Below are positions 1-64,000 of a stretch of 64,000 nucleotides of DNA, one piece after another. Numbering within the stretch: the stretch's first letter is position 1; each line of letters begins with the position of its first letter. Made by a program: the position numbers and the translations under genes. The DNA is from Candidatus Aenigmatarchaeota archaeon (GTDB lineage Archaea > Aenigmatarchaeota > Aenigmatarchaeia > PWEA01 > JACQIF01): positions 641,018 through 705,017 of the forward strand of contig CP066684.1 in NCBI GenBank assembly GCA_016432325.1, given 5' to 3'. The notes below the pieces were generated by a model. That model made no database searches, was not told the origin of the DNA, and saw only the letters and a program-made list of their open reading frames with translations.

Positions 1-101
1 GCACAAAACAGCAGAAGGCCGTGGGTTCAAAGGCAAACGCCTGCGTTTGCATTCCGGGTTCGCCTGTGAATTCAACGCCGAAATTCCCACCCGGTCCACC
101 A
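1..101 (+). tRNA. tRNA gene, 3' part only, with T-loop intron
   Basis: The 5' half lies outside the window. T stem GTGGG (21-25) pairs with CCCAC (86-90). The T loop starts TTCAAA (26-31) and its last T is at 85. The acceptor 3' strand is CCGGTCC (91-97), followed by discriminator A and an encoded CCA (99-101). Between T-loop positions 59 and 60 sit about 53 extra nt (32-84) that contain the hairpin GCAAACGC/GCGTTTGC. They must be spliced for a normal T arm. The anticodon is not visible; bases 1-15 do not give a normal anticodon loop, so another intron there is likely. Confidence 0.8.
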
Positions 102-192
102 ATATTTTAAAACGTGGACCTTCGAATGAAATTCGAAAACTTCGAACCGCCGTTCGAAGACCTTTGAAACCGCAGTTTCGTTGGGTCCACCA
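102..192 (+). repeat. hairpin element ending in a copy of the tRNA 3' end
   Basis: Directly after the tRNA come AT-rich bases, then GTGGACC (114-120) that can pair with GGGTCCAC (183-190), enclosing the hairpins GTTCGAA-type and GAAACCGCAGTTTC. The element ends GGGTCCACCA (183-192); its last nine bases repeat the acceptor and CCA end of the preceding tRNA. The same arrangement follows the other three tRNA genes in this window. Function unknown. Confidence 0.6.
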
Positions 193-227
193 CCATTGTT
201 ATATAATCTGTTCGGTAAAGTGATATC

Positions 228-668
228 ATGAACGCAGGAAATGACGTGTTCCCACGCGGCGTCGAAATCGTGAGCGGCGCGATAATAAGGAGGGATGGAA
301 AGATTCTGCTGACGAAATCTCCAAAATGGCATAACAAGTGGGTGCTTCCCGGCGGACATATAGAGGCTGGCGAACGCATTCTCGAAGCCGCCATGCGTGA
401 AGGAGAGGAGGAAACGGGACTGAAGTTGAAGCCCGTGACTATCTTGCTGTTCGGCGAGCTCATTAATTCCAAGGATTTTCACCGTCCGGCCCACTTCATC
501 TTTTTCGACGGTATCTTCGACGTCATCGGCGGCGAATTGAAACTACAGCAGAATGAGCTGACAGAATCCAAATGGCTCACGCCTGAGGAAGCGCTGAAGC
601 TGGATCTGGCCGATGGCTACCCAGAGACGTTACAAAGATACATTGGGTTCCTGAAATCCAAGGTCTAG
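228..668 (+). CDS. NUDIX hydrolase
   Basis: 146 residues. The NUDIX box runs from about residue 42 to 65: GGHIEAGE, then REGEEETGL, matching the family pattern GX5EX7REUXEEXGU that binds the metal ions used to hydrolyse nucleoside diphosphates linked to another group. The substrate cannot be read from sequence. TATA-like GTTATATAAT at 195-204 lies about 25 nt upstream of the ATG, fitting a leaderless transcript. It is separate from the second NUDIX gene at 35980-36396. Alternatives are an ADP-ribose or 8-oxo-dGTP type enzyme. Confidence 0.9.
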   Translation: MNAGNDVFPRGVEIVSGAIIRRDGKILLTKSPKWHNKWVLPGGHIEAGERILEAAMREGEEETGLKLKPVTILLFGELINSKDFHRPAHFIFFDGIFDVIGGELKLQQNELTESKWLTPEEALKLDLADGYPETLQRYIGFLKSKV

Positions 669-671
669 AAC

Positions 672-1151
672 TCACAAAGGCCGTCGCGCAGGGCGCGGCG
701 GCGCGCTTTCCAGAGGCCGCTTCTCCATTATTTCACGGAGCTGTCCCGAAGATTCTTCGCCTATTCGAACGGTGACCTTAAGCCTCGGGTCGTTTGGGAA
801 CATTTCAGACAGGCTGAGCTCTTTCTCGAAGGCCTTGCCTTTCTCAAATTTGTCGCGGCCGACGACGAAGTACATCGCGCCGACAGTTATTTTTGGCGTA
901 GGCGGCGCGAAGCTGTGGCCTACATCCTGCGTGACTTCGTAGCCCACGACGTCGTCGTTCCACGAAATAACCTCAGCGAACGGCCTTCTTACGGACCCGT
1001 TTTCCTTCAATCCAAAAATTTCGTCGTGCGACCTGAACAGGCCGCCTGTAACATAGCCGAAGTTGTTCTCGAGTCTCTCGAACATTCCGACGTATTCCGT
1101 GTAGGGCTTGAATTTTGCTATTTCGATTTCGTGGACTTTCTTGCCTTTCAT
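672..1151 (-). CDS. hypothetical protein, tandem paralogue A
   Basis: 159 residues, family not recognised. It aligns along most of its length with the next gene upstream (1156-1599): shared blocks include the N-terminal E-I-KF-PY-YVGMF, then NNFG-VT-GL-R-H, EVISWN-DV-GYEVTQ and GHS-PPTPK-TVG. No signal peptide or membrane segment. The C-terminus ends in a Pro/Arg-rich tail (about 145-159) absent from the paralogue. Four nucleotides separate the two genes, so they are probably co-transcribed and arose by tandem duplication. The gene converges on the NUDIX gene with three nucleotides between stops. Confidence 0.75.
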   Translation of the reverse strand: MKGKKVHEIEIAKFKPYTEYVGMFERLENNFGYVTGGLFRSHDEIFGLKENGSVRRPFAEVISWNDDVVGYEVTQDVGHSFAPPTPKITVGAMYFVVGRDKFEKGKAFEKELSLSEMFPNDPRLKVTVRIGEESSGQLREIMEKRPLESAPPRPARRPL

Positions 1152-1155
1152 AACA

Positions 1156-1599
1156 TCACGTCAGTTTTGGCCTCATGCTCTCAACGATCGCCAGAAGACG
1201 TCGCTTTTCCTTTTCGTCCATTCGAACCGTGACCGCGAGGTCCGGGTGCTTTATTTCCGCCGAGATATACAGTTCCTTCTCTATGGGACCCGCTCTCTCC
1301 AGTTGCTCCACACCGACGACGAAGTAGACGTTGCCCACCGTCCTTTTCGGAGTAGGCGGAAACGGGCTGTGGCCTGTCTGCTGCGTGACCTCATAACCGA
1401 TGACATCTTTGTTCCACGAGATTACCTCCGTGATGGGCTCACGGATGAAGCTGTCTCCTCTGATATCGAAGAGCCTTCTATGAGTTCTCAGCAGGCCGCT
1501 GGTCACGCGACCGAAATTGTTCTCAAGGGCGTTGAACATGCCGACGTACCCGCCGTAAGGCTCGAACTTCCCTATCTCTATTTTGTGGATCTCTTTCAT
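1156..1599 (-). CDS. hypothetical protein, tandem paralogue B
   Basis: 147 residues, paralogue of the gene at 672-1151 (see there for shared blocks). A conserved core of about 110 residues is rich in aromatic residues and beta-type sequence; no catalytic signature is evident. It follows the gene at 1604-2002 after four nucleotides, so all three probably form one operon driven by the TATA box near 2031-2037. Function unknown. Confidence 0.75.
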   Translation of the reverse strand: MKEIHKIEIGKFEPYGGYVGMFNALENNFGRVTSGLLRTHRRLFDIRGDSFIREPITEVISWNKDVIGYEVTQQTGHSPFPPTPKRTVGNVYFVVGVEQLERAGPIEKELYISAEIKHPDLAVTVRMDEKEKRRLLAIVESMRPKLT

Positions 1600-1603
1600 C
1601 GCA

Positions 1604-2002
1604 TCAACACGCGTTGGGTGGCTTGACTTCGTGCTCGTATTGTTCTATCACGGTCCTGTGCATCTCGCGGGCTTGGCCGTTGACGAATATCCTGTCCGCG
1701 GCGGGATCCAATTCCAGGTCCTCGAAGCATCTGTCTATCATGCCGCCGGAGAACATGTACGTTCCCACTCTTTCCGGATTCCCGGGGAGTTGGCCTTTTC
1801 CCACGGTCGGGCCTGCGTAGTAGAATATCACGCCTCTGGGCGGCAGCGGGTTGCCTCTCTCGTCCATAGGCTGGGGGTCCATGAGCCTGCCGTCTCCGTC
1901 TCTACGGGGAATCTCAATCAGAACCAAATCATTCTTTCTAATCGTGCCGTCGTCAGCGACAGCCAATTCATTCGCTCGTATCTCATGCGCTTCCGTTGCC
2001 AA
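1604..2002 (-). CDS. hypothetical protein with a fumarase-beta-like patch
   Basis: 132 residues, starting at TTG (2002). On the minus strand CTATTTATCC (about 2028-2037) is a good TATA box and places transcription start at the TTG, so a leaderless start is plausible. Residues around 58-70 read GVIFYYAGPT, which resembles the VIYYAGPT block of class I fumarase/tartrate dehydratase beta subunits, but the following GPTTS-RMD block is not preserved. Either a very diverged hydro-lyase domain or coincidence. First gene of a three-gene operon with the duplicated pair. Confidence 0.6.
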   Translation of the reverse strand: MATEAHEIRANELAVADDGTIRKNDLVLIEIPRRDGDGRLMDPQPMDERGNPLPPRGVIFYYAGPTVGKGQLPGNPERVGTYMFSGGMIDRCFEDLELDPAADRIFVNGQAREMHRTVIEQYEHEVKPPNAC

Positions 2003-2069
2003 GAAACCCGCTTCTAGTTTGCACGAAGATGGATAAATAGATTTGCCGTGACGCCGCGGCGAAAATCGC

Positions 2070-2079
2070 GCTTAAATAC
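2070..2079 (+). promoter_or_regulatory. TATA box of the 23S rRNA transcript
   Basis: GCTTAAATAC in the purine-rich context typical of archaeal TATA boxes. Transcription would start near 2097-2100, about 675 nt upstream of the mature 23S 5' end. Inferred from spacing only. Confidence 0.5.
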
Positions 2080-2097
2080 CTTTGCAAACCAAGAATT

Positions 2098-2774
2098 GGA
2101 AGCATAATAGGGTCTTGTCTGCGGAAGAGTCGTCCCGACTCGCCCAACCGCAAACATATCAGAGTACCCGGCTGAAGTGACTGTTCGGTCGCGGTGTGTT
2201 GAAAAGGACAAGATGTGTTTTCTAGACCCTGATGGTTTCGGGAAGAGAGTTAGCAAGATAGAGAAAGTTAGCTATGCCGTTTGAATATGCAAAACGCTTC
2301 TGTGAGAAGCGCGCATCTAAAACGGCCCAATAACAAGTTCGGATCCCGACCACAAGTCGGGGTTTTAGGCTGAAAAGACAGCGATGATCGCAAAATCGTA
2401 AGTATGTTACTTACGGGGTCTGAGAGTTGTCGGGAACATAGGCGACAGTGAGTATGTGAATACCCAAAGACCGTGCCTTCTTCCGCCATCAAGGTGGAAG
2501 ACTAACCGATTGTGGAATCGTTGGAAAGCGCGGGATGATTGTTTAGGAAATGATACGAGTCGCAAAACTGCTTCGCAGCAGTCTGGCTGATACCTCTGCC
2601 AGTTGCGTGGAACGCGCGATGTTCCGCTTGAAGTTCCTCATTATTCGTAAAGATGACGCCGTGCAAAGGTCCCATATTGAAACACAGGTTTCAAGATTTT
2701 CTGGTAAACAGAAAACTTGAGACAAGGTTTCAAGAAAAACACTTGAACAAATCAAGGTTCGATAGACCATGTTC
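2098..2774 (+). ncRNA. long structured leader of pre-23S rRNA
   Basis: About 675 nt without a credible gene. It holds many stem-loops: CTTCCGCC/GGTGGAAG near 2479-2500, TTGAAAC/GTTTCAA near 2677-2695, and CAGAAAAC-type repeats to 2740. I see no 16S, 5S, tRNA or SRP RNA signature. The last part (2743-2774) forms the 23S processing stem. It may be only a spacer, or contain an unrecognised stable RNA. Confidence 0.5.
2743..2774 (+). other. 23S processing stem, 5' strand
   Basis: TTGAAC (2743-2748), then TCAAGGTT, then GATAGACCATGTTC (2761-2774). These pair with GAACATGGTTTATC (5970-5983), AACCTTGA (5987-5994) and GTTCAA (5995-6000). Total about 28 bp, interrupted by a 3-nt bulge AAA on this strand and ACA on the other. 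Archaeal pre-rRNAs are commonly cut by the tRNA-intron endonuclease in such stems; this stem brackets the mature 23S rRNA. Confidence 0.8.
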
Positions 2775-4750
2775 GTAAAGCTACGCCGGCTGGTGGATGG
2801 CTTGGCTTGGGAGCTTAAGAAGGTCGTGGCAAGCAGCGATATGCTCGGGGTAGGCGCAAGTAGCCTTTGAACCCGAGATTGCCTAATGCGACTTCGCTTC
2901 CTCTTCGGAGGAAGGTCCGTAAGGACAGGGAACCCGCTGAATTGAAGCGTCTTAGTAAGCGGAGGAAGAGATACGAGAGTATGCCGTCAATAGGGGCGAC
3001 CGAACGCGGCACAGGGCGATCCGAATCGCTCCAGAAATGGAAGCGAGATGTGGCGCGCACGCATTTCTTAACCGCGCGAGCGGAAGTGGACTGGAACGTC
3101 CCGCGACAAAGGGTGATAGCCCCGTACGCGAACCGCGGAAGAAAATTGTGCGCAGAGAGTACGGCTCCCCGGATACGGAGTCGGAAGACGGCGCGAACCA
3201 AGCGCCAACCCTAAACACTACCCAAGTCCGATAGTGAATTAGTATAGTGATAGAACGCTGAAAAACAGGGGTAACACCCGGTGAAAAGAATCTGAAGCCA
3301 GTCGGTTATAGTCAGCTCGGGGCCCGCAAGCCGCAAGGCGGGGTCCCGGCGTCCGTTTCGAAGAACGGGGTAGGGAGTTCATTTCAGTGGCGAGGCTAAG
3401 TCTCTTGCGAGACGGAGCCGAAGCGAAAGCGACTAGCGCGCAGGCAACGAGGCGCGCCGTGCGAAAGCGCGGGGAGTCACTGGGATGAGACCAGAAGGGC
3501 GTTGATCTATTCCTGGGCAGGGTGAAGTCGAGCGAAAGCTCGACGGAGGCCCGCCTCCGGTGTTGTGCTACGCATTCGGGCGACCTGGGAATAGGGGTGA
3601 AAAGCCAATCGAAACGCCAGATAGCTGGTTCCTCTCGAAATGAGTTATAGCTCAGCCTCGGCGGAGACGTCATGCGGGGTAGAGTTACTGATTGAGGAGC
3701 AAAGGCGGGAAACTGCCAGCTCCGCTGTCAAACTCCGAATCCGTGTGAGTCGTAGAAGCCGGGAGTGAGTGCACGTGGATTAAGTTCGGTGCACGAAAGG
3801 GAGACAACCCAGACTGTGGTTAAGGTCCCTAAATATCTGCTAAGTCGGGAAGGTGGTCTCCAACCCAAAACAGCGGGGAGGTAGGCTTAGAAGCAGCCAC
3901 CCTTTAAAAAGTTCGTAACAGATTACCCGTCTAGGTTGGGGGCGCTGAAAATGGACGGGGGTAAGCAGATTACCGATACCACAGACTACGTCTCAAGACG
4001 TTAGGTGTAGAGAGGCATGCCGCGGGGACAGAAGCGGGGGCGAAAGCTCCTGTGGACCCTGCGGTAAGGAAAATCCTACTGGTAGTAGCAGCGAACGTGG
4101 GTGAGAATCCCACGCGCCTTAAGGGCCAGGGTTCCTCGGCTCTGTAGATCAACCGAGGGTAAGCCGATCCTAACGCGTACCTTAACCGAGTACGCGGAAA
4201 GGGAAGCCGGTTAATATTCCGGCGCCACTGGCGGTTCATGTCGTTCAGGAAGCCTCAGGGTATGCCGAGTATGGCTGTCGCCTTATCGGATGTGCGAAAC
4301 TGATGGAGTTTCGTAAGGAAGAGAAGTTGGCGAATCGCATTCGGCCGCTCGTACGAGCGGTTCGGCAAACCCCCGGGGCCGGTGAAAGCATATGAAAATC
4401 GCCGCGATTTTCTATTATCCGGCGCATATGCCACCAGAGACTGGACGATTATACCGCCGTGTCCGTACCCAAAACCGATACAGGTGCCCCTCGATGAATA
4501 GTCGAAGGCGTTGGGACAATCCAGGTCAGGGAAATCGGCAATTTAGCCCCGTACGTTCGCTATAAGGGGTGCCTGCCCTCGTGTGCTTGCATGCGAGGGC
4601 AGGTCGCAGTGACAAGGAGGAACCGACTGTTTAACAAAAACGTAGCCGGCTGCTAGATCGAAAGGTTGTGAATAGCCGGTGAGGCCTGCCCAGTGCCGGT
4701 GTGTCAAAGTTGGTTTCAACCGACCTAAGCCCCGGTAAACGGCGGCGATA

Positions 4751-4798
4751 ACGAACAAAAGCCGAGCTTTTGAAATTTCGGCGACGTTCGTCGCCAAA
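4751..4798 (+). other. 23S intron 1 (helix 69 loop)
   Basis: An insertion inside helix 69, whose standard form is CGNTAACUNUGANCG. Removing 4751-4798 restores CGATAACTCTGATCG. The flanks fold as a relaxed BHB: GGCGA (exon, 4744-4748) with TCGCC (intron), and CGAAC with GTTCG. Boundaries could shift by one or two bases because of the run of A. Helix 69 contacts the decoding site, so an unspliced insertion is unlikely to be tolerated. Confidence 0.7.
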
Positions 4799-4824
4799 AC
4801 TCTGATCGTCTTAAGGTAGCGTAA

Positions 4825-4999
4825 ACATTGGCTCATCTAGTAACTCTGACTAGAGAGCAAGTTTGCTACTTTAAGAGTCTTCGTGCAGAAGACGGTTAGA
4901 CGCTGTTTATTGGGAGACATATCGCACGGGCAACTCTTCGCACTCTGACAAAAGTGCGACCTTCAAGGGCAGTTTACAGGGAATGAGCCAATGGCGCAA
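4825..4999 (+). other. 23S intron 2 (after GGTAGCGTAA)
   Basis: 175 nt between exon GGTAGCGTAA and exon TCCCTTGTCG. BHB motif: central helix GCGT (4819-4822) with GCGC (4994-4997), 5' bulge AAA (cut after 4824), 3' bulge AAT (cut after 4999), and an 11-bp intron helix CATTGGCTCAT/ATGAGCCAATG. No ORF of homing-endonuclease size fits inside. The site is near E. coli 1930-1940, a known hot spot for archaeal 23S introns. Confidence 0.85.
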
Positions 5000-5586
5000 T
5001 CCCTTGTCGATTGAATGTCGACCTGCATGAAGGGCTTAACGAGTTCCCCACTGTCCCGACCTGGAGGCCAGCGAACCTGCCATTCAAGTGAATAAGCTTG
5101 AGACCCCTGAAGGGAAGAGGAGACCCCGTAGAGCTTTACTGCAGCCTGATGCTGCTGTACGGTTTCTTTTACAGAGCGTAGGCGGGAGCCTTCGAAGCGT
5201 TTTCTCCGGAAGACGTGGAGGCGCCAATGGAACACCGCCTATTAGAGACCGTACGGCTTACGCGCTTGCGCGGACACCATCAGGTGGGCAGTTTGACTGG
5301 GGCGGTACGCTGTTGAAAAGGCATCAACAGCCCCCTAAGCTCAGCTCATCCGGGTCGGAAATCCGGAGTAGAGTGCAAGAGCAAAAGCTGGGTTGACTGG
5401 ACCCCGAACAACGACGGGTCCAGAGGCGAAAGCCGGGTCTAGCGAAACTCTGTGTGCGCATTGGTAGCGCCCAGAGATATGAGAAAAGTTACCTCGGGGA
5501 TAACCGGGTCGTAGTGGCCGAAAGCCCACATTGACGCCACGTGTTGCTACATCGCTGTCGGCTCATCTCCTCCTGGCTGTGCAGCA

Positions 5587-5621
5587 AGACTTTTAGGAGA
5601 AGAATCCTACTGGTTCTGCAT
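5587..5621 (+). other. 23S intron 3 (A-loop, helix 92)
   Basis: A 35-nt insertion in the A-loop that binds aminoacyl-tRNA. The exon helix is GGCTG/CAGCC, the central helix GCAG/CTGC, the 5' bulge CAA (cut after 5586), the 3' bulge ATG (cut after 5621), and the intron has its own hairpin TAGGA/TCCTA. Splicing gives the loop TGCAGCAG closed by GGCTG/CAGCC, which matches the universal A-loop pattern UGNAGNAG. Confidence 0.8.
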
Positions 5622-5969
5622 GCAGCCAAGGGTGAGGGTGTTCACCTATTAAAGAGGTACGTTAGCTGGGTTCAGAACGTCGTGAGACAGTTTGGTCTAT
5701 ATCTTTCAGGGGTGTTTAGTGCCTGAGGGGAAGGAAGGATTAGTACGAAAGGAACATCCTTTCGACGCCACTGGTTTACCTGTTGTCCGACCGGGCATTG
5801 CAGGGCAGCTACGCGTCAATCGATAAGGGCTGAAAGCATCTAAGCTCGAAGCGATCCTCAAAAAGAGGCACACGGCTCTCTTAGAAGAAGAGTTTGATAG
5901 GCATGGGGTGTAAGCGCGAAGCCTCGGCGACGCGTTCAGCCCGCGTGTACTAATCGCCGGAATTATCTT

Positions 5970-6000
5970 GAACATGGTTTATCACAAACCTTGAGTTCAA
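5970..6000 (+). other. 23S processing stem, 3' strand
   Basis: GAACATGGTTTATC, ACA bulge, AACCTTGA, GTTCAA: complementary to 2743-2774. Marks the 3' end of mature 23S rRNA at about 5969. Confidence 0.8.
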
Positions 6001-6154
6001 ACAGCGGTAGCTTCGGCTATCGTCAGAGTGTTTTCCTGAACATTGTTTCGGGTTTGCGGCATTCGCCGCAAAGGGACCTTTGCACGGCATAATTATTTTC
6101 GTTTAACATCCGTTCAGCCCGGGCTATTTATTCCGGTTTCTCTAAAATCCATAT
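6001..6154 (+). other. rRNA trailer and promoter region
   Basis: No gene. Contains hairpins GGTAGC-TTCG-GCTATC (about 6006-6021) and TTTGCGGC/GCCGCAAA (6053-6073), and a TATA-like GGCTATTTATTCC (6122-6134) that fits the next gene. Confidence 0.5.
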
Positions 6155-6661
6155 GTGAAGGGGGACACGGAGTACTGGGGACGCCTCGCGCATACACTCA
6201 AAAGCGAAGAGGCGCATATGAAAAGCCTGACAAGCCCGTGTGATACCGAGGCTCAGGAGCACTCTCTGCTGATTATGGGCGCGTCTCTGGCCGTCGGGCA
6301 GGCAACCACTGAATTCTACGCGCTTCTGGGGCGCGGGCATGGAAAGGTTCCAACGGTCTGCATATTCCCTGGCACATTTGAGTACCACGGCGATGACGCA
6401 ACGTACGAGTCCACCGACGACAGGCCCGGATTCAGGCTGAGGATAAAGAAAGGCGGTCTCGGACTCACGGAATTTGAAACAGGCGGCATGCTGAGGTGGG
6501 CGACAGACCTTCCGGACACGGATCACTGCATCCGGTTCCCGAAAGAGGAAGCGCAGGCGATGGTATCATACAGCGACCCCGACATACGCACGTGGGACAA
6601 CGCGCTTCTGATGTGGGAAGTCGGCGAGCGTACTCTGGGAACCCCCGCGCGCAACACATGA
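6155..6661 (+). CDS. hypothetical protein
   Basis: 168 residues from GTG at 6155; an internal ATG at 6218 would give 147. The TATA box at 6122-6134 predicts a transcript start near 6150, favouring the leaderless GTG. No signal peptide, membrane span or known motif; the middle is Gly- and acid-rich, the C-terminus has several Trp residues. It lies between the 23S gene and the LAGLIDADG-fold gene. I do not recognise the family. Confidence 0.6.
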   Translation: MKGDTEYWGRLAHTLKSEEAHMKSLTSPCDTEAQEHSLLIMGASLAVGQATTEFYALLGRGHGKVPTVCIFPGTFEYHGDDATYESTDDRPGFRLRIKKGGLGLTEFETGGMLRWATDLPDTDHCIRFPKEEAQAMVSYSDPDIRTWDNALLMWEVGERTLGTPARNT

Positions 6662-6707
6662 ATTCGGCGTTCTCGACCGTTAAATCCTTTCGTTCCCAAC
6701 TATTCGC

Positions 6708-7244
6708 ATGCACCCGAAGTTCCCCGAAGAGGTCGCGTATCTCGGCGGTCTTCTGAGAAGCAGCAGGCTCGTCAAGAACGGCGAGGATTTTGAGATACAC
6801 ATGGAACACGAGCGCGAGTTTCTGGAAGCCGTTGATGCGGTCCTGAAGAACAAGGTGGGCGGCAAGTACAAAACCGAAGGAAACAGGCTCGTAATCCACG
6901 GCGCGGACCTGTTTGACGTGCTCGTCACGTTCTTCGGTCATCCCGACGAGAACGGCCGCTGGGCCCTGACACAGGAGATACGCGACGGACGTCTCGAACA
7001 CAGGCGTGCGTTTTTGCGCGGGCTCTTCGATTCGATGGGTTCCCTGGACAAGACGCTCGTGATGAAGTACGGCTGGCACAAGGACGATTTGAAAGAAATC
7101 TCCGGCCTGCTCGCGGATTTCGATGTCAAGCACTCTGTGAAAGGGAACGAACTGCACGTCCGTGACCTGCGAACGTTCGCTTCGCGCATCGGAACTCTCA
7201 GGCCTTCTCACGAGAAGAGGCTGGCAGCTGTTCTCGCCGGATGA
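6708..7244 (+). CDS. LAGLIDADG-fold protein without catalytic acids
   Basis: 178 residues. Two copies of the LAGLIDADG helix are visible: AYLGGLLRSS (about residues 9-18) and FLRGLFDSMGSLD (about 104-116), each followed by a region able to form the family's beta-sheet saddle. In active homing endonucleases the last acid of each motif (LAGLIDAD-G) binds the catalytic metal; here these positions are Ser and Met. Cleavage is therefore unlikely, and a DNA- or RNA-binding role such as RNA maturase or WhiA-like regulator is more probable. TATA CCGTTAAATCC (6677-6687) precedes the ATG by about 25 nt. It lies 0.7 kb from an intron-bearing 23S gene. Confidence 0.75.
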   Translation: MHPKFPEEVAYLGGLLRSSRLVKNGEDFEIHMEHEREFLEAVDAVLKNKVGGKYKTEGNRLVIHGADLFDVLVTFFGHPDENGRWALTQEIRDGRLEHRRAFLRGLFDSMGSLDKTLVMKYGWHKDDLKEISGLLADFDVKHSVKGNELHVRDLRTFASRIGTLRPSHEKRLAAVLAG

Positions 7245-7247
7245 TTC

Positions 7248-7868
7248 TTATTCAAAGATTCTCGTTCCGTAGGGCCACATTTTGAAGGCTTCCCAGACGG
7301 TGTGCGTCTGAGGGGAGTATATGGCGGCTCCCGTCTTTGTCGGCCTTACTGTATCGCAGTCAAGCGAGACGAGGCTGTTCTTCTCCAGACGGCTCACGTG
7401 TTTTCGCATTTGCTCCTTTCCTGCCATATGGATATTCGCCAAATCGCCGAGCGTCAGCTCTCCGGCCTCGGCGATTGCTCTCATTGTCGTGGCCGAGTTG
7501 CGCATGACAGGCGCCTGTTCTATCTCGAGAAGCAGGCGGGCCAGCGCCGGAGTATCCCCGAGGGCGGTGTAGTACAGGTTCCTCCCTGCGTACGTCCTGT
7601 CTCTCCCGCCGCCGCAATTGGTCCCAGCGACTATACTGTATCCCCTGCCGCCTATGGACGGAGACAGATACGCTGCATCGGAGACGTTGCCGAATATCGC
7701 GGGCAGCTGCTTGGCGATAAGTTTGATGCCGTTGCCCTCGAAGTACGAAAGCCATTCCTTTGTGAAGCCGCCGAAGTTTGAGGCGAATCTCTTGACATCG
7801 GCGTCCTTCTCAACCAGCGCTCTCGCCCGGATTATCTGCTCCGAAGGTCCTTGCCATGACATAAACAT
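7248..7868 (-). CDS. hypothetical protein with C-terminal winged-helix-like region
   Basis: 206 residues. The N-terminal half is not recognised; it has a Gly-rich GTNCGGGRDRTYAGR stretch at about 83-97. The region about 128-185 (RAIAEAGELTLGDLANI, then a basic RKHVSRLEKNSLVSL helix and TKTGAA) has the pattern of a winged helix, pointing to a DNA- or RNA-binding regulator. It shares one TATA box with the RNase P RNA gene running the other way. Stop codons of this gene and 6708-7244 are three nucleotides apart. Confidence 0.65.
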   Translation of the reverse strand: MFMSWQGPSEQIIRARALVEKDADVKRFASNFGGFTKEWLSYFEGNGIKLIAKQLPAIFGNVSDAAYLSPSIGGRGYSIVAGTNCGGGRDRTYAGRNLYYTALGDTPALARLLLEIEQAPVMRNSATTMRAIAEAGELTLGDLANIHMAGKEQMRKHVSRLEKNSLVSLDCDTVRPTKTGAAIYSPQTHTVWEAFKMWPYGTRIFE

Positions 7869-7900
7869 ACACCGTAAGTCCCTGCGAGTGGTTACAATAG

Positions 7901-7910
7901 CTATTTAAGC
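7901..7910. promoter_or_regulatory. shared TATA box, rnpB and divergent gene
   Basis: CTATTTAAGC reads as a TATA box on both strands. Transcription on + would start near 7930 (RNase P RNA starts about 7932); on the minus strand near 7880 (ATG at 7868). Confidence 0.55.
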
Positions 7911-7931
7911 GTTGCGCGCGCACGCGTAACC

Positions 7932-8461
7932 GGTGTGCCGGCGAGCGACTACCGGTGCGTTAGAATCACGAAGTTCCGGGTAACACCGGGGCTAGTGTTG
8001 AGCACTGAGGAAGGTCCGCCCACCCGAGAAAGGCGCAGCGTGGAAACACGCCGTCCCGCGAGGGACGACTTGGTATCAGAAACGGATTGGCACGGATTCG
8101 GGATGACCTCCGGCGACTATGTCTCCGCCGCCAAATGAAACGGACCAAGAGCGTGTACGGAAACTGCGGTTTCCGACACATCGGAAAGCACGGCTTTCCG
8201 AATGCTGGTGCAAGGCCAAGTAGGCCCTGATGAGGTTACGAAGGGCGGGTAGGCTGCTGTTTCCGTGCGCAAGCGCGGAAAACTCGGAGGCGCAAGCCTT
8301 CGCAGAAGATGAATGTCGCATGGGCCTCCTGTGATGCGCGGAGTTGGCCGCGGTTCGAAACTGCGGCGAGCTGCTGCGCAGAGGGCCCTAACACAAGGTG
8401 GACTACGTCCGTTTTCGGGGGAAACCCCGAAAAGCCGGGGCCGCAAGGCCCCGCGCACACC
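7932..8461 (+). ncRNA. rnpB: RNase P RNA
   Basis: The catalytic RNA that trims tRNA 5' leaders. P1 is GGTGTGC (7932-7938) with GCACACC (8455-8461). P4 is GTCCGCC (8014-8020) with GGTGGAC (8397-8403), inside the conserved GAGGAAGGTCC (8007-8017) and CTAACACAAGGTGG (8389-8400). The archaeal block GGGCGGGTAGGCTG is at 8243-8256. At about 530 nt it is longer than the usual 300-400 nt of archaea; much of the excess is extra hairpins, including a two-hairpin repeat (8151-8205) shared with intergenic elements. Confidence 0.9.
8151..8205 (+). repeat. two-hairpin repeat inside RNase P RNA
   Basis: GTGTACGGAAAC-TGC-GGTTTCCGACACAT followed by CGGAAAG-CACGG-CTTTCCGAATGC. Same architecture as the intergenic elements at 11651-11769, 12507-12558 and 62833-62888: stem, linker GACAYRT, stem. 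Confidence 0.6.
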
Positions 8462-8512
8462 ACAATTACTTCTCTTTAGCCTAAACATTCGTTCACCGAA
8501 AAGCTTTTTGTT

Positions 8513-8743
8513 ATGGGACGCACACTAGAAGCAGTGGGTAGTGGGGACATGGGTTGCACGAATTGCGGTGGCGCCTGCAGGGACGCGGTGTTCAGCGTAA
8601 GGTATGGCGGCCAGATGATCGACTTCTGCGGACCTGATTGCAACATTGGATTCGAAACAGGAGCGAAGGCAGGCGGAGCGCCGGGGTACAGGCTTGCAAG
8701 CTTCAAGGAGACAGGCGCGCGCACAGCGGCTCCGTCGGCGTGA
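8513..8743 (+). CDS. small zinc-binding protein, TRASH-like
   Basis: 76 residues from ATG at 8513; an alternative ATG at 8549 gives 64 residues and begins directly at the zinc motif. CTNCGG (about 15-20) and FCGPDC (about 38-43) provide four cysteines spaced as in TRASH/MYM-type treble-clef domains, which bind metal or protein partners. A T-rich element AGCTTTTTGT (8499-8508) fits transcription start near 8530, which favours the shorter form. Role unknown; transcribed in the same direction as purF, 43 nt upstream. Confidence 0.6.
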   Translation: MGRTLEAVGSGDMGCTNCGGACRDAVFSVRYGGQMIDFCGPDCNIGFETGAKAGGAPGYRLASFKETGARTAAPSA

Positions 8744-8786
8744 GCGTTCAGAACGGGTATAAATCTTTTTCGCGACTACGTCAGCC

Positions 8787-10202
8787 ATGTGTTCTATATG
8801 CGCGATAAGTTCCAGCGGGAACAGCAGAGAAACGCTGACCGACTTGGTCAAACTAATCTTCTCCGGGGAGAACCGCGGCAACGAGTCTATCGGCGCGGCC
8901 GCGTACAACGGCAAGTTCGTCTGCGCGAAGAGGATGGGCGTCAATCTTGATGCGCTAGGATACGACCTTCTCCGCTCCATGGGCGACGCCGGCATCAGCG
9001 CTGGCGTCGGGCAGACGCGCTATTCCACTTCAGGACAGAGCGACATAGACCACGCCCAGCCTTTCACTATAAAGGGCAAGAGCGAGTTCGTCATAAACCA
9101 CAATGGCACCGTGGCCAATGCACAGGAGCTCGTCAAGAAGCATGGTCTTCCTGTGAAGACTCACAGCGACACGGAGGCTCTGGGCCAGCTCATCGCCGGC
9201 TATTCAGACATAGAAACGGGCATACGAGAGGCATCAAAGGACGCGATAGGCGGTTGGAACCTGTCGTTGCTCGAACCCGACGGCACCATTTACGTCTTCA
9301 GGGATCCAATGGGGTTCAGTCCGTTGTTTTATCAACAGGACGAAGAAGGCTTCACCGCGGCTTCAGAAGATTCGGCTCTGTTTGCGGTGGGAAGGTTTGC
9401 TCCGGAAAGGGTGGAACCCGGAGAGCTGCTTGTCGTGAGAGAGGGGCGCTCTGAAAGGAGGCGCCTCGTCAAGCCGACGCTGACCGAGTGCCCATTCGAA
9501 CCCGCATATTTTATGAAGACCGGAAGCACATATCGCGACGACCTAGTCCATGATATCAGGAGAGACATTGGCTGGATTCTTGGGAAACGCGAGGGCCTAA
9601 GAGGCGACGACGTCGTCGTGATGCCCATACTAGAGTCCGGGAGATATTACGCCGAGGGCCTCGCGGATGCGGCGGATCTGGAATATGCGGAGGGCCTGAT
9701 GAAAAACAGGGGCAAGCGCGTCTACATGCACCCTGATGAACGCGCCAAGATAGGCGGAACGTGGAACCGCCAGGACTGGGCGGCGTTAAAGCACGTGCCC
9801 CTGCCTCCAGTGGTGCGCGGCAAGCGTCTCATAGTCACGGACGATTCGATAGTGCGCGGCGATACGACGCGGGTCGTTACGAAGAATCTCAGGACAGCAG
9901 GCGCCGCAGAGGTTCACTGGCGAATCGGTTTTCCCCCTGTAAAGTGGGGTTGCATTTACAAGATGGACCACCAGAAGCGCTCTGAACTTATCGCCGCGAG
10001 AGCGCAAGATGCACATGCGCATACAGAAAGGTATGTGACGAGGTTTGTAGGCGCGGACAGCGTGCACTACCCCACGTGGGCCGAGGTAAGATCGGTTCTG
10101 GAAAGCAACGAAGATTTCGGCAGGGACAACCACTGCACGGCTTGTTTTACAGGAAAATATCCGACGCGCGTGCCTGAGGAAGCGCGAAGAGCTATCGAGT
10201 AA
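8787..10202 (+). CDS. purF: amidophosphoribosyltransferase
   Basis: 471 residues. First step of purine synthesis: glutamine + PRPP to phosphoribosylamine. The N-terminal glutamine amidotransferase domain starts MCSICAI with Cys2 as nucleophile and continues with ENRGNESIGAA and the RYST, HNGT and DTE blocks. The C-terminal phosphoribosyltransferase domain has the PRPP loop IVTDDSIVRGDTTR (about 350-363), and the tail NHCTACFTGKYP resembles the PurF C-terminal cysteine block. TATA GGTATAAATC (8757-8766) lies about 25 nt upstream of the ATG. Its 3' end overlaps the convergent ureohydrolase gene by 11 nt. Length is normal for archaeal PurF. Confidence 0.95.
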   Translation: MCSICAISSSGNSRETLTDLVKLIFSGENRGNESIGAAAYNGKFVCAKRMGVNLDALGYDLLRSMGDAGISAGVGQTRYSTSGQSDIDHAQPFTIKGKSEFVINHNGTVANAQELVKKHGLPVKTHSDTEALGQLIAGYSDIETGIREASKDAIGGWNLSLLEPDGTIYVFRDPMGFSPLFYQQDEEGFTAASEDSALFAVGRFAPERVEPGELLVVREGRSERRRLVKPTLTECPFEPAYFMKTGSTYRDDLVHDIRRDIGWILGKREGLRGDDVVVMPILESGRYYAEGLADAADLEYAEGLMKNRGKRVYMHPDERAKIGGTWNRQDWAALKHVPLPPVVRGKRLIVTDDSIVRGDTTRVVTKNLRTAGAAEVHWRIGFPPVKWGCIYKMDHQKRSELIAARAQDAHAHTERYVTRFVGADSVHYPTWAEVRSVLESNEDFGRDNHCTACFTGKYPTRVPEEARRAIE

Positions 10203-10995
10203 TATTGCTCCAGCAGCGCAGTAGGGTGCGCGCCGCGAGGTTCGCCGTCGGATTTCCAAAACGGTCTGAGGCTACTTCTGTGACGTCAAGACCGATGACG
10301 CGCGAAGCGAACACGCGGTCTATCAGTTCGAAGATTTCCTTGGGCGTAAACCCGTTCGGCTCCGGAAAGCCCGTGTCAGGCGCATACGCCGGGTCGAACG
10401 AGTCCATGTCTATCGTCACGTAAACGGGACCTTTGAGTTTTGAGGGAAGTTTTGTCTTCACTCCCAGCTTCTTCATGGTTTTTTCTACCTCGGGCATGGT
10501 CGCGCGTACGCCGAGCAGCACGATCTCGCAGTTCAGTTCTTTCGCGGCGTGATAGAGCCACGTCGCATGGCTGTACGAAACACCTTCATGGCTCTCCCAG
10601 AGATCGGGGTGCGCGTCGAACGAGACGATAGTTCGCGGCTTGAGTTCGCGCACGACTGGAAGCGTAATCGAGTGCTCGCCTCCAAGCACGGTCAGGAGCG
10701 CCTTTGGATTCTGGCGCACTATCGAGGCGACAGTATCGCGCACTCGGCGGTCCGTCTCTTCAAAAGAGCCTGGAGCGACGTCGACGTCGCCTGCGTCGTG
10801 CACGCGCAGATCGAACGCCCTCTTCTTCTCGGGGATATAGTAGTGAAGGTGCTTCAACGCGTTGCGTATAAGGGCTGGCCCGTATCTCTGCAGAGGGTGC
10901 GCGATTGACGTAGAATCGAAAGGCACGCCCAGCACACAGACGTTTGCGTCGCTGAGCGGGTACTCCACCGTAAAGGATTTCGAGGCGTATAGCAT
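10192..10995 (-). CDS. speB: ureohydrolase, agmatinase/arginase family
   Basis: 267 residues. Hydrolyses a guanidino compound (agmatine or arginine) to urea. The manganese-binding motifs are complete: GGEHS (about 105-109; GGDHS in most members), SFDAHPD (about 123-129) and TIDMDSFDP (about 192-200), followed by G-PEPNG for substrate binding. Archaeal members of this length usually use agmatine for polyamine synthesis, so agmatinase is the better guess. It shares a TATA region with the DedA-like gene and overlaps purF at the 3' end. Confidence 0.85.
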   Translation of the reverse strand: MLYASKSFTVEYPLSDANVCVLGVPFDSTSIAHPLQRYGPALIRNALKHLHYYIPEKKRAFDLRVHDAGDVDVAPGSFEETDRRVRDTVASIVRQNPKALLTVLGGEHSITLPVVRELKPRTIVSFDAHPDLWESHEGVSYSHATWLYHAAKELNCEIVLLGVRATMPEVEKTMKKLGVKTKLPSKLKGPVYVTIDMDSFDPAYAPDTGFPEPNGFTPKEIFELIDRVFASRVIGLDVTEVASDRFGNPTANLAARTLLRCWSNITR

Positions 10996-11015
10996 TGTTA
11001 GGCTTCCCGAAGAAA

Positions 11016-11026
11016 GAATAAAAAGG
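11016..11026. promoter_or_regulatory. shared TATA region, ureohydrolase and DedA-like gene
   Basis: GAATAAAAAGG on +, CCTTTTTATTC on the other strand. ATGs are at 11046 (+) and 10995 (-), both about 20-30 nt away. Confidence 0.5.
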
Positions 11027-11045
11027 CGTCGCGCGTAGGCGTACC

Positions 11046-11639
11046 ATGGACTCGTCTGTAAAGATACTTTTGCTGGGTGTAGTGCTGATATTCCTGTACG
11101 CCTCGTTCAGAACCGGAACTCTTGGGGAACTCGCCGCGCCATTGACAGAACGCTCGACACCAATCTCGGGTCTAATCGCGTCCGTAACACAACACGTGAC
11201 ATCCGCCGACGCCGTCGGGGTGGGGCTCTATGCGTTTGCTTCGAGGCTGTTCTTCCTGCCGCTGCCGCTGGAACCGTACATAGCATATGCGTACGGCACT
11301 GGCACGAACTTCCTCGTGTTGGCGCTGGCAGTGGCCGCGTTCGGCACGATAGGGTCTGCAGTAACGTACGCGGTCGGCAGGTTTCTCGGAAGGTATGTAG
11401 TGAAGGAAGGCAAGTGGAAGAGACGCGCAGAGAGGGTCAAGGATTCGAAGTTCGTTTCGCCTGCCATATTCCTCGCCGCCCTGCTGCCGCTGCCGGAGGT
11501 GGTCGGTCTGGTTTTCGGCGCTGTTCGGATCAGTCTCAACAAGTATATGGTCTATACGTTCGCCGGGCTCGCGGCGAAGACGCTGCTGCTGGTGTTGCTG
11601 TTCGATTACCTGAAACAGTATTTGCAGTTTGCTATCTAG
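11046..11639 (+). CDS. DedA/VTT-domain membrane protein
   Basis: 197 residues with about four to five hydrophobic segments (about 7-22, 55-85, 95-120, 137-160, 168-190). The pattern LPLEPYIAYAYGTGTNFLVL, followed by FGTIGSAVTYAVGRFLGR, is that of SNARE-associated/DedA (VTT) proteins, which act in membrane lipid transport and homeostasis. The usual F/Y-LGR after the Gly-rich turn is kept. No partner gene is evident. Confidence 0.8.
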   Translation: MDSSVKILLLGVVLIFLYASFRTGTLGELAAPLTERSTPISGLIASVTQHVTSADAVGVGLYAFASRLFFLPLPLEPYIAYAYGTGTNFLVLALAVAAFGTIGSAVTYAVGRFLGRYVVKEGKWKRRAERVKDSKFVSPAIFLAALLPLPEVVGLVFGAVRISLNKYMVYTFAGLAAKTLLLVLLFDYLKQYLQFAI

Positions 11640-11650
11640 CGTGGTAACGT

Positions 11651-11769
11651 ATTTCGCACGGGAAGCGAGGCTTCCCGGCGTGTCGAAACCCTAGGGTTTC
11701 GTACATCCATAAAGGCTTTCATTCGGAAGCGAAGCTTCCGATGTGCCGGAACTTCGTTCCGTGCATGCG
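11651..11769 (+). repeat. two tandem two-hairpin elements
   Basis: Copy A (11651-11708): CGGGAAG/CTTCCCG, linker GCGTGT, CGAAACC/GGTTTCG, TACATCC. Copy B (11720-11769): CGGAAG/CTTCCG, linker ATGTGC, CGGAAC/GTTCCG, TGCATG. Sits between the convergent ends of the DedA-like gene and aIF5A. No gene in this interval. Confidence 0.7.
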
Positions 11770-11801
11770 CGTTGAGCTTATGTCCCATAGCGCAAAAGGC
11801 T

Positions 11802-12194
11802 CTATCCCATCAACAGTTTCTTGCCAAGAACTTCCCAATACGTCAGCTCTTTGCCCTGCTCAAGCTGGCCCCTTAGTTCTTCCGGTATCTTGGATTCAAA
11901 TGTCTCGAATGTTTGCATGTCCATGAGTTGAACCGTGTCTCCTGTGACTGCGAGAATCTGGGCCGTGCGTTTGTCTATTATAGGAACTCCAATCGTCTGG
12001 TCGCCTGGCTTGACGATTTCGCGCTTGCGCCCGTCCGTGAGGCCGACGGCGACGATGCGACACTTCGCAGAGCCGTGTTTCCCCGGCTTTGAGATGTCTA
12101 TGGAGAGTACCTTGCATGCCTCGTCGTCGATTATGCAGAACTTGCCGACCTTGAGATTCTTCGCTTCCGTCAGCGTTTTGTCCCCTTCACCCAT
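11802..12194 (-). CDS. eif5A: translation factor aIF5A
   Basis: 130 residues. Binds the ribosomal E site and helps peptide-bond formation at difficult sequences. Contains the modification loop KPGKHGSAK (about 36-44), whose lysine is converted to hypusine or deoxyhypusine, followed by the OB-fold domain. The ATG at 12194 is preferred because GGTGA lies just upstream and TATA CTATAAAAC (12245-12255, minus strand) lies about 55 nt away; a GTG at 12215 would add seven residues. Confidence 0.93.
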   Translation of the reverse strand: MGEGDKTLTEAKNLKVGKFCIIDDEACKVLSIDISKPGKHGSAKCRIVAVGLTDGRKREIVKPGDQTIGVPIIDKRTAQILAVTGDTVQLMDMQTFETFESKIPEELRGQLEQGKELTYWEVLGKKLLMG

Positions 12195-12276
12195 GTATGT
12201 CACCAACTTCCGCACGGCGGGACTGTCATCTCTTGGCCACCAGTTTTATAGTTTCCCGCGGGAAGATTAAAATTGG

Positions 12277-12480
12277 TCATCGTTTGGCCACCAGTTTTAT
12301 ATCGTCTTCTTTCACTGTCACGCGGCCCGCATGCTTCGCGGCCACCGAGGCGTCTTTGGCCATCGCATCCGCGACTTCTTCAACGTATTCGCGCAGCTCT
12401 TCGACGGCTTTGTCCGAGATGCGTTTCGCGCCTGCCTTCTTCGCGATGCGCTTGAGCGGCGCTAACGGCAAGAGAGTCAT
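12277..12480 (-). CDS. archaeal histone 1
   Basis: 67 residues forming one histone fold: LPLAPLKRIAKKAGAKRIS, then the long central helix and DDIKLVAKR at the end. Matches HMf-type histones, which wrap DNA as dimers and polymers. Transcription probably starts about 95 nt upstream from TATA CGCTTATATACG (12594-12604, minus strand), so the leader contains the two-hairpin repeat at 12507-12558. A second histone gene is at 16550. Confidence 0.93.
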   Translation of the reverse strand: MTLLPLAPLKRIAKKAGAKRISDKAVEELREYVEEVADAMAKDASVAAKHAGRVTVKEDDIKLVAKR

Positions 12481-12506
12481 TTACTGGTCCCTCTTCGAGT
12501 CTCTGA

Positions 12507-12558
12507 GTGTACGGGAAGCGATACTTCCCGACATATCGAAACCTCGTTTCGTACACGG
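12507..12558 (+). repeat. two-hairpin element in histone leader
   Basis: GTGTACGGGAAG/CTTCCCG, linker ACATAT, CGAAACC/GTTTCG, ending GTACAC. The outer GTGTACG and CGTACAC are also complementary, giving a three-way cloverleaf. On the other strand it lies in the predicted 5' leader of the histone transcript. Confidence 0.7.
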
Positions 12559-12609
12559 TAAATTCATAGAACCAGAAACGACTTTGGAGAACACGTATAT
12601 AAGCGTTGC

Positions 12610-12981
12610 CTAGAGTTCGCGCAATCGTGCGTGTTCGCTCCAGACGTCCGTGGGGAGCGTGTCGTATATTGACGGTTTCGTTTCTGAGGGTTTCTGTTGC
12701 GGAACATAAGTACCGTCGAGTATGGGTTGCGCGAACGTCCAGTAGAACTCCCTGAACGTGTTGTCCTCGTTCTGCACTCGTCTGAACGCGACTAGCTTCT
12801 TGGCCTCGAGCGTGTATAGAACAGAACGTTCTTGCGCGCCCAGAAGGTTGTCGTCTATTTCTTTCCGATTGCCGAATCTCTTGCAGAGACTGTCGACGAG
12901 CGCCTCGGCGTCCGTGCCGTCCATTTCAAACTCTGCCGTAAGGGCCTTCAAGAGCGATCTGCGGACCGGTTTGCTTACCAT
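12610..12981 (-). CDS. hypothetical protein
   Basis: 123 residues, mostly helical and charged. Residues about 1-40 (RRSLLKALTAEFEMDGTDAEALVDSLCKRF) and 50-80 look like a small helical domain with a possible winged-helix wing (LEAKKLVAFRRVQNEDNTFREFYW). No known family. A TATA box CTATAAATAAC (about 13009-13019, minus strand) fits the ATG. Confidence 0.6.
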   Translation of the reverse strand: MVSKPVRRSLLKALTAEFEMDGTDAEALVDSLCKRFGNRKEIDDNLLGAQERSVLYTLEAKKLVAFRRVQNEDNTFREFYWTFAQPILDGTYVPQQKPSETKPSIYDTLPTDVWSEHARLREL

Positions 12982-13030
12982 TAAAACGCCCGTAATGGGA
13001 ACCGCGGCGAGTTATTTATAGAACAATCGT

Positions 13031-13261
13031 TTAGCGGATCTTCTGCGACGCCGCGCGCAGGCCGGTCTTTGTAAGCGCCAGATTCTCCTCGCCGAACAGC
13101 TTTATGCGTGACAGCATGCCCGAACGCTCGAGAGAGACCAGCGCCTCTTCGACGTCCTTCTCGTTGAAATGCCTTTCAAGAAGGGCCGAGCGGACGGCCT
13201 TCGTATAGACCAGATGGTTCTTGGCGAGGTTCTCCACTATCGCTAGCTCTGCAGAATCCAT
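13031..13261 (-). CDS. small winged-helix protein
   Basis: 76 residues from ATG 13261. A longer frame from 13300 would start inside the TATA box and is unlikely. Three predicted helices (IVENLAKNHLVYTKAVRSALLE, EKDVEEALVSLERSG) followed by a wing MLSRIKLFGEENLALTKTG: a compact DNA-binding winged helix. Divergent from the next gene with a common TATA box. Confidence 0.6.
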   Translation of the reverse strand: MDSAELAIVENLAKNHLVYTKAVRSALLERHFNEKDVEEALVSLERSGMLSRIKLFGEENLALTKTGLRAASQKIR

Positions 13262-13297
13262 AGAATCGCCGTGTCCGTTCTGTATTCTACGAATCGG

Positions 13298-13309
13298 CAT
13301 TTATATAGG
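13298..13309. promoter_or_regulatory. shared TATA box
   Basis: CATTTATATAGG serves ATG 13330 on + (leaderless) and CCTATATAAATG serves ATG 13261 on the minus strand. Confidence 0.6.
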
Positions 13310-13329
13310 TTTACGCAGATGTTGGTCGT

Positions 13330-13776
13330 ATGCCTGTAGTGGGGATCGGAATCAGGAAGATAGAAGCGTCAAGAAACGAACTGTCCGAGAGAGGGATGGG
13401 AGTGGGGCAGTCCCCGCACGTCAAGGACATGAAGAAGACGAAGATAGACGCGCTCGGCGCGGAAGGCCTGGAGATATCGTACGAATACGTCTTCGATTAC
13501 AAAGGCGCCGACAGGAAGAAGTTGATAGCCAACATCACGTTTTCAGGAGAGGCTGTGTACCTGCCCGAAAAGGGCGACGATCTGGAGGAGCTGCTCGCCA
13601 AGTGGAAGAAGGAGAAGAGGGTTCCGTCCAAGATATTCGTTCCGGTGGTCAATACCATCATACGCAGGTGCGTCTCCCGCGCCCTCGTGCTCGCCGAGGA
13701 TCTCAACCTCCCGCCTCCGATAAACATTCCCATAGTGCGCATCGAAAAGAAGAAGAAAGACGTGGAAGCCGGTTAA
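13330..13776 (+). CDS. conserved archaeal protein, possible SecB-like fold
   Basis: 148 residues. An N-terminal beta-rich part (VVGIGIRKIEASR, ISYEYVFDYKGADRKKLIANITFSGEAVYL) is followed by a helix with LEELLAKWKKEKRVP and then NTIIRRCVSRALVLAEDLNLPPPINIP. The latter resembles, from memory, archaeal SecB-like proteins that end NLPPPIPLP; this assignment is tentative. If right it would be a chaperone for unfolded proteins. Leaderless from the shared TATA box. Followed after 15 nt by a small gene in the same direction. Confidence 0.6.
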   Translation: MPVVGIGIRKIEASRNELSERGMGVGQSPHVKDMKKTKIDALGAEGLEISYEYVFDYKGADRKKLIANITFSGEAVYLPEKGDDLEELLAKWKKEKRVPSKIFVPVVNTIIRRCVSRALVLAEDLNLPPPINIPIVRIEKKKKDVEAG

Positions 13777-13791
13777 CGCAAGGGCGTTGAG

Positions 13792-14040
13792 ATGAAAGAA
13801 CGAAATTCCTCTGTTACGATTCGCCAGGAAACGGGCTGCGCGCCTCCGGAAGGATTCTGGACTTCCGTAGTAACGAACGTGGAGTTCAACGGCTTGGTTG
13901 ACGTCACATACAGAATCTCCACCGAACGCGGCGACGCCGTGCTGGCAGACGCACGCGTACCCGTTACCGCGAGCGTCGGCGTGAGGCACAACAGCGCCAT
14001 CGTGTATTACGACGCCGACGACATCAGAAGGCGCGTTTAG
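13792..14040 (+). CDS. small hypothetical protein
   Basis: 82 residues, beta-rich, hydrophilic, without known motif. Probably in one transcript with the preceding gene (15-nt gap; GTTGAG precedes the ATG). Confidence 0.5.
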   Translation: MKERNSSVTIRQETGCAPPEGFWTSVVTNVEFNGLVDVTYRISTERGDAVLADARVPVTASVGVRHNSAIVYYDADDIRRRV

Positions 14041-14222
14041 CCCGCGTTTCGCCTAATCTCCCTTCTGCGCGCGTTTCATTCCGTTTCCTTCTCTCTCCGC
14101 CCTGTTCCACGCGTGGGTTCTCGCGAACTCTCACATTCGAGTGAGGTTTAATCTATATGCTATAACATGTGTGTTAGCATCTCTATGTTATGAAGCGCCT
14201 ATCGTAATAGCTAGTCAACAAC
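14041..14222. other. AT-rich intergenic stretch
   Basis: Between two convergent genes; no gene seen. Holds inverted TAACAT/ATGTTA motifs (about 14162-14192) and the words ATCTCTATGTTATGA, which recur at 15389-15404 upstream of another winged-helix gene. Confidence 0.4.
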
Positions 14223-14720
14223 CTATATGTTCTGGTCTTCTTTTAATTCGCCCGACTTGATCAGGGCCGTCTTCACGACAGAGCGCCACTCGCCTGAGAG
14301 CTTGTTGAGGTGGTTCGCGAAGGCGAGAGAAGGCTTCAGAATCATAAACCAGCCGCGCGAAGGGTTTGATGCGTTGACCTCGCGCTTGCGTTCGAGCAGT
14401 CCGAAGCGGACGAGCTTGGGGATTATCACGTTGTACGCGGTCGCGTCCGGTATGGCGTGCTCCTTGAGGCACGCCGTGAGCATCGTCTTGTCAACGCCCT
14501 TGGGATTTTGCAGCACGAGCGCCAACAGCTTCATCGCGTGACTGTGCGAGCGCTCCTGGTATTCGCGCGGGAAGACGTGGTTCACGATGTCGTTGAGTTC
14601 CCAGCGCACGTCGGGATCCGTTGTTTTCCACGTTTTCCCCAGTATGGAAGGATAGAAAAGCGATTCCTTCGTAGTGAGGCGGTCTTTGACCGGAATCGGA
14701 TTCGCGTTGCCTTTTACCAT
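14223..14720 (-). CDS. winged-helix regulator
   Basis: 165 residues. The centre (about 62-115) has helices HAMKLLALVLQNPKGVDKTMLTACLKEH, AYNVIIPKLVRFGLLERKRE and a wing ending RGWFMILKP, a typical archaeal winged helix. N-terminal 50 residues and C-terminal 40 residues are not assigned. TATA AATATTTATATC (about 14738-14750, minus strand) fits the ATG. Target unknown. Confidence 0.65.
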   Translation of the reverse strand: MVKGNANPIPVKDRLTTKESLFYPSILGKTWKTTDPDVRWELNDIVNHVFPREYQERSHSHAMKLLALVLQNPKGVDKTMLTACLKEHAIPDATAYNVIIPKLVRFGLLERKREVNASNPSRGWFMILKPSLAFANHLNKLSGEWRSVVKTALIKSGELKEDQNI

Positions 14721-14896
14721 ATTCCTAGTTCATAGCGTATCGATATAAATATTCGCGACTGCCGCAGAAAGGATTTGTATCGTACCGTTATTGAGTAAGC
14801 CTATTGGGCCCGTATACCCGTGATTATATGGCAAAAAGGGGCCTCTGGGACCGAATGAGGCCGTCTGGTTTATCGAAACGGTGTGCGTGCGTATTC

Positions 14897-15238
14897 TCAC
14901 TTTTTCGCTTTTTTCGGCAACAATTTCTCGATGTCTATCTTCTTCTCCTTGTTCATCTTGGAAAATTTCCTCGCCAGCCCCTCGACGTCATGGGCGATAT
15001 CCACGCCGTCTCCTGTCAAAGCGATGAGCTTGATGCGCCCCTTCTTCTTGAACTCGACGAGGCCGAGCTGCTGGAACGCGTTGAGAACCTTTATCGTATG
15101 ACTGTACGTGCAATCGACCCCCTTCGCGACCTGCGTCGCGTATTTGGGGATGCCGCCCTGCTTCAGGAAGACCAGCATCTCCGTTGGCTTGTCCTGCAGG
15201 AACAGTTCCTTGAACACATTAGGAGCCGATTTTGACAA
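14897..15238 (-). CDS. winged-helix regulator, MarR-like
   Basis: 113 residues from TTG 15238, preceded by GGTGGGGG; GTG at 15247 is an alternative, and the frame is open further upstream through a GC-rich hairpin in the predicted leader. Residues about 10-95: LFLQDKPTEMLVFLKQGGIPKYATQVAKGVDCTYSHTIKVLNAFQQLGLVEFKKKGRIKLIALT, the order of a MarR/ArsR winged helix with CTYSH as recognition-helix start. A Lys-rich C-terminus. TATA GCTTAAATATAAAGG (15304-15318, minus strand). Confidence 0.65.
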   Translation of the reverse strand: MSKSAPNVFKELFLQDKPTEMLVFLKQGGIPKYATQVAKGVDCTYSHTIKVLNAFQQLGLVEFKKKGRIKLIALTGDGVDIAHDVEGLARKFSKMNKEKKIDIEKLLPKKAKK

Positions 15239-15338
15239 TTCCCCCACCCGAACGGCGCCGCGCTCCCGCGCGCGGCCCCAAGTTCCGATTCTTCTATACG
15301 CGGCCTTTATATTTAAGCCTGAATATTTCCACAATTGG

Positions 15339-15463
15339 GTTAAAATGTATATGATTTAACATCTTGTTCATAACAGCAATGACTATCTCTCGATGTTATG
15401 ATATATATGATAAATCGTGTGTGACATGTCCTATAGACTATAACCATTGGTTTTCGATGTTTT
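15339..15463. other. AT-rich intergenic with TAACAT/ATGTTA motifs
   Basis: No gene. TTTAACATC, TTCATAACAG and GATGTTATGATATATATG form inverted and direct copies of a TAACAT word, possible operators for one of the neighbouring winged-helix proteins. Confidence 0.4.
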
Positions 15464-16486
15464 TCACACAACCCGTTCCAGAGCGCGCGACGCGGCGACT
15501 ATGAGGAGGCCGAAGACCACAGACAGGAACAGATTCTGGTACCCCTGCTCGGGCAGCAGGATCGCATTCGACGCCTGGAACGCGACGAGCGACAGCCCGG
15601 CTCCCATAGCGGCGTACGTTACGTATTTAGCGACCTCCCTGCGGCTGCGCGCCGCGCCCACGACCTTGCCGACCAGCGCTATCGCATAGCCTGTGAAAAC
15701 GAGGAAGACCGCCCCGCCGATGAAAGCCGCCAGCGTCTCTATCATGTTGCCGGCGCGCGCGAGCTGTATCGAATCATACCCCTGCTTCAGCGACACCAGG
15801 CCGACCAGCATCGCGGCCGCGTAGAAGTAAAACGTGACGCGCCTCTTCTCGAACGACGTGGTTATCTCGTTGACGATGGCCGCGACGCGCGATTCGAGCT
15901 GGAACCCTTTAATCAGCAGGTACGCGCCGAGAACGCCCAGCACGATTCTCCATCCTGTCGTATCGAAGATGGCCAGAAGCAGGAACGCGAGAGCGGGGAA
16001 GCCGAGGACAACCTTGGACATCTTCGGGTTTTCTATGAAGTCGTGTATCACGTAGTACATTCCCTCGAGATTTTCGGATTGCTTCATCACGACGCGCTTG
16101 ACGGCCGCTATCTCGGCTCTTGACTGGATAATGGGCATCACGTGCTCGTCCTGCGCGCCGTCCGTGATAAGAACGACCTTTTTCGCCGACGTCTTGCCGA
16201 GAACGCCGTCCAGCTGCTTGGACAGCTTCATGTCCGAACGCACTCCGACGTCTGCGTCTCCTGTCAGGGTGACGACCTCGACCTTGTGACCGTCGCCTTT
16301 CATCTTGTCGTATGTGCGTATGGCCTCGAAGACTGTGTTCGAATCCGAATCCTCGGGATCCGCGAGAGCCAAAGCGGTGGCTGCCTTGAGATTCGCCTCG
16401 CGGCCCACTATCGGGCCCTTTATCTTGGCCTTGCGGCCCATGTCGTCGTCCCGGTCTATGCAGAGCACGAGTGTTTTAGCGGACAC
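15464..16486 (-). CDS. DUF373 family membrane protein
   Basis: 340 residues from GTG 16486. The N-terminal soluble half has LCIDRDDDMG (about 8-17), GREANLKAATALALADPEDSDSNTVFEAIRTYD and VLITDGAQDEHVMPIIQS, hallmark stretches of DUF373. The C-terminal half has about five hydrophobic helices (about 160-335). Widespread in archaea and of unknown function. It shares a TATA box with histone 2. Confidence 0.85.
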   Translation of the reverse strand: MSAKTLVLCIDRDDDMGRKAKIKGPIVGREANLKAATALALADPEDSDSNTVFEAIRTYDKMKGDGHKVEVVTLTGDADVGVRSDMKLSKQLDGVLGKTSAKKVVLITDGAQDEHVMPIIQSRAEIAAVKRVVMKQSENLEGMYYVIHDFIENPKMSKVVLGFPALAFLLLAIFDTTGWRIVLGVLGAYLLIKGFQLESRVAAIVNEITTSFEKRRVTFYFYAAAMLVGLVSLKQGYDSIQLARAGNMIETLAAFIGGAVFLVFTGYAIALVGKVVGAARSRREVAKYVTYAAMGAGLSLVAFQASNAILLPEQGYQNLFLSVVFGLLIVAASRALERVV

Positions 16487-16516
16487 AAAATCCCCACGAG
16501 AAGAGTGCGGGAAAGC

Positions 16517-16528
16517 GATTTAAATACC
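16517..16528. promoter_or_regulatory. shared TATA box, DUF373 and histone 2
   Basis: GATTTAAATACC on +, GGTATTTAAATC on minus. ATG 16550 and GTG 16486 are both at leaderless distance. Confidence 0.6.
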
Positions 16529-16549
16529 ATTAGGCGAGGTTATAGCGTT

Positions 16550-16759
16550 ATGACAGACATTCCGTTGGCGCCTTGCGAGAAGATTCTCCGGAGAAACGGA
16601 GCCCCGCGAGTCAGCGCAGAAGGCGTACGGGAGTTTGCGCTGGTTCTCGAAGGCGTCACCGCAGACATCGCGAAAGAGGCCGCCGAGCTGGCGCAGCACG
16701 CGGGCCGCAACACAGTGATGGTCGAGGACGTCAGGCTCGCCAGAAAGAACAGGAAGTGA
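16550..16759 (+). CDS. archaeal histone 2
   Basis: 69 residues, histone fold: IPLAPCEKILRRNGAPRVS, then a central helix and VMVEDVRLARKNRK. More diverged from HMf than the copy at 12277 and with a Cys at position 9. The frame is open far upstream, but the TATA box sets this start. Two histone types in one cell can form heterodimers. Confidence 0.9.
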   Translation: MTDIPLAPCEKILRRNGAPRVSAEGVREFALVLEGVTADIAKEAAELAQHAGRNTVMVEDVRLARKNRK

Positions 16760-16805
16760 GACTCGGAGCTTCCCGAGCGAAGGAGGGAAGATTGAAGTCG
16801 AAACT

Positions 16806-17066
16806 TCAGAGGCTTCGTATCTCTGCGGAGATTGTGTTGAGCCTGTTATCGTAGTATGCAATCAAGGAGGCTGTCGCTACGGATCCCACGACAATCGCGT
16901 TTACTACCATCTGCATGTTGGGAACGCCTAAATAGAAGAAAGCCGCGCTTATCGTCAGTGTTGCAAGCGTTATGACGGCAATCTGAAGATACGCCAACTG
17001 CCTTTGAAACTCGTTGTCGAGCAGGTTTTTTGACAACCGAAACGCTCTATCTGTCACCAGAACCAC
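16806..17066 (-). CDS. small membrane protein
   Basis: 86 residues from GTG 17066 (or GTG 17057). Two hydrophobic segments (about 27-46 and 51-70) separated by a short turn; basic N-terminus. It overlaps the end of the preceding membrane gene by 20 nt, so both are probably translated together. Family not recognised. Confidence 0.6.
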   Translation of the reverse strand: MVLVTDRAFRLSKNLLDNEFQRQLAYLQIAVITLATLTISAAFFYLGVPNMQMVVNAIVVGSVATASLIAYYDNRLNTISAEIRSL

Positions 17067-17208
17067 CGAGTAGCAGGATGAATCCCAAGACGAAGGTCAG
17101 TATGGATGCGAATGAGATGACGGATGGAGAAAAGTAGAAATATCCCAAAACTCCGGCGGCCATCAAGAACATCCCAATCTCGTGTTTGCTAACCGGATAT
17201 TTGCTCAT
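17047..17208 (-). CDS. very small membrane protein
   Basis: 53 residues: MSKYPVSKHEIGMFLMAAG, then hydrophobic segments to LGFILLLGG. TATA ACTTTATTACC (about 17229-17240, minus strand) places transcription start just before the ATG. Partner of the gene at 16806-17066. Confidence 0.6.
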   Translation of the reverse strand: MSKYPVSKHEIGMFLMAAGVLGYFYFSPSVISFASILTFVLGFILLLGGSGDR

Positions 17209-17247
17209 AGGGATGTCTTTGCCTTACTGGGTAATAAAGTTTCCTTA

Positions 17248-17314
17248 CCACTGCAGTGGTGATGCCTCGCTTTCCATACCGCTGTCCTTTCCGCGCTTAC
17301 CACCGCGGTGGTCG
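17248..17314. promoter_or_regulatory. two ACCAC...GTGGT palindromes
   Basis: TTACCACTGCAGTGGTGA (about 17246-17263) and TTACCACCGCGGTGGT (about 17297-17313), 50 nt apart, upstream of RPA. A third copy, TTACCACCGTCGGTGGTAA, is at 25506-25524 before thpR. Possible operator of one regulator. Confidence 0.5.
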
Positions 17315-17351
17315 TGCATGTTATTTATAGGAGCGCCGCGAATGTGCGGGC

Positions 17352-18362
17352 GTGGGGCTCATGAAAGGCACTTTGGACGAACTGTTCCTGAAAATCCAAG
17401 AGGGAAGCAAGCTGTCGCACGATGAGGTGGAGAAGCTTGTCAGGGAAAAGGGTGATGAGTTCTCTGGATTGATATCCCCGGAAGGCGCGGCGCACATAGT
17501 CGCCAAAGAACTGGGCGTCAATCTTCTGGAACGCATGAACCGCCACGTCAAGATCGCCAACGTTGTTCCGGGCCTGTTGTCGGTGAACCTGACCGCGAAG
17601 GTCGTTCGCGTCACCGAACCGCGAACGTTCAAGAAGGAGGGCGGGGAGGGCAAGGTCGTAAACGTCCATCTCGCGGACGAAACTGGAACTATGCGCATGT
17701 CTCTATGGGACGACCAGGTCGCGCTCGTGCAGGAAGGCAACCTCAAGGAGGGCATGACCATAGACGTCGTCAACGGCTACACGAAGGAAGACACCCGCGG
17801 AGGCGCGGAGCTTCGCGTCGGCAAGAAAGGGATGATAAAGAAGAGCGACGTCACGCTTGACGTGAGCATCGAGGCAGTGCGCTCGCGCAACGCCGTGCGC
17901 AAGCCCCTCGTAGAAGCGAAGGTCGGCGAGTCCGTAGAGTTCCGCGGGGCGCTCGTGCAGTTCTTTGAGAACCGTCCTTTCTACTTCGTCTGCCCGCAAT
18001 GTGAGAAGAAAGTTCCCGAATCTGTATGTACGGAACACGGTTCGGTCGTTCCGAAACCGATATTGATGGTTTCAGGCGTTCTCGACGACGGGACAGGCAA
18101 CATGCGCGCGGTCTTCTTCCGCGAAGCGGCGGAACGCGTGCTCGGCCTGAGCACCGACGAGGCGTTCAAAAAGAGCGGCAACGGGATTAACCCGCGCGTC
18201 ATCGTCGACAAACTACAGGAGGCTCTGGGCAAGGAGATCGTTATACGCGGCTACGTGAAGGAGAACAGCTTCTTCGAGCGCCCTGAAGTAATCGTGAACG
18301 AAGTCGTTGAATTCAATCCTCTGGAAGAGGCCAGAAAGCTCGCGTCTGGACTGAACGCTTAA
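17352..18362 (+). CDS. rpa: replication protein A, single-strand DNA binding
   Basis: 336 residues from GTG 17352 (ATG 17361 possible). Coats single-stranded DNA in replication and repair. Order: helical N-terminus (about 1-70), OB fold 1 (NLTAKVVRVTEPRTFKK, VVNVHLADETGTMRMSLW), OB fold 2 with zinc finger CPQCEKKVPESVC-EHG (about 220-236), then PILMVSGVLDDGTGNMRAVFF and a last OB strand. TATA TGTTATTTATAGG (17318-17330). Followed 180 nt later by radA. Confidence 0.88.
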   Translation: MGLMKGTLDELFLKIQEGSKLSHDEVEKLVREKGDEFSGLISPEGAAHIVAKELGVNLLERMNRHVKIANVVPGLLSVNLTAKVVRVTEPRTFKKEGGEGKVVNVHLADETGTMRMSLWDDQVALVQEGNLKEGMTIDVVNGYTKEDTRGGAELRVGKKGMIKKSDVTLDVSIEAVRSRNAVRKPLVEAKVGESVEFRGALVQFFENRPFYFVCPQCEKKVPESVCTEHGSVVPKPILMVSGVLDDGTGNMRAVFFREAAERVLGLSTDEAFKKSGNGINPRVIVDKLQEALGKEIVIRGYVKENSFFERPEVIVNEVVEFNPLEEARKLASGLNA

Positions 18363-18544
18363 CGCGCACGGCGCGATACCTAGCGGAATAATGAAACAGC
18401 GGCTTCAACAGCCGTTATTTCATAATGGCATAGCGGCAACCCATAACTGCGGTTCCAGTAGCCGCCCTTGTAACGGAATAGCGGCATGGTGCTATGGAAA
18501 GCGTTGACTAGGCATTTCCGCAAGTTAGCAGAGAGGCGAAATGG
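18363..18544 (+). other. radA leader with short repeats
   Basis: No gene. Contains repeated TAGCGGAATA and ATAGCGGCA words (18381, 18430, 18476, 18480 region) and the hairpin AGCGGCTT/CAGCCGTT. Likely 5' leader of radA; no clear TATA box nearer than CCGTTATTTCATAATGG (18412-18428). Confidence 0.35.
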
Positions 18545-19639
18545 ATGGTAAAAAAGAAACAGTCTGATATTGAATCTGTCGGAGCGGCTCTCGAGATGCC
18601 GACACAGGACCCGAAAGCGGGACTGGAAGTACAAATAGCAGAAAAACCAATGGAAAGCGTGGATGACATTGAGGTTGAAGTTTCTTCGAAGAAACGGATA
18701 ACAGACATAGCAGACCTTCCCGGCGTGGGGGATAAGACAGCCGCGAAGCTGCGCGAGCAAGGCTACGAGGACATGATGTCGCTCGCGGCGGCGTCCGCAG
18801 CGGAGCTTGGCGAGAAGGCGGATGTAGGCGAAGCGACAGCCTCAAAGATCATACAGGCCGCGCGCGACGCGCTTGACATGGGCTTTGAAACGGCGCACGA
18901 TTTTGCCAAGAAGCGCGCCTTGATAGGCAAGATTGGAACCGGTTCTAACTCTCTGAACACGTTGATAGGAGGCGGCGTCGAGACCCAAGCCATAACGGAA
19001 GCGCACGGCGCATTTGGTTCCTCAAAATCGCAGCTCGGCTTCCAGCTCTGCGTCAACGTGCAGCTGCCACAGGAACGCGGAGGTCTGGGCAAGAACGCCG
19101 TGCTGATTGACACGGAGGGAACGTTCCGCCCAGAACGCATCAAGCAGATGGCCGAAGCGCTGGGGATGGATCCCGAGGTTGCTCTGAAGAACGTTTTTGT
19201 CGCGAGAGCGTACAACAGCGACCACCAGATTCTTCTCGTTGAGAAGCTTGGCGACATGATAAAGAAGCACAACATCGGTCTGGTCGTTATAGACTCCGTG
19301 ACGTCTCATTTCCGTTCCGATTACACGGGACGCGGAACGCTGGCGAATCGACAGCAGAAGCTCAACAAGCATTTGCACGCGCTGCAGAGGCTCGCTGACG
19401 TTCACAACGTCGCCATCTACATGACCAACCAAGTGATGTCGCGCCCGGACGTGCTGTTCGGCGATCCGACAGCGCCGGTAGGCGGTCACGTTCTGGGACA
19501 CTTGGCGACATACCGCCTGTATTTCAGGCACAGTAAAGGCGAGAAGCGCGTGGCGAAACTTATAGACTCTCCTTACCTGCCGGAGGGCGAAGCCGTCTTC
19601 ATGGTAAAGCCGGAGGGCATACGGGACTCTGAAGAATGA
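18545..19639 (+). CDS. radA: recombinase RadA with altered Walker A
   Basis: 364 residues. Forms filaments on single-stranded DNA and catalyses strand exchange. The N-terminal helix-hairpin-helix (about 55-105: DLPGVGDKTAAKLREQGYEDMMSLA) and the RecA core are clear: TEAHGAFGSSKSQLGFQLCVNVQLP, LIDTEGTFRPERI, LVVIDSVTSHFRSDYTGRGTLANRQQKL, and the C-terminal GHVLGHLATYRLYFR. The nucleotide loop normally reads GEFGSGKTQ or GEFGSGKSQ; here it is GAFGSSKSQ, so the Glu and the Gly before Lys are replaced. The N-terminus is extended by about 40 residues. Confidence 0.92.
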   Translation: MVKKKQSDIESVGAALEMPTQDPKAGLEVQIAEKPMESVDDIEVEVSSKKRITDIADLPGVGDKTAAKLREQGYEDMMSLAAASAAELGEKADVGEATASKIIQAARDALDMGFETAHDFAKKRALIGKIGTGSNSLNTLIGGGVETQAITEAHGAFGSSKSQLGFQLCVNVQLPQERGGLGKNAVLIDTEGTFRPERIKQMAEALGMDPEVALKNVFVARAYNSDHQILLVEKLGDMIKKHNIGLVVIDSVTSHFRSDYTGRGTLANRQQKLNKHLHALQRLADVHNVAIYMTNQVMSRPDVLFGDPTAPVGGHVLGHLATYRLYFRHSKGEKRVAKLIDSPYLPEGEAVFMVKPEGIRDSEE

Positions 19640-19648
19640 GGCGGCTTC

Positions 19649-19825
19649 ATGGACGCGAAGACAAGGACCACGTTCCTTTCCCTTTCCATGTTCCTCGGCT
19701 TCCTGCTCCTCGTACTGGGAGCGACATCGTACTCGACCGCCTGCACCGGAGGATATGCTTGTACGCCGGTCCTGATGCTCGTCGTCGGCCTCGTTCTTCT
19801 CTACGTGTCAATAAGCCTGAAATAG
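19649..19825 (+). CDS. small membrane protein
   Basis: 58 residues: two hydrophobic helices (about 9-27 and 41-57) around a loop ACTGGYACTP with two cysteines. Begins 9 nt after radA and ends directly before the next gene (TAG then GTG), so an operon radA-19649-19826 is likely. Family not recognised. Confidence 0.55.
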   Translation: MDAKTRTTFLSLSMFLGFLLLVLGATSYSTACTGGYACTPVLMLVVGLVLLYVSISLK

Positions 19826-20095
19826 GTGAGGACTGTGGACAGGCTGCAGGTCAAAAAGAACGTCCTCGACATCCGGGAAAGAACCCACAGGCTCTATTTC
19901 ACGACGCAGGCGCTGGCCTCGATAATAATGCTGTCTGTTATAGTTACGCTGTTGCTTACGGTCTCGCCGACGAGCCAATACTACGTTCTCCTTCAGGTTT
20001 CCGTAGTCCCGTCAGCGATTCTGCTTTACAACTCGTTTGAACACAAGAAGATGGCAGACGAAACAATCGAGAAGATAGAGGGGCTCGTCGAATAA
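19826..20095 (+). CDS. small membrane protein
   Basis: 89 residues from GTG 19826. Basic N-terminus, two hydrophobic segments (about 29-47 and 53-68), acidic C-terminal helix (MADETIEKIEGLVE). Adjacent to the preceding membrane gene. Function unknown. Confidence 0.55.
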   Translation: MRTVDRLQVKKNVLDIRERTHRLYFTTQALASIIMLSVIVTLLLTVSPTSQYYVLLQVSVVPSAILLYNSFEHKKMADETIEKIEGLVE

Positions 20096-20101
20096 GCCGT
20101 G

Positions 20102-20365
20102 TTAGAGAAATCTTGTCGTGAGAAGCCCGGCGTGCATCGGATCGGCCTTTAGTTTCGTTGTTTTGAAGTTTTCAGGAGCTATCGGAGGGCCTCGTTTGAA
20201 GCCGTCATAAGATGTGAGAGCTCCCATGTCGTCCATGAACATTGCTCTGGGCGCGCCGTCTTCGGGAAACGCGTCCTTTTTTACGGCCACGGAGTATTTG
20301 CCGTTTCTATCGAGTCCGATGTAGACTATTTCGTTCTCTCTTTCTTCAGACTTCTCGAGGTGCAT
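20102..20365 (-). CDS. small hypothetical protein
   Basis: 87 residues, hydrophilic; starts with a beta-type IVYIGLDRNGKYSVAVKK stretch. Lies 32 nt downstream of the PRC-barrel gene in the same direction. Family not recognised. Confidence 0.5.
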   Translation of the reverse strand: MHLEKSEERENEIVYIGLDRNGKYSVAVKKDAFPEDGAPRAMFMDDMGALTSYDGFKRGPPIAPENFKTTKLKADPMHAGLLTTRFL

Positions 20366-20397
20366 ATGAGTTCCCGTTTGCTCTCGCGTGTCCCTTT

Positions 20398-20667
20398 CTA
20401 GATGATGTCTTTCTCGGCGACTATGATGAAGTCACCGACGCTCTTCACGGCAGAGAACGGCACCAGGAATCTTCCGCGCTCGTCGGACTGCAGATTCGTG
20501 TCCACGGCGTGCTTGGTCGGCTCCCTGAGCACCAGGTTCATGAGTTCTCCGCTCTCTGTTATGAACGAGATGTCTTCAACCATGCCGAACTTGCGTCCTG
20601 CCTCTTCGCCGACCACGGTCTTTCCCATCAGGTCGCGTCCTCTCACGTCTTCAGCTCGCAAAACCAT
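20398..20667 (-). CDS. PRC-barrel domain protein
   Basis: 89 residues, all one PRC-barrel: LRAEDVRGRDLMGKTVVGEEAGRKFGMVEDISF, then FLVPFSAVKSVGDFIIVAEKDI. Archaeal single-domain PRC-barrel proteins have been linked to RNA binding and cell division (CdpB family). TATA GGTTATATACGAG (about 20713-20725, minus strand). Confidence 0.85.
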   Translation of the reverse strand: MVLRAEDVRGRDLMGKTVVGEEAGRKFGMVEDISFITESGELMNLVLREPTKHAVDTNLQSDERGRFLVPFSAVKSVGDFIIVAEKDII

Positions 20668-20757
20668 TTTTAAATCACCCTTTGTCGTACGCTCGTGCTT
20701 CTGCTATGCATTATTCTCGTATATAACCTTTCCCCTCACACGGCGGCAGCCTTGGCC

Positions 20758-21243
20758 CTACGACCGGGATACGCTTGACTTAATCCCCAACACCTCGGCT
20801 AGGGTGGGATGGGAATAATATGCAATAACGTCGAAAGACGAATCGACCAACTCGAGCATTTCCATGTTCCTGCGTTTGATGAGAGCAAAACCCGGCTTGC
20901 CCAAGCATGTCTTCTTAAATGCTTGGTAATTCGAAACTGTGAAATCCGCATCTCCTCGCTCGGGCCGTTTCGTATCTGGGCGCCGGATTTTCAATAAACC
21001 AAGGTCGCCTGCGTCCGTGGAGAGCGGGACGATTTGGAAGACTGGGCCCGTTGATGTGTCGTCGACGACAGGACCCATCTGGCGAGCCAGATTGAGCATA
21101 TCCTCATATTCGGATTGGCTCTGAGTGAAGATGCACGCATAATTGACAGGTGCGTCGCGTTCGCTCGTGTGTTTTGCACTCAACAGGCATGCCTGAGCAA
21201 CGATTTCTTGTATCAACTTCTTCATATCTACTATGTCCATCAT
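20758..21243 (-). CDS. hypothetical protein
   Basis: 161 residues with alternating alpha/beta character: N-terminal helix MKKLIQEIVAQACLLSA, then NYACIFTQSQSEYEDMLNLARQMG and VFQIVPL. ATG 21237 and 21225 are alternative starts. No catalytic motif seen. Confidence 0.55.
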   Translation of the reverse strand: MMDIVDMKKLIQEIVAQACLLSAKHTSERDAPVNYACIFTQSQSEYEDMLNLARQMGPVVDDTSTGPVFQIVPLSTDAGDLGLLKIRRPDTKRPERGDADFTVSNYQAFKKTCLGKPGFALIKRRNMEMLELVDSSFDVIAYYSHPTLAEVLGIKSSVSRS

Positions 21244-21280
21244 GCCTCTCCTCCTTACGCTCCGCGTTCAATCTGTACAA

Positions 21281-21994
21281 TCATATCGTCAGCAACTGCT
21301 CAATGTAGAGGTCGACTCCCCAGTTCATCAGCACGACCGCCAGCAGGCCGGCGAACAGTGTGGCCGCGACGTTGACTTCTGTCTTGCCCACGAGCCCGCG
21401 GCGCTCTATGGTCGCTCCGAGCACCGAATCGAACTGGCTTCCTAGGAAACCGCATAAGAGGATTGTGAGTATTGTTCCGGCGGACGAAATTCCTATCAAC
21501 GGCGAGAGCGCCGCGACGCCCGCCGCGGCCAATAATGAGACGAGTTCTCCGAGAAGAGACACTCCTCCATCGGTTCCCGGAGGCACCTTCCGCAGCGTAG
21601 TGATAAGTCTCACATTCTTGTCCAGAACGCCTATTTCGCTGGCCAGATTGTCCGCAACCGCAGCGGCCACAGCAGCCAGGAACCCGACAGGCGAATCGAA
21701 GACCACGAAGAGGAGAGGCGCGTATGCCGAACCCATCACGTTTTCTATCGAGCGCTTGCCCTTCCGCGCTTCTGCCGTGCCGGCCTTTTCCTTGTGACCG
21801 TACTTCCAGCGCGTGGCCGCGGCGCTGATGAAGAAGAACGCGAGCAGCACGAGCAGCCACTTGAAGCCGCGGAACTGCCATATCAGGACGGCTATGAGAA
21901 ACGCGCCGGCCGCCCCGTGCGGGGTCAGGAGCCTGAGTTTCCATATGGTTATGGCCAACGCCGCGCACGCGGCCACAATATATGCAATCTCCAT
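21281..21994 (-). CDS. DUF92 membrane protein
   Basis: 237 residues, about six membrane helices. Motifs DNLASEIG (about 113-120), VPPGTDGGVSLLGE (about 136-149) and GFLGSQFDSVLGATIE (about 185-200) are characteristic of DUF92/TMEM19, relatives of CTP-dependent prenyl-alcohol kinases such as phytyl-phosphate kinase. A role in isoprenoid lipid metabolism is inferred. Four nucleotides from the preceding kinase-like gene. Confidence 0.85.
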   Translation of the reverse strand: MEIAYIVAACAALAITIWKLRLLTPHGAAGAFLIAVLIWQFRGFKWLLVLLAFFFISAAATRWKYGHKEKAGTAEARKGKRSIENVMGSAYAPLLFVVFDSPVGFLAAVAAAVADNLASEIGVLDKNVRLITTLRKVPPGTDGGVSLLGELVSLLAAAGVAALSPLIGISSAGTILTILLCGFLGSQFDSVLGATIERRGLVGKTEVNVAATLFAGLLAVVLMNWGVDLYIEQLLTI

Positions 21995-21998
21995 ACCA

Positions 21999-22544
21999 TC
22001 ACATTAAGAGTTTCCTTATGAATTTCCCGAACTCCCTGCGAAACGTAGCCTCGTCCATGCCCTCGGTGTCGAACGCATGGTCCGCCTTCGATATCAGCCG
22101 GCCGAGTCCCCGAGCGTTTTCCACCTCATCGCGGGATAATAAATAGGCCTTATCCTCCTCTTCGAACCTCTTCCTCAGCAGGCAGCGCCTGAGCCTCTCG
22201 CCGAACGGAGCCTCGACGGAGATTACCACCGGCTTTACCCCGGCCAGCTCTTCGAGAATCTTCAGCTGGACGACGTCGCGCAAGCCGTCTATCGCAACAA
22301 AGTCCGTTTTCGGATTGCTTTTCAAGCGCGCCAGAACGCGTTGAACAAGCACGCGCTCGCGCCCCTTTTCATGGAACCATCCAGCGACGTCGCGGTCTGT
22401 TTCTTCTGTGTATGGCAAGCCGCGCTTCTCTATCTCTTCGCGGACGACGTCTCCGGAAGACACTGGGTCCGCGCCTAGTTCCTTACAGACGTCCAGCGCG
22501 GTCGTCTTCCCAGAGCACGGCATTCCGACAATTACGACCAGCAT
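21999..22544 (-). CDS. P-loop kinase-like protein, UPF0200 type
   Basis: 181 residues. VVIVGMPCSGKTTAL is the Walker A loop; SGDVVREEIEKRGL and DGLRDVVQLKILEE follow as in archaeal UPF0200 proteins related to adenylate and dephospho-CoA kinases. RLRRCLLRKRFEEED matches the lid region. Substrate unknown. Upstream TATA TCATTTAAAAC region (22570-22580) is oriented for the next gene; this gene starts 66 nt from it. Confidence 0.75.
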   Translation of the reverse strand: MLVVIVGMPCSGKTTALDVCKELGADPVSSGDVVREEIEKRGLPYTEETDRDVAGWFHEKGRERVLVQRVLARLKSNPKTDFVAIDGLRDVVQLKILEELAGVKPVVISVEAPFGERLRRCLLRKRFEEEDKAYLLSRDEVENARGLGRLISKADHAFDTEGMDEATFRREFGKFIRKLLM

Positions 22545-22609
22545 CCAATCCCTTGCGTTTATTAGGAAAGCCTCATTTAAAACTGGTTATGCGCGGTGTC
22601 GAGCCTTAT

Positions 22610-23029
22610 ATGATAATCGCTGTGGCTTTGCTGGCGGCGCTCGCTTCGACGGGATCGCCGCTTGCTACATACGAAGGGATAGTTGACTATACGGGTATTC
22701 CTAAGACAGAACTAATACCGATACACGGATACGAGTACTATCTCGCTACAGACCAAAATGTGAGATTAAGACTCTGGGAAGAAGGCGTTCCGGAAGCCGA
22801 TTACAAGATTCTCTCTCCGGCGCTTGAAGGCGCGACAGTGCGTGCGACAGGACGTCTTATCGACGACTACATGGCGTACAAAATGAGCAAAGGCGGTCCC
22901 ATCACGTCCGCAGATCCTGAAGGGACGGTTCTTCTGGTCAGCAGGATTGAGGTTCTCGAAGCGCCGCCTCGCGCGCAGGAGAAGCCGATAGTGTCCAGCG
23001 CGGCGGTTCTTGTCCTGCGCGTGGTGTGA
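22610..23029 (+). CDS. exported or membrane-anchored hypothetical protein
   Basis: 139 residues from ATG 22610. A hydrophobic N-terminus IIAVALLAALASTGSPLA looks like a signal peptide or anchor; the rest is beta-rich (YEGIVDYTG, ALEGATVRATGRLIDDY, TVLLVSRIEVLEAP), suggesting an OB-like barrel outside the membrane. ATG 22589 would add seven residues. TATA CTCATTTAAAAC (22569-22580). Family not recognised. Confidence 0.6.
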   Translation: MIIAVALLAALASTGSPLATYEGIVDYTGIPKTELIPIHGYEYYLATDQNVRLRLWEEGVPEADYKILSPALEGATVRATGRLIDDYMAYKMSKGGPITSADPEGTVLLVSRIEVLEAPPRAQEKPIVSSAAVLVLRVV

Positions 23030-23117
23030 AGGGTTTGTGAACGCGGCGTGAATGGGCATACGCTGTCATATCGGCGTCCCGTGACCATTTATTGGCAGGC
23101 AATGAATTTCCCGCCCT

Positions 23118-23247
23118 GTACGGAAAAGCGTTGCCGACATTTTCGGACGGAGTCCGAAAAGTTCGGCCCGAAGGCCGAACATGTTCGAACGCACGGCGTT
23201 CGAACTTTCCGAACAGCGTTCGGAAATGTCGCGACCTTGTCGCGTAC
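23118..23247 (+). repeat. multi-hairpin element
   Basis: Outer pairs GTACG (23118-23122)/CGTAC (23243-23247) and CGACATTT (23135-23142)/AAATGTCG (23224-23231) enclose four hairpins: TTCGGAC/GTCCGAA, GTTCGGCC/GGCCGAAC, GTTCGAACG/CGTTCGAAC, TTTCCGAAC/GTTCGGAAA. A fifth, GCGAC/GTCGC, follows. Largest member of the window's hairpin family. Lies between the convergent ends of two genes. Confidence 0.7.
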
Positions 23248-23280
23248 CTTGCGGGCAGGAAACTCTCACATTTCGCATCC

Positions 23281-24381
23281 CTATCCTTGTATCAACGAGT
23301 TCTTGACGCTGGGCACCAGAGCATAGACGTAGCCCTTGCCTCTCGCGCTTCTTTCCACATACCCTTCCTCGGCAAGCCTCTGGAGTATGTTGTTCAGAGA
23401 GCGCACGGCGTGCTGTTTCGACTTATACTTTTCCAGGCCGAGCCTCTCCGCAATCTCCGATGGATACATGTTGTCCTCTTGGGCGAGCAACGCGACGACC
23501 TTCTTCTGCTTGTACGGCAGGTCTCTCAAGAAGTCCTTTGACTGGACCGGCTGTGCGTCAACTCTCACATTCTGCGTGCCGCTCGGCCGTGCGGACGCGC
23601 CAAGCCCGTCTATCTTATGGCTCTTCTGTTCTATCGCGTTTTGCACCAGCGAATCGCACAGCTTAAGAACTTCTCTTGGGAAGCCTCCCGAGCGCTGGTA
23701 GACCCCTCTCACAGCCTCGTCAGTAAACGGTTTACTGCCCGACCCTCCCACGCTTTCTATTCGACGCACAATAAGCTCCTGAACCTCTGTCTCACTAAGT
23801 GCGACAAGATCTACCTTGGTAGTGACACGGCTTCTGAATGTCTCCAAGTTGCGTCGCAGTATCTCCTCCAGTGTTGGTAGCCCGGCCAGAACTAGCTGAA
23901 CGCTGTCGCACTGATCTGTCACAGTCCTGAGCCATTCCATGTCACTCACATCGGCTTCGTGGCCCTCGTCGACTAGGAGAAGAACCTTGCGCTTCGCACG
24001 GGCGTTGACGTGGCCAGCGAGCGTGTGAATATTCACGTGTTTGCCCAGAAGACGGTGAAGGAAGGATTGCGGGTACTGATCAAGGAAGAGCTCTACCAGT
24101 TCTTCGGGTTTGGGCGGTTTTGGAGCGTATATGACGTCGCGCTCCTTGGAGAATTCGTTTCTGAAGAGCTGCAAAAGCGTTGTTTTGCCAGAGCCTGTGG
24201 CGCCTATGACCAAAGCGAACTTATGGCCTTCTTGGACGTGGTTTACGAGGTGCTTCAATTGGTCGTGATAGCCAACGAAAGCGGCTGGCATGATTCTGAG
24301 AGTGAACGGATTCTCCTTCCAGCCTTGCTTTTGCAGCCACTCGGCCGCCGGTCGCTCGAATTCCTCTAACATGGTGGTCAC
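23281..24381 (-). CDS. AAA+ ATPase with C-terminal winged helix
   Basis: 366 residues. An AAA+ core with Walker A GATGSGKTT (about 59-67), Walker B VLLLVDEGHE (about 132-141), sensor VLAGLP (about 160-165) and an ExeA/TniB/Orc-like lid, then a winged helix (about 275-355: LPYKQKKVVALLAQEDNMYPSEIAERLGLEKYKSKQHAVRSLNNILQRLAEEGYV). The architecture fits a DNA-loading or initiator-type ATPase of a mobile replicon, or a transposition-type ATPase. The N-terminal ATG at 24372 is also possible. A dense GTGAA/TTCAC array lies around its promoter. It does not resemble the true Orc1 at 49207. Confidence 0.75.
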   Translation of the reverse strand: MTTMLEEFERPAAEWLQKQGWKENPFTLRIMPAAFVGYHDQLKHLVNHVQEGHKFALVIGATGSGKTTLLQLFRNEFSKERDVIYAPKPPKPEELVELFLDQYPQSFLHRLLGKHVNIHTLAGHVNARAKRKVLLLVDEGHEADVSDMEWLRTVTDQCDSVQLVLAGLPTLEEILRRNLETFRSRVTTKVDLVALSETEVQELIVRRIESVGGSGSKPFTDEAVRGVYQRSGGFPREVLKLCDSLVQNAIEQKSHKIDGLGASARPSGTQNVRVDAQPVQSKDFLRDLPYKQKKVVALLAQEDNMYPSEIAERLGLEKYKSKQHAVRSLNNILQRLAEEGYVERSARGKGYVYALVPSVKNSLIQG

Positions 24382-24610
24382 GTGAAGGTGTACGAGAAGG
24401 CTGGGCCTTCTCGGGATGCCGTGAATGGGTATTCACGTGCATTGCGTGTAGTGAACGTGAATACTTTGTGAATGTTCTTGTACTTAAAGCTTAATTGCGT
24501 GAAGGCGCCGAGGTCTTCACGTGATTGCACGCGATATTCACATACTCTTCACGTCATATTCACGTTTCGTTCACATACGCATCACAAAACCTTCACCGAG
24601 CCTTCACCGT
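24376..24610. repeat. array of GTGAA/TTCAC iterons
   Basis: About 13 copies of the pentamer TTCAC or its complement in 235 bp (near 24381, 24421, 24431, 24451, 24457, 24469, 24499, 24515, 24536, 24548, 24559, 24570, 24591, 24602), many as TTCACGT and spaced roughly one helical turn in the right half. The promoter element GCTTTAAGTAC of the AAA+ gene (about 24481-24491, minus strand) lies inside. Suggests operator or initiator binding sites. Confidence 0.7.
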
Positions 24611-25110
24611 TACAGGAAACGGAAGGGTGTTCGATTTGGTACGGTTTTATAGTTTGAAAGGCTATCGGCGCGGATATCGCCTAAGAGCGTATGGTAACGG
24701 TCTGATATTGCAACACCGTTTCGTAGTCCTTTGATGGGCAATTTTGACTGGCAGACGCGAAGGAGAGAACCGCCAAGAATGTGAGATTGTGCCATAACGA
24801 ATTGATGTGTAGATCCGTACTCTCACAGAAGTGAGACTTTGTAAGGAGGAACGCATGCTCACACGTATACATCGAAACGATGTGTTAAAGTGTTCCAAAC
24901 GCGATTTTCAGGCGAAGTCACACAAATGTGAGAGTTTACTGCGCTTAGAGCGCGGTAAATTCATTGAATGAGATTAAAAAGGCCGGTTCGAGAGGCACGG
25001 AACAGCGACCTTGAAGCGGAAAATGAGAGTTCCTGGCTATGTGAGAGTCTAGCAAGCCCGCAGAAATGAAAGTTTGTTTAGTGCGTGAGGGTTTCAACAG
25101 ATGTGAGAGT
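24611..25110. other. non-coding, TGTGAGAGT-rich
   Basis: 500 nt with no credible gene. Carries repeated TGTGAGA(GT) words near 24779, 24821 (reverse), 24832, 24854 (reverse), 24925, 25020, 25038, 25084 and 25100. The same word occurs just after the AAA+ gene (23265, reverse) and inside it (23560, reverse). Possibly binding sites of the winged-helix protein encoded next door. Confidence 0.5.
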
Positions 25111-25419
25111 TTAATCGAACTGGGAGGCCACAACATCGCCTTCCTTCAGCAGTTTGTCCAGAGCAACACCCTCCAAAAGCCTCTTGCGAACTCCGGCCTT
25201 CAAACGGACCACCCTAACGCCAAAGAAATGGCCCTTCTCGTTCTTGGCGCCTACGTTTTCCACAAAAGGCGCCAAAAAGCCCTCCACGTATCTATGGAGC
25301 GTAGCCAAGGGGATTTGGGCCTCTCCAGCCAATCTGCGAAGCCAGAGTCCCTCTGGGTACTCTAAAAGGACGGCTACAGCACGCTTTATCTTGCCCGAAT
25401 CGTATTTCTTTTGCCCCAT
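25111..25419 (-). CDS. small winged-helix DNA-binding protein
   Basis: 102 residues from ATG 25419, preceded by GGTGAG. The frame is open to 25512, but TATA GGTTTAAATCC (25472-25482, minus strand) starts transcription near 25450. Core: KIKRAVAVLLEYPEGLWLRRLAGEAQIPLATLHRYVEGFLAPFVE, a winged helix, followed by a wing and VVRLKAGVRKRLLEG. Its stop is at the last TGTGAGAGT repeat, so repressor and repeats are adjacent; binding is inferred. Confidence 0.65.
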   Translation of the reverse strand: MGQKKYDSGKIKRAVAVLLEYPEGLWLRRLAGEAQIPLATLHRYVEGFLAPFVENVGAKNEKGHFFGVRVVRLKAGVRKRLLEGVALDKLLKEGDVVASQFD

Positions 25420-25505
25420 TTTCTCACCGGAATTTGCGCGGAACGCTGTTCCATCCTTATGCACATAGGTAGGATTTAAACCTTTCTGTTCGCCGCCGGT
25501 GGGGT

Positions 25506-25524
25506 TTACCACCGTCGGTGGTAA
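25506..25524. promoter_or_regulatory. ACCACC...GGTGGT palindrome
   Basis: TTACCACCGTCGGTGGTAA between the divergent winged-helix and thpR genes, adjoining the thpR TATA box (AGCTTTATTTCC, 25529-25540). Related to the two palindromes at 17246-17313. Confidence 0.5.
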
Positions 25525-25559
25525 GGAAGCTTTATTTCCAAGTGCGCGGATCTATACTC

Positions 25560-26114
25560 ATGCGTTTGTTCATCGGTCTCCCATTCGAGAATTCATCGAG
25601 GCCAGCGATAGCCAGGCTCCAGCTCGAGGCCCAACACTGCATTAAAATGACGCCTGTCGCTCCAGGAAACCTTCATATGACTGTCAAGTTCATTGGAGAC
25701 GCAGAGAGTGACAAAAAAGGAGATATTATAAGGGTTTTGGAGGGCCTGAAAAGCTCTTTAAAACCGTTTTCCATAGACCTTCGTGGCGTTGGGGTCCTTC
25801 CTTCTCCTCAAAAGCCAAACGTTCTGTTGATTAGAATGGCAGACGATAGTGCGATGACCGAACTCATGAAAACCGTCGCCGTCGCACTAGAAAAGGCCGG
25901 TTTCCTTAGAGAGACAAATGAGATAAAACCGCATCTTACCATAGGCCGCATCAAGTTCGTGAGTGACAAACGCGCGTTCCAAGGCTTCCTTCTGAAGCAT
26001 TCTAAAGACTCTTTTGGCGAGATGCGCGTGAATACCCTAGTGCTATATGAGAGCATTTTACAGAGCGAGGGGCCTGTTTACAAGAAGCACTACGAAATGA
26101 GGTTTGGAGAGTGA
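25560..26114 (+). CDS. thpR: RNA 2',3'-cyclic phosphodiesterase
   Basis: 184 residues. Opens 2',3'-cyclic phosphates and can join tRNA halves through 2'-5' linkage. Both catalytic HXTX motifs are present: HMTV (about 39-42) and HLTI (about 125-128), with MRLFIGLPF at the start. ATG 25560 fits leaderless transcription from TATA 25529-25540; the frame is open upstream to 25518 but lacks promoter support. Relevant in a genome rich in tRNA introns, whose exon ends carry such phosphates. Confidence 0.9.
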   Translation: MRLFIGLPFENSSRPAIARLQLEAQHCIKMTPVAPGNLHMTVKFIGDAESDKKGDIIRVLEGLKSSLKPFSIDLRGVGVLPSPQKPNVLLIRMADDSAMTELMKTVAVALEKAGFLRETNEIKPHLTIGRIKFVSDKRAFQGFLLKHSKDSFGEMRVNTLVLYESILQSEGPVYKKHYEMRFGE

Positions 26115-26485
26115 CACGTTCAAAGATGCTTTGGGTGTGTTTGTCACTCTCTTTGATCGGTCTGTTCCTTTTGGCAATCGGTGTCTCGCTCAGAGAACCG
26201 GTCGCTGTCACACTCGATGAGGTATCTGTGTCTTCTGTTGGAGATTTGGTCAGTGTGACAGGTGTCGCAGAGAACGTACAATATAAGAATGGTAACCTTT
26301 TCTTCAGATTGGCTAGTGAGACGGGTTCTATACGCGCAGTAATGTTCGAGAGTGACATAGAACGACAGGGGCTCGATCCCTATATGTTGGAAAATGGCCT
26401 CGAATTGATCACAGAAGGCCGTATTCAAAGGTATAAGGGCATGCTGGAACTTGTCGCACAGCGTGTCACTCTTCTGTCTCGCTAG
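26111..26485 (+). CDS. membrane-anchored OB-fold protein
   Basis: 124 residues; GTG start overlaps the thpR stop (GTGA). One N-terminal membrane helix (about 8-26), then an OB-type nucleic-acid-binding fold: VSSVGDLVSVTGVAENVQYKNGNLFFRLASETGSIRAVMFES and ELITEGRIQRYKGMLELVAQRV. Resembles single OB-fold tRNA_anti-like domains. Its end overlaps tgtA by 20 nt on the opposite strand. Confidence 0.7.
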   Translation: MTRSKMLWVCLSLSLIGLFLLAIGVSLREPVAVTLDEVSVSSVGDLVSVTGVAENVQYKNGNLFFRLASETGSIRAVMFESDIERQGLDPYMLENGLELITEGRIQRYKGMLELVAQRVTLLSR

Positions 26486-28184
26486 TGTGACGGATTGAGA
26501 CTGCGACACCGCGGTCGCTGTCACTAATCTCTTCAGCAGACAGAAGGGCTGTTCCACAGGACAAAAGGCGGTCCTTTTTGTCCACGACAAAAACTTCTTC
26601 GCCCGCGCGTACGTTTTCGCAACGGGTCACGAACTTGCAGAAGACCGAACGGCCCTGCAACGCGAACGGCACGGCGTCCTTGTTCACGTACACGCGCTTC
26701 TCAGGCGCACGCACGCGTTTATGAAGCGCCTTGGCGCCTTCAAATGTGGGGACGAACAGTCCGTCGCCTGCACGGATGGTTCCAACCATCACGTCGCCGT
26801 CGTACACGCGCCTGATGCGACCTGTCTTGCCTGAGACGTCCACGCGCACGCGCCTGAACACCCGATTTGCGCCTTTAGCATAACAGTAATCGATGACGGC
26901 ACGCGCCGCCTTAACCGGATCTGCCTGGCCTTTGGCTTGTTCCAAAGTTATGCTCTGGCCAATCGGGTAGATGCCCAGCAGTTCAATGGGCACTCGGCCA
27001 AACGGCGCCTTCGTAACGTAGCGGGAGCCGCGGACGCGCTTCACGTGTTCTTGGACGCGCACTGTCTCCGGCCGATAGGCCGACTCCTCGCCTGTATAGA
27101 AGAACGCGCTCTTCTTCGAAACCGGCTCCAGCTTTTGGAAGTATTCCTTGTGTTTCTTCAGAACGTATAGCAGTCCCTCCAACAGTTTCGGATGCGCTCT
27201 CACGCGCTGCGCAACCAGCTCCCACAGCCACTGCTCGCGGATTGCCTGACGAACGAGCCTCATCTCCGCGGCCGTGACGTGAAGGTTATGCAACGCAAGC
27301 GTCCGTTCGCGATCAACCTCGTTCATCTTGTAAAGCTCTTGCGGCGTGTGCGTCGCGCAGACGGAGCATGCGCACGGGAACTCCTTTAGCGTGCCGAGTT
27401 CGAGCGTGCCGTTGACTGTCAAATAACCGCCCCTGCGCGCAGCGAGTGCGTACATCGCGCTGTCGAAAAGGTCGCAGCCCAGAGCCGCAAGCAATGCGAA
27501 CGACATCGGATGGCCCGCGCCGAAAGCATGCACGGGCTTGTTGTGCGGGAGCGCCGCCTTGCACGTGGCGATGATGTCCGCGAGCCTCGCGTATTCATAA
27601 CGTTCCATGTATGGCACGATGCCTCCGATTGCGTGAATGTCAAAGTCGTGCTTTGCCGTGAGCGTCGACGCGCGCGTGCGCAGGTCAGGAAAGCGGCCGC
27701 CTTGTATCGGACCGACGGTAAGCGTACCTTCCTTCCTTGCAAGAGCTTTGTATCTCTTCTCGGTCTCCAGCATCTTCCTCTTCGCCGACGCGTGATCGTC
27801 GACAGGAAGCGTGAAGACGTCGAGAGGCGTTATGATATTCGAGCCGATGTCCTGTTGAAACGTAAAGGTCTCCTTGGGGTCGATGGTGCCGACGCCCTGA
27901 GAATACATCTGGAACGCCCCGGAGTCCGTGTATATCGGGCCTTCCCAACCCAGGAACTTGTGGATTCCCTTTTGCAGGACCTCTTCGCGCCTAGGCGAAC
28001 GCATGATAATGTAGGAGTTTGTGATGAGCAACGAGAACCCGAGCTTCGCTATTTCATGCGGTTTGATGAGCGAGATGTTCGGGTTCATGACTATGGCGAT
28101 GTTCGGAGTCTCGAGAGTCCCGCGGGGCGTGTCCCACTTTCCCAGACGTGCGGCGGCGTCTTTGGCGATGATTTCGAAGGGCAT
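26466..28184 (-). CDS. tgtA: archaeosine tRNA-guanine transglycosylase
   Basis: 572 residues. Exchanges guanine 15 of tRNA for preQ0. TIM-barrel domain with TDSGAFQMYSQG (catalytic Asp about 91), QDIGSNIITPLDVFT, GPIQGG and AIGGIVPYMERYEYARL; zinc site CACSVCATH (about 272-280) with a later His. C-terminal domains follow, ending in a PUA domain (about 480-560: VRAGDGLFVPTFEGAKAL, CENVRAGEEVFVVDKK) that binds the tRNA end. Divergent partner is the RaSEA/ArcS-like fusion that would finish archaeosine. Confidence 0.95.
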   Translation of the reverse strand: MPFEIIAKDAAARLGKWDTPRGTLETPNIAIVMNPNISLIKPHEIAKLGFSLLITNSYIIMRSPRREEVLQKGIHKFLGWEGPIYTDSGAFQMYSQGVGTIDPKETFTFQQDIGSNIITPLDVFTLPVDDHASAKRKMLETEKRYKALARKEGTLTVGPIQGGRFPDLRTRASTLTAKHDFDIHAIGGIVPYMERYEYARLADIIATCKAALPHNKPVHAFGAGHPMSFALLAALGCDLFDSAMYALAARRGGYLTVNGTLELGTLKEFPCACSVCATHTPQELYKMNEVDRERTLALHNLHVTAAEMRLVRQAIREQWLWELVAQRVRAHPKLLEGLLYVLKKHKEYFQKLEPVSKKSAFFYTGEESAYRPETVRVQEHVKRVRGSRYVTKAPFGRVPIELLGIYPIGQSITLEQAKGQADPVKAARAVIDYCYAKGANRVFRRVRVDVSGKTGRIRRVYDGDVMVGTIRAGDGLFVPTFEGAKALHKRVRAPEKRVYVNKDAVPFALQGRSVFCKFVTRCENVRAGEEVFVVDKKDRLLSCGTALLSAEEISDSDRGVAVSIRHTSETEE

Positions 28185-28202
28185 GGACAGAGGGGCCGCG
28201 TA

Positions 28203-28215
28203 GCTTATTTAAAGC
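28203..28215. promoter_or_regulatory. shared TATA box of the archaeosine gene pair
   Basis: GCTTATTTAAAGC, a near palindrome 18-20 nt from both ATG codons (28184 minus, 28235 plus). One element would co-express both genes. Confidence 0.6.
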
Positions 28216-28234
28216 TCGTTCTTGAACGCTTCTC

Positions 28235-29578
28235 ATGAAATCCCCCCAACTCCGCGAACGCACCATGATATTGTCTTCAGGCCGCTGCGCGTGGGCCAAG
28301 TGCATGTACTGCGGCTACGGCAAGCTGAAGGAAGAGCGGCTGGGCGGCGATGCGCTCAAAGAGCAGATTGACAACTTCTTCAACGGCGTTGAGCCGGGCG
28401 TCGACGTCCTGCGCGTCTATGTTTCCGGCAACGTAACAGACCGCGCGCAGGTGCCTGTCGAGACGCAGGCGTACATGGTCCAGAAGTGCAGGGGGTTCGG
28501 AATACGCACGCTGCTCGTGGAGACGCTCCCTCAATTCGTCAGCGAGAAGACGCTCGAACCGTTCAAAGGCTCTGGCCTTCGCATGGTCTTTGCGATGGGT
28601 CTTGAATGCTACGACGATGCGCTTCGCGCAAAACTGCAGAAGGGATTCACGCGCGCAGATTTCGAGAAGGCGTGCGCGCTCATACGCGCGAACGGCTGGG
28701 GCGTTAAGACGTATCTGCTCGTCAATCCTCCGTTCTGTGCGGATGTGAAAAAAGACGTTGACGACTCCGTGGCGTATGCGTTGAAATGGGCAGACGAAGT
28801 CACGCTCATAAACTGCCAGCCGCACGCGGGCACAGAGCTCCATGCGATGCACGAGCGCGGCGAATGGAAGCCGCTAGACAAGGCGCAGTTCTTTGACGCG
28901 ACAAAGGAGTGGCTCTCTGACGCGCGCGTGCGTTATGACGCGACGCAGTACGCGCCCTTCCCGTCATGGAAGTCGTGGCTGCCGCAATTCAAGGAGCAGA
29001 CGCCTCTTGTCGGGACTGGCGGCGAGTTTCTGGAGAACGAAGTGTACGACCGCTGGCAGAAGTTCATCTGCGAGCGTTACGTCGTCCGCGATGAGCGCAA
29101 GACCGCGCTGTTCATACCGTGTTCGTATACGAAGCCGTACATCAACGGGCCGCTGCATAGGGCGATATGGAGGGTTCTGGATAGTTTCGATGCAGAGGTC
29201 AAGCAGTCCATCCATCTCGTCGTCATTTCGTCTCCGGGCGTCATACCAATAGAGTTCGCGGACTACTATCCATTCAACGCATACGACTGGAAGCCGTGGG
29301 AGGAGACTGCGTCCATCAAGGAGGCGTATACGCGCGTAACGAAGAAGCGGCTCGTCGACTATCTCAAGGCGCACAAGTACGAGCGCGTGCTGTGTTACTT
29401 CACTATGGACGCAGAGTCTTATGACGCGCTCAAGCAGGCGTGCAACGAGCTGGGCGTCGAACTGATAACGTGCCTGAGAGAAGAGACTTGGTCGCTCATC
29501 AAGGACGAGAAGAACGCGCTCACGCGGCCCGAGGCGCTGGAGGATTTGAAAGGCGCGCTCACGGCGGTTCGCGCCTAA
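28235..29578 (+). CDS. radical SAM (RaSEA) - ArcS domain fusion
   Basis: 447 residues. N-terminal radical SAM domain (about 1-270): iron-sulfur motif GRCAWAKCMYCGYGK (Cys18, 23, 26), as in RaSEA, which converts lysine-bound preQ0 to archaeosine. C-terminal domain (about 290-440) has LFIPCSYTKPYINGPLH, matching the ArcS signature PCX3KPYX2SX2H except Gly for Ser, then PGVIPIEFADYYPFNAYD. ArcS attaches lysine to preQ0. Normally ArcS and RaSEA are separate proteins; here both appear in one chain. No PUA domain. Divergent from tgtA. Confidence 0.85.
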   Translation: MKSPQLRERTMILSSGRCAWAKCMYCGYGKLKEERLGGDALKEQIDNFFNGVEPGVDVLRVYVSGNVTDRAQVPVETQAYMVQKCRGFGIRTLLVETLPQFVSEKTLEPFKGSGLRMVFAMGLECYDDALRAKLQKGFTRADFEKACALIRANGWGVKTYLLVNPPFCADVKKDVDDSVAYALKWADEVTLINCQPHAGTELHAMHERGEWKPLDKAQFFDATKEWLSDARVRYDATQYAPFPSWKSWLPQFKEQTPLVGTGGEFLENEVYDRWQKFICERYVVRDERKTALFIPCSYTKPYINGPLHRAIWRVLDSFDAEVKQSIHLVVISSPGVIPIEFADYYPFNAYDWKPWEETASIKEAYTRVTKKRLVDYLKAHKYERVLCYFTMDAESYDALKQACNELGVELITCLREETWSLIKDEKNALTRPEALEDLKGALTAVRA

Positions 29579-29620
29579 GCCGACATTTGACTTTCTGCGC
29601 GTTCTATGGTAGTGAGACCG

Positions 29621-30577
29621 TTAAGGCGGGTCTGCCCGAACGGCAGAGGATTCCATCCGCTCGCGTACTTGATTAATATACAGCGCTATAGAACGGAGCG
29701 ACGGTTCGCTTATATTGGCCTTTGCTGTCACCTCTATCTGCGTCATATAGTGTCCTCTTTCATTGGCCGCGACGTATACGATGCCTGCCGCCAGCATGGT
29801 GGGTTTGTGGGCTCTTCCCGGCAATCGTTCAATCGCCGAGCACAACTCCAACGCATCCTGTTGGATACGAGGCGGAACGCTCAGCGCCTCGCACAATCGC
29901 GGAACGAAGGCTCGCGCGGACGACTGGGTATTCTCGAGTCCGTCGAGATTCCGCAGCAACGTCTTATACGTCCTGAGAGCGGAACGCTTGTCGACGCCTA
30001 TGATATCTTTGAAATCGGTGGGCACTATGCCAAGGGATAAATCCTTGCCGGCGGCGTATAGAGACGCCGCTGCCACATCCTCCGTGCTCCTGCCCCTGAG
30101 ATAGTTTCCAGCGTGCGCTTTCCTGTATATCGCCACTGCCCTCTCTTCCAAAGCGGATGGGAGTTCTCTTGCGGCAACGTAGTCCTTGATTATGACAAGG
30201 CCGTTGTTCAGCGTTCTCGATCGAGAGCTGTGAAACGTCGCGCGCGTATTCTGTTCTATCATGCGCCGCCACTGGAGCCTGTTCCCCACAGGCGCGCCCC
30301 ACGAATCGCGGAGGTCTGACGAGATGACGCTCCCGAGGCCCCTGTCGTGTCGCATCAGAGTTGTCTTATGGTCGTGCAGTCGCTTGTCCGCTTGCTCTTT
30401 ATCATACGCACGCTCATGTCTTCCATTATCTATCTGCTTGTCGCGAACGACTACGCCGCAGCCGCCGCAGTAGGTTTCGCCGCGCCTGGAATCGGTATCA
30501 AGCCTTCCTCCGCATTCGGGGCACGCGGTAAGCAGTTCTATTTCAACGTTCCTTATCACAATCGCCTCTGTGGCCAT
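29621..30577 (-). CDS. tfb: transcription initiation factor B
   Basis: 318 residues from ATG 30577 (an in-frame start at 30595 adds six). Recruits RNA polymerase to TATA-bound TBP. N-terminal zinc ribbon CPECGGRLDTD-ETYCGGCGVV (about 18-43), B-reader region RLHDHKTTLMRHDRGLG, then two cyclin repeats (about 115-205 and 215-310), the second with the DNA-binding MTQIEVTAKANISEPSLR. Normal length. Overlapping layout with the next gene upstream (18 nt gap). Confidence 0.93.
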   Translation of the reverse strand: MATEAIVIRNVEIELLTACPECGGRLDTDSRRGETYCGGCGVVVRDKQIDNGRHERAYDKEQADKRLHDHKTTLMRHDRGLGSVISSDLRDSWGAPVGNRLQWRRMIEQNTRATFHSSRSRTLNNGLVIIKDYVAARELPSALEERAVAIYRKAHAGNYLRGRSTEDVAAASLYAAGKDLSLGIVPTDFKDIIGVDKRSALRTYKTLLRNLDGLENTQSSARAFVPRLCEALSVPPRIQQDALELCSAIERLPGRAHKPTMLAAGIVYVAANERGHYMTQIEVTAKANISEPSLRSIALYINQVRERMESSAVRADPP

Positions 30578-30595
30578 TTGAATCACACGCGGCAC

Positions 30596-31468
30596 CTAAG
30601 GCCATCCGGGGTCGTACTGATGGGCTTTCCGTTTCTTCTCGCTGATCAGCATGTCGAGATGGGCGGCGATGGCGCTGTCCACAACGTCCGATAAATCTCT
30701 GCCTTCGAGAACCTTCAAGGAATGAAGCCCTTGATAGTTTTCCAGTCCGATCCTTACCTTGACCTCTTTCGTGTTCCTGTTCTTCTCCGCGGCCAGCAGT
30801 TTCTTTTCCGCCGCCCTTTTCTTGTTTTCCTCGGACAGAATCTTATTGTGTTCGTACATGGCGGCGGCGCCGAACATTCTGCCGACGTCCCGCCTACCTA
30901 CCGAATATTCGGTTGTGAAACGGTCTATGAGAGACGCCAGCTCCGCCTCGTTCTCTCGCGTTACCCGAATGGCGACGCGGCTGCCCGTTCCGCTTCTTTT
31001 GGCAATAATGTCATAGCTGTTCAAGGCGCTCTTGAACATGCCTGTGTTGCCGTTGGACGATGTCTCGGCAAATACTGTTTTCAGCATTTCAAAGGGCGTC
31101 GCAGATTCCAGATGGTCCATCACGTCATCGGCCCTCCTTTTTATCGAAGAAGGCATCTTCATGTCCACCCACGATGAACCGTCTTCTTCGTGCCTGACCT
31201 CGGGTATGTAGAGTGTACCGGCAACGGCGTATACCCTGAGCCTCCTGTCACCGCGCACCTCTATCAGGCCTTCTTCCCGAAGCGCGTTGAGACAATTGAC
31301 GACCGTGTGATATTGAATGTCCGCACGCTTGGCGCAACTGCCGGCGCGTATCCACGGGTGCCGAGCAATAGTTTCATATATCTTCTCTCGCGGAGGCCTC
31401 TGGTCTGTGGCCTTTGCAGGCGCCTCGGCTTTCTCTATGGTCCTCAACAGTTCTTGCGCGTCTTCCAT
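30596..31468 (-). CDS. winged-helix protein with basic coiled region
   Basis: 290 residues. Winged helix at about 27-82 (KIYETIARHPWIRAGSCAKRADIQYHTVVNCLNALREEGLIEVRGDRRLRVYAV), a middle helical part, then a Lys/Glu-rich coil (about 215-240) and a C-terminal ribbon-helix-like part (KVRIGLENYQGLHSLKVLEGRDLSDVVDSAIAAH). N-terminal LLRTIEKAEAPAKA recurs as LLKTLETADAPAKA in the unrelated protein at 32403. ATG is preceded by GGTGA. The predicted leader holds two hairpins. Confidence 0.65.
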   Translation of the reverse strand: MEDAQELLRTIEKAEAPAKATDQRPPREKIYETIARHPWIRAGSCAKRADIQYHTVVNCLNALREEGLIEVRGDRRLRVYAVAGTLYIPEVRHEEDGSSWVDMKMPSSIKRRADDVMDHLESATPFEMLKTVFAETSSNGNTGMFKSALNSYDIIAKRSGTGSRVAIRVTRENEAELASLIDRFTTEYSVGRRDVGRMFGAAAMYEHNKILSEENKKRAAEKKLLAAEKNRNTKEVKVRIGLENYQGLHSLKVLEGRDLSDVVDSAIAAHLDMLISEKKRKAHQYDPGWP

Positions 31469-31500
31469 GGATTCACCGATTCATTATGGAAGGCTTGAAA

Positions 31501-31562
31501 TCACAATTTCGTGTTCTCCGGCCGGGAGAATTGAAATCGCAATTTCATGTTCTTCCGTGTGC
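31501..31562 (+). repeat. duplicated GAAAT-hairpin in a leader
   Basis: TTGAAATCACAATTTCGTGTT and TTGAAATCGCAATTTCATGTT separated by a small TCTCCGGCCGGGAGA hairpin. Lies in the predicted 5' leader of the gene at 30596-31468 (TATA GTTAAATAGC, 31589-31598, minus strand). Confidence 0.6.
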
Positions 31563-31589
31563 CCCCAACTCTCAGACTTGTGGTAAAAG

Positions 31590-31952
31590 CTATTTAACGT
31601 CGACGTTCCTCAGCCCCTGAACGGTTGTCAGCTTGTTTCTCCTGAAGAGAGCGCGCAGACGCTCGCGCGCCGCGCGGTCCGTGCGGCAGCCTACGCCGTT
31701 CAGATACTCATCGAGCTTCTTGGCGATGCGCTCGCCCTCTGGGTCAAAATCGGTCAGAACGAGAACGCGCGCGTCGTCGACGTCGACAGAGAACTCGTAC
31801 AGGCCCTTGCCTTTGTTGATCTCAATGACGCGCGTGAAGCCCAGCCGCACGAGCGCTTCTGTGTCGTGCCTGCCTTCCACGATGACGAACTCGTCCGTAT
31901 AGCGCCGCAGCTCTTCCAACAACGCTTCCCTGTCCTCGCGCAGCGTCCTCAT
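31590..31952 (-). CDS. small TOPRIM-domain protein
   Basis: 120 residues from ATG 31952, overlapping the stop of the upstream winged-helix gene (ATGA). A single TOPRIM fold: FVIVEGRHDTEALVRLGF (catalytic-type Glu) and VLVLTDFDPEGERIAKKL (DXD). Single-domain TOPRIM proteins of this size act on RNA or DNA (RNase M5-like in bacteria); the archaeal role is unknown. Confidence 0.8.
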   Translation of the reverse strand: MRTLREDREALLEELRRYTDEFVIVEGRHDTEALVRLGFTRVIEINKGKGLYEFSVDVDDARVLVLTDFDPEGERIAKKLDEYLNGVGCRTDRAARERLRALFRRNKLTTVQGLRNVDVK

Positions 31953-32317
31953 ACGCGTTGCACTACCTTGTAGAATATCGTCTTGCCTGTTTTCCTCTCT
32001 TCCAGATATCCGGCGTGTTTCAACTGGGCGACTTGGCGGCTGACGTACTCCTGCCTGTAGCCGAGCGCGCCGGCCAGCTGGTTGGTGGACTTCCATTCCG
32101 CGAGAGACGTCATGAGCTTCGCCTGCACTGCACTCAGGCCGTTGTTCTCGTTGATGGACAGCTTCTTCATCACGAAATCGAGCCTTGCTTCAAGAACGTC
32201 GAGGCGCCTCGCAACGGCCTGCGACTGCTGAGGCGCTGTCACCGTCACGCGCGCGGCGTCCATCGCGCGCGCCTTTTTCAATATCTCTTCTGCCGAACGA
32301 ACAGTCAGAAATAACAC
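31949..32317 (-). CDS. winged-helix regulator
   Basis: 122 residues from GTG 32317. N-terminal helical and possibly coiled part (about 5-60: AEEILKKARAMDAARV, ARRLDVLEARLDFVMKKLS), then a winged helix (about 62-120: SAVQAKLMTSLAEWKSTNQLAGALGYRQEYVSRQVAQLKHAGYLEERKTGKTIFYKVV). TATA CCTATAAATACC (32342-32353, minus strand). Co-transcribed with the TOPRIM gene. Confidence 0.7.
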   Translation of the reverse strand: MLFLTVRSAEEILKKARAMDAARVTVTAPQQSQAVARRLDVLEARLDFVMKKLSINENNGLSAVQAKLMTSLAEWKSTNQLAGALGYRQEYVSRQVAQLKHAGYLEERKTGKTIFYKVVQRV

Positions 32318-32402
32318 CCGTGACTTTGTTATGTCAAGGATGGTATTTATAGGGCGTTGCTGACCTGAAGATATTTATTCGTTCGTTGTCAACAGTCACG
32401 TC

Positions 32403-33491
32403 ATGTCGATCCAGATTAGAAACTCTGCGCCAGTCGATACGTTCGAGACTCTCGGAGAATTTCGCGAGTCGTTTGGCCGTCTTGTGGAGCAGTTGCGAGG
32501 AGACGGAATAGACAGGGTATACAAGTCCCACGTTTCGTGGCCTTCCGATATCGACGGACGCAAGAAAATAGATGTGACTGTTTCGCCTGCACAGTTCCCT
32601 TATGAGTCCGCGTGGCATGCTTTCTATAACAGATATTCCGATAGTCCTCAAGTGCCTGTTTACTGGCGTCAGGACAGAACCGAGGTAAATGCGGATGTCG
32701 ACCTTGAGTGTTTCCCACAACTACGGAGATTGCCGGAAACCGTCAAGGCAGAACTAGCAAAGAATGTCAGCGAGCATCTCGAATATAACAAGCCTCGCGT
32801 ACGGGACCTCTTCTCCACAACCCAAAACGCGCCGGCAGGCGCCAAATACAACGCACTCACCGGCCTGCTCAAGACGCTGGAGACCGCTGATGCGCCAGCC
32901 AAGGCCTCGCACGCGGACCCTCAAAGCGTGACGTCTATCGACACGTTCCAGAAGACCATGACAGGCCACATCGACGAGATGGAGGTTACAGCCGGCGCCT
33001 ATGGAATCGAGGAGGTTGTTGGTATTAGGATATGGTATCCTCAAGCCGCTTATCCTTGGGTACCAAAGGACCGGATGCGACAGATAGACACGCCATACAA
33101 ATGGTTCAACTTCGAAGAGCCTGCAAAACTGGTTCGTGCAGATCCCATTTTCGGGAACTCGCCAAAATACGTGGAGGAAGGTTTCAATTTCAGGCAGGAT
33201 CTGGAAGGAACGGAAGTGACTACAGTGTTGCCGTTTGACGCCCGTGACAAGATACTGGAGGCGCACAAGGACACGCAAGCGGCGGTCTTCTGGGAGGTGA
33301 ACAAGCTGGAGCCTGTTATTCTCGCAAGGCACCAGGAACCCGGTTACATGGAGGCCCTCGCCCGGTCTGTGCCGCAGATTGCAGACGTCCTGCTCTTCCG
33401 CAACAGTCTAGTAGGGTCTCTTGGTTACAAACAGGGGACTACGGTCGGCATAAGAATTCCAACTCCAGAAGAAGTCGAGCAAGCGCAATGA
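32403..33491 (+). CDS. hypothetical protein
   Basis: 362 residues, soluble, not recognised. N-terminal half includes many aromatic residues (HVSWPSDIDGRKKIDV, YESAWHAFYNRY); a middle linker LLKTLETADAPAKA resembles the start of the winged-helix protein at 30596; the C-terminal half has an alpha/beta pattern. TATA GATATTTATTCG (32367-32378) about 30 nt before the ATG. Followed by another unknown gene in the same direction. Confidence 0.6.
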   Translation: MSIQIRNSAPVDTFETLGEFRESFGRLVEQLRGDGIDRVYKSHVSWPSDIDGRKKIDVTVSPAQFPYESAWHAFYNRYSDSPQVPVYWRQDRTEVNADVDLECFPQLRRLPETVKAELAKNVSEHLEYNKPRVRDLFSTTQNAPAGAKYNALTGLLKTLETADAPAKASHADPQSVTSIDTFQKTMTGHIDEMEVTAGAYGIEEVVGIRIWYPQAAYPWVPKDRMRQIDTPYKWFNFEEPAKLVRADPIFGNSPKYVEEGFNFRQDLEGTEVTTVLPFDARDKILEAHKDTQAAVFWEVNKLEPVILARHQEPGYMEALARSVPQIADVLLFRNSLVGSLGYKQGTTVGIRIPTPEEVEQAQ

Positions 33492-33581
33492 ACGTCTCAA
33501 AGCCTCTTGCGCCCGTTCCCTGTGAAACCATCAACAGGCCGTTTATTTATCCGAGGGTATCCAATAAAGGCCGTGGGGACG

Positions 33582-34214
33582 ATGTTAGAAGCTACGGCTC
33601 TTTTTGAAAGGACCTTCAAGGCTCTCGCAGGCAGACACACCAAGCAAGAGTTCGAAGCCGTCTATCCTGCAATCGGTGCCTACGACGATTTCGGGAAGAC
33701 CGTGCACGACAGGATGATCTATCAGAGCGCGGTTATCATTCCGTCCGGCGATGCGGCGTGGGCCGTCTGCCGCGGCGAACTCGACGAGCCACACGGATTG
33801 CCGCGCCGCCTGCGCACACCCGAAGTGGTGGACATGGCGGCGGTCCGCATGCCGATGAAAAACGGAAGGGTTCCCGAGGAACTGCTGCGCCGGAACGTAC
33901 GGGACGCCGAACGTTTCTCAAAGTCGCTTGTAATCGGAAAACGTCACGGCCCTCTGATGGTTCCAGAGCGCGGACTTTTCGGCAGAAGAATGGGCGACGC
34001 GCTGAAGCCGTTGATAGGAAGATATGCGGACGGCCATCCGCCGATTGAAACCCTGAAGATGGGAGACAACATCGACCATTATGTTTATGGTGGCCTGTGG
34101 GGGCGGGATGGAGTGGACTACAAAGCGAAGTTCGTGCCGGTACTGGCCAAGACCATCGAGGACGTCGTCCTATCCTCCAAGCTAAAGCCGCTTGCACCCG
34201 TTCCGCGTGACTAG
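33582..34214 (+). CDS. hypothetical protein
   Basis: 210 residues from ATG 33582; the frame is open to 33507, but TATA CGTTTATTTATCC (33539-33551) supports this start. No known domain. Contains a long basic/Arg-rich middle and C-terminal IETLKMGDNIDHYVYGGLWGRDG. Its 3' end overlaps the convergent peptidase gene by 33 nt. Confidence 0.55.
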   Translation: MLEATALFERTFKALAGRHTKQEFEAVYPAIGAYDDFGKTVHDRMIYQSAVIIPSGDAAWAVCRGELDEPHGLPRRLRTPEVVDMAAVRMPMKNGRVPEELLRRNVRDAERFSKSLVIGKRHGPLMVPERGLFGRRMGDALKPLIGRYADGHPPIETLKMGDNIDHYVYGGLWGRDGVDYKAKFVPVLAKTIEDVVLSSKLKPLAPVPRD

Positions 34215-35198
34215 ATAGTTGTTCTCTATGCGAACGCCGCGCGTCTTCATGTAAAACGCCGGCTCTATCGCAACTACCATCCCCTCTTCCAGAACACCCT
34301 TTGAATTAGGACCTATGCGCGGCGCCTCGTGCACTTCGAGACCTATTCCATGGCCCAGCGCATGGATGAGATATTTCCCTCTGAAGCCCAAGAGCTTGAG
34401 AGCGGTGTTGTGCAGTTCGGCTGCCGGAACGCCTGGCTTTATGTATTCCTCGAGCGCGTCGAGGACGCCCTTCACCTCCCTGACGCCCTCTGCAATGCCT
34501 ATCGGGACCGTGAGATCCGAGCAATAGTGTTTGTACCGCACGCCGTAGTCCACGTAGCAGAAGTGTTTTATGGGTATGCGCGTTGGCGTGTGATGGGGCG
34601 AGGACGTATTGCGCCCTGTCGCGACTATCGGATGGAATGCGACCTGAAGCCCTCTCGAGAGCGTTTCACGAATGATGTCTGAGGCGACGTCGCTCTCCGT
34701 GCGCCCGCGAACGATGCGAACGGAAGCGAGGACGCGCCGCGCTTCGCGGACGGAGGCGCGTATGGTTCGTATTTCGTATGGCGTCTTGACGGCGCGCGCC
34801 TTAGCGAAGAACGGGGAGACGTCTGTTTTCTTCCTGAATCTTCTGGCCGACGCGTAACTCATGAAAGCGCCGTTAAGTCCGACAGTGCCGCCGATGCCGC
34901 GGACAACTTCTCGGAAGGACTCTGCCTTCTCGACCTTGGCCCAGGAACCGTGCGTCAGCGGAGCAGACATATCGCTGGTATAAAGCGTTACGGAACTGGG
35001 ATAGACGACAACGAGAGCGCCGTCGGCGCGCACATTCGTCATGTACGTGGCGTTTGGATCTATCATGTCAAACTCCGGATTGTAGAGTACTATCGCGTCG
35101 ACGCGTTCGAACGCGCCCGCGGCGCGGAGCTTCTTCAGGCGGAGCTTGAGTTCGGAGTGCATGCGCGTTGTAGGAGAGGCGTGGATAAAAGGCTTCAC
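34182..35198 (-). CDS. pepQ: M24 metallopeptidase, Xaa-Pro dipeptidase type
   Basis: 338 residues. Cleaves peptides before or after proline. N-terminal creatinase-like domain (about 1-140), then the pita-bread fold with metal ligands: YVDYGVRYKHYCSDLT (two Asp), ALGHGIGLEVHEAPRIG (His), GMVVAIEPAFY (Glu) and RIENNYLVT (Glu). The usual DXG of the first ligand is kept (VDYG). Starts 21 nt after the nuclease gene, so likely in its operon. Confidence 0.88.
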   Translation of the reverse strand: MKPFIHASPTTRMHSELKLRLKKLRAAGAFERVDAIVLYNPEFDMIDPNATYMTNVRADGALVVVYPSSVTLYTSDMSAPLTHGSWAKVEKAESFREVVRGIGGTVGLNGAFMSYASARRFRKKTDVSPFFAKARAVKTPYEIRTIRASVREARRVLASVRIVRGRTESDVASDIIRETLSRGLQVAFHPIVATGRNTSSPHHTPTRIPIKHFCYVDYGVRYKHYCSDLTVPIGIAEGVREVKGVLDALEEYIKPGVPAAELHNTALKLLGFRGKYLIHALGHGIGLEVHEAPRIGPNSKGVLEEGMVVAIEPAFYMKTRGVRIENNYLVTRNGCKRL

Positions 35199-35219
35199 GC
35201 GATAGCGGAACGCCGGCTC

Positions 35220-35948
35220 TCACAGGACGTCCAGCACCATTGCGGCATGATCGCTCAGCTTCGCTTCCATCGGCTTGCGATCGTAAAGACATTTAGATAT
35301 CTTCGATGCCAGTTCGTTGGAAACAAAACAATGATCGAAACGGTATCCCATCATGTCGCGGCTGAACCAGCTGTGCTCGGCCGTGCCTGCGAGTTTGAAA
35401 CCGTCGACAAGTCCTCTCTTCGCCAGTTCCTGATAGAACCATTGCCACGGCACATACGCGGGATGGTGCGGAACGTGTCCGGGTTCAAGAATGTTAAAGT
35501 CGCCGCAGAATATCCTGTTTCCGTTCGGAGTGTCGTCGAGAGCGCGCAACAGCGCGTCCAGGAATCCCTTCTTCTTATCAACCTTCGCAGGCTCCGTGCT
35601 GGTTGACGTCGGGGCGTATACGCCTATCAGTTCCAAGCCGTTTATTTCCACAGACGCCACCCTCGATCGCAGGCCAACCACGCGCTCCGCGAATTCCGTA
35701 TGTTTGAGCGGAAGCCTGCTGAGTATCATAACCGCGTATTCGTTGCCTTCGGGTTTTGGAAAAACGACGTTGTATCCCTTGTAGAACCTGAAGAGGCGCT
35801 CGATATACGCGCAACCCTCGCTGTTTTTTGCTTCTGTCAGGACGATGGCGTCCTCCTTGCGCGCCGACAGCCACTCGGCCTGCTTGCGCGCTCTCTCAAG
35901 AGACGGGTTGCCTATGTTCCAGCAGAGAACGGATAACCGCGACGGCAT
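35220..35948 (-). CDS. endonuclease/exonuclease/phosphatase family nuclease
   Basis: 242 residues from ATG 35948 (leaderless from TATA GCTTTTATCC, 35970-35979). Fold signature of AP endonuclease/DNase I relatives: LCWNIGNPS (Asn), VLTEAKN (Glu), IFCGDFNI (GDFN), YRFDHCFVS (Asp-His) and LSDHAAMVLDV (SDH). An ExoIII-like AP endonuclease for base-excision repair is the likeliest role, but phosphodiesterase relatives share these motifs. Confidence 0.82.
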   Translation of the reverse strand: MPSRLSVLCWNIGNPSLERARKQAEWLSARKEDAIVLTEAKNSEGCAYIERLFRFYKGYNVVFPKPEGNEYAVMILSRLPLKHTEFAERVVGLRSRVASVEINGLELIGVYAPTSTSTEPAKVDKKKGFLDALLRALDDTPNGNRIFCGDFNILEPGHVPHHPAYVPWQWFYQELAKRGLVDGFKLAGTAEHSWFSRDMMGYRFDHCFVSNELASKISKCLYDRKPMEAKLSDHAAMVLDVL

Positions 35949-35979
35949 GGGTCTCAATCCGCGGCAAAGGATAAAAGCT

Positions 35980-36396
35980 CTACCAGTCCAGAAGCTTTTC
36001 CCCGACGAGGAATGGCAGTATCTCGTCCTCGAGAGACGGCGGGAGTTTGATGCCCTTCTCCTTGTAGTCCTTAGGTATGAACGCGCACTCCTCGAGCTCC
36101 GGGTCGTCCAGTTTCGGCTCGCCGTCCAGCTCGACGAGATATGCGGAAAGCTTTACGATGGCGTCGTCGAAGACCGCGGGCGCGCTGAAGTCGCCGAGCT
36201 TGCGTATCACGCGACCGCCGCAATGGACTTCCTCTTGTATCTCCCTGAGAAGCGCTTCTTCCTCTGTCTCGCCGGCTTCGGGCTTGCCGCCGAGGCTGGT
36301 CCAGATGTCCTTGCCGACCTTCCTCACCATCAGAAGCATATTGTCTCTGACGACTATGGCGACGATTTTGTGTATCTCTTTCATTGGATCGCCCAT
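35980..36396 (-). CDS. NUDIX hydrolase
   Basis: 138 residues from ATG 36396 (or ATG 36384). NUDIX box SLGGKPEAGETEEEALLREIQEEV (about 39-60) is complete except Val/His for the last Gly position. Substrate unknown; mutT-like or NADH pyrophosphatase-like are possible. Divergent from a helix-turn-helix gene with a palindromic operator between them, so probably regulated by it. Confidence 0.85.
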   Translation of the reverse strand: MGDPMKEIHKIVAIVVRDNMLLMVRKVGKDIWTSLGGKPEAGETEEEALLREIQEEVHCGGRVIRKLGDFSAPAVFDDAIVKLSAYLVELDGEPKLDDPELEECAFIPKDYKEKGIKLPPSLEDEILPFLVGEKLLDW

Positions 36397-36422
36397 GATT
36401 TCTTTAACAAGGCCCGATTCCG

Positions 36423-36439
36423 ATATAACACTGTTATAT
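36423..36439. promoter_or_regulatory. operator palindrome TATAACA-C-TGTTATA
   Basis: ATATAACACTGTTATAT, overlapping the TATA element TATTTAAATAG (36436-36446) used by both flanking genes. Identical 7-bp half-sites occur at 46134-46148 and 48914-48928. Likely bound by the helix-turn-helix protein encoded directly downstream. Confidence 0.65.
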
Positions 36440-36468
36440 TTAAATAGCCGTGCGTGCAACTGACGCGT

Positions 36469-36825
36469 ATGATGACATCCTGCGAAGTGGTCGTTCATTA
36501 CGTCTTCCCTACCGTGCGTGCGCTTATCGCGCGGGAACTGATAGAGACGCACGGCCTGACGCAGCAGGAGGCCGCGAAGCGCATGGGCCTCACGCAACCC
36601 GCGATCTCCCAATACAACAAGCAACTGCGAGGCTCCAGAGTAGCCGCGATAAAGAAGAACGACGAAGTGATGTCGAAGATAACTGAAATCGCCTCTTTGC
36701 TGGCCAAGGGCGAGCTGGACGCAGAGCACGCGACGACGCGCTTCTGCGAAATCTGCGAAGAGGCGAAGAAGGGAGATTTTCTCGACAGCCTGGACGCCGA
36801 CGTGAAGTACGCCCAGTGCGCCTAA
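36469..36825 (+). CDS. helix-turn-helix transcriptional regulator
   Basis: 118 residues from ATG 36469 (leaderless; GTG 36454 possible). DNA-binding part about 10-60: HYVFPTVRALIARELIETHGLTQQEAAKRMGLTQPAISQYNKQLRG, then a helical tail with FCEICEEAKKG. Matches the archaeal predicted-regulator group with a short HTH plus Cys-containing C-terminus (COG2522-like). Adjacent palindrome suggests autoregulation. Confidence 0.8.
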   Translation: MMTSCEVVVHYVFPTVRALIARELIETHGLTQQEAAKRMGLTQPAISQYNKQLRGSRVAAIKKNDEVMSKITEIASLLAKGELDAEHATTRFCEICEEAKKGDFLDSLDADVKYAQCA

Positions 36826-37730
36826 CCGTCAATCTTCAAACCAAACCGTTCGCGCCTTCTCAGGACGGGCACGGCCGCCAGTCCGGCAATATGCACGAGC
36901 AGCAGCGAACGCAGCGACTCAAGCGTGCCGAACACGACCAGCGGCGTCGCGTAGAGATACGTCGTTATGAGCCGTTCCAACGAATCCGTGAGTCGCGGCT
37001 GCTCTGCCGTCGTCTCTTTCAGCAAGGCGCGATAGTCCGTGAGGAACTGCTGTTTTTGTTCGTCTGAAAGCGCGTCATAACGCTCGCGGACGCTCGGAGC
37101 CATCAGCGCGACGACCTGTTCGTCTGTCAGGTCCTCGGAGAAGACGCTCTGCGAGCCCTTCTGAATCTCCGCCGACGCAAGCGCTTCGTAGTCGTCGATG
37201 TTCGCCGCCACCATCGCGAGCGACGCGGCGGCTATGAATACGTTCAGAACGATGAGCCCGCGCCCCACCGCGTGCGAAACGCCCTTGTAGTTTTTCCACT
37301 TGGTTTCTTTTCTGTACGCGTCGACCACGGAGCCGTGAACGAAATAAGCGGACGCCGCGGCGCCGGCGGCGACAATTATTGTTTCGTAGCTTAGACCGAC
37401 GAGCGCAACGCCAACCAACGAACCGACGGCTACCGCGGCCATCCCCGTGGTCCTGTCGGTCGGAGCGATGAGCCCGTAGACGGCCACAGCGGCGAGCGCG
37501 AGGGAAAGGAAGACGAACGGGACAGCCATCACGAGAAGCATCGATATGGCGCTGACAGCGAGCGCAGGCAAGCTAGGCCCTGTCGATGAAAGCAGGCCTC
37601 CCTGAAGGGATATCGGAACTATCGCGGCCGCCTTTGTCGAAACCGAGAGGAATTTGAAGAGCCAGAACGCAACCGTTGTGAGAAGGGCTGCAAGGACTGC
37701 GACAGAGATGCGTTCCTGTTTCATCGTCAC
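36822..37730 (-). CDS. multi-pass membrane protein
   Basis: 302 residues, about six membrane helices (about 10-28, 50-85, 92-115, 118-140, 160-180, 262-285) with a soluble acidic domain at about 185-255 (EDLTDEQVVALMAPSVRERYDALSDEQKQQFLTDYRALLKE). Its ATG overlaps the stop of the giant surface protein gene, so the two are coupled. Function unknown. Confidence 0.7.
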   Translation of the reverse strand: MTMKQERISVAVLAALLTTVAFWLFKFLSVSTKAAAIVPISLQGGLLSSTGPSLPALAVSAISMLLVMAVPFVFLSLALAAVAVYGLIAPTDRTTGMAAVAVGSLVGVALVGLSYETIIVAAGAAASAYFVHGSVVDAYRKETKWKNYKGVSHAVGRGLIVLNVFIAAASLAMVAANIDDYEALASAEIQKGSQSVFSEDLTDEQVVALMAPSVRERYDALSDEQKQQFLTDYRALLKETTAEQPRLTDSLERLITTYLYATPLVVFGTLESLRSLLLVHIAGLAAVPVLRRRERFGLKIDG

Positions 37731-40700
37731 GCCTGTCCACCCTGGGGAACGTTGAATGTCACGCCTGTCTTCTTCTTGGGCAGCTTCTGCTTTATCTTTT
37801 CGACGAGCGCCTTGAGTCTCTGCTTCGCGCGCTCTAAGGGCGAGCCTCCGTCAGGCGGACCGTACGTGAATCCTCCGACAGTCGTGGCCTGTTTCGCCGG
37901 CGGCAGGAACATATAGACAACGAGTCCTCCGACGGCCACGGCAACGACTATTCCCGCTATGAGCAACAGCGAAGTTCCTGAGGCAGGCACGGCCTCGGCC
38001 AGCTGCAAGTGAAGTTTGCTAAGCAATTCATCGGCTTCGGCGAGCAACGCGTTCGCCTCTATGTAATCGCCGCTTGCTATAGCCTCGCCGGCGAGTCTCA
38101 TCTTCTCCTTGAGCTCGGCGAGCGTGGCGTTCGCTTCGGTGAGGTTGTAACCGCGCTTCGAGAGGTCGTTGATTCTGGTCTCAACGGTCGTTATGTTCTG
38201 CAGCTTCGCCGCGTAGGTCGCCTCTATCTTCGCCTTGGTCTCGTTGGACGGCTGCACGGTGAGCGTCGCGGTCACGGAACCTTCGTTGTCTGCGTTCGAC
38301 GCCTTGTATGTTATGGCGTGTTCTCCTATCGCGGCGTCTGCCGGTATCGCGTATGAAACCGCAAACGTCACGGTCTCGTCGGCCAGAATGTCAACACTCT
38401 CCGGATCCACGCCGAACCATGACGCGTCGACGCCTTCAACGGCCAACTCGACTCCGCTCTGCGTCGTGTCTCCGGTGTTCTTCACGCCGATGTCCACGCT
38501 CTTGTTGCCGCCTTGAACGATTTCAACGTCTGCCGGATAGGACGCTATGTCAAGAACGTCCTCTTCTGCCGTCTCCTCTGCCGCGGCTTCGTCTGCCGTC
38601 GTGTCGCTTGACGAGTCGCTGCTACTGCTGCTGGAGCTCGACGAGGAGCTGTCCGCGTCTGTTATCGTCAGGCTTATCGACAGGTCGCCGTAATCCGCGG
38701 CCTCGCCTGTCGCGCTGATGGTGAGCGTGGCGGACGTCGAGGATGTCACGTTGTTCGGATCCAGCTTGAAGGCCAGCCTGCATACTTCCGTGCCGTCGGG
38801 GTCTATGCTGTTGGCCGCGGTGACGGACTCCAGGCGGAAGCCGTTGCCCACCTTGGTGCCGTCTGTGCACGCCGTGCTGTTCTCGGCGTCCGGAGTTATC
38901 ACGAGGTTTGAGTTCGTGCTGATATTGATGAACCCGCCGGGAGCAAAGGTTCCTAAGTTGCGGACCGAGAAGTTGAAGTAGGCGACGCTGTTGTCCGCGA
39001 CCGTCACGGACGTGGAGTCTATGGCGACGAAGTAGAGGCCTGAATTGTTCACCCGGATAGTCGAGTTGGTACCGTTGCCTTTCAGAGTCGTGCCGAGACG
39101 GACGTCTGACGCGCCTACGAACACGCTATAGTAGCCTCCTGGTCTCGCCGAGTCCGGAGGCAGCGTGGCGTTGAACTCGTAGCGCCCGTTCTGGAGCAGG
39201 GGCACGTCATCGGTGGACGTTATGCTCTCGTTGGTGACGTTGAGCGTACCTGAGCTGGGGTAGCGGGTCGACGTGTTGCCCTCGAAGATGTAGACCGTGA
39301 AGTTGCCCGTGGCGTTTATCATGTCTGTTATCTCGGTGCCGTTTTTGTAGAAGACCTCGGCCGCCACCGTTATGTTGTTTGTCTGCGTGACGTTCTCGAT
39401 TTCGTTGTTGCCCACGTGCAGCGCGTCCCTCACGCGCACGTCTATCTCGCTGGTGAGGTTGACGCGCACCGTCAGGTTGAATGTCTGGTAGGGGCGCGCT
39501 CCGGTGTCGTTTAGCGTTACCCATCCGACGTAGAGGCCCTCGGTGTTGAGGGTTTCGAGTGTGTCGGCCGTTATTGTAAGGTTGAGGTTGCTGCCCGTGT
39601 TTGCGGACAACGTACCTGTCGGGTCTGTTGTAGAGAAGTCAAGGAACTTCGACGAGTTGCTGGTCAGGTTCAGGCCGGTCGAATTGGCGCGGGCGTCGAA
39701 CGTCAGGTCTGCGTTGCCAGTGTTGTTCACGGATATGTTCAGCAGTATGGAGCCTAGGCCTGTCCTGTTGACTCCGATGTTGTCCGTGATTGTAATCGTG
39801 GAGCGGTTGTACGTGCTGTTCACCATCAGCTCCGCAGTCACGACCGTGGAGTTGAGCGGTATGTCGTGTATGGCGCCGGACAACGACGTGTAGCGCAGCC
39901 TTCCCCCGACCTCGCCGCTCAGAGTGTCGTTCTGCGCCGTCAGGTTTATCTGGTGGGTTCCGTAGTTATTGGTCAGGCCTGTCTGGTTGAACGTGCGCGT
40001 CGTGTAGTTTGACATTATCCACGCCGAGGCGTTAATGAAAAGTTTTGCCGTGACGTTGTAGAGAACGGGGCCTGCCGTATTGTTCGCGACCTCCACTGTC
40101 CACGTGCCGTCGTCGTCAAAGCCTATCGTTGCGCCGGACGGCGTAAAGGTAACGAACTCCTCTGAAACGGAGCCGGTCTTGTTCGACAGGTGGGATTTGT
40201 TGGAAGACGTTCCGACGAGCGTGCCGTCGGGTTTGATGAGTCTCAGCGTGTAGTTGACGCCTCCCGTCCAGTTGAGGCGCGCGTCAATCTTGGTTACGAA
40301 ATCGGGGACGCGCAGCGTGAAGTTCTGCGCCCCTGTGGGCGCGTTGCTGGAGAAGCGCTGCATGAGGTACAGCTCGCTGGCCTCCGTGACGTTTGTCTGG
40401 TTGATGGAGCCCGTGTTGGTGAGCACGATGTTTACGGTATGCCTTTCGGACGGCGCAAGACCGGTGAAGTTTATCCTGTTGAGCGTGGCGGACGTGGAAG
40501 CGTTGGTCGCATTGAGCGTGCCGTATATGAGAAATCCTCCGGGTCCCTGATAGTCAATCTGGCTGGTCGTGTTGTTGCCATAGACGCGCACGTTGAACAT
40601 CCTGGCGGCCTGAGGGTACATGAACGTCAGTGTCTCTGAAAGGTTGCGGCCTGAGGAGCCGGTGAGAAACACGTTGTTCTCATCGAAAAGGAAAAGGTCG

Positions 40701-41413
40701 ACGTCGTTGGTGTGGCCGGCCCATGTAATATTGACGGTCACGGACGTGGCGTTGACGATGGCGCTCGTGTTGAAGTAGTACCTGTGGTCCTCGCTCTCGT
40801 TGATGTCGAGCTTGCCGCGGAACTGGCCCACGCCGTTCGTCGCTCCTGACGTGCTGAGGCTGTTGTTGGCGTCGATAGGAATGTCCATAATCACCGTTAT
40901 GTTCGCGTAGTGCGTCGCGTTGGTGGAGTTCGTGACGTTGAGCAGGCCGTAGTACCGCCCCGGAGGACATGCCCTTGCGGCCGAGAAGAGGACCGTCAGG
41001 TTCTCGTTGGCTGTCGTGAGGGGGATCGTTATGTTCGTGCGCACGTCTGTGCCGTTCTTGACGAAGAGGGGCGTCTGGGCGCCTGTGCTGCCGCAGCTGG
41101 CGGAGCCGTAGCCCGACGTGCCCGTGGCCCAGTCGTTCTCTGTGCCCGGCTGCGTGTAGTTTCTCAGAACCGTGTGCGTGTTGTTTATCACGGCCGCTAT
41201 AAGCGCTGGTATGGCCGTATCGTTGCGCCATATCGTGATGTTGGCTTCGTATTGCCTGCCTGTGTCGGCCGTTGTCCAGTTGAGGCGTATCGTGTCCTGC
41301 GTGACGTTGAACTGAGCCGGAACCGGGAGGCTGTACACAACGGCTTCGGCGACAGAGGCCGCAAGCAGGCCAGCAAGTATTACAGCGGCGACCAAAGCCA
41401 GTTTACGGTCCAT
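37727..41413 (-). CDS. large secreted, membrane-anchored glycoprotein-like protein
   Basis: 1228 residues. Signal peptide (about 4-24), then about 900 residues of beta-sandwich repeats very rich in Asn-X-Ser/Thr (many dozens of sites), a Ser/Asp linker (about 928-945), two more Ig-like domains with CARDB/NPCBM-type pattern (DIGVKNTGDTTQSGVELAVEG), a coiled coil (about 1075-1160), one membrane helix (about 1165-1188) and a Lys-rich cytoplasmic tail. Likely an S-layer-type or adhesive cell-surface protein. Translationally coupled to 36822-37730. Confidence 0.8.
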   Translation of the reverse strand: MDRKLALVAAVILAGLLAASVAEAVVYSLPVPAQFNVTQDTIRLNWTTADTGRQYEANITIWRNDTAIPALIAAVINNTHTVLRNYTQPGTENDWATGTSGYGSASCGSTGAQTPLFVKNGTDVRTNITIPLTTANENLTVLFSAARACPPGRYYGLLNVTNSTNATHYANITVIMDIPIDANNSLSTSGATNGVGQFRGKLDINESEDHRYYFNTSAIVNATSVTVNITWAGHTNDVDLFLFDENNVFLTGSSGRNLSETLTFMYPQAARMFNVRVYGNNTTSQIDYQGPGGFLIYGTLNATNASTSATLNRINFTGLAPSERHTVNIVLTNTGSINQTNVTEASELYLMQRFSSNAPTGAQNFTLRVPDFVTKIDARLNWTGGVNYTLRLIKPDGTLVGTSSNKSHLSNKTGSVSEEFVTFTPSGATIGFDDDGTWTVEVANNTAGPVLYNVTAKLFINASAWIMSNYTTRTFNQTGLTNNYGTHQINLTAQNDTLSGEVGGRLRYTSLSGAIHDIPLNSTVVTAELMVNSTYNRSTITITDNIGVNRTGLGSILLNISVNNTGNADLTFDARANSTGLNLTSNSSKFLDFSTTDPTGTLSANTGSNLNLTITADTLETLNTEGLYVGWVTLNDTGARPYQTFNLTVRVNLTSEIDVRVRDALHVGNNEIENVTQTNNITVAAEVFYKNGTEITDMINATGNFTVYIFEGNTSTRYPSSGTLNVTNESITSTDDVPLLQNGRYEFNATLPPDSARPGGYYSVFVGASDVRLGTTLKGNGTNSTIRVNNSGLYFVAIDSTSVTVADNSVAYFNFSVRNLGTFAPGGFINISTNSNLVITPDAENSTACTDGTKVGNGFRLESVTAANSIDPDGTEVCRLAFKLDPNNVTSSTSATLTISATGEAADYGDLSISLTITDADSSSSSSSSSSSDSSSDTTADEAAAEETAEEDVLDIASYPADVEIVQGGNKSVDIGVKNTGDTTQSGVELAVEGVDASWFGVDPESVDILADETVTFAVSYAIPADAAIGEHAITYKASNADNEGSVTATLTVQPSNETKAKIEATYAAKLQNITTVETRINDLSKRGYNLTEANATLAELKEKMRLAGEAIASGDYIEANALLAEADELLSKLHLQLAEAVPASGTSLLLIAGIVVAVAVGGLVVYMFLPPAKQATTVGGFTYGPPDGGSPLERAKQRLKALVEKIKQKLPKKKTGVTFNVPQGGQA

Positions 41414-41493
41414 CCAAGCCCCTCACGTGCCTGATACTTGGACGCGCCATATAAATCTTCGGAGCTGAGGAGGCGCGCTGTCATTAAAGGCTT

Positions 41494-41991
41494 TCAGCAT
41501 ATATTCTGGCCCTTTTCCTCCAGAACGGCCTTGCTTATCATGAACGGAACGTCCGCGCGCAGCGCAATCGCCAGCGCGTCGCTGGGCCTCGAATCCAGAC
41601 GAAGCACAGTGTCTCCGGAACGCAGGACGAGTTCCGCGTAGTATATGTCATTCCCGAACCTCGTCATCGCCGCCTCTTCGACGGTGATGTTGAAGCTGCT
41701 CAGCGTCTCCGCGTAGAGGTCGTGTGTGGTCGGCCTCAGTTCAACGGTCTTCTCCTTGCCCAGCCTTATCGAACGGGCCTGGTCCGGCGTCGTGTCGGCC
41801 ACGATGGCCGTGCAGTCGCGGCCGATTATGAGCGTCGTTCCCTGTATATCGATGACGTTCGCCTCGACGAACTCCGGTCCTCCGAAGAGTCCTGCATATT
41901 CTGCGGCGGCTGTGGCGGCCAGAAGGAGCAGCGTAAGTATCAGGAGTTTTACGACAAAGGGCATCTGCCTGCGCGGGGCGCGGTGCTTCAT
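41494..41991 (-). CDS. DUF151/bifunctional nuclease-domain protein, membrane-anchored
   Basis: 165 residues from ATG 41991, leaderless from TATA TTTTTATACC (42010-42019, minus strand). N-terminal basic stretch and one membrane helix (about 11-30), then a DUF151 (BFN) domain: FGNDIYYAELVLRSGDTVLRLDSRPSDALAIALRADVPFMISKAVLEE. The domain is a proposed DNase/RNase in plants and is common in archaea as a soluble protein; an N-terminal anchor is less usual. Confidence 0.85.
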   Translation of the reverse strand: MKHRAPRRQMPFVVKLLILTLLLLAATAAAEYAGLFGGPEFVEANVIDIQGTTLIIGRDCTAIVADTTPDQARSIRLGKEKTVELRPTTHDLYAETLSSFNITVEEAAMTRFGNDIYYAELVLRSGDTVLRLDSRPSDALAIALRADVPFMISKAVLEEKGQNIC

Positions 41992-42026
41992 ACGGCCGAT
42001 TGTTCCGGCCGGTATAAAAAGGATGT

Positions 42027-42066
42027 TGGCGCCCCCGGTGATGCACACTTTTTAAGAAAAAGTGTG
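42027..42066 (-). repeat. hairpin plus copy of the tRNA-Arg 3' end
   Basis: On the minus strand, after tRNA-Arg, the hairpin CACACTTTTT-CTT-AAAAAGTGTG (42066-42044) is followed by CACCGGGGGCGCCA (42040-42027), an exact 14-nt copy of the tRNA 3' end including CCA. The hairpin matches the one at 62815-62835. Confidence 0.75.
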
Positions 42067-42105
42067 GGCAAAAAACGACGTCCGTGCGACCTAAGATATA
42101 GAGGT

Positions 42106-42215
42106 TGGCGCCCCCGGTGGGATTCGAACCCACGACCCCTTGCTTAGGAGGCTTGCACGCCTTGAACCGAGATCCAAAAACAAAGTGCTCTGAATCCAAA
42201 CTGAGCTACGAGGGC
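42106..42215 (-). tRNA. tRNA-Arg(CCU) with intron at 29/30
   Basis: Acceptor GCCCTCG/CGGGGGC with discriminator G and encoded CCA; D stem GCTC/GAGC; T arm GTGGG-TTCGAAT-CCCAC. Removing 42153-42182 (30 nt) gives anticodon stem CTTGC/GCAAG around loop CTCCTAA, anticodon CCU. The intron thus lies inside the anticodon stem between positions 29 and 30, not at the usual 37/38. Exact cut sites are inferred from restoring the cloverleaf. TATA AAATAAACC (about 42236-42244, minus strand). Confidence 0.8.
42153..42182 (-). other. tRNA-Arg intron
   Basis: 30 nt starting TGTTTTTGG and ending GCGTGCAA. TTGT near the 5' junction can pair with GCAA at the 3' junction, forming a relaxed BHB. Confidence 0.65.
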
Positions 42216-42235
42216 ACTGTCCGAATTAACGAGAA

Positions 42236-42247
42236 GGTTTATTTAAC
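42236..42247. promoter_or_regulatory. shared TATA box, tRNA-Arg and 42269 gene
   Basis: GGTTTATTTAAC on +. tRNA position 1 is 22-25 nt away on the minus strand, ATG 42269 is 22 nt away on +. Confidence 0.5.
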
Positions 42248-42268
42248 TCTTCCTTCCGGGATATTCGC

Positions 42269-42631
42269 ATGCAAACCCTCGATGGCGACGCCCTGAAACA
42301 GGACGACGCTATGAGGCTCAGCGGCGACGTGGAACTCAGGTTCGTCCATTACAACGAGCTGCAAGGCCTGCGGGATTTCAACGGGCGGCTGAGGGAGCTT
42401 TCGCTGCGCATGTATTTCCCCGTCTTCAAGAAGTCGGGCGACGGCCGCACATTCTTCGACCCGGCGCTGGTCAAGCCCGATGGCCTGACAGGGGAAGATT
42501 TCAGCTACTACGAAAGCGGGCGCCTGCGCGCGACGTGGCATGAGTGCGACGACTCCGAGGGAATGGGCGGTTGGGTCTCGTTCTACCTGAGCGCCGAAGA
42601 GGTCAGGACGCTTGCAAAGGAAGCGGCCTAG
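42269..42631 (+). CDS. hypothetical protein
   Basis: 120 residues, hydrophilic. Contains FVHYNELQGLRDFNGRLREL and WHECDDSEGMGGWVSFYLSAEEV; no known family. Leaderless start. Overlaps the PINA-like gene by 4 nt at the 3' ends. Confidence 0.6.
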   Translation: MQTLDGDALKQDDAMRLSGDVELRFVHYNELQGLRDFNGRLRELSLRMYFPVFKKSGDGRTFFDPALVKPDGLTGEDFSYYESGRLRATWHECDDSEGMGGWVSFYLSAEEVRTLAKEAA

Positions 42632-44445
42632 ACGAAGACCTTTACCTCTTTACTCGTCGCCAACGCGTTCACCAGCTTCTTGCCGAGGTCCGAGTCCTTG
42701 GACAGGCGTATCTGCGACGTCTTCCCAACGGTCGCCGTGAACAGGTACTCGTCGGCGATGTACGTATTCGCGTTCTTGCCGCGCATCTTGTCCTCGAAGA
42801 AGAGCACGATGTACGCGCCCGTTTCATCGACCTCGAACGGCACCTGCTTGCCCAGCGTTTCGACCTTGGGCTGCACGTCTATGGAAACGCCGAGCTTGCG
42901 TTCTATCTCCGAGATGTTCTTGCCGGCTTTCCCGATGAGGCGTGGAATCATCTCGTTCTTCACCTTCACAACTACGCGCGTGTCGCTGATGAACTCCACC
43001 TTCATTCCGGGATCGAATTCGCGCAGCGCGTCGCGTATGCGTTCCGCGGCCAGCTTCTTCAGGGGGTCGTCGCGCTCTTCTGTCACGGGGATAACGACGT
43101 TCTCCTCGCCGAAGGTGTAGATTTCGTACTCAAGGTTCGCGGTCTCGAAGTCGCGTATCTCCACGACAGGACGGGCCAGGTCCTGCTCCGTCATTCCGGT
43201 GGGAACGCGGACCTTCATGTCTATCGAATAGACCTTGGCGACGGTCCCGTCCTTGACGTACACGATGGTGTCGAGGATGTGCGGTATCATGCCGAGCTCC
43301 GTCCGTCCGATGAAGCGCTGTATGGCGTCCACGGGCTTCGTCGCGTGCACGACTCCGACCATGCCGACTCCCGCGAGGCGCATGTCCGCAAATACGCGGA
43401 AGTCCGCCGTCTTGCGAATCTCGTCGTATATCGTGTAGTCCGGTCGCACCAACAGCAGGATGTCCGCGGTGTTCGCCATGTTGCCGTTCAGGGGACCGTA
43501 CTGCGTCACCTCCGCAGGGACGCGCAGGTCCCGCGGAGACTCCATGGTCTTGATTATCTTGTCCTGTTTCAGGTAGAACTCCGCGAGGCTTTGGACAAAC
43601 GTGGACTTGCCGGAGCCGGGCGGCCCCGATATGAGGATTCCTTCCGCGTGTTCGCGCAGGCGCGCTATCAGTTTTTCAGTCGGCTTGTAGTCCTCAAGCG
43701 TCAGCTTCACGAGCGGCCGTACGACCGTAATCTCGTAGTCGCGGGAGAACGGCGGTTTCGTGATCGCGATGCGGTACTCTCCTATCTGTATCACTTCGGC
43801 GCCGGTCATCGTTATCTCGAACTGGGCGTCGTCGCGGTGGCGCGCCACGTAGACGATGTTCTCGGCCATCTGCTCGAGTTCCGCGCGCGTGAGCGCGTCG
43901 CGGCGCAGTTTCACAAGCGTCACGTGACCGGGTTTGCCGTGCTTGGCCTGCGGAACGGCCCCTTCCTTCAGGTGCAGGGACATCGTCTCCTTATCCAGGA
44001 GATCCTCGAAAAGAAGCTTGTACTTCTCCTCTGTCGGCGCCACGTAAAAGACGTTGAGGCCATCGGCCTGCGCGACTTCGGACTGCACGAGATCCGCGGT
44101 ATAAAGCGTCGCGTTGAACTCCTTGGCCGCGTCGCGTATGAGCGCGTCTATGCGGCCCTTCTTCGCTAGCTTTATCTCCTCGGCCGTCGGGCGGCGTCCG
44201 GTCGTCGTTATCTTCAGGCCTTTCGCGTCCGCCAGTTCGCGGAGCTTCTTTATCTCCCTGAGGCCGTCGAAACCTATTTCCAAGCCGCGGTTGGCCTGCG
44301 ACTGAAGTTCGTCCAGAACCATCTCCGGAATCACGATTTCAACGTCGCGGAGGTCTCCTGCGTCTATCATCTCGGACAGCTTGCCGTCTATTATTATGCT
44401 CGTGTCCGGGACGATACGTTTGACTGATTCGTTGTTCTCTTTCAT
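42628..44445 (-). CDS. PIN domain - ATPase - KH protein (PINA-like)
   Basis: 605 residues. PIN nuclease-like domain (about 8-140: VPDTSIIIDGKLSEMI, VIPEMVLDEL, DALIRDAAKEFNATLYTAD), then a PilT/VirB11-type ATPase with Walker A ISGPPGSGKST (about 270-280) and the box VRPDYTIYDEIRKTADFRVFADMRLAGVGMVGVVHA, then KH-like RNA/DNA-binding repeats (VVVKVKNEMIPRLIGKAGKNISEIERKLG, about 500-528). Sulfolobus PINA acts with Hjc on Holliday junctions; an Hjc gene lies 3 kb away. GGTGA precedes the ATG. Follows dnaG after 63 nt. Confidence 0.9.
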   Translation of the reverse strand: MKENNESVKRIVPDTSIIIDGKLSEMIDAGDLRDVEIVIPEMVLDELQSQANRGLEIGFDGLREIKKLRELADAKGLKITTTGRRPTAEEIKLAKKGRIDALIRDAAKEFNATLYTADLVQSEVAQADGLNVFYVAPTEEKYKLLFEDLLDKETMSLHLKEGAVPQAKHGKPGHVTLVKLRRDALTRAELEQMAENIVYVARHRDDAQFEITMTGAEVIQIGEYRIAITKPPFSRDYEITVVRPLVKLTLEDYKPTEKLIARLREHAEGILISGPPGSGKSTFVQSLAEFYLKQDKIIKTMESPRDLRVPAEVTQYGPLNGNMANTADILLLVRPDYTIYDEIRKTADFRVFADMRLAGVGMVGVVHATKPVDAIQRFIGRTELGMIPHILDTIVYVKDGTVAKVYSIDMKVRVPTGMTEQDLARPVVEIRDFETANLEYEIYTFGEENVVIPVTEERDDPLKKLAAERIRDALREFDPGMKVEFISDTRVVVKVKNEMIPRLIGKAGKNISEIERKLGVSIDVQPKVETLGKQVPFEVDETGAYIVLFFEDKMRGKNANTYIADEYLFTATVGKTSQIRLSKDSDLGKKLVNALATSKEVKVFV

Positions 44446-44508
44446 TTGTTTTCACCTTTTTGTTTTTCTTCGCAGCCGCCCGCAGGCGGATGTAAGAGTA
44501 TGATGCGA

Positions 44509-45765
44509 CTACGCGAGGTCCCGTGCTGTCATGACGTTCATCGTTCTCGGTATGCGCACGCGTTTCTCGAGCTTCATTCCTATGACGTTCCTGACGTTCT
44601 GGGCCTTGGCGAAGTTGATTAGTTTCTGGTCTACTGTCCCGTCCAGAACGACCGTGTGCGTGCCGTCGACCTCGCGCATGGCGTTGAAGACCTCCTTGGT
44701 CGGAATCTTACCGAGCACGTCCAGCCTCGCGTCCAAAAGATACGCCGCCCGAGTGCCTGTGAGGCCGTCGAGCACGTCCTTGAGACGGGCGACGTTCTCT
44801 TCTGTCATGCCGGCGGGTCTGCGCTTCGGCCGCTGGGCCTCTTCTTCAGCAGACTCCTCCTTAGACTCGGGTTCGCGTTCGGCGCGCAACGGCGTCTTCT
44901 CTTCCGTATAGTTGCCGCGCGTGCGATCCTCGAACGGTTTTTCAAGGTCGCGGCGCGCCGTTTCTATGGTTACGCGTTCGCGCAGCGACTTGTAAATCTC
45001 CTTCTTCGTCAGCTCTTCGACCTCCTTGCCGTATGGGGCGCGCGCCACGAATTCCAGTTCGACGCCCTTTTGGACCATCTCCCTGAGTATCAGGTCGCCT
45101 CCCCGGTCTCCGTCCAAAAACGCCGTCACGGACTTTCTTTTGGAAAGTTCGACGACCGCGTCAGGAACGGACGTGCCTTCCACGGCTATCGTGTTCTTTA
45201 TTCCGTTTCGCAGCAGTTTGAGCACGTCTGCGCGCCCCTCGCAGACCACGATTTCTTCAGAGACTTCGAGGTCTGGGCCGCATGGAAGGCCTTTGTAAGA
45301 CATCACTTCCGACGTGCGAACGGCGCCGACTACTTCTTCCATCATCTCGGTGCGCTCGGGCATCTTGTCTTCGAGCTGCGAAAGCAAGTCCTTGGCGCGC
45401 TCGACGAGATACTTCCGCTTGTTGGAACGGACGTCTTCAACTTTGTCTACGGTTATCTTGGTCTCGCACGGGCCGATGCGTTCAATCGTTTCGAGCGTGG
45501 CCGCTATCAGGGCAGTTTCGCTCGCGTCGAGCGAGGACGGGATTTCAATCATTCCCTCGCTCTTGCCGCCCTCGCTCTTGAGGGAGACCTCTATCCTGCC
45601 GATTCGCCCTGTGCGCTGCAGTTCGCGCAGATCCATGTCCGCGCCGAGGAGTCCCTCGGTCTGTCCGAAGACGGCTCCTATCACGTCGGGCTTGTCTATG
45701 ACGCCGCTTGCTGTGAAGCGGGCTACTATCGTATACTTTGATGTTGCTTGTGCCAGTTTGGCCAT
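44509..45765 (-). CDS. dnaG: archaeal DnaG primase-like protein
   Basis: 418 residues from ATG 45765, with GGAGGT eight bases upstream; ATG 45780 is less likely. N-terminal domain TSKYTIVARFTASGVIDKPDVIGAVFGQTEGLLG, TOPRIM domain VVCEGRADVLKLLRNGIKNTIAVEG and FLDGDRGGDLILREM (about 185-260), and a C-terminal helical domain. In archaea DnaG is mainly an exosome subunit binding poly(A) RNA, with primase activity shown in Sulfolobus. An acidic linker lies at about 300-330. TATA TGTATAATAGG (about 45803-45813, minus strand). Confidence 0.93.
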   Translation of the reverse strand: MAKLAQATSKYTIVARFTASGVIDKPDVIGAVFGQTEGLLGADMDLRELQRTGRIGRIEVSLKSEGGKSEGMIEIPSSLDASETALIAATLETIERIGPCETKITVDKVEDVRSNKRKYLVERAKDLLSQLEDKMPERTEMMEEVVGAVRTSEVMSYKGLPCGPDLEVSEEIVVCEGRADVLKLLRNGIKNTIAVEGTSVPDAVVELSKRKSVTAFLDGDRGGDLILREMVQKGVELEFVARAPYGKEVEELTKKEIYKSLRERVTIETARRDLEKPFEDRTRGNYTEEKTPLRAEREPESKEESAEEEAQRPKRRPAGMTEENVARLKDVLDGLTGTRAAYLLDARLDVLGKIPTKEVFNAMREVDGTHTVVLDGTVDQKLINFAKAQNVRNVIGMKLEKRVRIPRTMNVMTARDLA

Positions 45766-45941
45766 TGCTATTACCTCCATTGTACCGGCCAGAACGAGAG
45801 TCGCCTATTATACACTCTATCTTTGTGTTCCCACACTGACGGTGAACATGAGACTCGTTCTCCGGTGATTTTTGATGTTTTGTTATCGCGTTTACCAACG
45901 ATGACGTCTGACTTTTGTAATGGTATTTGGCCCGCCGTTAA

Positions 45942-46073
45942 CTACGCGGCCTCACCGTTGGCCTCAGAGGCCATCTCGTCCGGTGTGATCCGACAGGCGC
46001 AAACGTTCTTTCGGTATTGGGGTATCATTCTCTCATACAGCACGTCGCGCATAGCGCAAACAGCAGGCTTCAA
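45942..46073 (-). CDS. possible small Cys-containing protein
   Basis: 43 residues from TTG 46073 (36 from ATG 46052). Contains KNVCACRITPDEM. TATA CTTAAATAAC (46112-46121, minus strand) lies at a suitable distance. Hypothetical; codon choice is like its neighbours but the region could equally be leader RNA. Confidence 0.35.
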   Translation of the reverse strand: MKPAVCAMRDVLYERMIPQYRKNVCACRITPDEMASEANGEAA

Positions 46074-46133
46074 GAATCGATTCTCAATACCTGCTCTGAT
46101 AGGGGAGGGGTAGTTATTTAAGCGTATCTGTAG

Positions 46134-46148
46134 TATAACAGTGTTATA
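46134..46148. promoter_or_regulatory. operator palindrome TATAACA-G-TGTTATA
   Basis: Same half-sites as 36424-36438 and 48914-48928. Between possible small genes upstream of dnaG. Confidence 0.55.
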
Positions 46149-46162
46149 TTCAGGGGATATGT

Positions 46163-46267
46163 GTGCCTAAAAGGGTCGTATATGGTCTATTCGCACACAA
46201 TGCGCATGTTTTGAGCATCTGGCGACGAAAGAACGACGTATACGTCTTTTTGCACGCCGACCGCTGA
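46163..46267 (+). CDS. possible small protein
   Basis: 34 residues from GTG 46163, with CAGGGGAT just upstream: MPKRVVYGLFAHNAHVLSI, then WRRKNDVYVFLHADR. Basic and compact. Lies directly behind the operator palindrome. Weak evidence; could be chance. Confidence 0.3.
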   Translation: MPKRVVYGLFAHNAHVLSIWRRKNDVYVFLHADR

Positions 46268-46296
46268 CTATCTTGGGAAGCAAACGAAAACGCGGA

Positions 46297-46758
46297 CTAT
46301 CCTTTCACCATTTTAGGCAACAAATCAAAGAAGCTCTGGACCTCGTTCTTCATCATCAGCAGCTTGCGCGAAGCCTCTGCCTTGTAGCCCTCGCGGACAT
46401 CCTTGTATATCGCCTTCTCGTAGAACGTTCGAAACGCCGCCCAGACTATCGATTTTTGGATGGGCGTGTCCTGCGGGTATTCGGTCTCGACGGTGGCGCC
46501 CATCGTGATATTCACGTCTCCGACGAACTTGATGTCCCCTTTGTGCACGGGCTTGAGTTTCATGTCGATGTTTATCTTATACGTTATCCTGGTGAACTTG
46601 TCCTTGTAACGGTAGGCCTCGATGATCGATTTTATGTTCTCGCTTTCGCCGAGCTTCACGTGCTCGTAGAGCTTCTCGTCTATGTTCGCCTCGCTGAAGA
46701 CCACGCGCTCGGCCAGAATGTTCTTTATTTCGTGGTAGAGCTGCTGCGGGTTCGGCAC
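46297..46758 (-). CDS. hypothetical protein
   Basis: 153 residues from GTG 46758; the frame is open for about 20 more codons up to the stop of the CBS gene, so a non-standard upstream start is possible. Alternating helices and strands (AAYR-DKFTRITYKINIDMKLKPVHKGDIKFVGDVNITMGATVETEYP). Probably in one operon with the CBS gene. Family not recognised. Confidence 0.6.
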   Translation of the reverse strand: MPNPQQLYHEIKNILAERVVFSEANIDEKLYEHVKLGESENIKSIIEAYRYKDKFTRITYKINIDMKLKPVHKGDIKFVGDVNITMGATVETEYPQDTPIQKSIVWAAFRTFYEKAIYKDVREGYKAEASRKLLMMKNEVQSFFDLLPKMVKG

Positions 46759-46818
46759 GTTCTTTACCTTGAGATTCGGCCGGACGTCAACGTCGTCCTC
46801 GACCTTCAGTTTTGCGAT

Positions 46819-47352
46819 TCAGACCGCCTCCCTGCATTCGTCGCACAGCAGCTCGCCGCTGACGAGCCGTAGGTCCGTCGTGTAGTTGCCGCAGGCCTCG
46901 CAGAGGTCGTCGGCCTCTGCCTTCTGAACGTCCTTCTTGAGCTCCTCGAGCTCTGCGTACAAGTAATCCATCAGTTCCGGAGCGACCCGCAGGACGTCGC
47001 CGTCGGTGAGTATCCCGGCAAGCTTGCCGCTCTCGACGACCATCAGCCGTTTGATGTTCTTCTCGGCCATGAGTTTCATCGCGTCCACGAGCTCCGCGTC
47101 CGCTCCTATCGTAACAGGATTCTTCGTCATCACTTCCTTGACGCGCGCCTTCTTGGCGTCCTTGTTCGACGCCACGATGCGCTTGACGATGTCCTCGCTT
47201 GTAATGAGGCCTACGAGCTTCTGGCCGACGCAAACAGGAACGGAACCTATGTTTTTAGATAGGATTGTTTTGGCGGCTTCGACGACGGTGTCCTCGGGAC
47301 CTATCCTCGACGGCTTCGCCGACATCGCGTCCGCGACCGTTATTTTGCGCAT
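46819..47352 (-). CDS. CBS-pair protein with C-terminal zinc ribbon
   Basis: 177 residues from ATG 47352 (TATA centre 25 nt away); ATG 47361 has GGAG upstream but lies too close to the TATA box. Two CBS repeats (about 1-125: VADAMSAKPSRIGPEDTVVEAAKTILSKNIGSVPV and VKEVMTKNPVTIGADAELVDAMKLMAEKNIKRLMVV) that sense adenine nucleotides, then CEACGNY-ELLCDEC (about 148-173). Partner unknown. Confidence 0.88.
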   Translation of the reverse strand: MRKITVADAMSAKPSRIGPEDTVVEAAKTILSKNIGSVPVCVGQKLVGLITSEDIVKRIVASNKDAKKARVKEVMTKNPVTIGADAELVDAMKLMAEKNIKRLMVVESGKLAGILTDGDVLRVAPELMDYLYAELEELKKDVQKAEADDLCEACGNYTTDLRLVSGELLCDECREAV

Positions 47353-47370
47353 GTTGCTCATTGCTCCTTT

Positions 47371-47383
47371 CGTTTATTTAATG
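47371..47383. promoter_or_regulatory. shared TATA box, CBS gene and hjc
   Basis: CGTTTATTTAATG on +, CATTAAATAAACG on minus; start codons 47352 and 47399. Confidence 0.55.
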
Positions 47384-47398
47384 CCTTGTAGGTATTAT

Positions 47399-47806
47399 AT
47401 GGATAAAAAGGTGAGTGGCGTGACCAACTACAGGAAAGGAGTTCGCTTCGAGTACCGCGTCCGCGACATCTTCCGCAGGCACGGCTATGCGGCCGAGCGC
47501 AAGGCCGCGTCCTCGCCCTACGACATCATGGTCATGAAAGGCGGCCGTGTCGTGTTTGTTGTCGACGCGAAGAAAACATCCGTCTCCGGCAAGAAGCATA
47601 TTCATATCAGCAGGGACGACGTCTCGAAGATAATCAGCAACGCGTCCGTTCTCAACGCGCAGCCGCTGGTCGTCTACGGCTTCAACATGGGCGACGCGTT
47701 TGTCGCGTTCCCCGAAGAGCTCCTGAAGAACGACGGAAAGACCGTGCGTCTGGAGGACGGGATGCTTCTCGAGAAGTTTCTGCAGAGCTACATTCAGGCA
47801 GCCTGA
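47399..47806 (+). CDS. hjc: Holliday junction resolvase Hjc-like
   Basis: 135 residues from ATG 47399. Cuts four-way junctions. RKGVRFEYRVRDIFRRHGYAAERKAASSPYDIMVMKGGRVVFVVDAKKT carries the nuclease residues: Glu in the first helix, Asp of YDIM, and Asp-X-Lys (DAK, where most Hjc have E-X-K). The C-terminal SKIISNASVLNAQPLVVYGF is also typical. The PINA-like partner is encoded nearby. Confidence 0.85.
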   Translation: MDKKVSGVTNYRKGVRFEYRVRDIFRRHGYAAERKAASSPYDIMVMKGGRVVFVVDAKKTSVSGKKHIHISRDDVSKIISNASVLNAQPLVVYGFNMGDAFVAFPEELLKNDGKTVRLEDGMLLEKFLQSYIQAA

Positions 47807-47833
47807 AGACCGCGGGGTCTCCGGCCCTGCCTT

Positions 47834-47989
47834 CTAAAAATCCCTGGATTTCCACATGGATGCCGCCAGAAACGCGCAGCCTGCAAGAGCGGCCAAGACA
47901 GCGACAGGCCAGAGCACCGGCCATTTTAAAGCTGCCAGCACCGCCGCGAGCGTAACCGACGTTCCTACGAAGAGCCATCGTTTGTTCAT
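47834..47989 (-). CDS. very small membrane protein
   Basis: 51 residues from ATG 47989 (frame open to 48028): MNKRWLFVGTSVTLAAVLAAL, then hydrophobic to LAGCAFLAASMW. Two short membrane segments. Family not recognised. Confidence 0.5.
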   Translation of the reverse strand: MNKRWLFVGTSVTLAAVLAALKWPVLWPVAVLAALAGCAFLAASMWKSRDF

Positions 47990-48032
47990 ATTGACCACGG
48001 TATGATTGTCCGCAGACGGACTTTTCATGAAG

Positions 48033-48068
48033 GTTTTTGCGCGTTGGCTTACGCGCTTGGCGCAAAAA
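48033..48068 (+). repeat. hairpin with conserved GTTGGCTTACGCG loop
   Basis: GTTTTTGCGC stem and GCGCAAAAA return strand around the loop GTTGGCTTACGCGCTTG. The same loop with compensating stem changes (CGGC/GCCG) is at 57529-57566. Directly behind the stop of 48072-48803 on the minus strand. Confidence 0.65.
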
Positions 48069-48071
48069 GCT

Positions 48072-48803
48072 TCAGGGGTACGCGCGCTTCAGCGTCTTCA
48101 TCAGCTCCTCGGCGTTTTCTATGCGCGTCAGCGCAACGGGTATGCTTTCCACTTCGCCTATGCGCAGCGCGATTTCGTCCAGCTCCTTCGGACCCTGGAA
48201 GACCACCAGGTTCGGCTTCAGGTTTGTGACCTTCAGGGCGACCATGGGGCTGCGGCCGGACGAGACGTTGGTGAATATCAGGGCGCGGTCGGTCGTCAGC
48301 CCGTAGATGTTGACCAGTTCGGTGGGAGAAAGCTCTATTATGGCCTTTATCGCGTCCACTATGGTATAACCGTAGATGTTCCTGTCGCCGAGATCCTCGC
48401 GCACCATTATCCTGCACTTTATCTCCTTGCAGAAGTCCTTGACGTTTACCGGAGTCGTAAACTCCTTGATGTCAAGCACGGCCGAAGAGAGGATATTCTT
48501 TGACGGGAATGAATAGAACTCGCGCAGAACCCGTCCGCCGCGCCTGTTGTCTATGTTGACAAGGGCCTCCACAAACCGTTGTATTATCTTTATACCGGGG
48601 CTGGTCCTGCGGCCGGACTCGTAGTCCGATATGACAGACGGCATGATGCGCAACTCGTCGGCAAGCTCGCGCTGGGATATCTTGAATATGTTGCGCCACT
48701 TCCTTACCGTGAGGCCGGGCTTGGTCGAGAGAACTATTTCGCCGCATATCTGTTTGATAAGGTTATCTTCGGCTATCTTATTTACGTCCAATGCAGCACC
48801 CAA
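48072..48803 (-). CDS. helix-turn-helix regulator, COG1709-like
   Basis: 243 residues from TTG 48803, leaderless from TATA GATTTAAATATCC (48822-48834, minus strand). Xre-type HTH at about 30-75 (VRKWRNIFKISQRELADELRIMPSVISDYESGRRTSPGIKIIQRFVEAL), followed by a conserved C-terminal domain (IYGYTIVDAIKAIIELSPTELVNIYGLTTDRALIFTNVSSGRSPMVALKV). Such proteins are common in archaea; ligand unknown. Its promoter abuts the replication origin. Confidence 0.85.
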   Translation of the reverse strand: MGAALDVNKIAEDNLIKQICGEIVLSTKPGLTVRKWRNIFKISQRELADELRIMPSVISDYESGRRTSPGIKIIQRFVEALVNIDNRRGGRVLREFYSFPSKNILSSAVLDIKEFTTPVNVKDFCKEIKCRIMVREDLGDRNIYGYTIVDAIKAIIELSPTELVNIYGLTTDRALIFTNVSSGRSPMVALKVTNLKPNLVVFQGPKELDEIALRIGEVESIPVALTRIENAEELMKTLKRAYP

Positions 48804-48847
48804 TACGTTTTGTCGATGTGGATATTTAAATCTGTCGAACCCTGCCT

Positions 48848-48977
48848 GACCCTTTCGTTTCGTCTGGAACGTCGGTATTCGTTTTTCGTGAAAACGAAAC
48901 GCATGGATATAGATATAACACTGTTATATCAAGATATAGATAAGAGAGGGATGTTGCAGTGGAAACGATGGGGTGGG
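48848..48977. other. replication origin with inverted ORB elements
   Basis: GTTGCAGTGGAAACGATGGG (48953-48972) matches the archaeal origin recognition box core CCAGTGGAAACGAAGGGG. An inverted copy lies at 48851-48870: CCTTTCGTTTCGTCTGGAAC, i.e. GTTCCAGACGAAACGAAAGG on the minus strand. Between them is an AT-rich stretch (48904-48946) suited for unwinding, with the TATAACA/TGTTATA palindrome. A weaker ORB-like GTGAAAACGAAACGC is at 48888-48902. orc1/cdc6 follows directly. Confidence 0.85.
48914..48928. promoter_or_regulatory. operator palindrome TATAACA-C-TGTTATA in the origin
   Basis: Third copy of the palindrome found at 36424 and 46134, in the middle of the AT-rich part of the origin. Confidence 0.6.
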
Positions 48978-49100
48978 AGGGTCTTACGAGACGTCGAAAG
49001 AGATACGACGCTAGCCCCAAACATTTCAGATCAAGAACGCACAGACGTCCAAACCGCCGGTTATATTTACTCACATAGCACACATTCTATAAACGTTCAA

Positions 49101-49184
49101 ACCATCGCTTCGTGTGGAGAAAAGCTTATATACACCCTCGTTTCGTATAGAGAATTCGCTCGCTTACCATGGTTTCGTATGGAG
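49101..49184 (+). promoter_or_regulatory. three direct repeats before orc1
   Basis: ACCATCGCTTCGTGTGGAG (49101-49119), ACCCTCGTTTCGTATAGAG (49134-49152) and ACCATGGTTTCGTATGGAG (49166-49184), spaced 33 and 32 nt, about three helical turns. TATA AGCTTATATACACC (49123-49136) lies between the first two. Likely operator or additional initiator sites. Confidence 0.65.
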
Positions 49185-49206
49185 CGCGTGTGGGGGTTGG
49201 TCGCGA

Positions 49207-50397
49207 ATGCAGATGTCTCTGGAAAACGTAATACAAGGATACCTTTCTAGACGAAGCCTGTTCAAGGACAGAAAACCGTTCAACGGCTACACGCCGGACG
49301 AAATTCTGCACCGCGACCGTGAGATAGAGACGGCGGCGTCGATACTCTCTCCGGCTCTGAAAAACCAGAGACCCTCAAATCTGTTCGTTTACGGCAAGCC
49401 AGGAACAGGGAAGACGACTGTGATAAACCGCGTCGCAGGCGAGATACAACGCCTCTCGGAGAACCACAACACGACGGTGAAGATGGCGTACCTGAACTGC
49501 AAGCTCAAAAACGCCGCCGACACGGAGTATCGTGTAATCGCTTCTCTCTGCAAGGCGTTTGGTCGCGACGTTCCGGCCACCGGACTACCGACCGTCAAGA
49601 TATACGACGCCTTCTTCGACGCACTTGAGGAGGCAGGCGGCACGACCATAATCGTGCTGGACGAGGTGGATTTCCTCGTCGCCAAGATAGGAGACGGCTT
49701 CCTCTACAACCTGACGCGCATCAACGACGACCTGAAGAAGGCGCGCGTTTCGATAATCGGCATATCCAACAACCTGTCCTTTACCGGGGCCCTGGATCCC
49801 CGCGTGCGTTCGTCGCTTTCGGAGGAAGAGCTGCTCTTCCCCCCGTACAACGCGCTGCAGCTGCGCGACATATTGAAAACGCGGGCGTCGATGGCGTTCA
49901 ACGAGGACGCCCTTGAAGAAGGGGTCATTGAGAAGTGCGCCGCCCTCGCGGCTCAGGAACACGGGGATGCGCGGCGCGCGCTCGACCTCCTGCGCGTCGC
50001 AGGCGAAATCGCCGAGCGCGAAGGGGCAGAACGCGTGCGGATATCACATGTTGACGTGGCGCAAGGCAAGCTGGACGAGGACCGCGTGCTGGATGCCATA
50101 CGCGCGCAGCCGCGCCAGTCGCAGACCGTTCTCTGGACGGTGATGCAGAACTCTGACGCGTCAACGGGCAACGTCTACGCTCTCTACGAAACCGCCTGCA
50201 AGAACAACGGCCTCAAGCCGCTGACGCAGAGGCGCGTCTCGGACCTCATATCAGAGCTTGACGTGCTGGGCGTCGTGGAGACGCGCGTGGTCAGCAAGGG
50301 CCGTTACGGCCGCACACGCATAATACAGGCAAGGATACCGCCGCATCTTCAGGCTCATGTGAGGGACGTGCTTGTGAAAGAGTTCTTCTTCGCATAG
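49207..50397 (+). CDS. orc1: origin recognition protein Orc1/Cdc6
   Basis: 396 residues from ATG 49207 (ATG 49213 possible); the frame is open to 49114 but that lies before the promoter. Binds ORB sites and loads MCM. Walker A VYGKPGTGKTT (about 61-71), Walker B IIVLDEVDFL, sensor-1 IGISNNLSF, then AAA+ lid (EHGDARRALDLLRVAGEIAE) and C-terminal winged helix (LTQRRVSDLISELDVLGVVETRVVSKGRYGRTRII). Adjacent origin elements strongly support the role. Confidence 0.95.
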   Translation: MQMSLENVIQGYLSRRSLFKDRKPFNGYTPDEILHRDREIETAASILSPALKNQRPSNLFVYGKPGTGKTTVINRVAGEIQRLSENHNTTVKMAYLNCKLKNAADTEYRVIASLCKAFGRDVPATGLPTVKIYDAFFDALEEAGGTTIIVLDEVDFLVAKIGDGFLYNLTRINDDLKKARVSIIGISNNLSFTGALDPRVRSSLSEEELLFPPYNALQLRDILKTRASMAFNEDALEEGVIEKCAALAAQEHGDARRALDLLRVAGEIAEREGAERVRISHVDVAQGKLDEDRVLDAIRAQPRQSQTVLWTVMQNSDASTGNVYALYETACKNNGLKPLTQRRVSDLISELDVLGVVETRVVSKGRYGRTRIIQARIPPHLQAHVRDVLVKEFFFA

Positions 50398-50416
50398 AAT
50401 ACGACAGCGTGGGAAA

Positions 50417-51391
50417 ATGGACGTCGTTGACGAGATGCTGCGAAAGGGGATGCTGCTGTCGCCGGAAGCCGCCGCAGTCCTGCGCAGGAAGCCGGAGCTC
50501 GTTTCAACACTGAGCGTTTCCGGCACGGTCGTCACGCTCGGAGACGTCGAACGTCCGTCTGTCGTGTGGTCCGCGCCGCAGAAAAATGCGTCCTCTGTCA
50601 GCGAGCTTGCCGAATTCTACGCCGCGCGCTTCGCGTTCTACCGCGGTCTCCTCGAGGCCAAGGCCGACCGCGCGTTGCTCGTTTCAATGTCGCAGGCGGC
50701 CGGCCACGGTTCGCGCGCGAGCATAATCGGAATCGTCCGCGAGGTCGGGCAGGGCTTTGCCGTGCTGGAAGACGGGACGAAAACTTTGCGCGTTCGGACA
50801 CAAGAGAAGCTGCTCGAGGACGAGTGTGTGCTCGTGACAGGGACGATGGACCGCGACGCGCTTGTCGCGGAGACGATACTGTTCCCGGACGTGCCCATCG
50901 GGCACGCGGCCAAGACGTCGGCCAAGGAGGCGCGGCTTGTCGTCTGTGTTGACCCAGTCGCCGCCAACGCCACAGTCCTCATAACGAACGCGTCCGCGGA
51001 CAGTTCGCGCATGAACTTCGCCGCAGGCAACTCCGTGGTGTGGCCAGACGGCGCTGACGGAACGCGCCCGGTCTCCCCGTGCCTCCTGAACATCAACGGT
51101 CTCTTCGTACTGTTCCACAGGATATCCGCGGCCGATCTCCAGCGCATCGCAGACGCGCCTGTCGACAAGGCGGCCATACGCCTCCTGCGTTCGAGGCATA
51201 TCGACCCGCGGAACACGCTTCCGGGCGATCCTCTGCTTCTGCGAGACGTCCCGGACATAGTCGTTCTGGACACAGGCGTGGCGTTCTCGGCAAACTACAA
51301 AGGCGTTACTGTCGTGTCGCCGTCGCGCGAACGCGCGTACGAGATAGACCTGAGAACGCGCGAAGTCAAGGAATTCAAAGCGCAGGCCTGA
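50417..51391 (+). CDS. degenerate PolD small subunit (DP1-like)
   Basis: 324 residues. OB-fold part with EVGQGFAVLEDGTKTLRVRTQEKLLEDECVLVTGTMDRDALVAETILFPDVP, as in DP1, then a phosphoesterase-like part ending LRSRHIDPRNTLPGDPLLLRDVPDIVVLDTG. In active DP1 this part has S-D-X-H-X-G-S, GNHD, YHG and TGH-H; here the corresponding places read CVDPVAA, AGNSVV, LFHRIS and LDTGVAF. The metal ligands are gone, so proofreading activity is unlikely; it would be structural, like eukaryotic B-subunits. Shorter than most DP1. 19 nt after orc1. Confidence 0.75.
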   Translation: MDVVDEMLRKGMLLSPEAAAVLRRKPELVSTLSVSGTVVTLGDVERPSVVWSAPQKNASSVSELAEFYAARFAFYRGLLEAKADRALLVSMSQAAGHGSRASIIGIVREVGQGFAVLEDGTKTLRVRTQEKLLEDECVLVTGTMDRDALVAETILFPDVPIGHAAKTSAKEARLVVCVDPVAANATVLITNASADSSRMNFAAGNSVVWPDGADGTRPVSPCLLNINGLFVLFHRISAADLQRIADAPVDKAAIRLLRSRHIDPRNTLPGDPLLLRDVPDIVVLDTGVAFSANYKGVTVVSPSRERAYEIDLRTREVKEFKAQA

Positions 51392-51893
51392 GATGGGACC
51401 ACGGGATGTGAGTCTCCGCGAACAGGTCCGCGCGCAGGTTTTCCACATGGACAGAACCGACGTCGACGGATTCGAATCGCGTTGCATACGCCCCGCACCA
51501 GTCAGCGACCCTTTTCGGCGTCAGCGTCTCGCTCTTGTGGAAAAACAGTCTGCTGTGGAATCCGTTGGCCCCCCACTTCTGGGCTCTGGCCGACACGTGG
51601 CCGCCTGTAACGTCGGCTATGAAATCGGCGGTAGACGCGGCGTCCTCACTACGACCGCGTTCCGTGTAGACGTCGACTCTTGGAGAGTGCTTGCCGTTGA
51701 GCCGTATGAAATGGCGTGCGTCGTAAGACGCGCCGCCCGGACCGCGAAGATTGACGTCAACGCGCCTGCACGCATCTTCCGGAAGCATCCTCAGTTCGTC
51801 CAGCGTCGGCGCGCCTATCACGTAGTCCGTTAAAATTATCGGAGCTTCCGGCACCTCGTCTCCAGTCGGTTTAAGAACGTCAAACAGTCCCAT
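51375..51893 (-). CDS. hypothetical protein
   Basis: 172 residues, leaderless from TATA CGCTTAAATAGG (51918-51929, minus strand). No recognised domain; contains RVDVNLRGPGGASYDARHFIRLNGKHSPRVDVYTERG and a C-terminal alpha/beta stretch. Overlaps the DP1-like gene by 17 nt at the 3' ends. Confidence 0.6.
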   Translation of the reverse strand: MGLFDVLKPTGDEVPEAPIILTDYVIGAPTLDELRMLPEDACRRVDVNLRGPGGASYDARHFIRLNGKHSPRVDVYTERGRSEDAASTADFIADVTGGHVSARAQKWGANGFHSRLFFHKSETLTPKRVADWCGAYATRFESVDVGSVHVENLRADLFAETHIPWSHLRPAL

Positions 51894-52020
51894 AAAATCC
51901 CTTCAATAAACGCACTAACCTATTTAAGCGGCACGAAACGCGCCGCACAAACCTCTATAATCCGCGCCACAAATCTATTTTATACTACGAGTGCAACTAA
52001 AACGCCTTCGGGGGTTAGGC

Positions 52021-54711
52021 ATGCGGCTGCAGGTATTGGACGCAGACTACACAATGCTGGACAACAAGCCTCTGATGCGCATATTCTGCAAGCGGCCCGA
52101 CGGGAAGAGCGTGTGCGTCTTCTACCGGAACTTCCTGCCTTATCTCTACGCGCTTCCGCGGGGCAGCGACGAGGACGTGACGGCGCTTCTCAGGAAAAGG
52201 TTCGGCGGCGAGCTCCTTAACGTCGAGCGCGTCGAGCGTTTCCTGCCTATCGGCTACAACGACACGCCGGCGAAGCTTCTTAAAATAACGCTCCGCACGC
52301 CCTCGAAGGTGCCGGAAGCGAAGGAGGCGCTCGCGTCCATCGCAGAGCTGTACGAAGCGGACGTCCTGTTTCGCTACAGATTCTTTTCCGATTTCGGCAT
52401 CGGCGGCATGGGATGGATAGACGTCGAAGGTTCCAACGCGAGCACGTCTACGGTTTACTGCCCTGTGATAGAGGCGACGTCAATAACGCCCGTCCAATCG
52501 GAGGAAAACGTGCCTCTGCGCTACATGTCTCTCGACATCGAATGCGTTCCTCTTGAGATGGCCGGAATAGCCGGGGCCGAGAAAGACCCGATAATAATGA
52601 TGTCCCTGATATTCGAGCCCGGGCACAAGGACAGGCGTAGCGTGGTCCTCGCCTCAAGACTCGGCATCACGAACGCCGAATGCTATCCGGACGAGAAGCA
52701 GATGCTCCAGGCGTTCATCGACGTCGTGCGAGCGTACGACCCCGACGTGCTCGTGGGTTACAATATCCAGAACTTCGACCTCCCGTACATCCTCAAACGC
52801 CTGGAGATTCACGGCTTGGAACGCAAGCTAGGCCGCGCGGACAAGACGACGTTTACGCGCACCATGGTCGGCAAGCAGGCCACGGACGTCATTGGCCGTG
52901 TGGTCGCGGACCCGTACGTGATAATACGAAAACCCGACATAAGCACCATGCCGGGGTTCGCCAGGTTCAAGCGTTATGATCTCAACACGGTCGCGCACGA
53001 CCTCCTCGGCGAGGAGAAGATAAAGATAGACCACAAGGAGATGCGTGACGCGTGGCTGGCCCGCCAGAAGATGGAGACGTACGTCGAGTACTGCCGCAAG
53101 GACGCGGCGCTTGCGCTTAACATACTGCTGAAATACCAGATGATGGACAAGTACGTCGCCATCGCGCGCCTCTCCGGGATCACGCTGCAGGACTCGATCA
53201 ACGGCGGCCAGAGCACGCGCATAGAAAATCTCCTGCTCAACGAGTTCAACAGGCGCGGCTTCGTGATGCCCCTCAAGCCCGGGGACGAGGAAGACGCAGA
53301 ACGCGAAGCGGAACGAGGGCAGACGGAGTACAAAGGAGGTCTCGTGCTCGAGCCGGAGAAAGGACTGCACACGGACGGCTGTATTGCCGTATTGGACTTC
53401 AAGAGTCTGTATCCTTCGATAATCATGACCTACAACGTCTGTCCCACAACGCTCGTCAGGAGCGACACGAACGCGTCGCTCAACGTCTCTCCAGCAGGCG
53501 CCAAGTTCGTGACGGCGGACGTCCGCGAAGGAATACTGCCCGCGATACTCGGCAGGCTGATAGACGAGCGCGCGGCGGTGAAGAAGCAGATGAAGTCCGC
53601 CAGCGGAACGGCCAAGGCCGTGCTGGACGCCAAGCAGTTCGCCCTGAAGATGGCCACGAATTCGTTCTACGGCTACACAGGATACCTGCGCGCGCGGATA
53701 TACGTCCTGGACGTGGCGAACGCGATAACGGCATACGGGCGCACGCTGATAGAACAGACCAGGGACACGATAGAAGGCCACGGCTACAAGGTCGTCTACG
53801 GCGACACGGACTCAGTGATGATAAAAATCCCCACGCGAAACCTGGACGAGGCCTACACCATAGGAAACGACCTCTCGCGCGAGATAACGGAATCCCTGCC
53901 CGGAAGGCTCGAACTGGACTTCGATAAAATCTTCCGCTCGTTCCTCATTCTTACCAAGAAGCGCTACGCCGGATGGTCCTTCGAGAAGACGGGCGACAAA
54001 TGGAGCGACAAGATAGAGATGAAGGGAATCGAGACCGTGCGCCGCGACTGGTGCGATCTCGTGTCAGAGACAATGGAAAACGTGATAGAGACCATCCTGA
54101 AGGAAGGCGACATCGGCAAGGCGATGGGAACCGTCAAGGAGCAGGTCGAGCGGCTCAAGCAGGGAAACGTGGACATCTACAAGCTGGCGATAACGAAAGG
54201 CCTCACGAAGAGCACGGAGCGCTACGACGGGATGCTGCCGCACGTGGAGCTGGCGAAGCGGATGAAGAAGCGCGGCGGCGCGCCCGCGGCCGGCGACAGG
54301 ATACAGTTCGTAATCGTTTCCGGGAACGCCCTGATAAGCCAGCGCGCCGAAGACCCCGAGTACATTATACAGAACAAGCTAAGGATAGACAGCGACTACT
54401 ATATCGGCTCGCAGCTGCTGCCGCCTCTGGAGCGCATCTTTGCCGTGATGGGAATCGAACGCAACGAGCTGACCGGCGGAGGCCGCCAGATAAGCCTCTT
54501 CGAAGCCATGAACGGCGGCAAGCCCCAGCGGAAGTTCTCTGTTGTGAGCGAGATGAACCCCGACAAGGCGGTCGTCACCAACGTCGAGGGCTTTTCGTGC
54601 CGCTCCTGCAAAACAACGTTCCGCCGCGTGCCGATTCTCGGCAAGTGCGACTGCGGCGGAGAAATCTACGCGTACGGCGGCGGCATGATGGGCAAGACAG
54701 TGGCGGTTTGA
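52021..54711 (+). CDS. polB: family-B DNA polymerase
   Basis: 896 resid from ATG 52021 (GGGGGTTAGGC upstream). 3'-5' exonuclease motifs: LDIECVP (Exo I), VGYNIQNFDLPY (Exo II), YCRKDAALAL (Exo III). Polymerase motifs: DFKSLYPSIIMTYNVCP (A), KMATNSFYGYTGY (B), VYGDTDSV (C). All catalytic acids are present. A C-terminal zinc-binding tail CRSCKTTFRRVPILGKCDCGG (two CXXC-type pairs) is also visible. Replicative or repair polymerase. Its stop overlaps the next gene's start (ATGA). Confidence 0.96.
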   Translation: MRLQVLDADYTMLDNKPLMRIFCKRPDGKSVCVFYRNFLPYLYALPRGSDEDVTALLRKRFGGELLNVERVERFLPIGYNDTPAKLLKITLRTPSKVPEAKEALASIAELYEADVLFRYRFFSDFGIGGMGWIDVEGSNASTSTVYCPVIEATSITPVQSEENVPLRYMSLDIECVPLEMAGIAGAEKDPIIMMSLIFEPGHKDRRSVVLASRLGITNAECYPDEKQMLQAFIDVVRAYDPDVLVGYNIQNFDLPYILKRLEIHGLERKLGRADKTTFTRTMVGKQATDVIGRVVADPYVIIRKPDISTMPGFARFKRYDLNTVAHDLLGEEKIKIDHKEMRDAWLARQKMETYVEYCRKDAALALNILLKYQMMDKYVAIARLSGITLQDSINGGQSTRIENLLLNEFNRRGFVMPLKPGDEEDAEREAERGQTEYKGGLVLEPEKGLHTDGCIAVLDFKSLYPSIIMTYNVCPTTLVRSDTNASLNVSPAGAKFVTADVREGILPAILGRLIDERAAVKKQMKSASGTAKAVLDAKQFALKMATNSFYGYTGYLRARIYVLDVANAITAYGRTLIEQTRDTIEGHGYKVVYGDTDSVMIKIPTRNLDEAYTIGNDLSREITESLPGRLELDFDKIFRSFLILTKKRYAGWSFEKTGDKWSDKIEMKGIETVRRDWCDLVSETMENVIETILKEGDIGKAMGTVKEQVERLKQGNVDIYKLAITKGLTKSTERYDGMLPHVELAKRMKKRGGAPAAGDRIQFVIVSGNALISQRAEDPEYIIQNKLRIDSDYYIGSQLLPPLERIFAVMGIERNELTGGGRQISLFEAMNGGKPQRKFSVVSEMNPDKAVVTNVEGFSCRSCKTTFRRVPILGKCDCGGEIYAYGGGMMGKTVAV

Positions 54712-55175
54712 TGAACGTTCTGGATATATCGCTCTTCCTTTCCGTCTGGGCGCCGTGGTTCGCCGTCCTGCTCGCGACGCCCCTTATCATGCACACGAAG
54801 AACTATCGCCGGGCTGTTTTGTACGTCGCTCTTCTCTTCGCCGTGCTGGCCGCCGTGGCAGCCGTCAAGACGCTCACTGCCATTCCGCGGCCGGACGGCG
54901 CGCTGATTCCAGAACTCGGTTCGTCGTTCCCGAGCGGCCATGCGGCTCTTGCGTTCGTCCCTCTAGGATTCTACTGGTCGCTCGTGCGATGGCCGCACCG
55001 TATCGCGCTCTTCTTATTTGGCGCGCTGGTCGCATACTCTCGGCTCGTCCTGAACGTCCACTATCCAATCGATGTAGTCGCAGGCGGGCTGATAGGATTC
55101 GCCGTTCCATACGCTGTTATGAGGAACGAGAGAACAGTGCTTCGCCTGGTGCACAGAATCGTAAAGGAGCGCTAG
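54711..55175 (+). CDS. PAP2-family phosphatase
   Basis: 154 residues, about four membrane helices. Complete acid-phosphatase signature: KTLTAIPRP (about 45-53), SFPSGHAA (about 64-71) and SRLVLNVHYPIDVVAG (about 102-117). Removes phosphate from lipid pyrophosphates such as undecaprenyl- or dolichyl-PP. Translationally coupled to polB, with no obvious functional link. Confidence 0.9.
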   Translation: MNVLDISLFLSVWAPWFAVLLATPLIMHTKNYRRAVLYVALLFAVLAAVAAVKTLTAIPRPDGALIPELGSSFPSGHAALAFVPLGFYWSLVRWPHRIALFLFGALVAYSRLVLNVHYPIDVVAGGLIGFAVPYAVMRNERTVLRLVHRIVKER

Positions 55176-55176
55176 T

Positions 55177-56814
55177 CTACATTCCGTCCATGCCGCCGGG
55201 CGGCATCTGCGGTCCGCCGCCGCTGAGCTTCGACGCGGTCACGATGTCGTCTATTCTCAAAAGCATCTCCGCGGCCTCGGACGCGGACTTTATCGCCTGC
55301 GTCTTTATCTTGAGCGGTTCGATGACGCCTGCTTTCCACATGTCCACGACATTCCCCGCGTAGACGTCGACACCTGAGTGCTTGCCTCCCTTCTCGTGCG
55401 CGGCTCGCAGTTCGACGAGGATGTCTATCGGGTCCAGTCCGGCGTTCTCCGCGAGCGTGCGCGGTATCGATTCCAGAGCGTCCGCGAACGCTTGGATGGC
55501 GAGCTGTTCTCGCCCGGAGTATTTCTGGCTGAAGACGCGCAGTTTTCTTGCGACCTCCGCTTCTGGCGCGCCGCCACCTGCAGTAACGCGTCCTGTTTCA
55601 AGGGCCGCTGCTATACCGCCTATCGCGTCGGTCATCGCGCGTTCTATCTCGTCTATGACGTGTTCTGTTCCGCCTCGTATGAGTATTGAAACGGCCTTGG
55701 GGCTCTTGCATTCGCGCACGAACACCATTCGCTCTCCGGCGACCTTCTTCTCTTCTACAAGCTTCGCATAACCAAGGTCGTCCTTCGAGAGCGCGTCAAG
55801 GTTCGTTACGACACGCGCTCCTGTCGCGCGTGCAAGCGCGTCCATGTCGCTCTTCTTGACGCGGCGCGTCGCGGCGACCCCTGCCTTCTGCAGGTAGTGC
55901 TGGGCCGGATCTTCTATACCCTTCTGGCAGAATATGAGGTTCGCGCCCGAAGCGACGACCTTCTCGACCATCTTCTTCAACATCTTGTCTTCCTGTTCGA
56001 GGAACGCCTCCAGCTGGTCAGGCGACGTTATCTCTATCTTCGCGTCCGTTTCCGTCTCCTTGACTTCCAGAGCGACGTCGAGCAATGCAATCTTGGCGTC
56101 TTTCACGACCTTGGGCATCCCGGAGTGAATTATCTCCTTATCCACGACGACTCCCATGATCAGTTCCGTGTCTTCAACGCCCCCGCCCGTCTTCTTTTCA
56201 AGCTTGATATTCTCATCGTCGACGCTGCCGTCGTTCTCCCTTACGAGAAGAACGGCGTCCATCGCCAGTTGCGCGAGATGCTCGCTGGCGCGCTCGGCGC
56301 TCTTGCCTGTCATCGCCGTTATCGCAATCTGCTTGAGAACGTTCTTGTCCTTGCTGAGATCCACCTTCTCCGCGCCTTCGTTCAGAATTTTCAGAGACTC
56401 TTCTCTGGCCATCTTGTAGCCCTTTGCTATTACGGTCGGGTGAACTTCTTGGTCTATCAGATCTTCAGCGCGCTTGAGCAGTTCTGCGGCTATGACGACA
56501 GCCGTGGTTGTTCCGTCGCCGACTTCCTCTTCCTGTGTTTTGGCGACTTCGACGAGCATCTTCGCCGCCGGGTGTTCTATCTCCATCTCTTCGAGAATTG
56601 TAACGCCGTCGTTCGTTATTACGATGTCGCCCATGCTGTCCACGAGCATCTTGTCCATGCCTTTCGGCCCGAGCGTCGTTCGCACTGTGTCGCCCACCGC
56701 TCGCGCGGCAGCGATGTTGGATTTCTGGGCTCCTTTGCCCGTGTTGCGCAGCGTGCCCTCGGGCAGTATGAATATAGGTTGCGTTCCGCTTGGCAGTCCT
56801 GGCATTCCGTTCAT
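55177..56814 (-). CDS. thsA: thermosome subunit (group II chaperonin)
   Basis: 545 residues from ATG 56814 with GGGGGT upstream; ATG 56829 adds five. ATP-driven folding chamber. Motifs: [59 protein letters not shown], and [15 protein letters not shown]-terminal Gly/Met tail. TATA GGTTTAAATAGC (56879-56890, minus strand). Only one subunit gene in the window. Ends one nucleotide after the PAP2 stop. Confidence 0.96.
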
Positions 56815-56878
56815 ATTTGTTACCCCCAAATGTTATCCCTAAAAGGATTGCGTCTTGCGTAACGTAACAGCCGAATCA

Positions 56879-56890
56879 GCTATTTAAACC
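56879..56890. promoter_or_regulatory. shared TATA box, thermosome and 56917 gene
   Basis: GCTATTTAAACC on +, GGTTTAAATAGC on minus. Confidence 0.55.
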
Positions 56891-56916
56891 TTACCGGAGA
56901 GCATCGGAGGGATACT

Positions 56917-57162
56917 ATGGTATTTGTGTGGCAGGACGCGGCCTTTACGATTGGCCAGCTGATTTTCATGATTAGCCTTCTTCCTACTGTCATGGACCGG
57001 AAATCTCAGGTGCCTCGACAGACCAGCGTTACTACGACCGCGATTATGCTCGGATTCGCTGTGACGTACGTGTCCTTAAATCTCTACTTCGCCGCCGCCC
57101 TGAGCTGCCTGCTGGCAATAATGTGGGGAGTCGTGGCGTGGAAGCGGCCCGTAAAAAAGTGA
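56917..57162 (+). CDS. small membrane protein
   Basis: 81 residues with three hydrophobic stretches (about 9-25, 42-60, 60-75) and a basic C-terminus (WKRPVKK). Leaderless. Family not recognised. Confidence 0.6.
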   Translation: MVFVWQDAAFTIGQLIFMISLLPTVMDRKSQVPRQTSVTTTAIMLGFAVTYVSLNLYFAAALSCLLAIMWGVVAWKRPVKK

Positions 57163-57171
57163 TGATGGACC

Positions 57172-57438
57172 CTAACGAATCCTTCTGTCTTGAGAGTCAT
57201 CGCACCGAATCTCGTGAAACCCTCCACTGGCGACTTCCCGCGCCATCTGAGCCGCGCTCCAATAATCCCAAAACCTCATCCCGCCTTCACCAATAATCAG
57301 ACCGTAATACACGTCCGTGGCCTTGGCGCCGTCGGACGGTTCCGCCGGGAAGAGGATGGTAGCTAACCATCTATACCCAAGATCGCTCTCCCAAGCACGA
57401 ATGACTTTCTTCCCATCGGCGAGCAAAGTCCTACTCAT
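57172..57438 (-). CDS. small hypothetical protein
   Basis: 88 residues from ATG 57438, leaderless from TATA GTCTTTATATCG (57459-57470, minus strand). An open frame continues upstream through tRNA-Ile, but that part is not coding. Beta-rich with YYGLIIGEGGMRFWDYWSAAQMAREVASGG. Family not recognised. Confidence 0.6.
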   Translation of the reverse strand: MSRTLLADGKKVIRAWESDLGYRWLATILFPAEPSDGAKATDVYYGLIIGEGGMRFWDYWSAAQMAREVASGGFHEIRCDDSQDRRIR

Positions 57439-57472
57439 GGTCGACGTTACACCCAAATCGATATAAAGACAA

Positions 57473-57566
57473 TGGTGGACCCCGAACAAACCTTCGGTTT
57501 GAACGACGTAAGCGTATTTTTCGCGAACGTTTTTCGGCGTTAGCTTACGCGATTGGCCGAAAAAGG
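57473..57566 (-). repeat. hairpin element plus copy of tRNA-Ile 3' end
   Basis: After tRNA-Ile on the minus strand: hairpin CCTTTTTCGGCC...GGCCGAAAAACG with loop AATCGCGTAAGCTAAC (57566-57529), a second hairpin CAAACC-GAA-GGTTTG, then CGGGGTCCACCA (57484-57473), whose last ten bases copy the tRNA 3' end. Confidence 0.7.
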
Positions 57567-57586
57567 TTCTGGTGGACCCGGCCGGA

Positions 57587-57607
57587 GTTTCAATGGCACG
57601 AAGCCAC
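57587..57607 (-). other. tRNA-Ile intron 3 (59/60)
   Basis: 21 nt, GTGGCTTCGTGCCATTGAAAC, with hairpin TGGC-TTCGT-GCCA; same position as the T-loop introns of the other tRNAs. Confidence 0.65.
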
Positions 57608-57613
57608 TTCGAA

Positions 57614-57663
57614 TTCGCCAAAGCCATTGCGTTTTTGCTAAAGCTTTTTCGCAAAAAGCTTCT
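57614..57663 (-). other. tRNA-Ile intron 2 (53/54)
   Basis: 50 nt at the T-stem/T-loop junction, with hairpin AGCTTTTTGCGAAAAAGCT. Limits inferred from restoring the T arm. Confidence 0.65.
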
Positions 57664-57679
57664 CCGGCGACCCCCGGCT

Positions 57680-57719
57680 AGCCTAGACTCGCACTGTAAC
57701 GATTTCCGTGCGAGGGTCA
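57680..57719 (-). other. tRNA-Ile intron 1 (37/38)
   Basis: 40 nt. Perfect BHB: exon helix CCGGT/GCCGG, central helix CTTA/TAGG, bulges TAT and CTA cut after their second base, and intron stem CTCGCAC/GTGCGAG. Confidence 0.85.
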
Positions 57720-57784
57720 TATAAGACCGGTGCTCTAACCAACTGAGCCACGGGTCCACACACCCCCGTGAGCGCGTTTAACAT

Positions 57785-58267
57785 TTAAGCTTGTTTCCCG
57801 CCGCTCATAAGGTTGCTCTTCTCAACCAAAAGAACCTCTCCAGAATGCGCGTCTATCCTAACGTTGAGAGCCATTCCGCTCGCCTCCAAGAAAGTGACGT
57901 TCCAATACTCCATGCCGTTCTTCTGTACAGCGAGTATTATTTTGACGGGCTTGATTTTAGACTCCTCGGCGTTTCTCAACGCGGTCTGAAGCGCCGTCGC
58001 CTCGTCCGTCTCGGGCATCTTGTCGAACGGAGCATATGTTTTCTCGTGGAGCGGCACGTCTGCGTCCTCCGTCGCAACTCCTTTCTCGGAAACGGCCACC
58101 GGAACCATCTTGCCTGTCTTCGGAACGTAATAGCTGAGGTTCCACGCGTCTATCTTCTGTTTGGGATTGAGCATCACATAGGCCGAGCAGAAGAACGCGC
58201 CTCTGGCTTTCAGCGCCTTGACGTCTGCTGAATCCTCTGCCATTTTCACCGCATCTGCGAGCTTCAT
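57785..58267 (-). CDS. PepSY-like domain protein
   Basis: 160 residues, no signal peptide. The C-terminal part NVTFLEASGMALNVRIDAHSGEVL resembles a PepSY fold; the N-terminal half contains AYVMLNPKQKIDAWNLSYYVPKTGKMVPVAVSEKG, possibly a second such repeat. Role unknown, perhaps peptidase regulation or a structural module. Shares a TATA box with ndk. Confidence 0.55.
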   Translation of the reverse strand: MKLADAVKMAEDSADVKALKARGAFFCSAYVMLNPKQKIDAWNLSYYVPKTGKMVPVAVSEKGVATEDADVPLHEKTYAPFDKMPETDEATALQTALRNAEESKIKPVKIILAVQKNGMEYWNVTFLEASGMALNVRIDAHSGEVLLVEKSNLMSGGKQA

Positions 58268-58285
58268 ACGCCGTCTGCAAAAGAA

Positions 58286-58297
58286 GATTATAAATAC
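58286..58297. promoter_or_regulatory. shared TATA box, PepSY-like gene and ndk
   Basis: GATTATAAATAC on +, GTATTTATAATC on minus; ATG codons at 58318 and 58267. Confidence 0.55.
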
Positions 58298-58317
58298 TTC
58301 GTGTACAAAGCGACGCT

Positions 58318-58881
58318 ATGATAGAACGCACGCTCGTACTCATCAAACCCGACGGCGTGGCGCGCGGACTCATCGGAGAGTGCGTCAAACGTTTTGAACA
58401 GCGCGGCCTGAAAGTCGTCGGAATGAAGATGATCCGTCCTGACGCGAAGCTTGTGGGAGACCATTACACAGACGACCTCGAGTGGCTGACGAGCGTTGGC
58501 CGCAAGACCAAAGTTTCGTACGAGAAGAAAGGCATGAAGATGGACAAACCCGATGTCGAGATAGGCCGCTACGTGCGCAAGTGGCTGATGGACTACCTCG
58601 CGTCAGGGCCTGTCGTTGCGCTCGTTCTTGAAGGGCATCACGCCGTGGAGATAGCGCGCAAATTATGCGGCGACACAGAACCGCGCGTCGCCCTGCCCGG
58701 AACGATCCGCGGGGACCTTTCCGTCGAGTCGTACATGATAGGCGACGAGAAGCAGAGGCCCGTCAAGAACGTCGTTCACGCGTCAGGCTCCGTCAAAGAG
58801 GCGGAGAGCGAGATGAAGGTATGGTTTTCCGAGAACGAACTCTGCTCATACGAGCGCGTTGATTGGGCGGCGATACACTAA
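58318..58881 (+). CDS. ndk: nucleoside diphosphate kinase
   Basis: 187 residues. Transfers phosphate between nucleoside di- and triphosphates through a phosphohistidine. ERTLVLIKPDGVARGLIGE at the start, GPVVALVLEG-HAVEIARKLCGDTEP, and NVVHASGSVKEAESEM with the catalytic His. Longer than the usual 135-150 residues, with an insertion at about 48-75 (DDLEWLTSVGRKTKVSYEKKGMKMDKPDVEIG), a form also known in other archaea. Leaderless. Confidence 0.95.
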   Translation: MIERTLVLIKPDGVARGLIGECVKRFEQRGLKVVGMKMIRPDAKLVGDHYTDDLEWLTSVGRKTKVSYEKKGMKMDKPDVEIGRYVRKWLMDYLASGPVVALVLEGHHAVEIARKLCGDTEPRVALPGTIRGDLSVESYMIGDEKQRPVKNVVHASGSVKEAESEMKVWFSENELCSYERVDWAAIH

Positions 58882-59345
58882 CCCAGATACCGCTGCGTGC
58901 CTTCCTCTTCCTCGCTGTACTCCTTCCAGTTCTTCTCCATCAGTTTCGTGAGCTCGAGCATCCGTGGCTTGAACTCCTTGGTCCATGCCGCGTAGCACTC
59001 CTTGATGAACTTGGCGACGTTCTCGTCCGTGGGTTCGAAGAACGCCTCAAGCGAACGCCACCTCAGTTCGTGATTTTTTCTGTACAGTTCTGCGTACGCG
59101 TTGCGCTTGTCGTTCAGCGCGTGCGCCTCGAAAACGTGCGAAGGTGAAGAGCCCTCTGAGAGGAACAATATCGGTTCCAGAACCTCCTGCATGGCGGTGA
59201 ACGTGTCGACTATGGCCTTCTTTACATCTTGCAGAGGCGTCTGCGTCTCTTCTTCGAGGACGAAGCCGAACGTGCTCTCAAGCTCGTCGAGTTTGGGCAG
59301 GCCGAGCTTCGTCTGCAGCTTCTTGAAATCCGTGCGGGAGGACAT
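58878..59345 (-). CDS. hypothetical helical protein
   Basis: 155 residues, almost entirely helical and charged (KKLQTKLGLPKLDELESTFGF, VKKAIVDTFTAMQEVLEPILFL, NVAKFIKECYAAWTKEFKPRMLELTKLMEKNWKEYSEEEEG). TATA GTATTAAATATC (59366-59377, minus strand). Overlaps ndk by 4 nt at the stops. Family not recognised. Confidence 0.6.
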   Translation of the reverse strand: MSSRTDFKKLQTKLGLPKLDELESTFGFVLEEETQTPLQDVKKAIVDTFTAMQEVLEPILFLSEGSSPSHVFEAHALNDKRNAYAELYRKNHELRWRSLEAFFEPTDENVAKFIKECYAAWTKEFKPRMLELTKLMEKNWKEYSEEEEGTQRYLG

Positions 59346-59413
59346 GAAAAGAATGGCCAGACAAGATATTTAATACCGATACTCCCATCCTTTGGCAAGG
59401 GCTGGTGGCCATA

Positions 59414-59488
59414 CACGCTTTTACCGGAAAGATTCGCTTTCCGTAAATACGGAATGCCCTGCATTCCGGTATTTTGAGAAAAAGCGTG
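59414..59488 (+). repeat. cloverleaf-like hairpin element
   Basis: Outer stem CACGCTTTT/AAAAGCGTG encloses CGGAAAG/CTTTCCG and CGGAATGC/GCATTCCG with the linker TAAATA. Followed by GCAAAAACACG, also seen after the hairpins at 42061 and 62888. Lies between a gene start and the tRNA-Val promoter (TATA GTTTTATACTTG, 59499-59510). Confidence 0.7.
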
Positions 59489-59551
59489 GCAAAAACACGT
59501 TTTATACTTGCTCGTCGTTTGTTTTTCCAGTGGGCTGGTGGTCTAGCGGTT

Positions 59552-59611
59552 GCGCCTTTTTGCTGCGGCAAAAACCCGCGGGAAAAAATACGCCTGCCGG
59601 CAGCGCCGCAC
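59552..59611 (+). other. tRNA-Val intron 1 (D loop)
   Basis: 60 nt inserted between GCGGTT and ATGAC; contains TTTTTGCTGCGGCAAAAA and CTGCCGGCAG hairpins. Confidence 0.7.
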
Positions 59612-59624
59612 ATGACGTCGCCTT

Positions 59625-59646
59625 AGGGAACACGATTCCCGGTGAA
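59625..59646 (+). other. tRNA-Val intron 2 (anticodon loop)
   Basis: 22 nt with stem GGGAA/TTCCC. Placing it at 33/34 gives the normal valine anticodon; the canonical 37/38 site would give AGG. Confidence 0.6.
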
Positions 59647-59672
59647 CACATGGCGAATATCGCCGGTTCGAA

Positions 59673-59764
59673 CCACCCTTTTGCGCGCTCGCGCTCTTCG
59701 AGCGCTCGCCTGTAAACGCGCAAAAGCGTGCACGGAAAGTCCGCCTGATGGCGCGACTCGAGAA
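59673..59764 (+). other. tRNA-Val intron 3 (T loop, 59/60)
   Basis: 92 nt with nested hairpins CTTTTGCGCG/CGCGCAAAAG and GCGCTC/GAGCGC. Same position as T-loop introns at 32-84 and 57587-57607. Confidence 0.7.
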
Positions 59765-59781
59765 TCCGGCCCGGCCCACCA

Positions 59782-59833
59782 AAACCTCACGGCAAGGGCC
59801 GTTGAAACGCGCAGCGTTTCTTGGGCCCACCAA
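59782..59833 (+). repeat. hairpin element plus copy of tRNA-Val 3' end
   Basis: GAAACGC-GCA-GCGTTTC followed by TTGGGCCCACCA (59821-59832), whose last nine bases copy the tRNA end. It abuts the stop codon of the ATPase gene. Confidence 0.7.
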
Positions 59834-61660
59834 TCACCCAAGCTCCGCATTGACTCTCTGCATCACGGCCTCCGGGCTGGCGTAGTACACGGATATTATC
59901 TTCGAGACGTCCCTGTAGTCGGTTATCTTGCGCGCGCGCATCCATTCCAGCACTTTAGCTCGGTTCCCAACCTCGTTCTTTATATCGTCTTCCCTGACGC
60001 CGGTCTGCTCGGAAAGCCGCTTCAGTATGTAAGAGCCTTTTGCCGACACGAATGTATCGGTCTTCGGTTCCCATGCGAAGGCTTCGTGCGCCACCGGAAC
60101 GTTCTTGTCCCTGTCGAAGCCCGCTATCTCGTAAACGGACGCGACGCGCCTCGCGTAGCCGTGCTTCTTCTTCTCGCGCTTCAGGAAGACGACCATATCC
60201 AGCGTTTCAATCAGGGACGGCGAGAGGTTTATCGGGGCCGTGACGAGACGGTCCATGAGTTTCTCCATGTCTTCGGCGTGTATCGTCGAAAGGCCCGTGT
60301 GGCCCGTAGCGATTTGTTGGAACAACACGTACGCTTCCTGGCCGCGAACCTCTCCGACTATGATGTAATCGGGCCGTTGCCTCAGCGACGATTTCAGGAG
60401 GTCGAAAAGGTCCACCTTGCCGTACTCCTTCTCGCCCATGCTCGAGATGGCTTCGCGCGCCACTTCCGGAACCCAGTGCGGGTGGGTGAGCTTCAGCTCA
60501 GGAGTGTCTTCTATCGAAACTATCTTCATCTCCGGTCGTATGAACAGACTGAGCACGTTAAGAAACGTCGTCTTGCCGGTTGCCGTGCCGCCGGAGACGA
60601 GGATGCTCTTGCCGTGTTCTATGCAGTACCAGAAGTAGGCCATCATAAGCGAATCGCACGTGCCGAAGTCTATGAAGTCCGTCGGCGTGAGCGGTTGCTC
60701 TGTGAACTTTCTTATCGTGAAGTTTGAGCCGCGCCGCGCGATGTCCGTGCTTAGCGTCGCCTGCAGACGCGAACCGTCCGGCAACGCCGCGTCAACGAGG
60801 GGTTCGGCCATCGATACGGAGCGACCGGCCTTCTGCGCGAGACGGAACACGAACGAGTCCAGCTCGTCGCGGTCCTCGAAGACGATGTTCGTCGGCACAG
60901 AGCCTATGCGCGGGTTCCTGTGGTAGATGAAAATGGGTATTCCGGTGCCGTCGCACGATATGTCCTCGATATAGGGGTCGTGCATCAGCGGCTCTATCTT
61001 GCCCAACCCGATGAAGTCGCGTTTGATGTAGTAGACGAGAATCGCCTTCTTTGCGGGGTCCGGATTCGCTTCGAGGACCCGTATGACTTCGTCTATCTTC
61101 TGTTCGAGGTAGCGTTCGGCCTCCGTACTCGTGACCTTCGTGAAAGAGACGTCGAGCCGTTCCTGTAATGTATCCTTGATGCGCTTGAGAACCACCGCGT
61201 CCTCCTTGCTCAACTGCGGTTCGACGACGGCATAAACGACCGAATGCGTGGACGGATTCCACGTGATGTGCGCGTACGCGAATATGCGCTCTCCTTTGGC
61301 CGGTTTCGCCGGCACGAGCGGATAGACGGCGTTGATTGTTCTGATATCGTCTTCTTCGTTAGCCGACGCCTTGGCCTTGGCCATCTGTACCTTCGGCAGT
61401 TTGAGGAGCCGGCTCTCAGGAAGCGTCGCCGACTTGCCCTTCTCGACTATCTCTATCTTCACAGGTTCGTTCTGCCGCGGCAGCCCGGTCGGGATGGCAT
61501 ATCCGGCGATTGGCCGGCCTTCGGCGACGCTCACAGGGAACCCCGTGCCGTAACCGCCGCCCGGCGCGCCCCCTATCCTCCACTTCCCCGCTGTTTCGAG
61601 AAGCTCCGGATGCTTCTGCGCGGCGTCCTTGAGCAGCCGGACGAGTTTGTTGACTCTCAT
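59834..61660 (-). CDS. type II/IV secretion (pilus assembly) ATPase
   Basis: 608 residues from ATG 61660; frame open to 61711, but TATA TTTCATATACTG (61688-61699, minus strand) supports this start. GspE/TadA/ArlI-type motor: N-terminal about 250 residues, then SISCDGTGIPIFIYHRNP, SVSMAEPLVDAALPDGSRLQATLS, Walker A GGTATGKTTF (about 356-365), Asp box SIEDTPELKLTHPHWVPE, Walker B LRQRPDYIIVGEVRGQEAYVLFQ and His box TGLSTIHAED. Pilin-like genes follow upstream, so it powers a type IV pilus-like system. An assembly platform protein (TadC-like) is not in view. Confidence 0.92.
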   Translation of the reverse strand: MRVNKLVRLLKDAAQKHPELLETAGKWRIGGAPGGGYGTGFPVSVAEGRPIAGYAIPTGLPRQNEPVKIEIVEKGKSATLPESRLLKLPKVQMAKAKASANEEDDIRTINAVYPLVPAKPAKGERIFAYAHITWNPSTHSVVYAVVEPQLSKEDAVVLKRIKDTLQERLDVSFTKVTSTEAERYLEQKIDEVIRVLEANPDPAKKAILVYYIKRDFIGLGKIEPLMHDPYIEDISCDGTGIPIFIYHRNPRIGSVPTNIVFEDRDELDSFVFRLAQKAGRSVSMAEPLVDAALPDGSRLQATLSTDIARRGSNFTIRKFTEQPLTPTDFIDFGTCDSLMMAYFWYCIEHGKSILVSGGTATGKTTFLNVLSLFIRPEMKIVSIEDTPELKLTHPHWVPEVAREAISSMGEKEYGKVDLFDLLKSSLRQRPDYIIVGEVRGQEAYVLFQQIATGHTGLSTIHAEDMEKLMDRLVTAPINLSPSLIETLDMVVFLKREKKKHGYARRVASVYEIAGFDRDKNVPVAHEAFAWEPKTDTFVSAKGSYILKRLSEQTGVREDDIKNEVGNRAKVLEWMRARKITDYRDVSKIISVYYASPEAVMQRVNAELG

Positions 61661-61742
61661 CGTAGCACCAGACAGATTTGCATTTTTCAGTATATGAAAC
61701 TGCGGTTTCAAACGTCCGTCGTGCTGAGATCGACGGACAATA

Positions 61743-62216
61743 TCATATCGACGGTCTGAGCAGGCGTATCGTTTTGCCGGCCCGACTGCCCTCGATTCTT
61801 ATCGCGCCCGCCGAGCTTGAAACCGTGCCCGATACGAGATATGCGCCGGCCACGCCCTCTATATCCATCGTGGAGTTGGCGTTGTCTGACAACACGATGA
61901 GCCGCGCGCCGTCCGCGGCCACCGTGTACTCGCCCATCGATATCTCTTTAGGTATCTCAATCGTCACGGACGCGCTGGAGCTGTACGACAGTTCCTTGGC
62001 AACGCGTTCCATTCCTGTCATGACGAGCGCGCCTGCTTCGTTGAGCTGGTCGTCTTCTGCCAGCCCGGCGACGCGGTCGCTTATCGCGCGGAAGCTGAAG
62101 AGTATGCTGAGCGTGATGACAAGCCCTATCGTGAAGAGGAACATCTGCTCGATTGTGAGGCTCTGCCCCTTCCTGCCCTCTAGGGCGGGAAGCTCGTTCT
62201 TGCATGCACGCATCAC
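61743..62216 (-). CDS. type IV pilin-like protein
   Basis: 157 residues. Class III signal peptide: GRKGQSLTIEQMFLFTIGLVITLSI (about 15-39), cleaved after Lys-Gly, with the hydrophobic helix that packs into the filament; beta-rich C-terminus. Its ATG overlaps the end of the next pilin gene. Minor or major subunit cannot be decided. Confidence 0.82.
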   Translation of the reverse strand: MMRACKNELPALEGRKGQSLTIEQMFLFTIGLVITLSILFSFRAISDRVAGLAEDDQLNEAGALVMTGMERVAKELSYSSSASVTIEIPKEISMGEYTVAADGARLIVLSDNANSTMDIEGVAGAYLVSGTVSSSAGAIRIEGSRAGKTIRLLRPSI

Positions 62217-62908
62217 TCGAACCTCAGAACGATGTTCACGACGTTCAGGTCCCTACCGTCAGAGCCGCCGCCCTTTATCGTGTCGACGCCTTCGTGGACT
62301 ATCGTTATGTCGTGCGTCCCCTGCCCGACGACGTCGCGCCCGCTGGTCTTCAGGTTTATCAGGTTGCCGACGCTTCCTGCCACGGTCTCCCTGTATGCCA
62401 ACGTAAGCTCGACGCTGAAGCCGCCGTCGATCGCCTCTGAGAACGCTTTTAGCGCGCCCGCGTTGGATGTTATGGGAACGACCGTGCGGTTGTCCCCGGA
62501 GAGGTAGATGTCAGAGCCCGTCGCTATTATCTGACCCGTCGTTTTGAAAGAAACCGAAACTTCGTCGTTGTATCCGTTGTCCGCAAGCCTGAGTTCTCCG
62601 GGGACGTCCACGTTCTCTATGCGTTCGCGCCCGCCGGAAGCAGCGACGCGCTCTATCTTCTCGTCCATGTCCTTCATGAGCCGCTCCATGTTGTTCATAG
62701 TCACTGTGTCCTTCTGCTTCTCGATCAGCGGGACGCCCCAGAAGTACGCGGCAGAGACGAGCACGATGAGTATGCCCGTGAGCAGCACGGCCGTGACGAG
62801 TTGCGACTGTCCTTTCACACTTTTAGAAAAAGTGTGTACGGCAACACCTGTTGCCGACATGCCGAAAAGCCGCGCTTTTCGTGCATGGGCAAAACACGGA
62901 TGCTTCAT
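62213..62908 (-). CDS. type IV pilin-like protein with repeat-derived leader
   Basis: 231 residues from ATG 62908, leaderless from TATA GCGTTTTTATTAGG (62930-62943, minus strand). Class III signal VKGQSQLVTAVLLTGILIVLVSAAYFWG begins at about residue 31. A GTG at 62818 would give a usual 202-residue pilin, but it lies about 90 nt after the predicted transcript start. Codons 5-30 are made of the hairpin element 62815-62888, in frame. C-terminal half is beta-rich. Confidence 0.75.
   Translation of the reverse strand: MKHPCFAHARKARLFGMSATGVAVHTFSKSVKGQSQLVTAVLLTGILIVLVSAAYFWGVPLIEKQKDTVTMNNMERLMKDMDEKIERVAASGGRERIENVDVPGELRLADNGYNDEVSVSFKTTGQIIATGSDIYLSGDNRTVVPITSNAGALKAFSEAIDGGFSVELTLAYRETVAGSVGNLINLKTSGRDVVGQGTHDITIVHEGVDTIKGGGSDGRDLNVVNIVLRFE
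62815..62888 (+). repeat. hairpin elements inside the pilin leader
   Basis: CACACTTTTAGAAAAAGTGTG (62816-62836) and GTGTACGGCAAC/GTTGCCGACAT, CCGAAAAGC/GCTTTTCG, TGCATG (62833-62888). Same family as 12507-12558; on the minus strand it is read in frame by the pilin gene. Confidence 0.7.
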
Positions 62909-62945
62909 AACCAGAGATTTGGAGACCGCCTAATAAAAACGCGTT

Positions 62946-63146
62946 TTATGCCTTGCGCTCGAGCTCGGACGTAAGCTGCTCCACCTTCAGGTAGATGTTG
63001 AGCATCACGAGAATGGCCACTATCGCAAGAATCGTCAACACGGCCTGCCCCACGGATATGGTGCCGCCGACTGCGCTGAACGCCGCGGTCATCCCTGCGA
63101 GCGTCAGTGCCGCCGAGACGAATATGTTCGCGTGCTTGGAGTGCAT
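62946..63146 (-). CDS. small membrane protein
   Basis: 66 residues: two hydrophobic helices (about 8-25 and 30-51), charged end VEQLTSELERKA. In the pilus-like operon, 4 nt behind the next gene. It may be an accessory membrane component. Confidence 0.65.
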   Translation of the reverse strand: MHSKHANIFVSAALTLAGMTAAFSAVGGTISVGQAVLTILAIVAILVMLNIYLKVEQLTSELERKA

Positions 63147-63150
63147 CAGG

Positions 63151-63372
63151 CTACCTCCTCTTTTTGGGCACGGCCATCTGGTCGACCTTGTAATATAGCG
63201 TCAGGAGAAGTATTATGACGACGCAGAGCAAAGCTATCGCCACGCCTTCAAAGATGGCTATTTTATAGTTGAGCGCGTTGTACAGGCTGGCGATTGAAAC
63301 AATGACGAGCAGCATCGCCACAAACGTCCCCAGATACTTCACGATGTCCGACGCGGCCTTCATTTCCGTCAC
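63151..63372 (-). CDS. small membrane protein
   Basis: 73 residues, two membrane helices (about 14-30 and 38-60), then YYKVDQMAVPKKRR. The end pattern (LYYKVDQM) echoes LKVEQL in the next protein, so the two may be paralogues. Its start overlaps the coiled-coil gene by 4 nt. Confidence 0.65.
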   Translation of the reverse strand: MTEMKAASDIVKYLGTFVAMLLVIVSIASLYNALNYKIAIFEGVAIALLCVVIILLLTLYYKVDQMAVPKKRR

Positions 63373-63812
63373 TTCACTATGCGTATCCTTGGATATTTTG
63401 AGGTTCCGGGCGGTTGCGCGTATGCAGGCGGCGCAGGCCCCTGTGTCTTCTTGCTCGCTTCGAGGACCTGTTCGTTGAGTTCGATGAGCCTGTCAAACTT
63501 CTCCACGATGCTCTCGGGCATCGATTCCTCTCCAGTCGCCTTCTTCAGCAGTTCGACCAGCTGTTTCCAGCTCTCCACGACCTCGTCTATCTTTGGAGGT
63601 ATGGCCTGCAAATCCTGCCGCAGCGAGTTGTTCGCCTTTACGACCTCGTCCACGAGCTTCTGGTTGGCCTTTATGAGGTCCATTACGTCGCGGATGAATT
63701 CGCGGTCTGCGTTCTCGTCCTTCTTCTCGACCTTCCTCAGGCGCTCTTCCATTCTTCTAAGAGGGGTGAGTGGAATGACCTCGTACTCTTCTTCGCCATA
63801 GTCGTCAGGCAT
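63369..63812 (-). CDS. coiled-coil protein of the pilus-like operon
   Basis: 147 residues, soluble, with long heptad regions (about 18-75 and 85-125: RRMEERLRKVEKKDENADREFIRDVMDLIKANQKLVDEVVKANNSLRQDL) and a Pro-rich tail. Similar in style to archaellum accessory proteins, but without specific match. Leaderless from TATA CTTTATAAATTC (63838-63849, minus strand). First gene of the operon running down to 59834. Confidence 0.65.
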   Translation of the reverse strand: MPDDYGEEEYEVIPLTPLRRMEERLRKVEKKDENADREFIRDVMDLIKANQKLVDEVVKANNSLRQDLQAIPPKIDEVVESWKQLVELLKKATGEESMPESIVEKFDRLIELNEQVLEASKKTQGPAPPAYAQPPGTSKYPRIRIVK

Positions 63813-63837
63813 GTAATCGAGAAAGAGTTGGGAACCC

Positions 63838-63850
63838 GAATTTATAAAGA
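63838..63850. promoter_or_regulatory. shared TATA box, pilus operon and 63871 gene
   Basis: GAATTTATAAAGA on +; starts at 63871 (+) and 63812 (-). Confidence 0.6.
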
Positions 63851-63870
63851 CGGAGTGCGTATCATACGCG

Positions 63871-64000
63871 ATGAACAGCCGTTTCTTCGCGCTGGCGCTC
63901 GCGTTCCTCTTGGCTTCGCCCCTCGTTCTGGCCCAGGTCTCCCATCCGGCTTCCGAGTTGACGCCCGGAACGTTCTCGTCAGGCGACTACCGGCTCACCG
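63871..64000 (+). CDS. secreted protein, 5' part only
   Basis: The visible 43 residues start MNSRFFALALAFLLASPLVLA, a clear signal peptide, followed by QVSHPASELTPGTFSSGDYRL. The rest lies beyond the window. Leaderless. Divergent from the pilus-like operon, so possibly part of the same surface system. Confidence 0.7.
   Translation, partial: MNSRFFALALAFLLASPLVLAQVSHPASELTPGTFSSGDYRLT

What the first reader, a model, noticed from the sequence alone, without database searches (positions are those of the whole stretch)
28235..29578. RaSEA and ArcS activities fused in one protein beside tgtA
The radical SAM half has CX4CX2C; the C-terminal half carries the ArcS signature PCX3KPYX2(G for S)X2H and the PIEF-YP block. 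ArcS adds lysine to preQ0-tRNA and RaSEA converts it to archaeosine; normally they are separate proteins that form a complex. Together with the divergent tgtA on one shared TATA box, this is a two-gene archaeosine module. I do not know whether this fusion is described.
Basis: partly seen in the sequence, partly recalled or inferred. Interest (0 to 1): 0.8.

Follow-up and report, generated by a model that had tools for sequence, protein, structure and literature searches.

The report
Fused two-step archaeosine synthase gene
One gene in a tiny archaeon joins into a single protein the two enzyme parts that, in well-studied archaea, are separate partners making the tRNA base archaeosine; the same joined protein occurs in dozens of other archaea, and I found no description of it in the papers I could read.

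Summary
The 447-aa protein (28235-29578, +) has a radical SAM domain whose best family is RaSEA and a C-terminal domain whose only families are DUF5591 and the catalytic core of ArcS. It is no artefact. Fifty-six non-redundant fused proteins (this one included) from Aenigmatarchaeota, Altiarchaeota, other DPANN and Thermoproteota bins carry both halves. The three cluster cysteines and C-X3-KPY are invariant in all 56. In four Thermoproteota genomes the halves are adjacent, overlapping genes. The window's genome has no other DUF5591, RaSEA-like, QueF or QueC gene and one tgtA. All 14 fusion genomes in its phylum have TgtA, against 3 of the other 142. The divergent tgtA lies 50 bp away, with one TATA-like box midway between the start codons; this layout recurs in distant relatives. 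Only the ArcS core is present: no TGT-like domain, no PUA. Scores fall below NCBI's RaSEA and ArcS equivalog cut-offs, so this is a new variant, not a canonical pair. Most likely it is a single-chain archaeosine synthase acting after TgtA. Activity is inferred. The 2019 RaSEA paper was not readable here.

The parts
28235..29578 (+). Fused RaSEA-like radical SAM + ArcS-core (DUF5591) protein, 447 aa
   Evidence: ORF and translation; Pfam and NCBIfam; 55 full-length homologues
28262..28873 (+). Radical SAM domain, aa 10-213, best family RaSEA (TIGR01210, E 2e-32, below equivalog cut-off)
   Evidence: Foldseek rSAM matches for the whole model
28286..28312 (+). [4Fe-4S] cluster motif C18-X4-C23-X2-C26
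   Evidence: invariant in 56 of 56 fused homologues
28949..29005 (+). Linker between the two domains (aa 239-257), low model confidence at 239-241 and 249-251
   Evidence: in the split gene pairs the gene boundary falls in this region
29006..29575 (+). ArcS catalytic core / DUF5591 domain, aa 258-447
   Evidence: model pLDDT 96.4; only significant PDB fold match is AF0587, 2q07; profile match to 2q07 E 1e-17
29117..29158 (+). ArcS signature P-C-X3-K-P-Y-X2-[S to G]-X2-H (aa 295-308)
   Evidence: C296, K300, P301, Y302 invariant in 56/56; position 305 Ser in 55/56 and Gly (codon GGG) only here; position 308 His 45, Trp 11
29246..29275 (+). PIEF-YP block (aa 338-347)
   Evidence: P338, Y345, P346, F347 invariant in 56/56
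26466..28184 (-). tgtA (archaeosine tRNA-guanine transglycosylase, 572 aa with C2 and PUA domains), divergent neighbour
   Evidence: TIGR00432 465 bits, over cut-off; Pfam TGT, TGT_C2, PUA; only tgtA in the genome
28185..28234 (.). 50-bp divergent spacer between the two start codons, with one TATA-like box TTATTTAAAG at 28205-28214, 20 bp from each ATG
   Evidence: sequence; same layout in L049, L079, L080, L081

Best explanation
The protein is a single-chain archaeosine synthase. TgtA, from the divergent gene, swaps G15 of tRNA for preQ0. The C-terminal ArcS core then joins the side-chain amine of lysine to the nitrile of preQ0, giving a preQ0-lysine amidine. The N-terminal radical SAM domain uses SAM and its CX4CX2C-held [4Fe-4S] cluster to break the lysine carbon-nitrogen bond, leaving the formamidine group of archaeosine. 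Shown here: domain content, motif conservation, uniqueness in the genome, co-occurrence with tgtA, split-gene counterparts, shared spacer layout. Inferred from the T. kodakarensis enzymes (PMC11298593): both reactions and their order. Inferred only: that preQ0 is taken up from outside, and that tRNA is held by the fused chain itself or by TgtA, since the fused chain has no PUA domain.
For: RaSEA is the best NCBIfam match of the radical SAM half (2e-32), and two ArcS models are the only NCBIfam matches of the other half. All 56 fused proteins match RaSEA and both ArcS models. Cluster cysteines and ArcS core residues are invariant. The C-terminal model's only significant PDB fold match is AF0587, which itself carries PC-X3-KPY-X2-S-X2-H. 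No other DUF5591, RaSEA-like, QueF or QueC/GAT-QueC was found in the genome, so this is the only archaeosine-synthase candidate. In 156 genomes of the phylum, 14 have the fusion and all 14 have TgtA over the cut-off, against 3 of the other 142 (hypergeometric P 2e-17 ignoring kinship). In all 12 genomes where both genes share a contig they are divergent and within 4.2 kb. In 41 further fusion genomes, 37 have TgtA. Adjacent, overlapping unfused pairs of RaSEA-like and DUF5591 genes occur in four Thermoproteota genomes. Separate ArcS and RaSEA form a complex doing these two steps in T. kodakarensis (PMC11298593). The radical SAM profile also matches queuine lyase 6p78 (1.9e-14).
Against: Scores are well below NCBI's equivalog cut-offs (RaSEA 112.7 against 212; ArcS 54 against 440). 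The ArcS TGT-like and PUA domains and the last quarter of the RaSEA model are missing. The window protein has Gly where the other 55 fused proteins have Ser in the ArcS signature. No preQ0 synthesis or YhhQ import gene was found. Four of 41 other fusion genomes gave no TgtA match (possibly incomplete). No experiment.
Confidence: 0.83

Rival explanations
1. The family as a whole is an archaeosine synthase, but in this organism the lysine-transfer half is weakened or altered (Ser305 to Gly), so the window protein makes little archaeosine or uses another nitrogen donor.
For: Gly305 is unique among 56 homologues. The codon is GGG, at least two substitutions away from any serine codon, so a single-base error does not explain it.
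Against: All other core residues, including C296, K300, P301, Y302 and H308, are kept. The ORF is intact in a single-contig genome and tgtA is intact. His308 is itself Trp in 11 relatives, so the motif tolerates change.
Confidence: 0.1
2. The fused enzyme acts on a different substrate, such as a free preQ0 nucleoside, DNA, or another modified base, and not on preQ0-tRNA.
For: It has no PUA or TGT-like domain. T. kodakarensis ArcS can transfer lysine to free preQ0 nucleoside (PMC11298593). DUF5591-only proteins occur in viruses.
Against: Near-perfect co-occurrence and conserved divergent arrangement with TgtA, the tRNA G15 enzyme. No other archaeosine synthase was found in the genome.
Confidence: 0.06
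3. Assembly or gene-calling artefact: two neighbouring genes read as one.
For: Unfused neighbouring pairs do exist in some Thermoproteota.
Against: One open frame without stops at the junction, in 56 non-redundant proteins from many independent assemblies.
Confidence: 0.01

Closest known systems
ArcS-RaSEA complex of Euryarchaea (archaeosine synthase alpha and beta subunits; T. kodakarensis, PMC11298593)
   Same: Same two domain types: ArcS/DUF5591 core with the PC-X3-KPY signature and RaSEA-type radical SAM domain; same partner enzyme TgtA.
   Different: One chain instead of two; only the ArcS core is kept, without TGT-like and PUA domains; the C-terminal quarter of the RaSEA model is not matched; both scores below the equivalog cut-offs.
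AF0587 of Archaeoglobus fulgidus (PDB 2q07)
   Same: Fold and signature motif of the ArcS core (profile E 1e-17; Foldseek E 1.1e-05).
   Different: A 306-residue chain without a radical SAM domain; the match covers only its first half (residues 21-149).
Queuine lyase (PDB 6p78)
   Same: Radical SAM enzyme acting on a 7-deazaguanine (substrate and chemistry from general knowledge); profile match over positions 3-197, E 1.9e-14.
   Different: Bacterial salvage enzyme on free queuine; no ArcS core.
GAT-QueC and QueF-like archaeosine synthases of Crenarchaeota (PMC5485725)
   Same: Alternative enzymes for the same last step; GAT-QueC is also a fusion.
   Different: Unrelated domains; neither was found in this genome.

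Membership tests
RaSEA (TIGR01210 equivalog) | Score over NCBI's equivalog cut-off (212.15 bits) | tested here: not met
   112.7 bits, model positions 17-229 of 313. It is, however, the best family for this half in the window protein, and all 56 homologues match it.
RaSEA (TIGR01210 equivalog) | Radical SAM domain with three cluster cysteines (CX4CX2C) | tested here: met
   C18, C23, C26 invariant in 56; Pfam Radical_SAM in 56 of 56
RaSEA (TIGR01210 equivalog) | SAM-dependent conversion of preQ0-Lys tRNA to archaeosine tRNA | not testable with these tools
   needs biochemistry
ArcS (NF040592 / NF053620 equivalogs) | Score over the equivalog cut-off and full TGT-like + core + PUA architecture | tested here: not met
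   54 bits against 440, only model positions 254-413 of 575 matched; no TGT or PUA domain in Pfam
ArcS catalytic core / DUF5591 (PF17884) | Over Pfam's gathering score | tested here: met
   61.5 bits against 26; 56 of 56 homologues match
ArcS catalytic core / DUF5591 (PF17884) | Signature PC-X3-KPY-X2-S-X2-H | tested here: inconclusive
   All positions kept except S305, which is G in the window protein and S in 55 of 56 homologues. The motif as a defining feature is recalled from knowledge; it is also seen in AF0587.
ArcS catalytic core / DUF5591 (PF17884) | Lysine transfer to preQ0-tRNA | not testable with these tools
   needs biochemistry
TgtA / ArcTGT (TIGR00432), the neighbour | Score over the equivalog cut-off and PUA domain | tested here: met
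   465 bits against 350; PUA over cut-off

The most novel reading that the evidence does not exclude
A further main type of archaeosine synthase, spread across DPANN, Altiarchaeota and parts of the Thermoproteota: one compact chain that does both lysine transfer and radical cleavage without any recognised tRNA-binding domain, so that it either works in a complex with TgtA or recognises tRNA through the radical SAM and core domains alone, and possibly older than the Euryarchaeal ArcS that carries TGT-like and PUA domains.
Probability: 0.35. Interest if true: 0.7.

Novelty: new variant of a known kind. Interest (0 to 1): 0.55.

Why it matters
The fusion is independent evidence that ArcS and RaSEA work as one machine. 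It cuts the system to two small domains, which should make the unresolved structure and radical chemistry easier to study. It assigns a probable function to a protein family carried by many uncultured archaea in which no canonical ArcS or RaSEA was found in the groups searched. It also suggests that the ArcS TGT-like and PUA domains are not needed for the reaction, which fits the finding that T. [quoted passage not shown]

Tried and rejected
The QueC-like hits of the genome were checked: the three scanned are ThiI-like, NcsA-like and Dph6, and the fourth (L034) looks by eye like a longer ThiI-type protein. No YhhQ-type preQ0 importer was found. No tRNA gene lies in the window, so G15 could not be read there. 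Plasmid and phage collections gave only radical-SAM-only Streptomyces hits and DUF5591-only phage and virus proteins, none fused; IMG/VR likewise gave only DUF5591-only matches. Genes lying between tgtA and the fusion in relatives with 0.8-4.2 kb gaps vary and gave no common archaeosine-related partner by eye. In the core tree the split pairs and viral proteins fall inside the fused clade, but viral branches are long, the joining of the single-domain and TgtA-C1 long branches was flagged as possibly false, and Euryarchaeal ArcS could not be included, so direction and date of the fusion were not inferred. The assembly-artefact reading was rejected. The 2019 RaSEA paper and the 2012 Crenarchaeota paper are not held.

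Full report
WHAT IS THERE. The stretch 28235-29578 (+) is one open frame of 447 codons from ATG to stop. Pfam assigns Radical_SAM to aa 15-163 and DUF5591 to aa 273-416. Among NCBI's curated families the first half matches RaSEA best (TIGR01210, 2e-32, aa 10-213) and the second half matches only the two archaeosine synthase alpha (ArcS) models. The ArcS match covers model positions 254-413 of 575, so only the ArcS core is present: no TGT-like domain and no PUA. AlphaFold gives two confident domains joined by a weakly predicted linker around aa 239-251. The whole model matches radical SAM enzymes (Elp3, viperin, MiaB and others). The C-terminal domain alone (pLDDT 96.4) has one significant match in the PDB, AF0587 of Archaeoglobus, which carries the same signature.

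IT IS A FAMILY, NOT AN ACCIDENT. A scan of named genomes returned 53 loci. With those from whole-genome searches, this gives 56 non-redundant full-length fused proteins, window protein included, under names such as Aenigmatarchaeota, Altiarchaeota, Micrarchaeota, Nanoarchaeota, Diapherotrites, Nanohalarchaeota, Desulfurococcales, Thermofilaceae and Methanomethylicota. Names of metagenome bins are the depositors' and some may be misbinned. All 56 match Radical_SAM and DUF5591, and RaSEA and both ArcS models. The cluster cysteines 18, 23 and 26 and C296, K300, P301, Y302, G335, P338, Y345, P346 and F347 never vary. Position 305 is Ser in 55 and Gly only in the window protein, where the codon is GGG, two changes from the nearest serine codon. 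Position 308 is His in 45 and Trp in 11.

PARTNERSHIP. In four Thermoproteota genomes (L180 to L183) the halves are separate, adjacent, overlapping frames; the radical SAM gene's only NCBIfam match is RaSEA in all four, and the DUF5591 genes checked match only ArcS models. In a sample of 349 Thermoproteota genomes none has a canonical RaSEA over the cut-off. Of 13 with a RaSEA-like match at 1e-15, ten are fused, two are such adjacent pairs, and one is broken by contig ends. Fused and neighbouring forms of the same two domains are strong evidence that they act together, as their Euryarchaeal counterparts do in a complex (PMC11298593).

LINK TO TGTA. The divergent gene 26466-28184 is TgtA by NCBI's cut-off. 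In the phylum (156 genomes) 14 carry the fusion and all 14 carry TgtA over the cut-off, against 3 of the remaining 142 (hypergeometric P 2e-17, which ignores shared ancestry). In all 12 genomes where both lie on one contig the genes diverge, tens of bases to 4.2 kb apart (match ends). In 41 other fusion genomes 37 have a TgtA match. In the window the 50-bp spacer holds a single TTATTTAAAG box 20 bp from each ATG. L049 keeps the same box in a 49-bp spacer; L079, L080 and L081 have TTATTAAAGG in 51 to 53 bp spacers. A single box that close to both starts fits leaderless divergent transcription; this is an inference, not a measurement.

THE GENOME. It is a single contig of 874,769 bp, estimated 90% complete. 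L036, the closest relative found, is named Candidatus Aenigmatarchaeota and its contig matches G091, which the tool places in the same order as the window's genome. Family searches found one DUF5591 protein, one RaSEA-like protein and one TgtA, with no QueF and no YhhQ. The QueC hits are other PP-loop enzymes. The fused protein is therefore the only archaeosine synthase candidate, and preQ0 is probably obtained from outside by an unidentified route.

MECHANISM. In T. kodakarensis, ArcS adds lysine to preQ0 in tRNA and RaSEA converts the adduct to archaeosine (PMC11298593). I infer the same order here within one chain. Lacking a PUA domain, the chain may rely on TgtA to hold the tRNA, or bind it itself. 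T. kodakarensis ArcS acts even on preQ0 nucleoside, so the core alone could be enough. Queuine lyase, another radical SAM enzyme of 7-deazaguanine metabolism, is among the profile's PDB matches (6p78).

EVOLUTION. In a tree of the cores the fused proteins group together, with the split pairs and viral single-domain proteins nested inside, and with single-domain Thermoproteota proteins and TgtA C1 domains outside. Long branches and the lack of Euryarchaeal ArcS sequences forbid a statement on which form came first.

KNOWN OR NEW. Searches of open-access papers for ArcS, RaSEA, archaeosine, DUF5591 and fusions found no description of this architecture. A survey of archaeal fusion proteins does not mention it in its main text. 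The original RaSEA paper could not be read, so prior mention there is not excluded. By the rules of membership the protein is not filed as RaSEA or ArcS, since it fails both equivalog cut-offs and lacks ArcS domains; it most likely works like their complex.

Noticed in passing
L137, L139, L143, L148, L149, L154, L155, L157, L164 (and flanks L193, L194, L195): Several Thermoproteota genomes carry stand-alone 180-250 aa DUF5591 proteins with no RaSEA-like gene seen in the fetched flanks; in L193 (immediately) and L194 (about 1.4 kb away) a roughly 325-aa gene with weak TgtA similarity lies nearby. They may act in a different 7-deazaguanine pathway.
   Followed up: partly
Phage and virus hits H3-H12; IMG/VR loci L198-L202: DUF5591-only proteins occur in Sulfolobus viruses STSV1 and STSV2, Vibrio phage nt-1, Synechococcus phages and unnamed viral contigs, annotated mostly as hypothetical and once as acid phosphatase. 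They may belong to viral DNA 7-deazaguanine modification.
   Followed up: partly
L102/L103 (G091) and TgtA proteins of L138, L140, L145 and others: The C1 region of many TgtA proteins of about 540 aa, and of the 685-aa frame in G091, scores over Pfam's cut-off for DUF5591, showing that the TgtA C1 domain and the ArcS core are homologous.
   Followed up: partly
C-terminal model m74b8a569a9fa (window aa 258-447): Below significance, the ArcS core model resembles uracil-DNA glycosylase folds (SMUG1, UdgX; E 0.05-0.2, TM about 0.5), a possible hint to the origin of the domain.
   Followed up: no
L191 and L192 (G291, G333): These two genomes carry a second, stand-alone DUF5591 protein of 260-270 aa besides the fused one.
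   Followed up: no
window 29621-30595 (-), 25518-26114 (+), 26111-26485 (+): Other neighbours are a transcription factor B, a LigT-like RNA phosphoesterase and a small OB-fold protein.
   Followed up: no
Streptomyces plasmids NC_023283.1 and NC_023285.1: Radical SAM proteins with 28-30% identity to the RaSEA-like half (E 4e-13), without an ArcS core in the match.
   Followed up: no
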